Source of the DNA: Anaerolineales bacterium
Lineage (GTDB): Bacteria > Chloroflexota > Anaerolineae > Anaerolineales > Villigracilaceae
Reading direction: 5' to 3'
NCBI GenBank assembly: GCA_023382575.1
Contig: JAHDWC010000015.1
Location: 3,009 to 37,653, forward strand
DNA length: 34,645 nt
Shown: piece by piece, positions 1-34,645 of the stretch
Layout: every line of letters starts with the position of its first letter
How positions within the stretch are numbered: the first letter of the stretch is position 1
Made by a program: the position numbers and the translations under genes
Notes under the pieces: model-generated
Database searches by the model: none
The model's input: the letters and a program-made list of their open reading frames with translations, nothing else
Told to the model about the DNA's origin: nothing

Positions 1-780
1 GACAAACTGGGTCGGAAGGTTCCCCCACCCGTGTCGGACTCCATCCCGACCCGACCCAAACGACCGCCGACCCAGGTGCAACTGCTCGATGAAGCCGTGT
101 CGGAAGCGCGTGCTTGTGTGCAGACTTCGCCTGCCTGGCCGTATCTATCCAAGCGCGGTGTCACACCTTACACCGCATTGGTCTATGGTCTCGGCTATGG
201 CATTCCCGTTCCCCATGTCCATCGCGAGATCCTGGACGCTGCCAAACAATCCATGATGGTCAGGCGGGACGGCACATGGTTGTGGGTGGGTGGAGTCGTG
301 TATGCCGACCCGCCGATCCACCCGGCTGTGATGAACGTGCGCTATATCCCCGAGGAGCAATTGCCCAAGGGCACGCGCAATTTCACCCCGGCAAAGAATC
401 ACAAGACCTGGGGCAACCGCGTGCAGCCGCTTGGCAGCTGGCGCATCACCCCTGACACACGCACGATCATCGTCTTGGAAGGACTGTTCGATATGCTCAT
501 CACCGCCCAGAAGATCCAACAGCTTGGATACGCTGCTGACACGGTCGCGGTCTACACCAATGGCGCCAGTCCCTCGGCGAGAATGCACCAGTGGTTCCGC
601 GAACATCCGCAGTACGAATACCTGCTGCTGCGCGACCCGGATCAAGCCGGCATCGAATGGGCACAAAGTGTATCGGCATCCATCCGACACGGTGGCGCGA
701 AAGTCCACACCCTGCGACCTCCCGACCAACTCGACCCGGACGAAGCCATCCTGAGCGGATGGTGGCCGTCCATTCCATAA
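1..780 (+). CDS. Toprim-domain DNA primase-like protein, 5' truncated by window edge
   Basis: The frame is open from base 1, so the protein very probably starts outside the window; GTG at 31 is the first candidate start inside it, with a weak GGAAGG upstream. The visible part contains a segment like the linker of DnaG-type primases (YLSKRGVTPYTALVYGLGYG, from about residue 38 after GTG) followed by a Toprim fold: the Glu motif VLEGLFD near residue 151 and the acidic motif LLRDPDQAG near residue 200. These residues bind metal in primases and topoisomerases. A CHC2 zinc finger, if present, would lie upstream. With the SSB and clamp genes downstream it fits an element-encoded replication module. 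A Toprim nuclease of another family is the alternative. Toprim assignment is firm; primase activity is inferred. Confidence 0.8.
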   Translation, partial: DKLGRKVPPPVSDSIPTRPKRPPTQVQLLDEAVSEARACVQTSPAWPYLSKRGVTPYTALVYGLGYGIPVPHVHREILDAAKQSMMVRRDGTWLWVGGVVYADPPIHPAVMNVRYIPEEQLPKGTRNFTPAKNHKTWGNRVQPLGSWRITPDTRTIIVLEGLFDMLITAQKIQQLGYAADTVAVYTNGASPSARMHQWFREHPQYEYLLLRDPDQAGIEWAQSVSASIRHGGAKVHTLRPPDQLDPDEAILSGWWPSIP

Positions 781-797
781 CTTCAACTCATTCACCG

Positions 798-839
798 AAT
801 CGGGGAGCGATCTTGTATCGCTCCCCGATTTCCATTTTT
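798..839 (+). terminator. Hairpin with T-rich tail directly before an RBS
   Basis: Perfect 14-bp stem AATCGGGGAGCGAT (798-811) with its complement at 817-830 and a 5-nt loop, followed by TCCATTTTT. AAGGAG starts at 841 and ATG at 855, so the hairpin ends 25 nt before the start codon. It has the form of an intrinsic terminator but leaves no room for a promoter for the next gene. Confidence 0.8.
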
Positions 840-854
840 CAAGGAGAAAACTGC

Positions 855-995
855 ATGTCTGCATTGACCCTCTTCGCATCCATCCTCGCCAGCCTGTTCC
901 TGATCTGGGCGATCTGGTTCATCGTCCGTCTGATCCAATACATTGGCTCCGGTGAGTATGAAATGGACCAGCGCCTGCGTGAGATCTGCAAATAA
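855..995 (+). CDS. 46-residue single-pass membrane protein
   Basis: ATG at 855 is preceded by AAGGAG at 841-846. The 46-residue product is hydrophobic from residue 3 to about 31 (LFASILASLFLIWAIWFIV is the core), followed by a short charged tail EMDQRLREICK that should lie in the cytoplasm by the positive-inside rule only weakly. It is too short for any family call. It stands first in the module before ssb, with 17 nt between them. It could be a holin-like or regulatory peptide, but nothing in the sequence decides this. Confidence 0.6.
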   Translation: MSALTLFASILASLFLIWAIWFIVRLIQYIGSGEYEMDQRLREICK

Positions 996-1012
996 TCCCA
1001 TAGGAGTTTTCA

Positions 1013-1414
1013 ATGTCCAAACAATACAACAAAACCATTTTCATCGGTCATCTCGGCGGTGAACCCGAGATGCGTTTCACACCCTCCGGCACGCCGGTCA
1101 CGGTCTTCAACGTCGCCACCCACGACCAGTATCCCAACGAGAAGGGCGAGATCATCAAGGTCACGACCTGGTTCCGCTGCACCGCCTGGGGCAAGCTGGC
1201 CGAGATCTGCAAACAATACCTGCAAAAGGGCAGTAAGGTCCTGATCGAAGGCAGGCTCACCCCGGACAAGTCCAGCGGTCGTCCACGCATCTGGACGCGA
1301 CAGGACGGCACGGCGGCTGCGGATTACGAACTCAAGATCATGGAGATCCATTTTCTGGACAGCCGCACGGAGGAGAACGAAGTACCTGTTGCACAGGCGG
1401 AGGAGGAGGCATGA
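1013..1414 (+). CDS. ssb: Single-stranded DNA-binding protein
   Basis: 133 residues, beginning MSKQYNKTIFIGHLGGEPEM, the classic first strands of a bacterial SSB OB fold; VTTWFRCTAWGKLAEICKQYLQKG and KVLIEGRL follow in the expected order through residue 84. SSB coats single-stranded DNA during replication and repair. The protein ends in an acidic stretch EEEA and lacks the DDDIPF-type tip that recruits partner proteins in chromosomal SSBs, so it is probably a mobile-element paralogue rather than the housekeeping copy. TAGGAG precedes the ATG. Its stop overlaps the next start (ATGA), indicating translational coupling. Family identity is certain. Confidence 0.95.
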   Translation: MSKQYNKTIFIGHLGGEPEMRFTPSGTPVTVFNVATHDQYPNEKGEIIKVTTWFRCTAWGKLAEICKQYLQKGSKVLIEGRLTPDKSSGRPRIWTRQDGTAAADYELKIMEIHFLDSRTEENEVPVAQAEEEA

Positions 1415-1560
1415 ACGCCGAACAACTGCGCTCGCTAACCCGCCTCTTGGATTACATCGCAGAGGATGAGCAGAAACACTTCGAAGCCTCTTCACCTGAA
1501 GAACGCGATAACCACATCTACCTCGACATCCTGATCCTACAGGACTATCTCACCCAATAA
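1411..1560 (+). CDS. 49-residue acidic hypothetical protein coupled to ssb
   Basis: ATG at 1411 overlaps the ssb stop codon as ATGA and lies just behind a purine-rich GGAGGAGG stretch in the ssb end that can serve as its ribosome site. The 49-residue product begins MNAEQLRSLTRLLDYIAEDE and is strongly acidic and probably all-helical. I do not recognise a family. The overlap, the intact frame and the position between ssb and the clamp gene argue it is real and may act with one of them. Confidence 0.6.
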   Translation: MNAEQLRSLTRLLDYIAEDEQKHFEASSPEERDNHIYLDILILQDYLTQ

Positions 1561-1577
1561 CAAGGAGACCCCAACTC

Positions 1578-2744
1578 ATGATCACCCTGCAACAAGACCT
1601 GCTGCAAGCGGCATTGAATGCCGTGACCCGTGCCAGCGCAAAGAACAGCCTGCAAGCCGCCTTCGCTCTCGTGCATCTGAACGTCAGCACCGAAGGCATC
1701 TTGCACCTGTCCTGCTTCAACGGCGAGACCGCTGCGCGCGCCAGCCTGAACGTGGATTGCAATGAAGACCTTGCGGTTTGCGTGGATGCCGCCACATTCA
1801 AAGCCGTGGTGGAGACTCTCGCCGGGCAGATACGCCTGCACATCGATGGCAGCGCGCTCGTCATTCAAGGCGCTTCCACTCGGACCTCACTGCGCATCGT
1901 TGACGAAGCCCTGCCCATGCTGGATGAGAACGACTTGCATCCATTGTCCACCTGTACTGGCAGCACCTTCCGCAGCTTGCTGCGCGTGTTGCCCTTTGCC
2001 TCGACCGATGAGTCGCGCGCCATCCTGCAGGTCGTGCATCTCATGCTGGACAAGACCCAAGCCGTAGCACTGGCTGCCGATGGATACACCGCTGGTCAGG
2101 TACTCGAAGTCCTGGAAGGACCGCGCGACTCTATTGCCGTGTCCCTGCCCATCAGCAGCGTGCGCCTGTTGTCCAGTCTGATCGAGGAGCGCGACACGGT
2201 GCGCATGGGAAACTATGGCGCCAACCGCGCGCTCTTTCAGATCAGCAACGCAGAGTCCTCCAAGAACCTGATGCTTGCAACCGTCACAGTGGATGGAAAC
2301 TTTCCTGCCGCGCAGATCAAGACCTTGCTCGGCGATGCGCGCGCGAACGCGGTTGCGACCCTGCAGGTTCAACAAGCGAGCCTGCTGCAATCGATCCGCA
2401 TGGTGAATGCGATGGGCACGCAAAGCACCTTCCTCAAAGCCGTGAACGGTGTGGCGAAGATCGCCTCCGCAGAAACCGAGACCGGACAGGCGCGCAACAT
2501 CCTGGAGGCAATCACCAGTGGGGAGAACGCCCAAGCCTGGCTGTCTGCGCTCTACCTCAAACGCGCTGCCGAAGCGATCAAGGGCGAACTGACCCTGCAG
2601 ATTACGAGCAACACCAAACCACTCATGATCGAAGCCGGGAACTTCACCGCGGTCATCATGCCAATGCTCTCGGACGGCTTCAAGGATCCCTTCCCCGAAG
2701 ACGAAGCCATCGCGATCAGCCTGCCCGAGATGGTAATGGCATAA
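1578..2744 (+). CDS. dnaN: DNA polymerase III beta sliding clamp homologue
   Basis: 388 residues, the usual length of the bacterial clamp. It starts MITLQQDLLQAALNAVTRAS, matching the first helix where family members carry LxxALxxVxRAV, and shows three repeated domains with the ring-type strands RIVDEALPML near 115, VTVDGNFPAAQIKTLL near 245 (the family's vdgkyPdy motif) and the C-terminal TAVIMPM at about 361, equivalent to yvlMPmrl. The clamp ties polymerases to DNA. Sequence is divergent from chromosomal DnaN, so it is likely an element-borne second clamp. AAGGAG precedes ATG 1578. Start is secure because the domain begins immediately. Confidence 0.85.
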   Translation: MITLQQDLLQAALNAVTRASAKNSLQAAFALVHLNVSTEGILHLSCFNGETAARASLNVDCNEDLAVCVDAATFKAVVETLAGQIRLHIDGSALVIQGASTRTSLRIVDEALPMLDENDLHPLSTCTGSTFRSLLRVLPFASTDESRAILQVVHLMLDKTQAVALAADGYTAGQVLEVLEGPRDSIAVSLPISSVRLLSSLIEERDTVRMGNYGANRALFQISNAESSKNLMLATVTVDGNFPAAQIKTLLGDARANAVATLQVQQASLLQSIRMVNAMGTQSTFLKAVNGVAKIASAETETGQARNILEAITSGENAQAWLSALYLKRAAEAIKGELTLQITSNTKPLMIEAGNFTAVIMPMLSDGFKDPFPEDEAIAISLPEMVMA

Positions 2745-2756
2745 CAAACATCAAAC

Positions 2757-2788
2757 AAAGACGGCGCACCGATCGGTGCGCCGTCTTT
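2757..2788 (+). terminator. 32-bp perfect palindrome between clamp gene and radC
   Basis: AAAGACGGCGCACCGA is followed immediately by its exact complement, ending in CTTT. It is symmetric, so it can act on either strand. AAGGAG follows at 2797 and the radC ATG at 2808, 20 nt after the stem. Confidence 0.8.
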
Positions 2789-2807
2789 CATTTCCCAAGG
2801 AGTCTTC

Positions 2808-3512
2808 ATGAACACTCTACTGCACGTCCAATCCCCGTATACCCAACCGCGCCTCAAGACCATGCCGCTGCGCGAACAGCCCGCCTATCGCGTCACTCAG
2901 GATGCGACATCCTGCAACCAAACCGAGTTGCTCGCCGCCCTGATCGGCGGGCAGAAACAGATCGAGATCGCCCAGGACCTGCTGGCGCATTTCGGGGACG
3001 ACATCCGCCGCATTTATCAAGCCCATCCGCAGGAATTGGCCAGGGTGAAGGGCATCAACCAGGCGACCGCCGTGCGCATCAAAGCTGCGCTCCATCTGGG
3101 GCTGCGTCTCAGTCTGCCAGCCGATGAACGCATCGCGATCAACTCGCCTGCCGATGCCGCCGCACTGGTGCAATCCGAGATGACGCTGCTGGAAAAGGAA
3201 CACCTGCGCGTGCTGCTGCTGGATCGCCGCAACCGTGTGTTGGAGATCGTCGAAGTCTACCAGGGCTCGGTCAACTCTTCACAGGTGCGCATCGCCGAAG
3301 TCTTCCAGCCTGCTGTCACCCGCAATGCTTGCGCGATCATCGTGGTCCACAATCATCCCTCCGGTGATCCAACCCCTTCACCCGATGATGTCGCTGTAAC
3401 CCGCGCAATGGTGCAGGCAGGCAAATTACTGGACATCGATGTGCTTGATCATCTTGTGATCGGACAGGGCAAATGGGTCAGCCTCAAGGAACGCGGGCTG
3501 GGCTTTGGGTAG
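2808..3512 (+). CDS. radC: RadC-family JAB/MPN-domain protein
   Basis: 234 residues, full length for RadC. An N-terminal helix-hairpin-helix region (LARVKGINQATAVRIKAAL, 78-96) is followed by the MPN/JAMM core. The metal motif is H181-N-H183-PSGDPTPS-P-D-D194, matching HxHx7SxxD. RadC proteins are widespread on mobile elements and phages; the molecular activity of the family is not settled, with metal-dependent hydrolase or nuclease-like roles proposed and a link to recombination. It heads a two-gene module behind a hairpin, with AAGGAG at 2797-2802. Family assignment is certain, function is not. Confidence 0.93.
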   Translation: MNTLLHVQSPYTQPRLKTMPLREQPAYRVTQDATSCNQTELLAALIGGQKQIEIAQDLLAHFGDDIRRIYQAHPQELARVKGINQATAVRIKAALHLGLRLSLPADERIAINSPADAAALVQSEMTLLEKEHLRVLLLDRRNRVLEIVEVYQGSVNSSQVRIAEVFQPAVTRNACAIIVVHNHPSGDPTPSPDDVAVTRAMVQAGKLLDIDVLDHLVIGQGKWVSLKERGLGFG

Positions 3513-3520
3513 GGGGAATT

Positions 3521-3883
3521 ATGCAACTGACTCTCGATCTGACTTTTACTCTTGCGCCATCTCGCAAACGATTGCAAGTCACCACTTGGTTGGATGCTGG
3601 CTGGGCAACTGCCTGCCTGGGCTTCACCAAGCAGGTGGAGATCAGCCAGTCCCTGAATGATGCCCTGCAACATGGCAATGAGGACGATCATGACCAGCAG
3701 CTCTACGACGCGCTCTGGCTTGCCCATCACCATCTGGCGCTTGCGCAACGTCCCTCCCTTTCCTTCACCTTCGATTATCTCCACGATGACAAAGTCAAAG
3801 GTCGATATGTGGAATATCACTTGTGCCTGCATGTGGAGGAAACCAAAGAGTTGATATTGCTGGGGCGGATACAGGATTTCTAA
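3521..3883 (+). CDS. 120-residue hypothetical protein
   Basis: ATG 3521 lies 8 nt after the radC stop, with AGGGGG between as ribosome site. The product (MQLTLDLTFTLAPSRKRLQV...) is soluble, rich in His and Leu in its centre (LAHHHLALAQR) and mainly beta at its N-terminus. No family is recognised. It is followed at once by a strong terminator. The frame also extends upstream into radC, but that start would overlap radC without a ribosome site. Confidence 0.6.
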   Translation: MQLTLDLTFTLAPSRKRLQVTTWLDAGWATACLGFTKQVEISQSLNDALQHGNEDDHDQQLYDALWLAHHHLALAQRPSLSFTFDYLHDDKVKGRYVEYHLCLHVEETKELILLGRIQDF

Positions 3884-3920
3884 AAAAGGATGTGAGCCTC
3901 AACGAGGCTCACATCCTTTT
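3884..3920. terminator. Bidirectional intrinsic terminator between convergent genes
   Basis: AAAAGGATGTGAGCCTC and its complement flank an AAC loop; the right arm ends in CTTTT and the left begins AAAA, so it can stop transcripts from both sides. It separates the plus-strand radC module from the minus-strand anti-sigma gene. Confidence 0.85.
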
Positions 3921-3953
3921 CGCTTCATCACCCATCTAGGATGGTGGTCAATA

Positions 3954-4817
3954 TTACGGAATAGATTCTGCCAAATGAAGCAAATCCTGCTTGGTCATTG
4001 TCGTTGATACCGTGATCAAGGAATACGTCCTTCCCTCGTTTTCCCAAATCAGTGTCAACCCATTTGTTCCATCGTCGAATGACTTCCACCGCGAGGGATT
4101 CCATGTTTGAACCGGGCCGGACAGATCTGCAATGCCCATAATTCCATGAAAAAACACAGCAGGTTGATCATGTACCGTGAGCACTTCCTGTTTATTTTCC
4201 GGCCTAACCGTGATGTATATTGCAAGCGTGCAATCGGATCTTCGATCGTGCAGCAAATCATCCGGGTCATGGAATTGACCGTTCAAGCATGAGCCTTGCA
4301 TAACTTCAAGTTGGATCAATTCCCCGATTTCATTTTCCCACTGAAACAACGCAGACGATGGGGGTGTCTCGATAATCGAGGCATAGTACAGGGCCGCCTG
4401 CTCTTGAAGGACATAACCGGAGGGAACCCAGCCTGGAAGTTTCGCGAAGAAGGGGTGGTCGCTGGAGATCCTGTCGGGACTTAATGGACTCCACACCATC
4501 GAATACGACACGCTCTCTTCTGCAGGTTGTGTATTCGGAGGTTCATCACTGACAAGAACTGTAACACCTCGAACCGTTATCTTCTCAATGATATCGTGCA
4601 TGACCGTAAGAGCGGTAACCCGGGCAGTTGGTGACACCATCAGGATCAAAGTGATCAGACACAGCGTTGCCACTGCAATCGTAGCGATCCGTTTCGCAGC
4701 CTGATGTTGCTGGATGACAGGATGATCTTCCTCGCCTTGCATAAGTTTTGTATACAAGGAGCGGGCAAACTCCGGTGATGGGGATTGGTACATCAGGTGA
4801 ATAAAATCGTCGTTCAT
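3954..4817 (-). CDS. Membrane-anchored anti-sigma factor-like protein (DUF4367-type)
   Basis: 287 residues from ATG 4817, which overlaps the sigma gene's stop (ATGA) and has GGGAG 8-9 nt upstream; an ATG 15 nt earlier lies inside the sigma gene. A short cytoplasmic N-terminus carrying acidic and helical segments precedes one membrane helix at about 44-60 (IATIAVATLCLITLILMV), then a large outer domain. The end, LIWENEGRTYSLITVSTTMTKQDLLHLAESI (read as two halves), has the strand-plus-helix pattern of DUF4367, found in anti-sigma factors. Partner of the ECF sigma factor upstream: it would hold the sigma factor at the membrane until a signal. No ZAS-type zinc motif is visible. Role inferred from context. 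Confidence 0.7.
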   Translation of the reverse strand: MNDDFIHLMYQSPSPEFARSLYTKLMQGEEDHPVIQQHQAAKRIATIAVATLCLITLILMVSPTARVTALTVMHDIIEKITVRGVTVLVSDEPPNTQPAEESVSYSMVWSPLSPDRISSDHPFFAKLPGWVPSGYVLQEQAALYYASIIETPPSSALFQWENEIGELIQLEVMQGSCLNGQFHDPDDLLHDRRSDCTLAIYITVRPENKQEVLTVHDQPAVFFHGIMGIADLSGPVQTWNPSRWKSFDDGTNGLTLIWENEGRTYSLITVSTTMTKQDLLHLAESIP

Positions 4818-5350
4818 GATCGTTTCTCCCATGCAGTACGTAATTGCTGCATAACACGGTGAAGAATGGTGCCGACATTGGATTCGCTTATGCCCTGGAG
4901 CTGGGCGATCTTGCGATTGGTAAGACCCGCACCGTATTTGAGCGCCACCAGTTCGCGGTCACGATCCGATAGCTGACCAAGCAGCATTGAAAGTTTTTCG
5001 ATGTCCGAACGTCGCTGGACCAAACTCTCCAAGGGTTCATCATCGGATACGTTGACAGCATTTTCGAGCGAGACCTCGTCTCGTGCTCTTCGAAAATAAT
5101 CGGATGCCAGGTTCCTGGCGATCGTGAATAACCAGGTTGAGAATGCGGACAGGTCGTTCCGATATTGGTGGCGATTCTTCCAGGCTTTCTCGAAAGTTTC
5201 AGCAGTCAAATCCTCAGCCAGTCGGGCATCGCCGACATGATAGCGGAAGTAGTTGTAGATACGGGGCAATTCGGTGCGATATACAGCTTCCCAGTCTGCT
5301 TTCCTGATGGCAAGGAGTGTTTTTTCCCAAAAACGAGGTGAGTTCGTCAT
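4814..5350 (-). CDS. ECF-type RNA polymerase sigma factor
   Basis: 178 residues. Region 2: YNYFRYHVGDARLAEDLTAE and FEKAWKNRHQYRN, FSTWLFTIARNLASDYFRR (about 32-88), the usual core-binding and -10 recognition helices. Region 4: LSDRDRELVALKYGAGLTNRKIA and ISESNVGTILHRVMQQLR (about 127-172), the helix-turn-helix for -35 recognition. The gene overlaps the anti-sigma gene by ATGA. No Shine-Dalgarno precedes ATG 5350, and a TATAAT lies 8 nt upstream, suggesting a leaderless message. Sigma factors of this group usually control their own operon and a membrane-stress or extracytoplasmic regulon. Confidence 0.93.
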   Translation of the reverse strand: MTNSPRFWEKTLLAIRKADWEAVYRTELPRIYNYFRYHVGDARLAEDLTAETFEKAWKNRHQYRNDLSAFSTWLFTIARNLASDYFRRARDEVSLENAVNVSDDEPLESLVQRRSDIEKLSMLLGQLSDRDRELVALKYGAGLTNRKIAQLQGISESNVGTILHRVMQQLRTAWEKRS

Positions 5351-5358
5351 TCTATAAA

Positions 5359-5364
5359 ATTATA
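5359..5364 (-). promoter_or_regulatory. Candidate -10 element of a leaderless sigma-factor transcript
   Basis: On the minus strand TATAAT (5364 to 5359) stands 8 nt before the sigma ATG at 5350, and there is no ribosome site between. This is the spacing seen for leaderless promoters. No good -35 box is visible; GTGATA at the 17-nt position is weak. Confidence 0.4.
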
Positions 5365-5510
5365 CGTTTTCGCCGGGAGAGTATCACATTGCAAAATATG
5401 TCCAGGAAAACCCTGCGAAATTTCAACAGAAAATCCCTTCCTGAACTACCGTTTGCACTTAGCAGTAATCTCAATAAACGAACGAACTTGACCTTGCTGA
5501 AGCCCTATCC

Positions 5511-5556
5511 AGCGGGCAAGACATGGCTTCCAAAGAGCCATGTCTTGCCCGCTTTT
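5511..5556 (+). terminator. Intrinsic terminator/attenuator hairpin with no gene before it
   Basis: AGCGGGCAAGACATGGCT and its exact complement (18 bp) around a 7-nt loop, ending in TTTT. No plus-strand gene lies within 1.6 kb upstream, so it either ends readthrough or works as an attenuator for the downstream gene. AGAGGAG follows at 5566. Confidence 0.75.
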
Positions 5557-5579
5557 AGTCTGTTCAGAGGAGTAATCAT

Positions 5580-5591
5580 ATGCCGTATTAA
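5580..5591 (+). other. Three-codon minigene behind a strong RBS
   Basis: AGAGGAG (5566-5572) sits 7 nt before ATG CCG TAT TAA. The spacing from hairpin to ATG (27 nt) matches the other hairpin-RBS-ATG cassettes. It may be a leader peptide, or the start of a lost gene whose frame closed. Confidence 0.35.
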
Positions 5592-5670
5592 ATCGAAATC
5601 AAAATGTCCTTTACACGAACCTACAGATCTTTCTCCCATATATCCAACCCACAATTACAAGGAGCAAATT

Positions 5671-6435
5671 ATGTCTTACACATCCGAATACAAACGCATC
5701 CAACCCGTGCTCGACCTGGCACGCGAATTGGACATCGCCAGCAACCCCGATCCCGCCGCGATCTTCGAAGCAGGCAGCGGCGGCTTCCAAGTCTGGTGTA
5801 CGCCGCAGGATCACCCCAAAGGCTGGGATGGCATCGTGATGACTCCCGGCGCCTTCTCCAAGCCCTGCGAGTATGTGGGCAGTGTGCAATGGAAATGGGA
5901 GGACGAGTCCATTGTGGCGCTGGAGATCGAGACCAGTGCTTACGCCCTGGCGGATCAGAAACCGGACGAGTATTGCAACCTGACCGCCATTCCCCGCGAT
6001 TTCCACCGCCGCACGATCTTCAACCGCGATGCCGATATTGAGTGGCTCAAGGAGAAGATCACCTGGCTATTCGCCAAAGCCGGTGTGCCCCTGCCGCCCT
6101 TTGAATATCGACAGGCGCCGCTCTCCGAGCTGGGTCCCTATCTGCTCGCCCACTACCTTTCCGAGAGCGATGAATATGTGGTGATCGTCTCGCCGGAGCT
6201 CGACCCGGAGGAATTTTGCAAACCGGGCTATCACCTGGCGCGCACGCTCCCGATCTGGAAGGCGGGCGACTTCCCCGCCGATGTCATCCTGCGTCCGGAT
6301 CATGAGTACCAGGAAGTGGACGACGAACCCGATGAGGGACCGCTGGTGGAACAGTACGAGAACGCCGCGCGCCTCGGCGATGACAACTGGCTGGACTACG
6401 CCTACGAAGACCGCATCAGCGGTTGGGATGAATAG
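5671..6435 (+). CDS. 254-residue hypothetical protein
   Basis: ATG 5671 is preceded by AAGGAG; the upstream extension of the frame is not credible coding sequence. The soluble product begins MSYTSEYKRIQPVLDLAREL. It is acidic near the C-terminus (EYQEVDDEPDEGPLVEQYEN) and rich in Trp and Pro. No recognisable motif, membrane segment or signal peptide. It forms a module of its own: hairpins lie before and 10 nt after it. Codon use matches the neighbouring replication genes, so it belongs to the same element. Confidence 0.65.
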   Translation: MSYTSEYKRIQPVLDLARELDIASNPDPAAIFEAGSGGFQVWCTPQDHPKGWDGIVMTPGAFSKPCEYVGSVQWKWEDESIVALEIETSAYALADQKPDEYCNLTAIPRDFHRRTIFNRDADIEWLKEKITWLFAKAGVPLPPFEYRQAPLSELGPYLLAHYLSESDEYVVIVSPELDPEEFCKPGYHLARTLPIWKAGDFPADVILRPDHEYQEVDDEPDEGPLVEQYENAARLGDDNWLDYAYEDRISGWDE

Positions 6436-6444
6436 ATCAAACAA

Positions 6445-6475
6445 TGGAGGACAGCACGTGCTGTCCTCCAACTTT
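6445..6475 (+). terminator. 26-bp perfect palindrome with T tail before an RBS
   Basis: TGGAGGACAGCAC is followed directly by its complement (6458-6470), then ACTTTTTC. AAGGAG begins at 6479 and ATG at 6493, 23 nt after the stem. Confidence 0.8.
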
Positions 6476-6492
6476 TTCAAGGAGAAACCCAA

Positions 6493-6891
6493 ATGACCAC
6501 GCTCTTTCAAGAAACCATCGAACACCTGCTCAAGTCCCACAACCTGCTGGAAGATTTCCAGACCAAAGATTCTTTCCATGTACGCTTTGAGAAAACCGGC
6601 TATCAGCCGCTGGTGATCGAACGCCACGGTGACATGATCTCCGTCGCGCATTACTTCGAACAGAATGGCGACCTGATCGCCGACCCGGATGTCGAATTGC
6701 ACTATCCCTCTTGGGTGCCGACCGGCATCACGCAAGCCTTCTTCGGATATCGCACGAAGTTCATCGAACGGAATGGACAGACTTTTATCGACACCCGCTT
6801 CCATAAGGAGGTCTCCGCCTTCCTGAGCCTGTGGGCGCGCAATATCAAGGCACAGGGCTGGGCGGAGGGAGGCAGGGTTTCCCATGACTAA
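6493..6891 (+). CDS. DUF6908-like hypothetical protein
   Basis: 132 residues. The segment VIERHGDMISVAHYFEQNGD (near 38) followed by LIADPDVEL has the pattern SxAHYxxQNGDxxxDPxxE that I associate with a small family (DUF6908/DUF1249-like) common on plasmids and integrative elements; the family's function is unknown. The rest is soluble with a C-terminal helix. AAGGAG at 6479-6484 sets the start. The end overlaps the next gene by 8 nt, so the two are coupled. Confidence 0.65.
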   Translation: MTTLFQETIEHLLKSHNLLEDFQTKDSFHVRFEKTGYQPLVIERHGDMISVAHYFEQNGDLIADPDVELHYPSWVPTGITQAFFGYRTKFIERNGQTFIDTRFHKEVSAFLSLWARNIKAQGWAEGGRVSHD

Positions 6892-7354
6892 CATTCGCTT
6901 TATTTACCTGTACCGCGATTCCAGCAATTACAAGCAGCACGGCGAGGTCATCCTCTCGAATGAAAAGCAGTTGAGTATTGAGGAGATTGATACACAGGTC
7001 CGCGCCTTGTTCTCTGATGGTTTGTTCTTCATCGCCCGGCAGGTGCAACTTGAGGAACGCTTCTTCGCTGTCGTGAATGAGGACGATCATCCCTGGCATG
7101 AATTTGTGCAGGTGGAAGCAACCACCGATCCCACTTTTGATCCCATCCCTGAGGCAAAACGCGATATCACCCAATTCATGAAGGAATTGGAACAGGCACA
7201 TCATAGCGGCTGGGATGAAACCAAAGTGCGTGCCGACCTTATTCAGCAGATCGAAAAGGAACGAGAAGCATTGAAGCGTTGGCTGGTCTCCCAAAGCCAT
7301 GTAGTCAAAATGATGGAAAAACGAACCGATCATCCAAACCAGCACCTAATGTAA
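6884..7354 (+). CDS. 156-residue hypothetical protein
   Basis: ATG 6884 overlaps the previous gene and is preceded by GGAGGGAGG about 10-18 nt upstream within it. The product (MTNIRFIYLYRDSSNYKQHG...) looks like an alpha/beta N-terminal domain to about residue 95, with FFIARQVQLEERFFAV and DDHPWHEFVQV, and a long charged helix 105-150 (IQQIEKEREALKRWLVSQSH) that may form a coiled coil. No family recognised. It is the middle gene of a three-gene module. Confidence 0.6.
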   Translation: MTNIRFIYLYRDSSNYKQHGEVILSNEKQLSIEEIDTQVRALFSDGLFFIARQVQLEERFFAVVNEDDHPWHEFVQVEATTDPTFDPIPEAKRDITQFMKELEQAHHSGWDETKVRADLIQQIEKEREALKRWLVSQSHVVKMMEKRTDHPNQHLM

Positions 7355-7375
7355 AATCAAAATATGGAGACGAAC

Positions 7376-7633
7376 ATGAAGACCGTATTTGAAGTGCGTG
7401 TCCGCCGCAACGGGCAGGTCACCCTGCCAAGTGAATTGAGAAAACGTGCCCAGTTAGAAGTGGGTACGAAGCTCACCCTGCACGATCTAGGGAACTGCGT
7501 GCTCCTGCTAAGTGCATCGTCTGCGAGCGTGTCCGAGATCGCCGACAGGCTGGCGCAACAATGGCACGAGTCGAGCATGTCACTGGAGGACATGCTCGCT
7601 GAACTGTGTCAGGTTCGCACGAAAAAACGCTAA
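7376..7633 (+). CDS. AbrB/MazE/SpoVT-type regulator
   Basis: 85 residues from ATG 7376; GGAGA at 7366-7370 is correctly spaced for this start and overlaps the earlier ATG at 7364, which therefore cannot be used. The N-terminal half, VRVRRNGQVTLPSELRKRAQ and LEVGTKLTL, is the swapped-hairpin fold typical of AbrB and MazE DNA-binding proteins. The C-terminal half is helical. Such proteins are transcription regulators or antitoxins; no toxin gene follows, because the next gene lies behind a hairpin and is 185 residues with no PIN-type motif. A regulator of this block is the simplest reading. Confidence 0.8.
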   Translation: MKTVFEVRVRRNGQVTLPSELRKRAQLEVGTKLTLHDLGNCVLLLSASSASVSEIADRLAQQWHESSMSLEDMLAELCQVRTKKR

Positions 7634-7651
7634 TCCATCATCAATTAGTTG

Positions 7652-7690
7652 AACTGCGGGTTCGGTAACCACCGAGCCCGCAGTTTTTAT
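7652..7690 (+). terminator. Hairpin with T tail before an RBS
   Basis: AACTGCGGGTTCGGT (7652-7666) pairs with 7671-7685 over 15 bp with one G-U pair and an AACC loop, then TTTTATTT. AAGGAG at 7698, ATG at 7709, 24 nt after the stem. Confidence 0.8.
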
Positions 7691-7708
7691 TTCCAACAAG
7701 GAGACCCC

Positions 7709-8266
7709 ATGTACGACCACATGATCGAAGAGATGGCGGATGCCATCGCAAATGATCTTCATCTCGAACCCAACACCATCCTGCCCAGCCTGCACCGCTT
7801 CTGGCATGACAAGATCGCGCACGTCTGGCAGGTGGAGGGTATCTATGAAGCTGCCCGCCGGGTTGGCAAGGCAATCATCCGTGAGGATGCCATCGGTTTG
7901 CTGCAGGATGTCTTTCATCACCACGACTCCAGTCTCGGCATCACCTGGGACTCACTTGACGCGGCGTTGGAGGATTACCGCCTGGACCTGACCGCGCTAC
8001 CCGAGGAACGCCTGTCTGAAGTGCATGGCATCTTCAAGGTCTGGCGCGCAGGCAACCTGATCGCTCATCAATTTGGATTAGACCCCAACCAAATGGATGG
8101 CAATCTGCCGGATGCCCTGTCTCTTGCGCGAAAAATAGCAAAAGATCATCCCGGTGAACAAGTCCATCTGGGACTGGAGGACAACCCCGATTCCTGGCTG
8201 ACTCTAACCTTGATCGACGACGAGATCCAAATCGAGGAATACAAAACTTTGGAGGAAACCCAATGA
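7709..8266 (+). CDS. 185-residue hypothetical protein
   Basis: ATG 7709 follows AAGGAG by 5 nt; the frame upstream of it passes through the hairpin and is not coding. The product is soluble, acidic and mainly helical (MYDHMIEEMADAIANDLHL), with WHDKIAHVWQVEGIYEAARR in the first third. No known motif found. Its stop overlaps the next start by ATGA, so the two products are made together. Confidence 0.6.
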   Translation: MYDHMIEEMADAIANDLHLEPNTILPSLHRFWHDKIAHVWQVEGIYEAARRVGKAIIREDAIGLLQDVFHHHDSSLGITWDSLDAALEDYRLDLTALPEERLSEVHGIFKVWRAGNLIAHQFGLDPNQMDGNLPDALSLARKIAKDHPGEQVHLGLEDNPDSWLTLTLIDDEIQIEEYKTLEETQ

Positions 8267-9339
8267 ACACTTGGACCGAACCCTACGAAGATGAATACAT
8301 CAAGGAACGCATCGAAGAATTAAGAATCGCCCAACAGGAGGCAGCAGAAAAGGGCAAGACTCTCGTATCTTCCTATGAACAATTCTGGCTGCCTTGCCTG
8401 AACGATCTGCCTGATGTGGACTATCAGGGACGCGACCACTACACCGCTCCATATGGCATGTTTGATCCGGCACCCAAAGCTCCATTTCATGGAGCGCTCT
8501 GGTTCACACCCAAGCCTGGTGCGGAGTTGCCTGCCTTATTGATGAACCAACGGGAGTGGAAGGCAGGGATCGGTGTCGTGGATCTGAACGCGCGCACGGT
8601 GAAGATCCAATCCGATGAAGTCGAAGTGACCTTCACCAGTATCAACATCAGCGAAAGTGCCGCGGAGCTGCTGAGGGAGATCAATCGTGAACTGGTGCGA
8701 GCACAGGCAGGCGTTTATCTGTACCGCATCGAGCCATTACGCGATGCAGTTCCCGTTCCACATCTCTACCCGGATGGACGTATTCCCATCCTGAGCAACG
8801 CCCACACACGTGCCGATGTCACCGGCTATGCGATCCTGAAGGATCGACCGTATCAACACACGTTGGTGTATGTCGGGATCGCAGCTCACAAGACCAGCGT
8901 GGAAAGCCTTTGGGCTTCCTTGATCCGCGGCAAAGGCGCAAGTTCCCTGCATGGCACGTCTGTGCTTGCCGATGGTGAAGTAAAGATGATGACCCATCCC
9001 TTGCCGGAATTCAATGTCCTGCATGCCGGGATCGTTTGCCGCAAGGCGCTGCCTGGCAAGTGGGAGGCAAAGGATGATGTCGCCTATGCCCTGGTCTTTG
9101 AGGATGAAGCGGTCGAGGAGAAATTGAAAACTCTGACCATCAAGCGCCTGCAGGAGACCCTCGCCTTTCCCATCCCGGATGACTGGGCACAGACTCTCTG
9201 GGACTATGCCTTGGATGCGGAATACATCCAGCGTCTGGATATTGGCGGCGATTGCCGTGGCGGGGTGCGCATCGACTTGAACAAGCCCTGGGTGGATCTG
9301 GTGCAGGGTTTGCTTGACCAGGATATTTTGAAGATATAG
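8263..9339 (+). CDS. 358-residue hypothetical protein
   Basis: Start overlaps the preceding stop (ATGA). Soluble protein, begins with a charged helix (YIKERIEELRIAQQEAAEKG) and continues as mixed alpha/beta with no signal peptide or membrane helix. Trp-rich segments occur at the centre (FWLPCLNDLPDVDYQGRDHY). I recognise no family. Second gene of a three-gene module. Codon use resembles the neighbouring clamp and SSB genes. Confidence 0.6.
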   Translation: MNTWTEPYEDEYIKERIEELRIAQQEAAEKGKTLVSSYEQFWLPCLNDLPDVDYQGRDHYTAPYGMFDPAPKAPFHGALWFTPKPGAELPALLMNQREWKAGIGVVDLNARTVKIQSDEVEVTFTSINISESAAELLREINRELVRAQAGVYLYRIEPLRDAVPVPHLYPDGRIPILSNAHTRADVTGYAILKDRPYQHTLVYVGIAAHKTSVESLWASLIRGKGASSLHGTSVLADGEVKMMTHPLPEFNVLHAGIVCRKALPGKWEAKDDVAYALVFEDEAVEEKLKTLTIKRLQETLAFPIPDDWAQTLWDYALDAEYIQRLDIGGDCRGGVRIDLNKPWVDLVQGLLDQDILKI

Positions 9340-9348
9340 GAGGTAGTG

Positions 9349-9738
9349 ATGTTTCTAACCATTCAGGCAAATCAGATCTTTGATCTGCACATGGCACAGG
9401 CTCCAGAGAGTCATCCATCGTATTGGCTGGCGCAGCTGCGCAAAGCCGACTGGCTGCATCTGCTGGACTTTGTGGATGTGAAGATGCCTGCCAAAGCCCG
9501 GAAGCAGCATATTGCAGAAGTTGTCCTGCAACACTTTGAATTCACCTACTGCGAAGGGCGCGGCGAGGTCTGGCAGATGTGGAACGAGTTGCGTCGTGAC
9601 CATCGCACATTGGTGATCCAGTTCCGGCATTCGGAAGCCGACTGGACTCGCGGCACACCGGAATTCGTAGACTTGGACAAGAATGAACCGCTCGGCTTTG
9701 TGAACATCGCCGGGCGGTTGTTTTGTAAGGTCAAGTAA
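9349..9738 (+). CDS. 129-residue hypothetical protein
   Basis: AGGAGG at 9338-9343 partly overlaps the previous stop codon and serves ATG 9349; a GTG at 9346 is too close. The product is soluble, with a helical first half (SYWLAQLRKADWLHLLDFVD) and a basic, beta-rich second half. No recognised domain. It ends the module and is followed by a hairpin. Confidence 0.55.
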   Translation: MFLTIQANQIFDLHMAQAPESHPSYWLAQLRKADWLHLLDFVDVKMPAKARKQHIAEVVLQHFEFTYCEGRGEVWQMWNELRRDHRTLVIQFRHSEADWTRGTPEFVDLDKNEPLGFVNIAGRLFCKVK

Positions 9739-9756
9739 GTAAACCAAATAAACCCG

Positions 9757-9792
9757 ATCCCCCATGCTATTCGGTGTGGGGGATTTTATTTT
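9757..9792 (+). terminator. Hairpin with T-rich tail before an RBS
   Basis: ATCCCCCA (9757-9764) pairs with TGGGGGAT (9777-9784) around a 12-nt loop, then TTTATTTT. AAGGAG at 9797, ATG at 9809, 25 nt after the stem. This is the shortest stem of the set. Confidence 0.7.
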
Positions 9793-9808
9793 CCAAAAGG
9801 AGATTACC

Positions 9809-12800
9809 ATGCGTCCCCCCGCTCTAGAACGACTCGGGTTTTACCCAACAGCAGACCACGTCGCTGAATTGCTCAAAACCTATTTCAAGCCTGCCGACTC
9901 TGGCAGGCTTCTTGATCCCTGTGCCGGTGAAGGCACAGCCGCATCCATCCTGGCAAAAGCCTTGAACTGCCAGAGTTGGGGTGCGGAATTATCGCCAGTA
10001 CGCGCCGCACTGGCTGCTGAGAATATGGATCGCCTCTTCAATACGCCCTGGCAATCCTGTTATCTGACCAGCGAGTCCATCACCCTGTTATTCCTCAATC
10101 CGCCCTATAGCCATGATCGCCTGGGCGACCAGAAACGTTTGGAATTGGAGTTCCTGAAATCCACCACGCCCAAACTGGTCCGTGGCGGCGTTCTGGTCTA
10201 CATCGTTCCGCATCCGTTGCTGCGCGATCTTGATGTCGCGTCCCATCTGGCTGGGTATTACGAGAACGTCCGTATCTACCGCTATCCTGAGACCGGATTC
10301 AACCAGGTCATCGTGCTGGCGACCAAGCGAGTGAAGTACAAGATCCCATCCTACGAGGAAATTCATCAGGTGCAGGCATGGGCAGACGTGGAACCACCCA
10401 TGTTGGTGGAAGTGGAAGCACCGTTGTATGAACTGCTTCCTGCCACTGATAAAGGATCAGGAGGACAACCCATCCGCTTTTCCCGCATGGACTGGCAGCC
10501 GGAAGAGATCGTGGATGCGACACAAAAACGTGGATTGCATTCTTCAAAGGAATGGCTGGACCTGCTCAATCCTTCGCGCGGCTTGGGTGAGTTGAAGCAA
10601 CCGGTCATGCCCTTAAAGAAGGGTCACATCGCGATGTTGATGGCATCCGGCATGATGGGAACGCTGCGGCTGACCGATGAGGATGGCAAACCGATGTTGG
10701 TCAAAGGGCGGGTCGTGAAAGTCACGGAGAAGGTGGAGGAGAACACAGACAAGAAAGGCAATGTGACCTCCGAAGTCTTCCGTGACCGTTTCGTTTCCAC
10801 AGTTGCCATCCTGCGCCAAAGCGGGATCGAGATCATTGATACCGTTGATCCGCTTTCCAAGTTCATGCACAAGTATGGCGATCAGATCGGGGCGCACATC
10901 CTGTCCACCTATCGACCGTTGTACAACTTTGATCCGACTCCGGAAGAGATTGTTATCTTGGACTCTTTGGGTACAAAGCGAAAGCCATTGCCTGGGCAGG
11001 AGAAGGCGGGGCTGTTGCCGGCGCAGAGACATACAGCAACAGCGATTGCTCGATCCATACGCAGGAATGGTGTTGGCAACATTCAGGGCGAGATGGGAGC
11101 GGGAAAGGCGTCCAAAATTACAGCAAAGGTTTATACACCGACAGGATATAAACTCATGGGCGATATACAAGTCGGTGATATGGTAATCAATCCAAATGGT
11201 GGATATGCCAATGTAATTGGTGTATTTCCTCAAGGCGTGACGGATATTTATAGGGTAACTTTTAGTGATGGCAGCTATACAGAATGTACGGCCGAACATC
11301 TTTGGAAAGTTTACTCGCCGCTCAGGAAATGGAAAGGGAAACCAAGCTATGTAAAACCCCTATATCAACTTATGGATGAACCTTTAGCACATTCAAACTC
11401 AGGCAATTACCAGGTATTTATACCAATGGTTAAGCCTGTTGAGTTTCAGAAGAAATCATTACCTATTCATCCATATCTGCTTGGCGTACTCCTAGGTGAT
11501 GGTGGTTTGTCAACAAAGTCAATCTCACTAACATCTGCAGATGACGAGATACTGGATTATGTTAGAGAGTGTCTGCCTCATCCAGTACAACTAAGGCCCA
11601 ATGGAAATAAATATAGTTGGAGACTGACTGTAGGACATATAGGTACTGGAAATCCCTTACTCGACTGTATCAGGGATTTGGGCTTAATGGGACATAAATC
11701 TTACGAAAAGTTTATTCCGAATGATTATCTATATTCAGATAGCGCTGATCGTTTGGCTTTGCTTCAAGGTTTGCTGGATACTGATGGCACAGTAGCAAAC
11801 TCTATAGCTGCAGATTACTTAACCACCTCTTTGGAATTGGCAAAAGGAGTAAAGGAAATAGTTCAATCGCTTGGAGGTACCGTATCAGCCAGTTTCAAAC
11901 ATCCAATATATACGCATAACGGCGAAAAAATGAATGGAAGACTCGGTTATCGTCTCTATATAAAACTCCCATCAGATATCATGCCATTTCGCCTGTCCCG
12001 AAAGGCAAATGCTTATCGTCCACAAGGCAAATATGAACCTCATCGTTCAATCGTAAAGATTGAGCATGTCGGCCGAGATTTCGCCCAGTGCATCATGCTG
12101 GACAGTGAAAATCAACTCTATGTGACTGATGAATACATTGTTACCCACAACACAACCATTGGCTCTGGGGTAGCGGAACTACTGGGTGCATATCCTGCCA
12201 TAGTACTCTGCCCACCTCATCTCGTTCCAAAATGGATTCGTGAGATCGAAGAGACCATACCTGATGCGAAGGCTATGGAACTAAGTCGTATCGGTCGCAA
12301 CGCCGATGATCCAGGTGACATCAATGATGTCCGTAGGTTTCTGGACCTCTATAAAACTGGTGAACTTGGCAAAAAGGCTGTTGCAGTCATCGCTCACACA
12401 TCTGCAAAATATGGCGCTGGCTGGGAACATGCAGTGCTTCGAAAGAAGTTTGTAGATGAGGATGACGGGCAGGTATTTGAAGCATTATGCTGTCCAGTTT
12501 GTGGTACCCCGATCCAAATCAATTTACCAGGTGGGTTTGTCAAGACCGCGACCACTCTTGATGATCTGGGTGATAAGCGTCGTTTCTGTGATGCAGAGAT
12601 TTCCGGCTATGAACTGGATGAACACAAGCGCCTGAGGCGTGATGAATATGGCAACCCGGTATGGGGCAGGCGGAAGTGTGGCACGCCCATGTTTCAATTT
12701 ACCGGGCGGCGCTGGGCAATTGCTGACTATATTGCAAAACACGCAAGAGGTGAATTCAAATTGTTGGTCACCGATGAACTCCATCAAATGGCTGCCAAAG

Positions 12801-14173
12801 CTAGCGACAGGGGCATAGCGTTCCATCAGCTCGTAAAAGCAACGAAATACGCGTTGACACTGACAGGTACATTCTTCGGCGGAAAGAGCACTTCCATCTT
12901 CTGGTTGCTTCACCGCTTGAGCGCCAGTGTTCGCAAGGATTTTGCCTTCAACGATGAAAAACGTTGGGCACGGTTATATGGTGTGTTGGAGATGACCCGC
13001 AAGAGCAAACGCGCGGAAGAGGACGGGGATGAAGATGGTTTCACTGGAAATCGGCGGTATCAGAATCAGGCAAAGGAACAACCTGGGATTTCGCCTGCCA
13101 TTGTGAACCGTCTATTGGATACTACGGTGTTCCTGTCCTTGAAGGATTTGGGATTGGCATTGCCGCATTATGCCGAGGAAGTGGTTACATTGGAAATGAC
13201 GGATGAACAAAGCAGCCAATATCGCGTGATGGCGAAGAAGTTGTATGACCTTGCCATCAAGAACCGGCGCTATCTCTCGACCTGGCTGCAATGGACTCTG
13301 GCGCGTCCAAATTCCGCCTTCCGCGATGAGGTTGTTGAGGTGGATGAAGTTAATCAGAAAGGAGAAGTCATTCGACGAAAAGAGCTGATGGAGTTGCCGG
13401 CGGTGGTTGATGGCGAAGCCATGCCCAAGGAATCCTGGTTGGTGGATTTCTGTCGTGCGGAGCGCCAGCAGGGACGCAAGGTGTTGATCTACCTGCGCCA
13501 GACTGGAACACGCGATATTCAGGATCGCATCTTGAAAGTGCTGCGGGATGGTGGTGTGCGGGCGGAAGTTTTAACCCGTGGCGTCAATCCGCGCAAACGT
13601 GAGGAATGGATTGCCAAACGGGTGGTTGGTCTGGATGCCCTGGTGGTCAATCCGAAGTTGGTGGAAACTGGGCTTGATTTAGTTGCCTTCTCATCCGTGG
13701 TCTTTGCGGAGATTGAATATTCACTTTACACCTTGTGGCAGGCAGTCCGCAGAGTCTGGCGGTTGGGGCAGACCAAACCAGTCAAGGCGATCTTCTCAGT
13801 TTACAGTGAAGCGATGGAAGCAAGGGCGCTGGCATTGATGGGTCAGAAGATGAAGGCAGCCCAACTCTTGTACGGGGACGAGGTAGGCGGGGCAATCGTC
13901 CCAGAAGAAGACGGCGACATTCTCATGAAGCTGGCACGCGAAGCGCTGGAGTCGGCAGATATTCCTGATCTGCAATCGCTCTTTGCAGATGAGATGGTTG
14001 TTTCCAATTCACCAATGGGTTGCCCGACAGTTCCAAGTGCGCCGTTACCAGTCCCTGAAATGCCCAAGACGGTTTCCTGGTCTGATTGGATGACAAACAA
14101 AGGCGTTGCAGGAAGATTTGCTGGCAGATCACGTCCCAAACAGGCGAGGCAAAATCAAGTATCCCTTTTCTAA
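9809..14173 (+). CDS. Methyltransferase-Snf2-like helicase fusion interrupted by an intein
   Basis: 1454 residues before splicing, 1106 after. ATG 9809 has AAGGAG upstream; an earlier ATG at 9764 lies within the hairpin. The N-terminal domain is a SAM-dependent methyltransferase: DPCAGEGTA at 36-44 binds SAM and NPPY at 97-100 is the motif of N6-adenine DNA methylases. The helicase has Walker A GEMGAGK-TT (split by the intein at 434-781), CPPHLVPKWIREIEE as motif Ia, DELH near 989, LTLTGTF as motif III, and RRVWRLGQ near 1314, the Snf2 type motif VI. Between Ia and DELH lies a Cys cluster (CPVCGTP, FCDAE, KCGTPMF) that could bind zinc. Such proteins occur on phages and integrative elements; action on DNA is likely, substrate unknown. 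Confidence 0.88.
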   Translation: MRPPALERLGFYPTADHVAELLKTYFKPADSGRLLDPCAGEGTAASILAKALNCQSWGAELSPVRAALAAENMDRLFNTPWQSCYLTSESITLLFLNPPYSHDRLGDQKRLELEFLKSTTPKLVRGGVLVYIVPHPLLRDLDVASHLAGYYENVRIYRYPETGFNQVIVLATKRVKYKIPSYEEIHQVQAWADVEPPMLVEVEAPLYELLPATDKGSGGQPIRFSRMDWQPEEIVDATQKRGLHSSKEWLDLLNPSRGLGELKQPVMPLKKGHIAMLMASGMMGTLRLTDEDGKPMLVKGRVVKVTEKVEENTDKKGNVTSEVFRDRFVSTVAILRQSGIEIIDTVDPLSKFMHKYGDQIGAHILSTYRPLYNFDPTPEEIVILDSLGTKRKPLPGQEKAGLLPAQRHTATAIARSIRRNGVGNIQGEMGAGKASKITAKVYTPTGYKLMGDIQVGDMVINPNGGYANVIGVFPQGVTDIYRVTFSDGSYTECTAEHLWKVYSPLRKWKGKPSYVKPLYQLMDEPLAHSNSGNYQVFIPMVKPVEFQKKSLPIHPYLLGVLLGDGGLSTKSISLTSADDEILDYVRECLPHPVQLRPNGNKYSWRLTVGHIGTGNPLLDCIRDLGLMGHKSYEKFIPNDYLYSDSADRLALLQGLLDTDGTVANSIAADYLTTSLELAKGVKEIVQSLGGTVSASFKHPIYTHNGEKMNGRLGYRLYIKLPSDIMPFRLSRKANAYRPQGKYEPHRSIVKIEHVGRDFAQCIMLDSENQLYVTDEYIVTHNTTIGSGVAELLGAYPAIVLCPPHLVPKWIREIEETIPDAKAMELSRIGRNADDPGDINDVRRFLDLYKTGELGKKAVAVIAHTSAKYGAGWEHAVLRKKFVDEDDGQVFEALCCPVCGTPIQINLPGGFVKTATTLDDLGDKRRFCDAEISGYELDEHKRLRRDEYGNPVWGRRKCGTPMFQFTGRRWAIADYIAKHARGEFKLLVTDELHQMAAKASDRGIAFHQLVKATKYALTLTGTFFGGKSTSIFWLLHRLSASVRKDFAFNDEKRWARLYGVLEMTRKSKRAEEDGDEDGFTGNRRYQNQAKEQPGISPAIVNRLLDTTVFLSLKDLGLALPHYAEEVVTLEMTDEQSSQYRVMAKKLYDLAIKNRRYLSTWLQWTLARPNSAFRDEVVEVDEVNQKGEVIRRKELMELPAVVDGEAMPKESWLVDFCRAERQQGRKVLIYLRQTGTRDIQDRILKVLRDGGVRAEVLTRGVNPRKREEWIAKRVVGLDALVVNPKLVETGLDLVAFSSVVFAEIEYSLYTLWQAVRRVWRLGQTKPVKAIFSVYSEAMEARALALMGQKMKAAQLLYGDEVGGAIVPEEDGDILMKLAREALESADIPDLQSLFADEMVVSNSPMGCPTVPSAPLPVPEMPKTVSWSDWMTNKGVAGRFAGRSRPKQARQNQVSLF
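11108..12151 (+). mobile_element. Class 3-type intein with LAGLIDADG homing endonuclease in the helicase Walker A motif
   Basis: 348 residues lying between Lys and Thr of GAGK/TT. It starts with Ala (ASKITAKVYTPTGYKLMG) instead of Cys or Ser, and ends VTHN before Thr+1. The class 3 triad is in place: Trp in block B (CTAEHLWKV, protein residue 499), Cys in block F (FAQCIML, 761) and Thr in block G (THN, 779). In such inteins the block F Cys, not residue 1, attacks first. Two endonuclease motifs, LLGVLLGDGG near 557 and LLQGLLDTDGT near 651, keep Asp in the metal positions, so homing is probably still possible. Base composition is clearly more AT-rich than the flanking extein sequence, fitting a later arrival. 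The Snf2 intein of Deinococcus radiodurans is the best-known relative by site and class. Confidence 0.92.
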
Positions 14174-14207
14174 AGCCCTGTATTCCATAATTGATGCAGG
14201 AAAACGA

Positions 14208-14238
14208 CAACAGTCCGGGTATGGCACCCGGACTGTTG
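14208..14238 (+). terminator. Hairpin before the DUF6011-like gene
   Basis: CAACAGTCCGGGT pairs perfectly with 14226-14238 over 13 bp with a 5-nt loop. The tail AATTCTGTT is not a clean T tract, so termination would be weak. GGAGG lies at 14250 and ATG at 14260, 22 nt after the stem. Confidence 0.7.
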
Positions 14239-14259
14239 AATTCTGTTATGGAGGTTATG

Positions 14260-14688
14260 ATGGATAAACAACCAAGATGTAAGAAATGCGGTCGGCGGTT
14301 AAAATCTCCCCTTAGCATTGCAATTGGCATGGGTCCCAAGTGTGCGGGGATTAAGTCCAACTCCGGGAGAAGTGTTCATGTTAGGAGCAAACCAAGTTCT
14401 CGAACAACTTATTCTGATAAGCCGTTAGCCCAGATGCAAGTACCCCTTTTCACAGGTGAATTGCAAAAGAAGGGATTGAGCAAGAGGGAGTTGTTCCGCA
14501 GACGCAGAGAGGAACGCCGACGATTGTTCGAAACCCGATTGCCATTTCAATGCGGATTGGTGTTGCCTGCGAGAAAGCCGTTGGTGTACATCCCGTTGGA
14601 AGATGGCTCATGGCGGGAGGAATACAGCGGAAGGGTTATCTCGCACGAGAGGCTGCAACAATACCTGATGAGGTTCAGGTTTATATAG
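14260..14688 (+). CDS. DUF6011-like zinc-ribbon protein
   Basis: 142 residues from ATG 14260, 5 nt after GGAGG; ATG 14257 is too close and ATG 14248 overlaps the ribosome site. The N-terminus CKKCGRRLKSPLSIAIGMG followed by PKC (Cys 7, 10 and 28) matches a short zinc-binding module, with SIxxGxGPxC, that I associate with DUF6011, common in phage and element proteins, function unknown. The middle is very basic (RELFRRRREERRR, about 84-96), suggesting nucleic-acid binding. It is last in the plus-strand block and ends with a terminator. Confidence 0.7.
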   Translation: MDKQPRCKKCGRRLKSPLSIAIGMGPKCAGIKSNSGRSVHVRSKPSSRTTYSDKPLAQMQVPLFTGELQKKGLSKRELFRRRREERRRLFETRLPFQCGLVLPARKPLVYIPLEDGSWREEYSGRVISHERLQQYLMRFRFI

Positions 14689-14696
14689 ATAGCAAA

Positions 14697-14730
14697 CCCC
14701 TGATCTGTTGAAAATCAGGGGCTTTTTGTT
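14697..14730 (+). terminator. Intrinsic terminator ending the plus-strand block
   Basis: CCCCTGAT pairs with ATCAGGGG (14714-14721), followed by CTTTTTGTTTT. It stands between the convergent DUF6011-like and hsdM genes. Confidence 0.8.
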
Positions 14731-14783
14731 TTAAGCACAATTAATTGTTAAGTTGGAAAGTCAGCCTTGAGCCAATTAATTCT

Positions 14784-16280
14784 CTATTCCTCTCCCAGTT
14801 CATTTGCAATGCCTCTAAATTGTTCAAGAGCTGCTTCCAAGTCTTCGACAATCTCCACAGCTAGGACGTCCGGATTGGGTAAATTCGCGGAGTCTTCCAG
14901 TGACTCATCGCGCAGCCAGAATATATCCAAATTGACCTTATCCCGCGCGGCGAGTTCCTCATAGGTGAAAGCGCGCCAACGTCCTTCGGGGTTTGACTCG
15001 GTCCAAGTGGCTTTGCGTTTGTGGCGGTTCTTCGGGTTGTAGCATTTGACGAATTCGTTCAGGTCCTCCCGCACAAGCGGATTGGTCTTGAGCGTGAAGT
15101 TCATATTGGTTCGCAGGTCGTAGATCCACAATTTTTCAGTGGACGCTTTTTCACCGCCGGTGCGCCGATCAAAGAAGATAACGTTGGCTTTGACGCCCTG
15201 GGCGTAGAAAATACCTGTAGGAAGCCGTAGCAAAGTGTGGACATCACATTCCTCCAGCAGTTTCCTGCGGATGGTTTCACCTGCACCGCCTTCAAATAGC
15301 ACATTATCAGGAACGACCACCGCCGCGCGTCCATTAATCTCCAACAATTTGACAATGTGCTGGACGAAGTTCAACTGCTTGTTACTGGTGGACGCCCAAA
15401 AGTCGTCACGTTCGATGACAGTGGTCTCTTTTTTCGTTTCACCTGCATCTGTCACTGTGGCAATACTGGATTTTTTCCCAAAGGGCGGATTACTGAGAAC
15501 CATGCGGAAGCTGAAGCCTGGCTTCTTCGCGAGCGCATCCTCAACCATGATCGGAGATGATGTGCTTTCATGACCAATGCCATGCAGGTATAGATTCATC
15601 ACGCACAGGCGGGCAGTGTTGTCCACGATTTCCCAGCCGTGAAGGGCTTTGTGCCGTAAGTGATTCCACTGGTCCTGATCGAGCGGCTTGTATTCCTCTG
15701 TGATGAAGTCGTAGGCGAGGAGTAGAAAACCACCTGTACCCACAGCAGGGTCACAAATGGTGTCACCGGGTTCGGGGCGCATGACCTCCACAATGGCTTT
15801 GATCAACTCGCGCGGAGTAAAGTATTGACCCGCGCCGCTCTTTGTATCCTGCGCGTTCTTTTCGAGCAAGCCTTCGTATATCTCGCTCTTGACGTCCACT
15901 TCCAGCCCGCTCCAGTTTTCGCTATCGATCAATTCAATGAGACGGCGCAAACGGGCGGGGTTTTGTATGCGATTCTGCGCCTTGCGAAAAATGACGCCGA
16001 TCATGCCAGGCTGTTTACCAAGCGAGGCGAGAATGTGGATGTAATGTGCTTCGAGTGCTTCGCCGTCCAACGTGACGCCGTCTTTTTTGAGCAGGGTACG
16101 CCAGCGCAAATCTTCGGGGATGGCGCTCGGTCTGCCAAGCGAGGCGTTCTCATCGTCCATTTTCAGGAAGATGAGATAGGTGAGTTGCTCGACGTAATCG
16201 CCGTAGGAGATTCCATCATCTCGCAGAACGTTACAGTAATTCCAGACACGCTGAACAATGGTAGATGATTGAGTAGACAT
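14784..16280 (-). CDS. hsdM: Type I restriction-modification DNA methyltransferase subunit
   Basis: 498 residues from ATG 16280, where typical HsdM proteins begin (MSTQSSTIVQRVWNYCNVLR); an ATG 27 nt earlier overlaps the upstream gene and adds nine unmatched residues. The N-terminal helical domain (to about 150) is followed by the N6-adenine methylase domain: DPAVGTGGF at 177-185 for SAM and NPPF at 264-267 for catalysis. It modifies the site chosen by HsdS and is also needed for cleavage by HsdR. It is the last gene of the operon, about 9 kb from hsdS, an unusual separation. Only 14 nt lie between it and the propeller gene, so it should share that gene's transcript. Confidence 0.95.
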   Translation of the reverse strand: MSTQSSTIVQRVWNYCNVLRDDGISYGDYVEQLTYLIFLKMDDENASLGRPSAIPEDLRWRTLLKKDGVTLDGEALEAHYIHILASLGKQPGMIGVIFRKAQNRIQNPARLRRLIELIDSENWSGLEVDVKSEIYEGLLEKNAQDTKSGAGQYFTPRELIKAIVEVMRPEPGDTICDPAVGTGGFLLLAYDFITEEYKPLDQDQWNHLRHKALHGWEIVDNTARLCVMNLYLHGIGHESTSSPIMVEDALAKKPGFSFRMVLSNPPFGKKSSIATVTDAGETKKETTVIERDDFWASTSNKQLNFVQHIVKLLEINGRAAVVVPDNVLFEGGAGETIRRKLLEECDVHTLLRLPTGIFYAQGVKANVIFFDRRTGGEKASTEKLWIYDLRTNMNFTLKTNPLVREDLNEFVKCYNPKNRHKRKATWTESNPEGRWRAFTYEELAARDKVNLDIFWLRDESLEDSANLPNPDVLAVEIVEDLEAALEQFRGIANELGEE

Positions 16281-16294
16281 AAATAAATTGCCTA

Positions 16295-18034
16295 TCAAGG
16301 TTTCCATTCTTTTATTATTGGTTCGCCGTAATCAAACCAGAGAAGTTTGATTATATCTTTTGGCAGGTTTGCTGTTTCCACAATGGATGGGCTTTCGTAG
16401 TAATCTTTACCTTCAATTGAATCTATGACTGTGACAGTCATCCACTGACCCATAACTAGCTGACGCCCCAAAACTGCTGTCATATCATTGTTCAAAGGCG
16501 CACGCCATATAACAGTCAATGAACCATCCTCCATCATGGTTGTTGCTGCTGTATATTTTCCTCCATAGTTATCAGGTATCCAAGGGCGGATCTCACCATT
16601 GGCAATAACCTCAGGAATAGACCAAATGCCCTGCGGATTTCTGAATACATACATTAAATGTGCATCTTCCACCGAAGCACCTGCGATATAAACTACATGA
16701 ATTGTTCCATCAGGGGATATTTCCATAGATGCTCCCCCAGACCAAATTTCGCTGTTACTTAATTTAACAATAGGTTGCCAAACACTTCCTATTTTTTCAC
16801 GGAACAGCAGTTGCGTCTGTGAACTAGGAAACACTCCTGCAGACGAGAATGTGTTACAAACAACATAAACGTGTTCCCCTTCAACTTTGATATCAGGATT
16901 TGTCCCATATGGCAATATCAATGAGGTCCCAGTTAAAGCCCCATCACTCACGGTAGAATAGAAAACTCCCATATCTACATGACCCCATACAAGATGAGGT
17001 ATATTTAAATCATCAAGTGTCATTTGCAATGACGACAGCCTTGTTGATACTAAATTATTACTTAACTGTGACATCAATGAATAGTCATTTAAATTGACAG
17101 GCAGAATTGTATTCACAATTTCAGTTACGTTTGAGGAATAATACAACTGATTTCCTGAGGCAAACACAACATGGGTATTTTGATCCTGGTCAATCGAAAC
17201 GTTTCCCAAAATAGTTTCGTCCACAAGCAAATAATCCACTAATTGCCAGCGTTCTTCCCTCTTCTGATATCTTCCCAACGAGATACCATCATTTGATATC
17301 GCAAACAATTGCATCATGCCATCAGAAGTTATTGTTGCAGATGTATATTTTCCAAATCCTAATGGTCTTGTTGGTAACACTTCCTCGACCAAATAAGAAG
17401 ATTCTTTAAGAATATTTTGTATTCTTAAGATATTATCACCTTGATCCTCCATTTCGGATTCATTGTACATAGTGAGTATCAATGAAATTAATTCATTCTC
17501 CCTGTCATTTAATTGATGATATGCATCTGCTCTGAGGTCATAAACCGGAGATAATATAGAATTCTTTTCTGGAAGATTAGCAATCAACTCATCCAGCACT
17601 GAAATCGCCGTGGTCAAATTGCCTGACCAATAATAAGTTCTTGCCAGATACATAAGGGATAGATTCTCGAAATTGGATCCCCTGCAACCTTTTATGACCT
17701 CTTGAAACTCAGCTATTGCCTTTTCTGCATTTGCATGATCGTATGATTCCTCAATTTTAGTGGATTCTCTACGGTTGAAAAATGCCTGATCGTAGTAATA
17801 TCTACCCAAGTAAAAACGAACGCCACAGTAATTGGGCGACAGCTCTTTTGCTTTTGACAGTAAGTTTGCGGCTTCTTCAGAGAGCAGATCATTATTACCA
17901 ATATTTTCCGCTCTCGTTGCAAAATTTTCGGCTTGGATGGCACTTAATGGCACATACCCATACGAAAACATCAAAAAAAGTAAAATGCTTACGGCAACTA
18001 CGATCAGGCTGAAAGATAGCACTTTATTCTTCAT
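16295..18034 (-). CDS. Membrane-anchored protein with TPR-like and beta-propeller-like regions
   Basis: 579 residues. A signal anchor lies at about 7-27 (SFSLIVVAVSILLFLMFSYG) with no lipobox. Residues 35-215 are helical with TPR spacing (FYLGRYYYDQAFFNR, AIAEFQEVIKGC, LARTYYWSGNLTTAISVLDE). From about 230 to the end are blade-like strands with the recurring D/G-x-H-V-V-F/Y/W pattern (NTHVVFASG, IPHLVWGH, GTIHVVYIAG, SLTVIWR, IKLLWFD), as in BNR/sialidase-type propellers, without catalytic residues I can identify. It should face outward and sense or bind a ligand. It overlaps the upstream gene by 11 nt. AT-rich compared with hsdR. Function unknown. Confidence 0.7.
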   Translation of the reverse strand: MKNKVLSFSLIVVAVSILLFLMFSYGYVPLSAIQAENFATRAENIGNNDLLSEEAANLLSKAKELSPNYCGVRFYLGRYYYDQAFFNRRESTKIEESYDHANAEKAIAEFQEVIKGCRGSNFENLSLMYLARTYYWSGNLTTAISVLDELIANLPEKNSILSPVYDLRADAYHQLNDRENELISLILTMYNESEMEDQGDNILRIQNILKESSYLVEEVLPTRPLGFGKYTSATITSDGMMQLFAISNDGISLGRYQKREERWQLVDYLLVDETILGNVSIDQDQNTHVVFASGNQLYYSSNVTEIVNTILPVNLNDYSLMSQLSNNLVSTRLSSLQMTLDDLNIPHLVWGHVDMGVFYSTVSDGALTGTSLILPYGTNPDIKVEGEHVYVVCNTFSSAGVFPSSQTQLLFREKIGSVWQPIVKLSNSEIWSGGASMEISPDGTIHVVYIAGASVEDAHLMYVFRNPQGIWSIPEVIANGEIRPWIPDNYGGKYTAATTMMEDGSLTVIWRAPLNNDMTAVLGRQLVMGQWMTVTVIDSIEGKDYYESPSIVETANLPKDIIKLLWFDYGEPIIKEWKP

Positions 18035-18635
18035 GGAATATATTTCTCTTAGGTGTGTAAAATTCGTGGAAGAGAAAAGCTAGAAATTCGTATACCACGA
18101 CGCTACCAATCGTTACATAAATAACCACTACATATAATGCAAGTAATAAATTGATTGTCGAATTAAAAGACTGATTGGATGAAGTTGTCAACCACGCTTG
18201 AATACGGTTTAGGAAGATAACTGCAATTAAAATCACAGCAAAGTTTGGATGAGCAACAAAATAATCTATGCTACAGGCTGATAGCAAGATAATCCCAATC
18301 ATAGCGGCAATATTAATTCCATATCTTTCCGGAAGGACGACCACCGCCGCTAATTGCCGCACACCTGTACTCGTAAAGAACCATGTTGCAATCATAATCA
18401 ATCCGAGAATTGACAGGATCCATCGTGCTTGTATTCTTGAAAAAAGAGTATGAACAAGTGACCCAACTAAAATGGTTATGGGTATCGATAGCCAGATCGA
18501 TGGGATGATAGACTGTATCCCTCCCATAGTTACGGAAACGACTAATATAAAAATTGTTATTCCAAAACAAGCGAATCCCAATGCCAACCAAGAATTCGAA
18601 ATATTTCTTCTATAATGAAGGAAATGTTTGGGCAT
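18024..18635 (-). CDS. Six-helix integral membrane protein
   Basis: 203 residues from ATG 18635, behind an AAGGA at longer than usual spacing; ATG 18662 is possible but has no ribosome site. Five or six membrane helices fill the whole protein (FACFGITIFILVVSVTM, LSIPITILVGSLVHTLF, ILSILGLIMIATWFF, IAAMIGIILLSACSI, FAVILIAVIFLN, ALYVVVIYVTIGSVVVY). No channel or transporter signature is visible. The start lies inside the M48 gene and the end inside the propeller gene, so the three are translationally linked and probably form a membrane complex. Confidence 0.65.
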   Translation of the reverse strand: MPKHFLHYRRNISNSWLALGFACFGITIFILVVSVTMGGIQSIIPSIWLSIPITILVGSLVHTLFSRIQARWILSILGLIMIATWFFTSTGVRQLAAVVVLPERYGINIAAMIGIILLSACSIDYFVAHPNFAVILIAVIFLNRIQAWLTTSSNQSFNSTINLLLALYVVVIYVTIGSVVVYEFLAFLFHEFYTPKRNIFHEE

Positions 18636-20127
18636 GATTTTTGAAATTTCCTTTAATGACAATAAACAACCATATTATTTCGACAACAAAAAGAATCCCA
18701 ACATGCATTAGATTAAGTTCTGCGCCATTCATCCAATTTGTCCAGAGCAAGAATATACCTAGATTGAGAGGTATTTGCATAAGCCATGGGGTCATGAAAT
18801 GCCTATGAGGAAGAATTTTTTGATAAAGATATGAAAAGATGGATACAATAATAAAAAGGATAAACGGCATAATAATGATAACGATAAAGAAAATATCGAA
18901 AAAAAAGGACATATCGTGTGTTAGACCATTTTGGACATGCATAAAAACTGGCTTATTTGTTGCATGGCTAATCTCGTAAAAAGTGCTAGGCAATGACCGT
19001 ATCACAAGTAATAAGGCACTACCTGCGCAAAAAAATAATACACTTGAGACGGTCATCCACAATCGTGAAACCTTATTATTATTGTATAAAGACGAAATTG
19101 CTGGAGTTAAGAAAAAAGGACCCAACAGCATCATCCACCCAATCAAAATGGGGCCTGATTTGACATTCGAATAATAAGATGCAATCTGGCCGACTACAAT
19201 GCCAAATATAAAAGCCATCCTAGAGATTAATATGTCAAGTTCTTCCTTTTTCCGGCTTACGCTCTTTCTATCTCTTGTGTCTGGATGGAAACTAAAAAGT
19301 CTTGATAATAATCCTCTCTTCCTGCTGCCAATAATAGAATTTGGAATGTCCACATTCGGGAAGTGCATTTCTTCCATTAAACTAGTAAGGGATCTAATCA
19401 ACTCTGTTTCAGAGCCCAAGTGAGATATGACATATTCATCCGCTGCAAATTCTCTTATTTGAATCAGGATTCGTGTTGCAATGAATATAAAAACAGCCAC
19501 TAACATACCACCAAGGGTAATAAATTGTTCTGTTATAAAAAATAAATCCAGGTTAGGAGAATCAACAACCGCCCGAATAAAAGAAGCAGTTTCAAATACT
19601 AAAAGCCATTTTGTGAATTGAATTGACAGTCCCACCTTCCAAATATCTCCCGAGGCAATGTGCCCTAATTCGTGCAAAATAATAGCATCAAATGTATTAT
19701 TCTTCAACATGGATTCAAGCTGACGGTCTGAAATTGCTACGTAGCGGTGCGTAAACGTTCCAAAAGTTAAAGCTATCGAATTTCCACTATCCGGGATTCG
19801 CAACAGGATTGGAATTTTTTTTAGACCAATCTTCTTGGCAAGTGTAATAAACCGTATTACCACTTGTGGGTTTTTCACTGACATGGGGGACATACCATAT
19901 TTTCTTATTTTTATATATGGATCCCTTAAAAATGACCAGATAGTAAGAGCAAGAATAATGACTCCATTTATGGCAGTTGCGAGTCCATCGGCAAGGACAA
20001 CATCAAGCTGTCCACCGATGATCATGCTCATAAAATAGAGTGGATATAACCCAATCACCAGCACAAAATATAGGGTGGTTAAGTCCAGATAAGGTGTTTT
20101 GGTTCGGGGGAATGAAGGTATATTCAT
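18610..20127 (-). CDS. M48-family zinc metallopeptidase with multiple membrane segments
   Basis: 505 residues. HELGH at 152-156 gives two zinc ligands and the catalytic Glu, and EFAAD (Glu 226, Asp 230) supplies the third ligand in the usual M48 arrangement; HPDTRDR follows, as in the family (HPxxxxR). Two membrane helices precede the catalytic domain and about seven follow it, more than in HtpX. Family members cleave membrane proteins. Here the neighbours are membrane proteins and a kinase/TIR-like protein, so proteolytic activation of a partner is conceivable but unproven. It starts 4 nt after the 160-residue gene. Catalytic residues are intact. Confidence 0.85.
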   Translation of the reverse strand: MNIPSFPRTKTPYLDLTTLYFVLVIGLYPLYFMSMIIGGQLDVVLADGLATAINGVIILALTIWSFLRDPYIKIRKYGMSPMSVKNPQVVIRFITLAKKIGLKKIPILLRIPDSGNSIALTFGTFTHRYVAISDRQLESMLKNNTFDAIILHELGHIASGDIWKVGLSIQFTKWLLVFETASFIRAVVDSPNLDLFFITEQFITLGGMLVAVFIFIATRILIQIREFAADEYVISHLGSETELIRSLTSLMEEMHFPNVDIPNSIIGSRKRGLLSRLFSFHPDTRDRKSVSRKKEELDILISRMAFIFGIVVGQIASYYSNVKSGPILIGWMMLLGPFFLTPAISSLYNNNKVSRLWMTVSSVLFFCAGSALLLVIRSLPSTFYEISHATNKPVFMHVQNGLTHDMSFFFDIFFIVIIIMPFILFIIVSIFSYLYQKILPHRHFMTPWLMQIPLNLGIFLLWTNWMNGAELNLMHVGILFVVEIIWLFIVIKGNFKNHAQTFPSL

Positions 20128-20131
20128 TTTT

Positions 20132-20614
20132 CTAAGAACGCTTCTTCATTTCTTGTAATATCAAACTGATAATTCTGGAAGCAAGTTCTTTTGCCTGTTT
20201 TTTAGATATCCCTGCTCCTGTAATCTTGATTACAATTTCATCATTAACTTTGTCTATATGAGTTTGGAATCCCATTTTCCCTTCATCCCTTTCAGCCTTC
20301 TTTTTCTTGTCATCCATGCGGGCTTCGCGAAGTTTGTCTACCGTTAAATACTCTAAAAGTTTGCTAAAAGTTGATGTTACAACAGGTATAAGAATAGCAA
20401 TCAGTAAACTGGAATCCCCACCAAAACCCAATGGGATATCTTTTCTTGCACTGCTTGACGGTTGGACATAATCTCCAGACTCAATCAATTTTAGATACTT
20501 TTCCAAAAGAGGATCGACCAAGTCTATTTCTTCCGGTTCGTATTCATTCAACACTGTACTGATAACAATTTTGATTTCATTTTGATGCTCACGATAGTTT
20601 GTTTCCGAAGTCAT
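20132..20614 (-). CDS. 160-residue protein with one hydrophobic helix
   Basis: ATG 20614 has AGGAG upstream and overlaps the stop of the preceding micro-ORF (ATGA). Acidic helical N-terminus (EPEEIDLVDPLLEKYLKLIE), a hydrophobic segment at about 68-85 (SSLLIAILIPVVTSTFSKLL), a basic charged linker, then a short alpha/beta end (VNDEIVIKITGAGISKKQAK). The layout of a hydrophobic helix followed by a small beta-containing tail loosely recalls the constant component (EACC1) of some conflict systems with effector-associated domains, but I cannot match it by sequence. Not recognised otherwise. Confidence 0.55.
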   Translation of the reverse strand: MTSETNYREHQNEIKIVISTVLNEYEPEEIDLVDPLLEKYLKLIESGDYVQPSSSARKDIPLGFGGDSSLLIAILIPVVTSTFSKLLEYLTVDKLREARMDDKKKKAERDEGKMGFQTHIDKVNDEIVIKITGAGISKKQAKELASRIISLILQEMKKRS

Positions 20615-20736
20615 TTTTTCTCCTCATTTAACTCTTTTTTACGACAAGAATCTCCAATTGCCCGCCGCCCCGCACGTGACAGGGACGCCGCCAGCGACAG
20701 CCGCCATTCGCTGTAAGCGGAAACTTGGCACATCAT
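20611..20736 (-). CDS. 41-residue micro-ORF carrying an HsdS C-terminal remnant
   Basis: Begins ATG at 20736, overlapping the two-TM gene's stop (ATGA), and ends TGA at 20611, overlapping the next gene's ATG (ATGA again). The centre, WRLSLAASLSRAGR, equals the HsdS tail RRLSLAA-SLSRAGR with an in-frame loss of EVESTLEE. The rest, RAIGDSCRKKELNEEKK, is unrelated and contains the next gene's AGGAG. It is either a recombination scar or a kept coupling peptide. Intactness of the frame and both overlaps are seen directly; expression is inferred. Confidence 0.5.
   Translation of the reverse strand: MMCQVSAYSEWRLSLAASLSRAGRRAIGDSCRKKELNEEKK
20661..20706 (-). pseudogene. hsdS 3'-end fragment
   Basis: This 46-nt stretch aligns with the intact hsdS 3' end near 25291-25355 apart from an internal 24-nt-scale deletion. 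It is the scar inside the 41-residue micro-ORF. Confidence 0.65.
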
Positions 20737-21053
20737 TGATTTTGCTGACCAGTTCGGCGTAACAGAGCAAACATGGCTTGGCTGGTTCTCTCGGTGTTGT
20801 TAGCAATATCGCCAAGCAACCACAAAACCTGACCAATTGCCGACAAAAATAGTCCTTGCAAGCCAATTGCCCCACCACCAACGATTCTGGCAAGGATAAT
20901 CAATCCAGAAAAATCAGGGATCATACTTGGTGTAGGATTTTGGTACGATGAGTTGCTCACCATTCCAGAGACTGCGAAAGCAATTCCCCCAAAAATAACC
21001 AGCAGACCGATGATCATAAAACTAACGGCTGTGACTCGCGCAAATACTTTCAT
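20733..21053 (-). CDS. 106-residue two-helix membrane protein
   Basis: ATG 21053 with AGGAG 6-7 nt upstream. Hydrophobic segments at about 7-31 (VTAVSFMIIGLLVIFGGIAF) and 48-80 (FSGLIILARIVGGGAIGLQG then LFLSAIGQVLWLLGDIA), with a short Ser/Pro/Asn loop between and a basic tail RRTGQQNQ. No family recognised. It lies between two HsdS-derived micro-ORFs in the accessory part of the restriction operon. Confidence 0.6.
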   Translation of the reverse strand: MKVFARVTAVSFMIIGLLVIFGGIAFAVSGMVSNSSYQNPTPSMIPDFSGLIILARIVGGGAIGLQGLFLSAIGQVLWLLGDIANNTERTSQAMFALLRRTGQQNQ

Positions 21054-21079
21054 GGTTTCTCCTGTGTCTTCAATGTTTT

Positions 21080-21250
21080 TTACGAGAGGAGTTTCCCCTC
21101 AAACGCGGACTTGAGCATGGACTGCCGCAACCGCCCCACCCGTGATAGGGACGCCACCGGCGTGGACTCGACCCCAGCCGCAATCGACAGCCGTGGGACG
21201 TTGCAGTATTTCCAGATGCGTTGGACGATGGTGGAAGATTGATTACTCAT
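21080..21250 (-). CDS. 56-residue chimeric micro-ORF: HsdM start fused to HsdS end
   Basis: ATG 21250 overlaps the kinase gene's stop as ATGA. Residues 1-18, MSNQSSTIVQRIWKYCNV, correspond to HsdM residues 1-18 (MSTQSSTIVQRVWNYCNV); residues 20-53 correspond to the HsdS C-terminus (RLSIAAGVEST, then SLSRVGRLRQSMLKSAFEG). The frame is preserved across the joint and ends TAA at 21080. At DNA level the HsdM part differs at roughly one base in four from the intact hsdM here, so it came from another allele. It is the trace of a deleted hsdM-hsdS pair; whether the peptide is made is unknown. Confidence 0.7.
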   Translation of the reverse strand: MSNQSSTIVQRIWKYCNVPRLSIAAGVESTPVASLSRVGRLRQSMLKSAFEGKLLS

Positions 21251-24200
21251 TTAAATAACTCTTTAATAAAGTTTTCTGCCAGGGCGATCAAGAGCCCACC
21301 AGCACCGATGGTAAATATCGATGTAAAAAACTCCGGCTTTATCATAAGTGGAGCAAACTCATCTTTCTTCAATTCGCTCTCCATAACGCCACTAGCGTAA
21401 CTTCCATATTTTTTTAATATGTATTCCCTCAACAAAGATTGTCCAATAGCAAAAGGTATTTGATTTAGAAAGACCAATAACAAAAGAGCTATTAAAACAA
21501 TCCATTTCAGGGATAAGATATGATTGATTGAAGAGAAAAAGATGTAAGCAAAACTTACCAATAGAAAGATATTATGAGCGGAGTCATACAAATACATCGA
21601 TCTGATTTCTGTAGTTGTCTTAGCAAAACCAAGAGCGCTCTCTTTCTCCTCTCTGTTTTTTTCAAGGTCAGAAGTATTAAATACCATCGTAACATCCGGA
21701 GTGTATTCTCCAGCGTAGACAGGATTTATCATGCGCACAAATAATTCCACAACAAAATACCCAAGGATTAGCATGGCAAATAACGAGACAAATAAAATAC
21801 TGTACTCCAAGTACTCAAATACTTTGGCATCTTTGTAGATACCAAAGATAACTCCTAGAAATATCCCTGAGGGTAACGAAACATATAAAATCCTTTCCCG
21901 TTGGAAAATCTGATCAAACCGAAGCAGATACTCTTGCATAACTTGATATTGATTGATCTCCTTCTCCAACCTAACCGCTTTACGCGATGATTTCATCTTT
22001 GCCTTTAGCGACTTCTGCTTGCCATCTATTTCCCTTCTAATTTGGTCAATTTGATTTTCCCTGAGATAGTCAAGCAAGTGACCACCCCCATCTAAAATAG
22101 CGGCAATTGCAATAGCAAAAAACATCCATGTGCCATCGCCCTGCAGTTTGAACATGAATAATGCAACGATGGATAAGACTATCGAAAACATAAGAATTTC
22201 TGTAATTGATTGGGAAACCCTGCTTTTATATTCTGTGATTTTAGCTGCCCACATGGGTATTATTGTAAATAAAATTGCAACGAAAACACCCTTCAAAAGG
22301 GTAATCGCACCCTGCCAAAAGGGAGATAAAACGATAGGGGGCAATGGTATCGCAACTGGCTGCGAAGTCGAAGAATCATTGAGCAAGGCTATCGAACAAA
22401 TCATGAGCGCAACTACAAACGAGATGATTGTTAAAAATCTGCCAATGCGGCCAATTATGGGAGGTGGCGCAGAAGGTGGTGGAGCCGCTTTAGGCGGAGG
22501 CGCATATTCGGGATCTTTGTCAGTTCTCTTATATTTTTGTATTATTTGTTGAACTAATAGATCGTAGTCACCAGGTTTGAATAAATCTATTTGATACCAA
22601 TTACGCAACCTTAGTCGAGGCTGGAAATCCTCTATTCTGGAAATAATTGTTAAACTGTTGCGTTTTGATGCCAACTCAATTATTTCTTCCAATAAATGCC
22701 ACATTTCCGAATCAGATTGTCTGGATAGAACAACGACAATTACATCTGCACTTTGATGAAAATTCGATATTCCACTAAGCCAATCCATTTGTGAATAAAG
22801 TGACTTTGTCTCCAGTCCCCTAAATCCTTCTTGGATGAGTGCGTGGGAGAGATATTCCAGTCTCTTTCTATCATTCCATGCACTTATTAGGGATATACGT
22901 AATTTTTCAGATTTTCCCTCCTGTTCCCAAGTAGACCTAAGAAGCGAAATAGTAGCTATAGGTTTCGGTTGTGGAGTTGCTGCCGCAACGTCCGTTGGAT
23001 ATGGATTAGGAACTCCCTCAGGCTGAAAGGGGTCTGGTTCCAGTAATGGATTTGGTGCTTTATCGGTAGGCTCTGGATACACCCACAATGGTCTCAATTT
23101 TTCCCTAAAAATTTCAAGCATCCCCAATCTTTTAATAATCTCCAAAGTGCTTTCAGACTTAAGAATATCCTTTAGCGACGAAATTTGATCTTCGGTTAAG
23201 TCTCTAGTATTGTTGGTCACGACAGCAGAAATTAGCACGGAATCCCATAAGGATAACCCGCTGCTCAAACAGTCCCTTAATATGGACATGAAGTTCTCAT
23301 CAAGCAGCGCATGACCGAATTGGTCATGTATCAACTCTATTTTCTCATCCACTGATTTGTTGTCAGATACAGTTGCATATTGGCACTGGATTTCAACAAC
23401 AAAATCATGATAAAGATTTATATGCTTAAGAAAACGTACCTCACTATCATTCTTTAGAATTTCCTGACTCCAACGAATTATGAGTTCTGTCCAAGTAAAT
23501 CTTTTGCTGTGCAGGATGAAGGCTAATGTACCGGCATGTAAAAAATCCATTTCCGCATAGCATTCCCTTATTGTGCTAAAAACTTTTCCTTCGTCAAAAT
23601 CCTGGCGATCCAATAACTGCTTAATTTGTCCGATAAAAACAATAGCCTCTTCTGCTTTTCGCTGAATATCTGAAGGACAATTTTTCAAGTCGGTGTTTTC
23701 TATATATTTCTTGAGTAACCCCAGCCGATGAAATACTATTATCCAATGCAAAGAATCAGGTCTAGCTAGAATGAAGTCTATTGTGTTTTCCGATTGTAAA
23801 TAATGACGGTCAACTAATATGGCAGCTGATTCTGCTGCTTGCTTTACGGGCATTCCATTATCATGTAATGTAGTGAAATTGACAATGAAGTTTTTATCAG
23901 TTATATATTGATATAGACTTTTTGAAATCCAACTTTGCTCACTTGAGCTAAATGAAATGTCCGGATAATATAAATTCAATATATAAGGCAATATCTGTTC
24001 GTAAAGCCCCAACTTTTGTAACGTCTCTACTTCTGAAGGAGAAGATATTACTTCGTGGAGATATTTGCTGTAATTATCTGATAACTGAATGCCCTTTTCG
24101 CTTGATAAAGCAGCAATAATCCCAGCATGAAGGAACGGCATCTTATTTTCATGGCACTTAAGAAATACCTGGCGAAACTTGCTGTCATTGAAAAAGTCAT

Positions 24201-25092
24201 AAAATTCTTCAAATAAACGAAAAAGATCATCCAAATACTCAAAAGAGGATATTTTGTTTATTTCATTAGTTAATCCTTGAATCCCCCCTTCAAGCTGAGA
24301 CAGAAATTCTTCAACAACCCGTTCGTTTGTTTCAGGATCACCAATGAAATTTGGAAAGTCCAGTGCTATAAAATCATCGAGTTTGAACAATTTATAAAAT
24401 CTTTGAAAATCATAAATAAACGCCCACCAATCTGAATACACCGAAAATCGATTTTGTTCCATGTTCTCAGATAGAAATTCAGAATTCCCCCAATCAATCA
24501 AAATAATTTCTTGGGCTTTGAAATCCCAAAAAATATGTTTAGGTTTTAGATCAACCCAAAGAACCCCGATATCCCCACTATTCTGGTTTGGACCCAAATG
24601 ATGAATAGTTTTTAGGTATTGCGAAACACCATAAAACGATAATAGCAGAAGTAGATTAAAGGAATTTTTTATGTAAACAAAATCATCTAGAAAAGGATTG
24701 GCATGTTGAAATGTTTCAATTTCCTCCCAAGTCCTTGAAAGGATATCTAAGTCAAAACCTGAAATGTGCTCCAGCACTATAAAGCAATCATCACTACTTT
24801 TAACCGAAACCGAAGCTTCGTCAATCAAATTAACTGCTCGAACAATAATATTGCTTTTTTCTAGAGCAACTTTAATGCCATTAATTTTCCTAAGAATCTC
24901 CCCTTCTAGTTTAATTTGATGCACTTGGTAATGAGCCAAAAGAGGGTTGTATGATGATGGGCGCTTAAGGATAGCCTTTTCACCAGTGTGCAATCCACAG
25001 ACTATATACACCACCCCAGCATCTCCCTCGGCGATTTTCTTTTCAAATTCCCAAGGTTGTTTTTTACCCATGATAGTATTTTTATTGTGCAT
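21247..25092 (-). CDS. Protein kinase-like / TIR-like / multi-pass membrane protein
   Basis: 1281 residues. Residues 15-205 look like an eukaryotic-type kinase: glycine loop AEGDAGVV (21-28), Lys 43 in AILKR, VDLKPKHIFWD (180-190) for the catalytic loop and DWG (200-202) for DFG. The loop carries His 186 where kinases have Asn, so activity is uncertain. A long helical region follows to about 690. About 730-845 resembles a TIR fold (LRISLISAWNDRKRLEYLSH, ADVIVVVLSRQSDSEMWHLL). Then a proline-rich linker (APPPKAAPPPSAPPP) and about nine membrane helices with a coiled coil between (IRREIDGKQKSLKAKMKSS). AAAGGA supports ATG 25092. It sits directly after hsdS, and its stop overlaps the HsdM-HsdS micro-ORF. 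Domain calls are by eye; the TIR call is the weaker. Confidence 0.7.
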   Translation of the reverse strand: MHNKNTIMGKKQPWEFEKKIAEGDAGVVYIVCGLHTGEKAILKRPSSYNPLLAHYQVHQIKLEGEILRKINGIKVALEKSNIIVRAVNLIDEASVSVKSSDDCFIVLEHISGFDLDILSRTWEEIETFQHANPFLDDFVYIKNSFNLLLLLSFYGVSQYLKTIHHLGPNQNSGDIGVLWVDLKPKHIFWDFKAQEIILIDWGNSEFLSENMEQNRFSVYSDWWAFIYDFQRFYKLFKLDDFIALDFPNFIGDPETNERVVEEFLSQLEGGIQGLTNEINKISSFEYLDDLFRLFEEFYDFFNDSKFRQVFLKCHENKMPFLHAGIIAALSSEKGIQLSDNYSKYLHEVISSPSEVETLQKLGLYEQILPYILNLYYPDISFSSSEQSWISKSLYQYITDKNFIVNFTTLHDNGMPVKQAAESAAILVDRHYLQSENTIDFILARPDSLHWIIVFHRLGLLKKYIENTDLKNCPSDIQRKAEEAIVFIGQIKQLLDRQDFDEGKVFSTIRECYAEMDFLHAGTLAFILHSKRFTWTELIIRWSQEILKNDSEVRFLKHINLYHDFVVEIQCQYATVSDNKSVDEKIELIHDQFGHALLDENFMSILRDCLSSGLSLWDSVLISAVVTNNTRDLTEDQISSLKDILKSESTLEIIKRLGMLEIFREKLRPLWVYPEPTDKAPNPLLEPDPFQPEGVPNPYPTDVAAATPQPKPIATISLLRSTWEQEGKSEKLRISLISAWNDRKRLEYLSHALIQEGFRGLETKSLYSQMDWLSGISNFHQSADVIVVVLSRQSDSEMWHLLEEIIELASKRNSLTIISRIEDFQPRLRLRNWYQIDLFKPGDYDLLVQQIIQKYKRTDKDPEYAPPPKAAPPPSAPPPIIGRIGRFLTIISFVVALMICSIALLNDSSTSQPVAIPLPPIVLSPFWQGAITLLKGVFVAILFTIIPMWAAKITEYKSRVSQSITEILMFSIVLSIVALFMFKLQGDGTWMFFAIAIAAILDGGGHLLDYLRENQIDQIRREIDGKQKSLKAKMKSSRKAVRLEKEINQYQVMQEYLLRFDQIFQRERILYVSLPSGIFLGVIFGIYKDAKVFEYLEYSILFVSLFAMLILGYFVVELFVRMINPVYAGEYTPDVTMVFNTSDLEKNREEKESALGFAKTTTEIRSMYLYDSAHNIFLLVSFAYIFFSSINHILSLKWIVLIALLLLVFLNQIPFAIGQSLLREYILKKYGSYASGVMESELKKDEFAPLMIKPEFFTSIFTIGAGGLLIALAENFIKELFK

Positions 25093-25244
25093 GAACTATC
25101 CTTTCAGCTTCAATTTCTCAACGTGCTTTTGGCATTTTACAGAATTAGAGGAGATGCTTTTTCTTTGCCAACTTACCTATATCGCAAAAAGAGACTTCTT
25201 AGCATAAGATAAATCTTGACTTTCAATTATTTTTTGTCTTCCAT

Positions 25245-26507
25245 TTACACCAACCTCCCCTCAAACGCGGACTTGAGCACGGACTGCCGCAGCCGCCCCG
25301 CCCGTGACAGAGACTCCTCAAGCGTGGACTCGACCTCTGCCGCAAGCGACAGCCGCCGCTCCACCTCCGCCACGATTCGACGCTGTTCTTCCAATGGTGG
25401 CAGGGGAATTTCAAGCGAGCGAATATCATCAAAGTTCAAACCAACTTTTGTTAGCCCATATTGTTTTTCTCGAAATTGTTTTTGACCAATTTCAGATGCC
25501 AATGCCCAAGAGACATAATCAACATAATCGGGGTTTCCCAATCTCACAAGCCCAACATGCTGGTTAATATAAGCATCGCCCCAACGTAAAGTTCTTTCGT
25601 CCACGATCCCAACCATACCAACATCTGCTGTCATGGTAATAAGCAAGTCCCGTTTCTTCAATCGGGTTCGATTTGCTTCTGCTGTATCAGGTGCATTTAC
25701 AAGTTGTAGTTTGGTCAAGTCAATCGTGTTTGACAAGCGATTGAAATTTCCAACTCGGACGAAAAGACTTCCTTCTTCCGAGTAATATTTTGCCCAACCA
25801 CGTGACCCACTGGTTAAGTGCTGTGTAATTTCTCCAAGTGTTACCCACTTCCACCCCGCAGGTAACTCATCATCACCAATCTCCAAGTTACCATTTACCA
25901 ATCTCCCACTGACCGCCGCCTTCAACACGGACGCTTTGTACCGTTTCAGCCCTGCTTGGACACGCTCCAGCGCCGCCGTGCCTGCTTCCAACTGTGTGAA
26001 CAGTTCTTCGATTTTGGCGACAATGCGTTCCTGTTCGGGAAGGGGGGCAACAGGTACTTGTAGTTTTGCAAGAATAGTTGCATTTACTCCAGGCTGAGCC
26101 GAACCTTTTCTAACCTGCATTATCTGTGACCAATAATCAGGAGAATCAAGAAAGTAAGAAAAATACTTTCTATTAACCGCTTCTTGAAGTCTTAGACGAA
26201 TTAGATAACTTGCAAAAACTGCTCTTGGCGGATTTGTAATCAAGAAACTTTTCCCAGTTGTTGCTCCTGTTCGGGCAAAGACAATATCGCCAGATTCAAG
26301 CAGATATTTATTCACTTCTTCATCTGAACATTCGCAGTAAGGGACTGTAGCCCAATCAACTTTTCCGTTTTGAATATCAGTAATGCGTAAAAACTTTGGA
26401 CCGACAGATTCGTCCTTCGCACTTTCAGTATATCCATACTGAATATTTTTTGATAATTCTTCTACCGTTGTCCAAGCCCAGCCATCAGGCAAAAACCCAT
26501 TAACCAT
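25245..26507 (-). CDS. hsdS: Type I restriction-modification specificity subunit
   Basis: 420 residues with two target-recognition domains (about 8-150 and 215-365), each followed by a conserved helical spacer: LPEQERIVAKIEELFTQLEA with YKASVLKAAVSGRLV in the middle and LEEQRRIVAEVERRLSLAAE with LRQSVLKSAFEGRLV at the end. The domains bind the two halves of a split DNA site and the helices set their distance. ATG 26507 follows the hsdR stop with no gap (TAA ATG). The C-terminal helix is the piece found again, altered, in two micro-ORFs downstream. Next gene is the kinase-like gene, not hsdM, 152 nt away. Confidence 0.95.
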   Translation of the reverse strand: MVNGFLPDGWAWTTVEELSKNIQYGYTESAKDESVGPKFLRITDIQNGKVDWATVPYCECSDEEVNKYLLESGDIVFARTGATTGKSFLITNPPRAVFASYLIRLRLQEAVNRKYFSYFLDSPDYWSQIMQVRKGSAQPGVNATILAKLQVPVAPLPEQERIVAKIEELFTQLEAGTAALERVQAGLKRYKASVLKAAVSGRLVNGNLEIGDDELPAGWKWVTLGEITQHLTSGSRGWAKYYSEEGSLFVRVGNFNRLSNTIDLTKLQLVNAPDTAEANRTRLKKRDLLITMTADVGMVGIVDERTLRWGDAYINQHVGLVRLGNPDYVDYVSWALASEIGQKQFREKQYGLTKVGLNFDDIRSLEIPLPPLEEQRRIVAEVERRLSLAAEVESTLEESLSRAGRLRQSVLKSAFEGRLV

Positions 26508-29276
26508 TTACCAATCTCCCAACGCCCGATTCAACTCATCCAGCAAAGCAGGCAGCCCCTCGCCGAAAACGCGCTGCGCGGCGAACTGTCCGCCCTTGCT
26601 GTAAAACTCGCCCATGCTCAAATCGTCGGGGCGCACCGAAAGGTTCACGCCGATATGCTCGGCAATGCGGTCGAGCCACCAGCGTTGTTCCGCGCTGAAT
26701 GTGCGTCCGCCCGCTTCCTGCGCCGCCAGCCAATCGCGGTAACGCTGCGCCACCTGTTCGGGGTAGGGCGTCAACTCATCATCTATTTGCACCGCATGAC
26801 GCACCAACGCCACCAGGTCTGCCAGCACGCGGCGTTGATTCACCCCGCGCACGCGGTCACGCTCCAACTGGGCATACGCCCGCCACAGCCGTTCTGTCGT
26901 CCACGTGTGCGGCGGCTGTTCCAAAATCGCCGCCAGTTCCTTGATCTGTGCGAAGGTCAGGTTGTGTTGCCCATGCGGACGATTGAAGATCAATTGCAGC
27001 GCCGTGATCTCATCCTTATGCTCTTCAATAAACTGCCTGAACGACTCCACCGTGGCGCGCGCCTTCTGCGTATCTTCCGCCGCAAAGCCCGTGCCATCCA
27101 TCAACTCGTCCACGCTCACCGTGTCCAACGTCTGCTCATTACGCGATTGCATCTCCGCCAAAATTCCGCGCAGGCTTGGGTTTTCGACCAGCGGACGAAC
27201 CGCCGCTTCCACCAATTCGACTCGCGCCTGCTCGATCTGCTCTTCGGTCGGATTCGGATTCAGCGCAGTTGCCGCCTGAAACGCTGAATCAGGTTCGAGC
27301 GCAGAAAGAAGCGCAGTGGCAATCTCTGTGATGGAACGCTGCGCGCCGCCTCTTTCCCGTATCTGGGCTTGGTCGGCTTCGGTCAGCCTTCCCTCCAGCC
27401 GAATAAGTCTGCCCGCCAGCGAAGAAATCGTATCATCATCCGTCGCACCAAAGGCAACCGCCTCCAGCAACTGTTGGAAGGTCTTGCTACGTTTGCGCTC
27501 CAGTGTTTGGGTATCCACCTTCGGGCGCTCCACAATGCCGATGGCATCCACGATCACAAAGCGATCTTTCACGGGCGCGTCAGGCGTCACCGCCCGCAGG
27601 TCATTGGGATCGATCACGCGCGTGCCGCGTCCCAGCATTTGCTCGAACAGCGTGCGACTCTTTACCTGCCGCATGAACAACAAGGCTTCGAGCGGCTTGA
27701 TGTCGGTGCCTGTGGCGATCATATCCACCGTGACGGCAATGCGCGGGTTGTAACTGTTGCGAAAGTTGGCGATCAGCGTTTCAGGCGGCACGCCCGTGGC
27801 GCGGTACGTGATCTTCTGGCAGAAGGCATCGCCCTTGCCGAACTCCTCGCGCACGATCCGCACAATATCCTCCGCGTGACTATCATCCTTCGCAAAGATC
27901 AACGTCTTGGGAACTTCTCTACGCCCTGGGAAAATCTCGCTAAACAGGCGGTCACGATACGTGCGAATGATCAGCCGAATCTGTCCCTCGCTGACCACAT
28001 CCACATTGAGTTGCTTCGCGTCATATTCCAACGCTTCATCCAACTGCTCCCAACGCTGGCGGCGCGTCAGTTTGTCGCGCTTGCCCACCCAATACTCCGC
28101 ATCTACGGTTGAGCCGCCTTCCGTAATCTTCGTGCGAATGCGATACACCTCGCCATCCACGTTCACTTTGTCCAACACGGCGCGGGCGCGGGTATATTCC
28201 ATCACCAGATTTTGATTGAAAAAGCCAAAAGTCTGCTTGCTGGGGGTTGCGGTCAGCCCGATCAGGTGCGCGTCGAAATATTCCAGCACTTGCCGCCATA
28301 GGTTGTAAATCGAGCGATGACATTCATCGGTGATGATGACATCGAACATCTCAATCGGAATGCGCGGGTTGTACTCGACCTTCTTCTCCTGCCCCGCATC
28401 GAGAATCTCATCTGCATCGAACAGCGACCCCTCTTCATTGCCCTCGTCGAAGGCGTCTTCGCCGCGCAGCATCGAATACACCCGCTGAATGGTGGTGATG
28501 ACCACACGGTTCACAGGGTCAATGGTGTTGCTCTGCAAATGCTGCACGTTGTACAACTCGGTGAATTTGCGCCCGTCATCGGGCGTGGTGTACGCCTGAA
28601 ATTCCTTCAAGGTCTGCCGCGCAAGGTTGGCGCGATCCACCAAAAACAGAACCCGCCGTGCCTTGCCAAACTTGATCATGCGATAAATAAAACTGACCGC
28701 CGTGAAGGTCTTGCCCGACCCCGTCGCCATCTGAATCAACGAACGCGGTTTATCCTGCGCCAGCGACGTTTCGAGATTTGTCACCGCCTCGATCTGCGGC
28801 TTCCATAATCCATTTGTGTTCAATGGGGGGTACTGCTGCAACCGTCCGCGGAAGGTCACGGTCTCGGCGAGCCAATCAGCCAAGGTCTCAGGGCGATGAA
28901 ACGCAAACACCCGCCGCGATCTCGGCTGCGGGTCGCGTTCATCCCGGAAGAACGTCTCCACCCCTGTGCTTTCATATAAGAACGGCAGCGGCAGCGTCAC
29001 ATGCGGAACGTTCGGCGGAAGTCCCACCGAATACCGTGCCGCCTGGTCTGCCACGCCTGATAATGTCGTTCCTTCTGGTTTTGCTTCAACCACCCCCACC
29101 GCTTTGCGATCCACGAACAAAAGATAATCCGCCTCGCCCGTCTGCAAGGGGAACTCGCGCACAGCCACCCCGCGCCCCGCATACAAATTCATCTGCGCAC
29201 GGTCTTGAATCACCCATCCACAAGCGATGAGTTGACGGTCAATATTTTGGCGGGCAAGTTCTTCGGGTGTTGGCAT
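26508..29276 (-). CDS. hsdR: Type I restriction enzyme endonuclease/translocase subunit
   Basis: 922 residues. N-terminal PD-(D/E)xK nuclease: Asp 50 in GEADYLLF, Glu 64 and Lys 66 in VVEAK. Superfamily 2 motor: Walker A MATGSGKT (183-190), DECH (317-320), LTATP, and MLGRGTRV as motif VI. The C-terminal part is helical, of the EcoEI R type. It translocates DNA and cuts when HsdS-HsdM meet unmodified sites. GC-rich and with codon use unlike the AT-rich genes embedded downstream. It is the first gene of the restriction operon. All catalytic residues appear intact. Confidence 0.95.
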   Translation of the reverse strand: MPTPEELARQNIDRQLIACGWVIQDRAQMNLYAGRGVAVREFPLQTGEADYLLFVDRKAVGVVEAKPEGTTLSGVADQAARYSVGLPPNVPHVTLPLPFLYESTGVETFFRDERDPQPRSRRVFAFHRPETLADWLAETVTFRGRLQQYPPLNTNGLWKPQIEAVTNLETSLAQDKPRSLIQMATGSGKTFTAVSFIYRMIKFGKARRVLFLVDRANLARQTLKEFQAYTTPDDGRKFTELYNVQHLQSNTIDPVNRVVITTIQRVYSMLRGEDAFDEGNEEGSLFDADEILDAGQEKKVEYNPRIPIEMFDVIITDECHRSIYNLWRQVLEYFDAHLIGLTATPSKQTFGFFNQNLVMEYTRARAVLDKVNVDGEVYRIRTKITEGGSTVDAEYWVGKRDKLTRRQRWEQLDEALEYDAKQLNVDVVSEGQIRLIIRTYRDRLFSEIFPGRREVPKTLIFAKDDSHAEDIVRIVREEFGKGDAFCQKITYRATGVPPETLIANFRNSYNPRIAVTVDMIATGTDIKPLEALLFMRQVKSRTLFEQMLGRGTRVIDPNDLRAVTPDAPVKDRFVIVDAIGIVERPKVDTQTLERKRSKTFQQLLEAVAFGATDDDTISSLAGRLIRLEGRLTEADQAQIRERGGAQRSITEIATALLSALEPDSAFQAATALNPNPTEEQIEQARVELVEAAVRPLVENPSLRGILAEMQSRNEQTLDTVSVDELMDGTGFAAEDTQKARATVESFRQFIEEHKDEITALQLIFNRPHGQHNLTFAQIKELAAILEQPPHTWTTERLWRAYAQLERDRVRGVNQRRVLADLVALVRHAVQIDDELTPYPEQVAQRYRDWLAAQEAGGRTFSAEQRWWLDRIAEHIGVNLSVRPDDLSMGEFYSKGGQFAAQRVFGEGLPALLDELNRALGDW

Positions 29277-29536
29277 AAGATCCCTTACCGAAAGTTTTTT
29301 GCGGGGTTATCCCCACTGTTCGCTAATTATACGACATGTTTTTTTGGAGAATGTTTATACTGGCTTTAAGGTGAATTCGCCGCGAAGAATAGTGGGTGAG
29401 TGGTGGAGTTGGAAGAGCACCCTGTTTACCAAAGCCCTTGCGTTGTTGACTAGCATCATCGCCTCTCGTCTCTCTCCCAAACAAGTATCATCCGCTTCTA
29501 AAAAGACGGTTGTGTGCTGGTAAACAATAATCCCAC
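29277..29536 (-). promoter_or_regulatory. Intergenic region with candidate hsdR promoter
   Basis: 260 nt without a convincing gene. On the minus strand TATAAT (29331 to 29326) stands about 50 nt before the hsdR ATG, with no clear -35 box; a small hairpin GGGGTTATCCCC (29302-29314 region) lies between it and the start. A 74-codon plus-strand frame has no ribosome site and no recognisable product. Confidence 0.4.
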
Positions 29537-32500
29537 TCACTGTAAGTTTCTTTTTTTGTTATCCCCATTGATTAAAATTGATCTTGCCGAAAGGCGTAAA
29601 TGCCGCTCATTTACAAGCTGAGAGGTTATATCATCCCTCCAATCCATGTGTTTGGCATTAAATATATATTTTAATTCATGAGAAATCAACGAATAAACTT
29701 GATCCAACACAGGGATCCTTGATGGATATCGCGTTTGTATTACCCACGCCTCTGGATCAACCAAGGGCACACCATCAATGTCAGTACTGAGTCTAAAATA
29801 ACCGCAACCACTGTCTCCTCCCCCTTGAGAATAGCCTTCTCCATATAGCGTTTTGAAATTCAGTCTTTGTATCAATGAATTATTTTGAAAGTTAGTAACA
29901 ATTTTTAGCGGAGGAACCTTTTCTAGATTCGGCGTCACTATGTAGGAAAGAGAAGGGAAATCGGAATGACTGGATCTCATGGCTTGTACAAGGACAAGTT
30001 TTTCGATGTTTTTAAGAAATCGAGAATAATTAACCAATGAAGGAAAGTTCGCAGTAAAAAGCAGTTTGTAGTTATCAATTATTATTGGGATAAGTCGATT
30101 TAAATCATCGATAATGATATCAAAACCTTCACTGTGGAACCTCCATAGATCGTCCCGGGAATACTTGAGACGGCCCAAGGCTTCATCACTCTTCATCTGG
30201 CTCAAAGTAAAAAGAACAGAAAGGAGTTCATTTGAGCGATGAAAATAGCTCGGATACAAATTGTCTCGGGTTTTCAGCCTGGAACTAAACTTGATCAGTA
30301 GATCATTGACCTGCTTTGATAAGTGAGATATTTTCGCATTACCCAAGTCTTCGATATCCTTATAACCTAAAATCTTCCAATAGCGTTCGTGAGGAAGGTC
30401 ATCACCTTGCACCCAAAGAGTAGGGTTGTCTGACAAGATTGCATATATTCTTTCACGAAGCAGATCCGGTGTGCTTGTTTCATCAAGTAGTCGGCTTGAC
30501 AATGCAGTAGAAACTTCACGGATTAGGTGATTAAAAGATGCCTTTTGTGGATATTCAGCAAATTCATGAATTCCACCCATGTAAAATGACCCCACAGGCA
30601 TTAAATCATGATTTAATCTATCGCTGATAGGACCTTTAAATAATTGCGCAACTAATGCTGGATCATCTACACTTATAAGAAGTTGTGGATAAGCTGGCGT
30701 ACATCCTCTAAACATTTGATGATGCTCTCCGATCAAAACAACGCCAAGGGGTATATCAGCATAAGGCATGGTTGACTGCTTCAGCTTATCGAAGAAATTG
30801 TCACGAACATAATTGTAAAAAAGCAAGTAATTGCTGATGTGCTCCAAGGGAATTGGCGACTTCTTATAGGAGTCAATCCCCTTGGAGCCGGTAATAATTT
30901 GCGTAAACAAAGGAAAATTTTGCTTGATAAGCTCTATAAGAGTTGTATGAGCAATATCTTGATTAACCGTAGAAAAATAAAAATCCAATGCTTCAAGTCC
31001 AACCGATGTTTTTACAAGCTCTAGTATGCCGGCAACTTGTTTGTTGGGGGCTAGTAAATGCAGCTTTTGTACTTTGAAAATATAGATATATAGAAAAAAC
31101 TTGTTATATTCGTAACCTATATTTTCTTGTTCATCTGAAAAAGTTTTGCTTAGTATGCCAAGTCTAAACAAGCCCTGCAGTGCTTTTTCGAAACCTTCGT
31201 TCCAGGTAATATCCAGTAGGATTTTATCTTTTGGCAAACTCCTAATTCCAGTTTCAAAAATCAGTGATGCTAACCTGGTTAGGATAATTTCGCCCATGTT
31301 TGGGCTTTCAAGAGGTTCTAACTTCCTCCTCAAATATAGATCGAACAAATCCAGGCTTGATATAGCTGTTGGTAATTTCTCTTTATTCTCACTGTAAATT
31401 TCCGAAACAAACCTCAACATTAATGGATTTCGGCATTCTTGTAAAAGCTCTCCGTAAAAATCACCCATTAATGAAAAAGCGGATTTATATTTGTTCGTCG
31501 CCTCTTTCAGCTCGTCAGCGTCCAATTCATCAAGATGAACCCCGATCTTGCTTGAATCTGGAGATGTGGTACGTTTCTCCATCGCGGTGTTCGTTGGTGT
31601 TATGCTTTCAGCCAAGACGTTGAATGATTGATTTCCATCTGTCACTATGCTTGACCAATCAAATGATTTACAACTCAAAACCAACCTGATATTAGGGAAT
31701 TGTTGAATTTTGGACGCAAAATCCAATAATTCATTCTTTATTTGTTTTATGCCAGATGGGTTTTCGTCTATTGCATCTAAAAAGATAAACAATTTCTTCC
31801 CAGCGCTTTGGGCGATGGTATCTAATCGACTTAGGATTTTCACAACATTTGAATCCCTGTGGAATTCCCAAATAAAATCATTTCTAATCGAATCTATTAA
31901 TCCTTTCGTGAACCTCCCAGTGGAATAAAAAAGCGCAAAGTTTGATAAAGCAATAGCCTCAACCTTGGCGCACATAAAATTTGTTTTTCCATACCCAGAT
32001 GGCCCCACGGTCGCAAAGACAGGGAGTTCACCCTTCAGCCATTTTGCAAATGCATGTTCCAGACGCTGCCTTTCTACATAAAGTTCTGGGATGTACTTCT
32101 TGTTTTTTTGTATGTCGCTTTTCAGATCTATTAAAGCATTTGCAACTTGTTGTCGACAAAACTTGTCCACAGTGCTTGGGTTTATTGCGATTAATGTTTT
32201 TGCCGCCTCGTACAACATATCATCAGCTATCGCCGACGCTGAAATTTTTTGGCCGCTTTTGTTCCAAATGGAGTTTTGTGGATTGTCAACCTGAGATACC
32301 CCCTCTGCCAGCACATCGTAAACTTTAGTTTCTTTCCCATTGGTAACTATGGCAAATGGAGCAATAGAAGACAATAACCTGGCATAAGAAATAGCTTGCT
32401 GCGCATCTTCATCTGTCAATCCATGCGAAGGTGCTTTTGTTTCAATAATCGCTAAAGGCTTGCCGTTTCTCGCAATTAATATATCGCTTCTCCCACCTGC

Positions 32501-32671
32501 TACCTTTTTGTCAATATTTACTGCGTTGTGCCCAAGCTTAATGGAAAAATAATCTTCGCAGCTTATCTCGTCTGCATCGAATCCTAATTCTGAGCAATAA
32601 GAAATTACCATTGCTCTCAAGTCTTCTTCAGAATCAATCTCAAACTGTGAAGGAATATCTTTTATGCCCAT
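29537..32671 (-). CDS. PD-(D/E)xK nuclease fused to a STAND/NACHT-like NTPase
   Basis: 1044 residues. The N-terminus (20-120) is an HsdR_N-type nuclease domain: Asp 63 in GRSDILIA, Glu 77 and Lys 79 in IIETKAPS. Next is a P-loop NTPase: Walker A GPSGYGKT at 223-230 and Walker B KLFIFLDAIDE ending at 303, where LDAIDE is the pattern of STAND proteins; VLSCKSFDW near 335 fits a sensor region. The remaining 600 residues are helical and could bind a trigger. Family knowledge: anti-phage Avs proteins join effector nucleases to STAND modules. It sits between a restriction operon and a CRISPR array. No partner gene is visible, so it probably works alone. Confidence 0.75.
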   Translation of the reverse strand: MGIKDIPSQFEIDSEEDLRAMVISYCSELGFDADEISCEDYFSIKLGHNAVNIDKKVAGGRSDILIARNGKPLAIIETKAPSHGLTDEDAQQAISYARLLSSIAPFAIVTNGKETKVYDVLAEGVSQVDNPQNSIWNKSGQKISASAIADDMLYEAAKTLIAINPSTVDKFCRQQVANALIDLKSDIQKNKKYIPELYVERQRLEHAFAKWLKGELPVFATVGPSGYGKTNFMCAKVEAIALSNFALFYSTGRFTKGLIDSIRNDFIWEFHRDSNVVKILSRLDTIAQSAGKKLFIFLDAIDENPSGIKQIKNELLDFASKIQQFPNIRLVLSCKSFDWSSIVTDGNQSFNVLAESITPTNTAMEKRTTSPDSSKIGVHLDELDADELKEATNKYKSAFSLMGDFYGELLQECRNPLMLRFVSEIYSENKEKLPTAISSLDLFDLYLRRKLEPLESPNMGEIILTRLASLIFETGIRSLPKDKILLDITWNEGFEKALQGLFRLGILSKTFSDEQENIGYEYNKFFLYIYIFKVQKLHLLAPNKQVAGILELVKTSVGLEALDFYFSTVNQDIAHTTLIELIKQNFPLFTQIITGSKGIDSYKKSPIPLEHISNYLLFYNYVRDNFFDKLKQSTMPYADIPLGVVLIGEHHQMFRGCTPAYPQLLISVDDPALVAQLFKGPISDRLNHDLMPVGSFYMGGIHEFAEYPQKASFNHLIREVSTALSSRLLDETSTPDLLRERIYAILSDNPTLWVQGDDLPHERYWKILGYKDIEDLGNAKISHLSKQVNDLLIKFSSRLKTRDNLYPSYFHRSNELLSVLFTLSQMKSDEALGRLKYSRDDLWRFHSEGFDIIIDDLNRLIPIIIDNYKLLFTANFPSLVNYSRFLKNIEKLVLVQAMRSSHSDFPSLSYIVTPNLEKVPPLKIVTNFQNNSLIQRLNFKTLYGEGYSQGGGDSGCGYFRLSTDIDGVPLVDPEAWVIQTRYPSRIPVLDQVYSLISHELKYIFNAKHMDWRDDITSQLVNERHLRLSARSILINGDNKKRNLQ

Positions 32672-32689
32672 CTTAAGCTCTGTGGCACC

Positions 32690-32698
32690 ATTATAGCA
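32690..32698 (-). promoter_or_regulatory. Extended -10 promoter of the STAND nuclease gene
   Basis: TGCTATAAT on the minus strand (32698 to 32690), a TGnTATAAT extended -10, ends 18 nt before ATG 32671. The -35 side is poor (ATAAAC), as is common for extended -10 promoters. Confidence 0.5.
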
Positions 32699-32835
32699 TT
32701 CATAAGTTTGGGGTTTATTGTCTGCAAAACCAGAGAATCAGGATTTTATTGTGATGATGTGCTTTACCTTTAGGGGTGCCGGCATTCACATTCCCCTCTC
32801 TTCATACTCCTTCCTAGTTGATGGTTGCAGAACCG

Positions 32836-33323
32836 TGTAGTGGACCCAGAAAACTGGACAAAAAAGACATCCTGCTAAGGGGTGGATAATGAACTTTCTT
32901 GGCAAAGCGCTTCAAATTCTGCTGGGGTTGCGTAGTTCAAAGCAGAGTGAATGCGCTTGGTCATATACACATCTTCCAGAAATCGTCCAATCTGGTCACG
33001 AGCATCATCCAAGTCTTTATATTCAGCGAGTTCGACCTCCTCTTCTGTAATGGTTCGCATGAGACGTTCAGCATATCCATTTTCTTCTGGTTTACCTACA
33101 CTTGCCATGCTGATCTGAACTTTATGGGTGTGTAACACTTGAACATAGTTCTTAAAGGCATATTGAATGCCTTGATCGCTGTGATGTATGGTTGGACAAT
33201 GCTGCACTAGAGCCTGATTTAATGCATAGAGGGTCAGGTTCTGATCCAGGGTGCGGCTGAGATGCCAACCTCGAATCGCACGAGTGAAGACATCCATCAA
33301 AACTGCCAGGTAGATAAAGTTGT
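32836..33323 (-). mobile_element. Remnant of an IS3-family (IS150-like) insertion sequence
   Basis: One end is present: TGTAGTGGACCCA...CTGGACAA from 32836 resembles IS150-type terminal repeats (TGTACTGCACCCA...TTGGACGA). The other end is missing; the element stops at the first CRISPR repeat at 33324. Confidence 0.7.
32875..33323 (-). pseudogene. 3' half of an IS3-family transposase (DDE integrase core)
   Basis: About 149 residues remain. Present are the second catalytic Asp in HHSDQGIQYA and the Glu in KPEENGYAERLMRTITEEEV; the first Asp (WxTDxTY region) lies beyond the break. The frame begins inside a CRISPR repeat, so the residues before NFIYLAVLMDVFTRA are not transposase. Not functional. 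Confidence 0.85.
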
Positions 33324-34645
33324 GTTTCAATCCACTCTCCCAATGAAGGGAGAGACGGGATGCCGAGGTAACGATGCAACTCAATGCCATTGTTTCAATC
33401 CACTCTCCCAATGAAGGGAGAGACCACATCACACATCACACGACTCATATATATATTAGTTTCAATCCACTCTCCCAATGAAGGGAGAGACGCCACGTTC
33501 GCCGTCACACTCTTCACCGTCGCATTGTTTCAATCCACTCTCCCAATGAAGGGAGAGACTGGAACATTACAGGCGGTGGCAGGTACACAGAGTTTCAATC
33601 CAATCTCCCAATGAAGGGAGAGACTAGATCGCGCCCATATCATCGATCAATTGACCAGGTTTCAATCCACTCTCCCAATGAAGGGAGAGACGACGCGCAC
33701 CGCGTTACCGAGCGAGCCGCTTGGCTGTTTCAATCCACTCTCCCAATGAAGGGAGAGACGGGTATCATATGATATTGGTCAAGATAGAGGACGTTTCAAT
33801 CCACTCTCCCAATGAAGGGAGAGACATAACAGCGAAATGATTATTGTACAAAGGGGGGATGTTTCAATCCACTCTCCCAATGAAGGGAGAGACCATCAGG
33901 ATCACAGGGCGGTTCGGGTTTGCAGTGGTTTCAATCCACTCTCCCAATGAAGGGAGAGACAATCTTCTGAGGGGATAAAACACAATAGAATAATGTTTCA
34001 ATCCACTCTCCCAATGAAGGGAGAGACGCCGTTGGTGTCGTTGGATGGGATTCAATGGATCGTTTCAATCCACTCTCCCAATGAAGGGAGAGACGGCAAA
34101 GCCCTTCGGGAGCTTCCAATTCTCGGGGTTTCAATCCACTCTCCCAATGAAGGGAGAGACGAACAAGCCGCATTTTCGGGAGCACGTCCGTTCTGTTTCA
34201 ATCCACTCTCCCAATGAAGGGAGAGACCTGAATGGCTTTCGTATCAGCGCAGTTTGGAAGTTTCAATCCACTCTCCCAATGAAGGGAGAGACGCCATCCT
34301 TGCGTACCACCGGAGCACCGAAGTTTCAATCCACTCTCCCAATGAAGGGAGAGACCCACCCCGCAATGGTGGCAAAGTGGGATGAGCACGGTTTCAATCC
34401 ACTCTCCCAATGAAGGGAGAGACTCGCTAATTCGCAGACCCGCATTGTTCATCAGAAAGTTTCAATCCACTCTCCCAATGAAGGGAGAGACTAAATCGAT
34501 TGAGGGGACGTTGATCACGTCCGAGTTTCAATCCACTCTCCCAATGAAGGGAGAGACTAAATCGATTGAGGGGACGTTGATCACGTCCGAGTTTCAATCC
34601 ACTCTCCCAATGAAGGGAGAGACACATCCGCCAGTCGGTATAGGT
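33324..34645 (-). CRISPR. CRISPR array, 20 complete 33-nt repeats, runs off the window
   Basis: The repeat runs GTTTCAATCCAC...AATGAAGGGAGAGAC on the plus strand, and CTCTCCC/GGGAGAG forms a 7-bp stem with a AATGAA loop. Copies start at 33324, 33392, 33459, 33527, 33592, 33659, 33727, 33793, 33861, 33928, 33995, 34062, 34128, 34195, 34260, 34323, 34391, 34459, 34525 and 34591. Spacers are 30-35 nt. All copies are identical except the fifth (33592), which has A for C at repeat position 12. The reverse complement ends ATTGAAAC, the usual crRNA 5' handle, and resembles Type I-C repeats, so transcription is probably on the minus strand with the leader to the right. No cas genes lie in the window. 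Confidence 0.97.
34492..34590. repeat. Two identical adjacent spacers (34492-34524 and 34558-34590)
   Basis: Both 33-nt spacers start TAAATCGATTGAGGGGACGT and are the same to the last base, with one repeat between. Each holds a small inverted repeat GGACGT-TGATC-ACGTCC. A unit duplication is the likely cause. Confidence 0.9.

Follow-up and report, generated by a model that had tools for sequence, protein, structure and literature searches.

The window analysed here, a 34,645-nucleotide stretch of DNA from a member of the Anaerolineales, carries a plus-strand reading frame at 9764-14173 that is open throughout and encodes 1469 amino acids. Its product combines a DUF6094 methyltransferase with an SNF2-like helicase, as judged by Pfam and PHROG: the DUF6094 match (Pfam E 8e-19) covers part of the profile, Helicase_C matched at E 4.9e-7 (Pfam) and the PHROG DNA helicase family at E 4.4e-29. 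We use "SNF2-like" as the safer name because the SNF2-related domain scored 18.2 bits, below its cut-off of 24.9. The helicase is interrupted at 11108-12151 by a stop-free, in-frame insert of 348 residues, which splits the P-loop between its Lys and Thr (GEMGAGK/TTIGSG), has Ala as its first residue and ends in THN. The N-extein (9764-11107, plus strand) comprises the methyltransferase (about 9830-10357) and the start of the helicase up to the P-loop Lys; a second Met at 9809 (MRPPAL...), 15 residues into the frame, may be its real start. The C-extein (12152-14173, plus strand) supplies the remaining helicase, with Helicase_C at about 13433-13768. Junctions were set by insert-free relatives, as 36 of 45 distinct helicase loci have an uninterrupted P-loop of the form xGK(T/S). 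The initial annotation had described a class 3 intein in this P-loop; its location and coordinates agree to the base with the translated frame and with the intein-free relatives, and the intein-free alleles that it suggested looking for are these 36 empty loci.

Upstream of the helicase lie genes for a protein that resembles single-strand-binding proteins (identified by eye), one that resembles DNA polymerase III beta (below the Pfam cut-offs) and RadC, together with an ECF-type sigma factor on the opposite strand, while a type I restriction-modification set lies downstream, also on the opposite strand. Rfam gave no match at the gathering score within the window, and no tRNA was found there. 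Across 48 genome-contig loci, orf7649, orf8263, orf9346 and DUF6011 were all found beside the helicase in 12, five of which are occupied (L022, L024, L025, L029 and L032) and seven empty; HsdM accompanied the helicase in one of the 48 (L035). We infer that the helicase neighbourhood is a mobile element. Two other minus-strand genes of the window were noted in passing. The first (29537-32671, 1044 aa) has an HSDR_N-type nuclease start and weak similarity to Avs2 (PADLOC E 6.8e-14), and its product is possibly an Avs-like defence NTPase; the second (21247-25092, 1281 aa), in the type I restriction-modification region, has weak kinase-like and TIR-like matches, both below Pfam cut-offs, and gave no PADLOC match at E 1e-5.

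Numbered from its own first residue, the insert has A1, W66, C328, T346, H347 and N348, followed by Thr at +1. All of its parts lie on the plus strand, and the boundaries of the three domains are approximate. The N-terminal HINT splicing domain runs from A1 to about residue 110 (11108-11437) and includes block B, with His64 (B:10) and Trp66 (B:12) at 11297-11305. The C-terminal HINT part (12023-12151) holds blocks F and G, with Cys328 (F:4, 12089-12091), the predicted initiating nucleophile, and Thr346-His347-Asn348 (G:5-G:7, 12143-12151) at the C-terminal splice junction. Between the two lies a LAGLIDADG homing endonuclease domain (about residues 111-305, 11438-12022; LAGLIDADG_3, PF14528, E 7.6e-10 in Pfam), with Asp131 in its first motif (LLGVLLGDG; 11498-11500) and Asp226 in its second (LLQGLLDTDG; 11783-11785), both of which we take to be catalytic from knowledge of the LAGLIDADG family. 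The Trp at B:12, Cys at F:4 and Thr at G:5 are those given for class 3 inteins in excerpts of PMC7664689, PMC5050341 and PMC7891396, and position 1 is Ala rather than Cys, Ser or Thr. This set of Trp, Cys and Thr (WCT) is invariant in an alignment of eight alleles from relatives of the helicase, the window included, whose first residue is Ala in six, Cys in one (L029) and Ser in one (L018). The residues named initially as W499, C761 and T779, counted from the second Met, are W66, C328 and T346, so the class 3 set was read correctly, as were the block-F Cys, which aligns in all eight alleles, and the complete endonuclease with its intact Asp residues. As a side observation, L029 (4966) and L018 (466) combine the full WCT with a Cys or Ser as first residue, a natural mix of class 1 and class 3 features; Tori and Perler reportedly described in 2011 that WCT inteins with Cys1 or Ser1 remain able to use the class 3 route.

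That class 3 inteins come from phages is a published proposal. Relatives of this intein are found on phages and plasmids: tblastn matched 593 phage and 39 plasmid records, all at less than 60% identity. Relatives are also encoded on 545 viral contigs, which were picked out by patterns taken from N-terminal sequence of the eight alleles; a single-protein query gave no pattern match there and the eight-allele alignment did. Every one of the best 80 of these 545 has Cys F:4, Thr G:5, the terminal His and Asn and both LAGLIDADG Asp residues, a degree of conservation that rules out a chance motif. The full WCT is present in 72 of the best 80, the other eight having Phe for Trp, and two of the 80 contain an internal stop; deviations at the Trp are put at 6.1% in PMC7891396. 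In 76 of the same 80, GK directly precedes the insert, and the +1 residue across the 80 is Thr (78) or Ser (2). Eleven phage and plasmid relatives examined by eye all have HLW, the block-F Cys and THN, and all follow GK (the matched start in L083 falls a few residues late), with Thr at +1 in ten and Ser in one; the hosts named in their records are helicases, terminases, DnaB and ATPases, one being "hypothetical" and one unannotated. Because the GK/T site and the WCT prevail among these viral and phage relatives, both the site and the class are ordinary for phage inteins, and Lys/Thr insertion in the P-loop is called classic in an excerpt of PMC5050341. The initial description of a rare splicing type is not supported by these counts or by the 1,701 class 3 inteins counted in nr in 2020, 82.5% of them with LAGLIDADG motifs, according to PMC7891396, and was rejected.

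An AlphaFold2 model built from 43 related sequences (36 viral sequences were tried and one with a stop left out) reached a pLDDT of 93.3 and a pTM of 0.91 and superseded a poor model from eight sequences (pLDDT 60.7). The predicted fold is a HINT domain plus a LAGLIDADG domain similar to I-DmoI and PI-SceI. Foldseek placed inteins with an endonuclease, such as TliVMA, PI-SceI and PhoVMA, in all of its first 14 ranks (E 3.1e-17 to 2.2e-13), the best two being TliVMA (3.1e-17) and PI-SceI (3.4e-17). The first mini-inteins to appear are of class 3, namely M. smegmatis DnaB (3.4e-6) and MchDnaB1 (4.1e-6; structures 6bs8 and 6riy), with the class 1 gp41-1 close behind (5.1e-6) and I-DmoI endonucleases after it. 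By sequence, the best match of solved structure is gp41-1 (1.5e-11 for an engineered variant, 7.9e-10 for the natural one), with the DnaB inteins of class 3 behind it (3.9e-5). As the gp41-1 scores show that fold and overall sequence do not fix the class, the assignment rests on Ala1 together with the WCT.

The distribution of the intein was examined in 75 sources (74 helicase loci plus the window), of which 56 were kept at a threshold of at least 850 helicase codons and reduced to 45 distinct loci by merging near-copies. Eight of the 45 have the intein, 36 are empty and one has a group II intron. These helicases are mostly from Chloroflexota, many of them Anaerolineales; other groups account for 4 of 48 (L030, an uncultured isolate, and the MAGs L062, L065 and L066). 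The intein was found in 5 of 57 genomes of the genus, the window's own included, and occurs once in that genome (4.37 Mb, 346 contigs). On a helicase tree of 31 rows, made with codons 361-540 left out, the eight carriers required seven changes against a shuffled mean of 7.2, with 293 of 500 shuffles as low; carriers are therefore scattered, although parsimony of this kind counts changes and not gains. Occupied and empty alleles thus coexist, and the history of the intein is unlike that of its host gene.

Sequence similarity beside the insertion site was compared within a close clade of seven carriers and 15 empty alleles. Outside codons 401-520, the difference in nucleotide identity (carrier-carrier minus carrier-empty) ranged from -0.023 to 0.050, and it peaked at +0.112 in codons 441-480, a value equalled in none of 2000 label shuffles at that position and in 11 of 2000 in any window, the shuffles ignoring relatedness. 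Much of the peak comes from the first 10 codons, 449-458 (+0.297), and could also be explained by target-site or splicing constraint. The 12-codon patch that follows the site, TTIGSGVAELLG (12152-12187, plus strand), is alike in carriers and unlike in their empty sisters and is a candidate homing half-site or co-conversion tract. At codons 449-460, the carrier/empty pairs L024/L003, L071/L063, L025/L004 and L029/L035 are 0.39-0.53 identical within the pair, and the carriers are 0.82-0.85 identical to other carriers. The same contrast appears when the window is compared with L003 and L022 with L063, both comparisons reusing those empty alleles, and the carrier L032 was left out of this comparison. 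The sister pair L056/L055, in which L055 has a group II intron at this place, lacks the contrast (0.86 to the sister, 0.51 to other carriers). Together, the scattered occupancy and the flanking peak support the mobility of this intein lineage, and the contrast at the patch is predicted alike by homing with short co-conversion, by a homing-site requirement and by escape of empty alleles.

It is possible, if rather doubtful, that the shared TTIGSGV patch is instead the C-extein context required for splicing and neither a co-conversion tract nor a homing site. Most of the excess does fall in codons 449-458, adjoining the splice junction. Relatives of the same class, however, precede other C-exteins (TIETLG, TYMTSA, TSMINM and others), which would speak against such a requirement if they splice, and the third positions of conserved codons 449-500 are likewise more identical among carriers (0.600) than between carriers and empty alleles (0.471) or among empty alleles (0.556).

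A tentative and somewhat unlikely proposal is that the exon half-site is diversifying in the intein-free alleles, which would thereby escape the endonuclease. Directly after the site, 12 codons have an amino acid identity of 0.563 among the 15 empty close relatives, with only 17 of 1109 12-codon windows lower, and of 0.952 among the seven carriers. Identity in 18 distant empty alleles is 0.739 and is also below average (170 of 1109 windows lower), and part of the variability of the patch may thus be ordinary. If the proposal were true, homing drive and resistance alleles could be read directly from one gene family. Separately, we noted that the occupied L022 and the empty L041, which has unlike sequence after its P-loop, appear to share one MAG, the link being a common MAG accession prefix and isolate name.

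Composition and divergence bear on the age of the intein. It has a GC content of 0.409 and a GC3 of 0.33, against 0.541/0.629 and 0.516/0.529 for the two exteins. All eight alleles are lower in GC than their own flanks; low GC is therefore a property of the lineage and does not date the insertion, and AT-richness as proof of recency, part of the initial argument, was discarded on this ground. The other alleles are 51-82% identical to the window intein, the nearest 80-82%. Among ten pairs computed, dS is lowest in the three formed by L022, L025 and L032, and these three gave an endonuclease dN/dS of 0.118-0.155, indicating that the endonuclease is kept by purifying selection. Intein dS in these pairs is 0.47-0.64 against 1.36-2.72 for the exteins: here the intein moved after the genes had parted. 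For the window copy the contrasts are mixed: intein dS against the two extein halves is 0.85 versus 1.09/2.66 with L025 and 1.34 versus 1.35/2.41 with L032, exceeds them with L022 (1.40 versus 0.86/1.21) and is saturated with L024 (versus 0.63/1.07). Of the initial view of a recent, possibly active invader, mobility is accordingly supported for the lineage, given its scattered presence in 8 of 45 loci, the flanking peak and the dS contrast in three pairs. For the window copy recency is no more than a possibility: the nearest alleles are 80-82% identical, the dS contrasts are mixed and low GC is lineage-wide.

These data also speak to a single old insertion followed by many losses through precise deletion, with no recent homing, which we consider quite unlikely. 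Such a history would be compatible with the parsimony result, which counts changes rather than gains, and with the diversity of the lineage, whose alleles are as little as 51% identical to the window. It does not fit an intein dS below that of the exteins in three pairs, an endonuclease under purifying selection, or carrier flanks that are alike where those of their empty sisters differ.

We conclude with high confidence that the insert represents a full-length class 3 intein of the cis-splicing kind that bears a LAGLIDADG homing endonuclease. Degeneration to an insert unable to splice, which would leave the helicase dead, has a precedent in Arth_1007, a class 3 intein reported as a pseudogene in an excerpt of PMC3196547, but is very improbable here with the splice-junction and catalytic residues intact, the frame open, dN/dS well below 1 where dS is unsaturated and a high-confidence fold. 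That the insert belongs to class 1 or class 2 and resembles the WCT by coincidence is equally hard to credit: two of eight alleles begin with Cys (L029) or Ser (L018), and among solved structures the class 1 intein gp41-1 matches best by sequence, but the window has Ala1, and the block-F Cys and Thr G:5 recur in 80 of the best 80 viral relatives.

By analogy with characterized families, splicing of this class 3 intein would begin after translation with an attack by Cys328 of block F on the Lys-Ala bond that forms the N-terminal junction, leaving the N-extein bound to this Cys in a branched thioester. Transfer of the acyl group to Thr+1 would follow, and Asn348 would cyclise with the help of His347. 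Splicing would restore the P-loop GEMGAGKTTIGSG and, with it, a helicase able to bind ATP. Because the insert parts the P-loop Lys from its Thr, the unspliced protein should not bind ATP, and the precursor would remain inactive in this respect until spliced. The endonuclease is predicted to cut intein-free helicase alleles around the Lys/Thr codons, after which repair would copy the intein into the cut allele, probably together with a short piece of the adjoining exon.

The intein shares with the solved class 3 inteins, M. smegmatis DnaB1 and MchDnaB1, the WCT, the lack of a nucleophile at position 1, the THN end and the HINT fold. The solved structures matched here are short (125-131 residues), in contrast to the window intein with its full LAGLIDADG domain, and the host is an SNF2-like helicase rather than DnaB. 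The DnaB of mycobacteriophage Bethlehem is also said to hold a class 3 intein, and Brace et al. reportedly described one in 2010 in an Snf2 protein of Deinococcus radiodurans, which would be alike in class and in its Snf2-type host. The inteins of PhiPA3 gp233, phage Colt gp179 and the MetMV terminase have in common with the window a GK/T or GK/S site, the WCT and two LAGLIDADG motifs; they are 37.1-38.5% identical to it and their hosts are phage proteins. Mycobacteriophage TerL1-a inteins likewise lie between the invariant Lys and Thr of a P-loop, with a terminase as host instead (excerpt of PMC5050341). No paper on class 3 inteins of Chloroflexi was found in the open-licence PMC literature; the taxonomic range may be new within that literature, while the mechanism is already known. 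One gene family here unites class 3 residues, an intact LAGLIDADG endonuclease and close empty alleles, and homing, co-conversion of flanks and target escape could hence be tested with natural alleles.

Other elements, too, have inserted into the helicase gene of these relatives. Each of the five loci given to Rfam had a group II intron match within its insert: L055 in the P-loop (about 5252-5997), L064 near codon 295 (about 3181-5530), and L035, L061 and L021 at codons 973/974 (inserts ending at 10001, 10056 and 1503). Since the L055 intron ends one codon before the intein site, intron and intein use nearly the same P-loop position. The window's genome also has a second, C-terminal helicase piece at a contig edge (L072; G000:C201, 6471-6896, minus strand), which ends close to a codon that is the site of a group II intron in relatives; RF00029 gave no match in this genome, with 150 of 331 candidates scored.

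Another intein interrupts the DEAH motif in L063 (6628-7584) and L071 (3305-4366), the latter locus holding the class 3 P-loop intein too. It splits DE/C and has Cys1 and HN/C as in class 1 (DE/Cys1 ... HN/C), and DEAH-motif inteins are also present in the phage helicases L190, L191 and L192. Hidden in the +1 frame of the L063 and L071 inteins is an open reading frame that encodes Cys pairs resembling zinc fingers (matched weakly by Pfam) together with a DUF559 nuclease (Pfam E 2e-13 and 8e-14). A tblastn search with this hidden frame matched 40 phage records, of which three were examined (phi673, CP-T1 and Vibrio 1.088). The intein frame is open across the hidden frame in all five cases, namely L063, L071 and the three phages, the Pfam scan covering L063 and L071. 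Synonymous shuffles of the intein frame gave on average 8.5 to 13.7 stops, and none of 5000 or 3000 shuffles each was free of them. When L063 is compared with L071, identity is 69% in the hidden frame (167/242), 50% in the intein frame over the same bases (119/239) and 48% in the third frame (114/239). As identity is highest in the hidden frame, selection in these two loci sees that frame, the intein frame seemingly being just kept open.

Dassa et al. are said to have described in 2009 Vsr-like endonucleases between the halves of split inteins. No title on an endonuclease hidden in another frame of an intein was found in the open-licence PMC literature; the nearest printed case found is an HNH endonuclease hidden in a phage methylase insert that has no splicing domain (PMC11855218). 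The DEAH inteins with a hidden endonuclease possibly represent an undescribed, dual-coding intein type.
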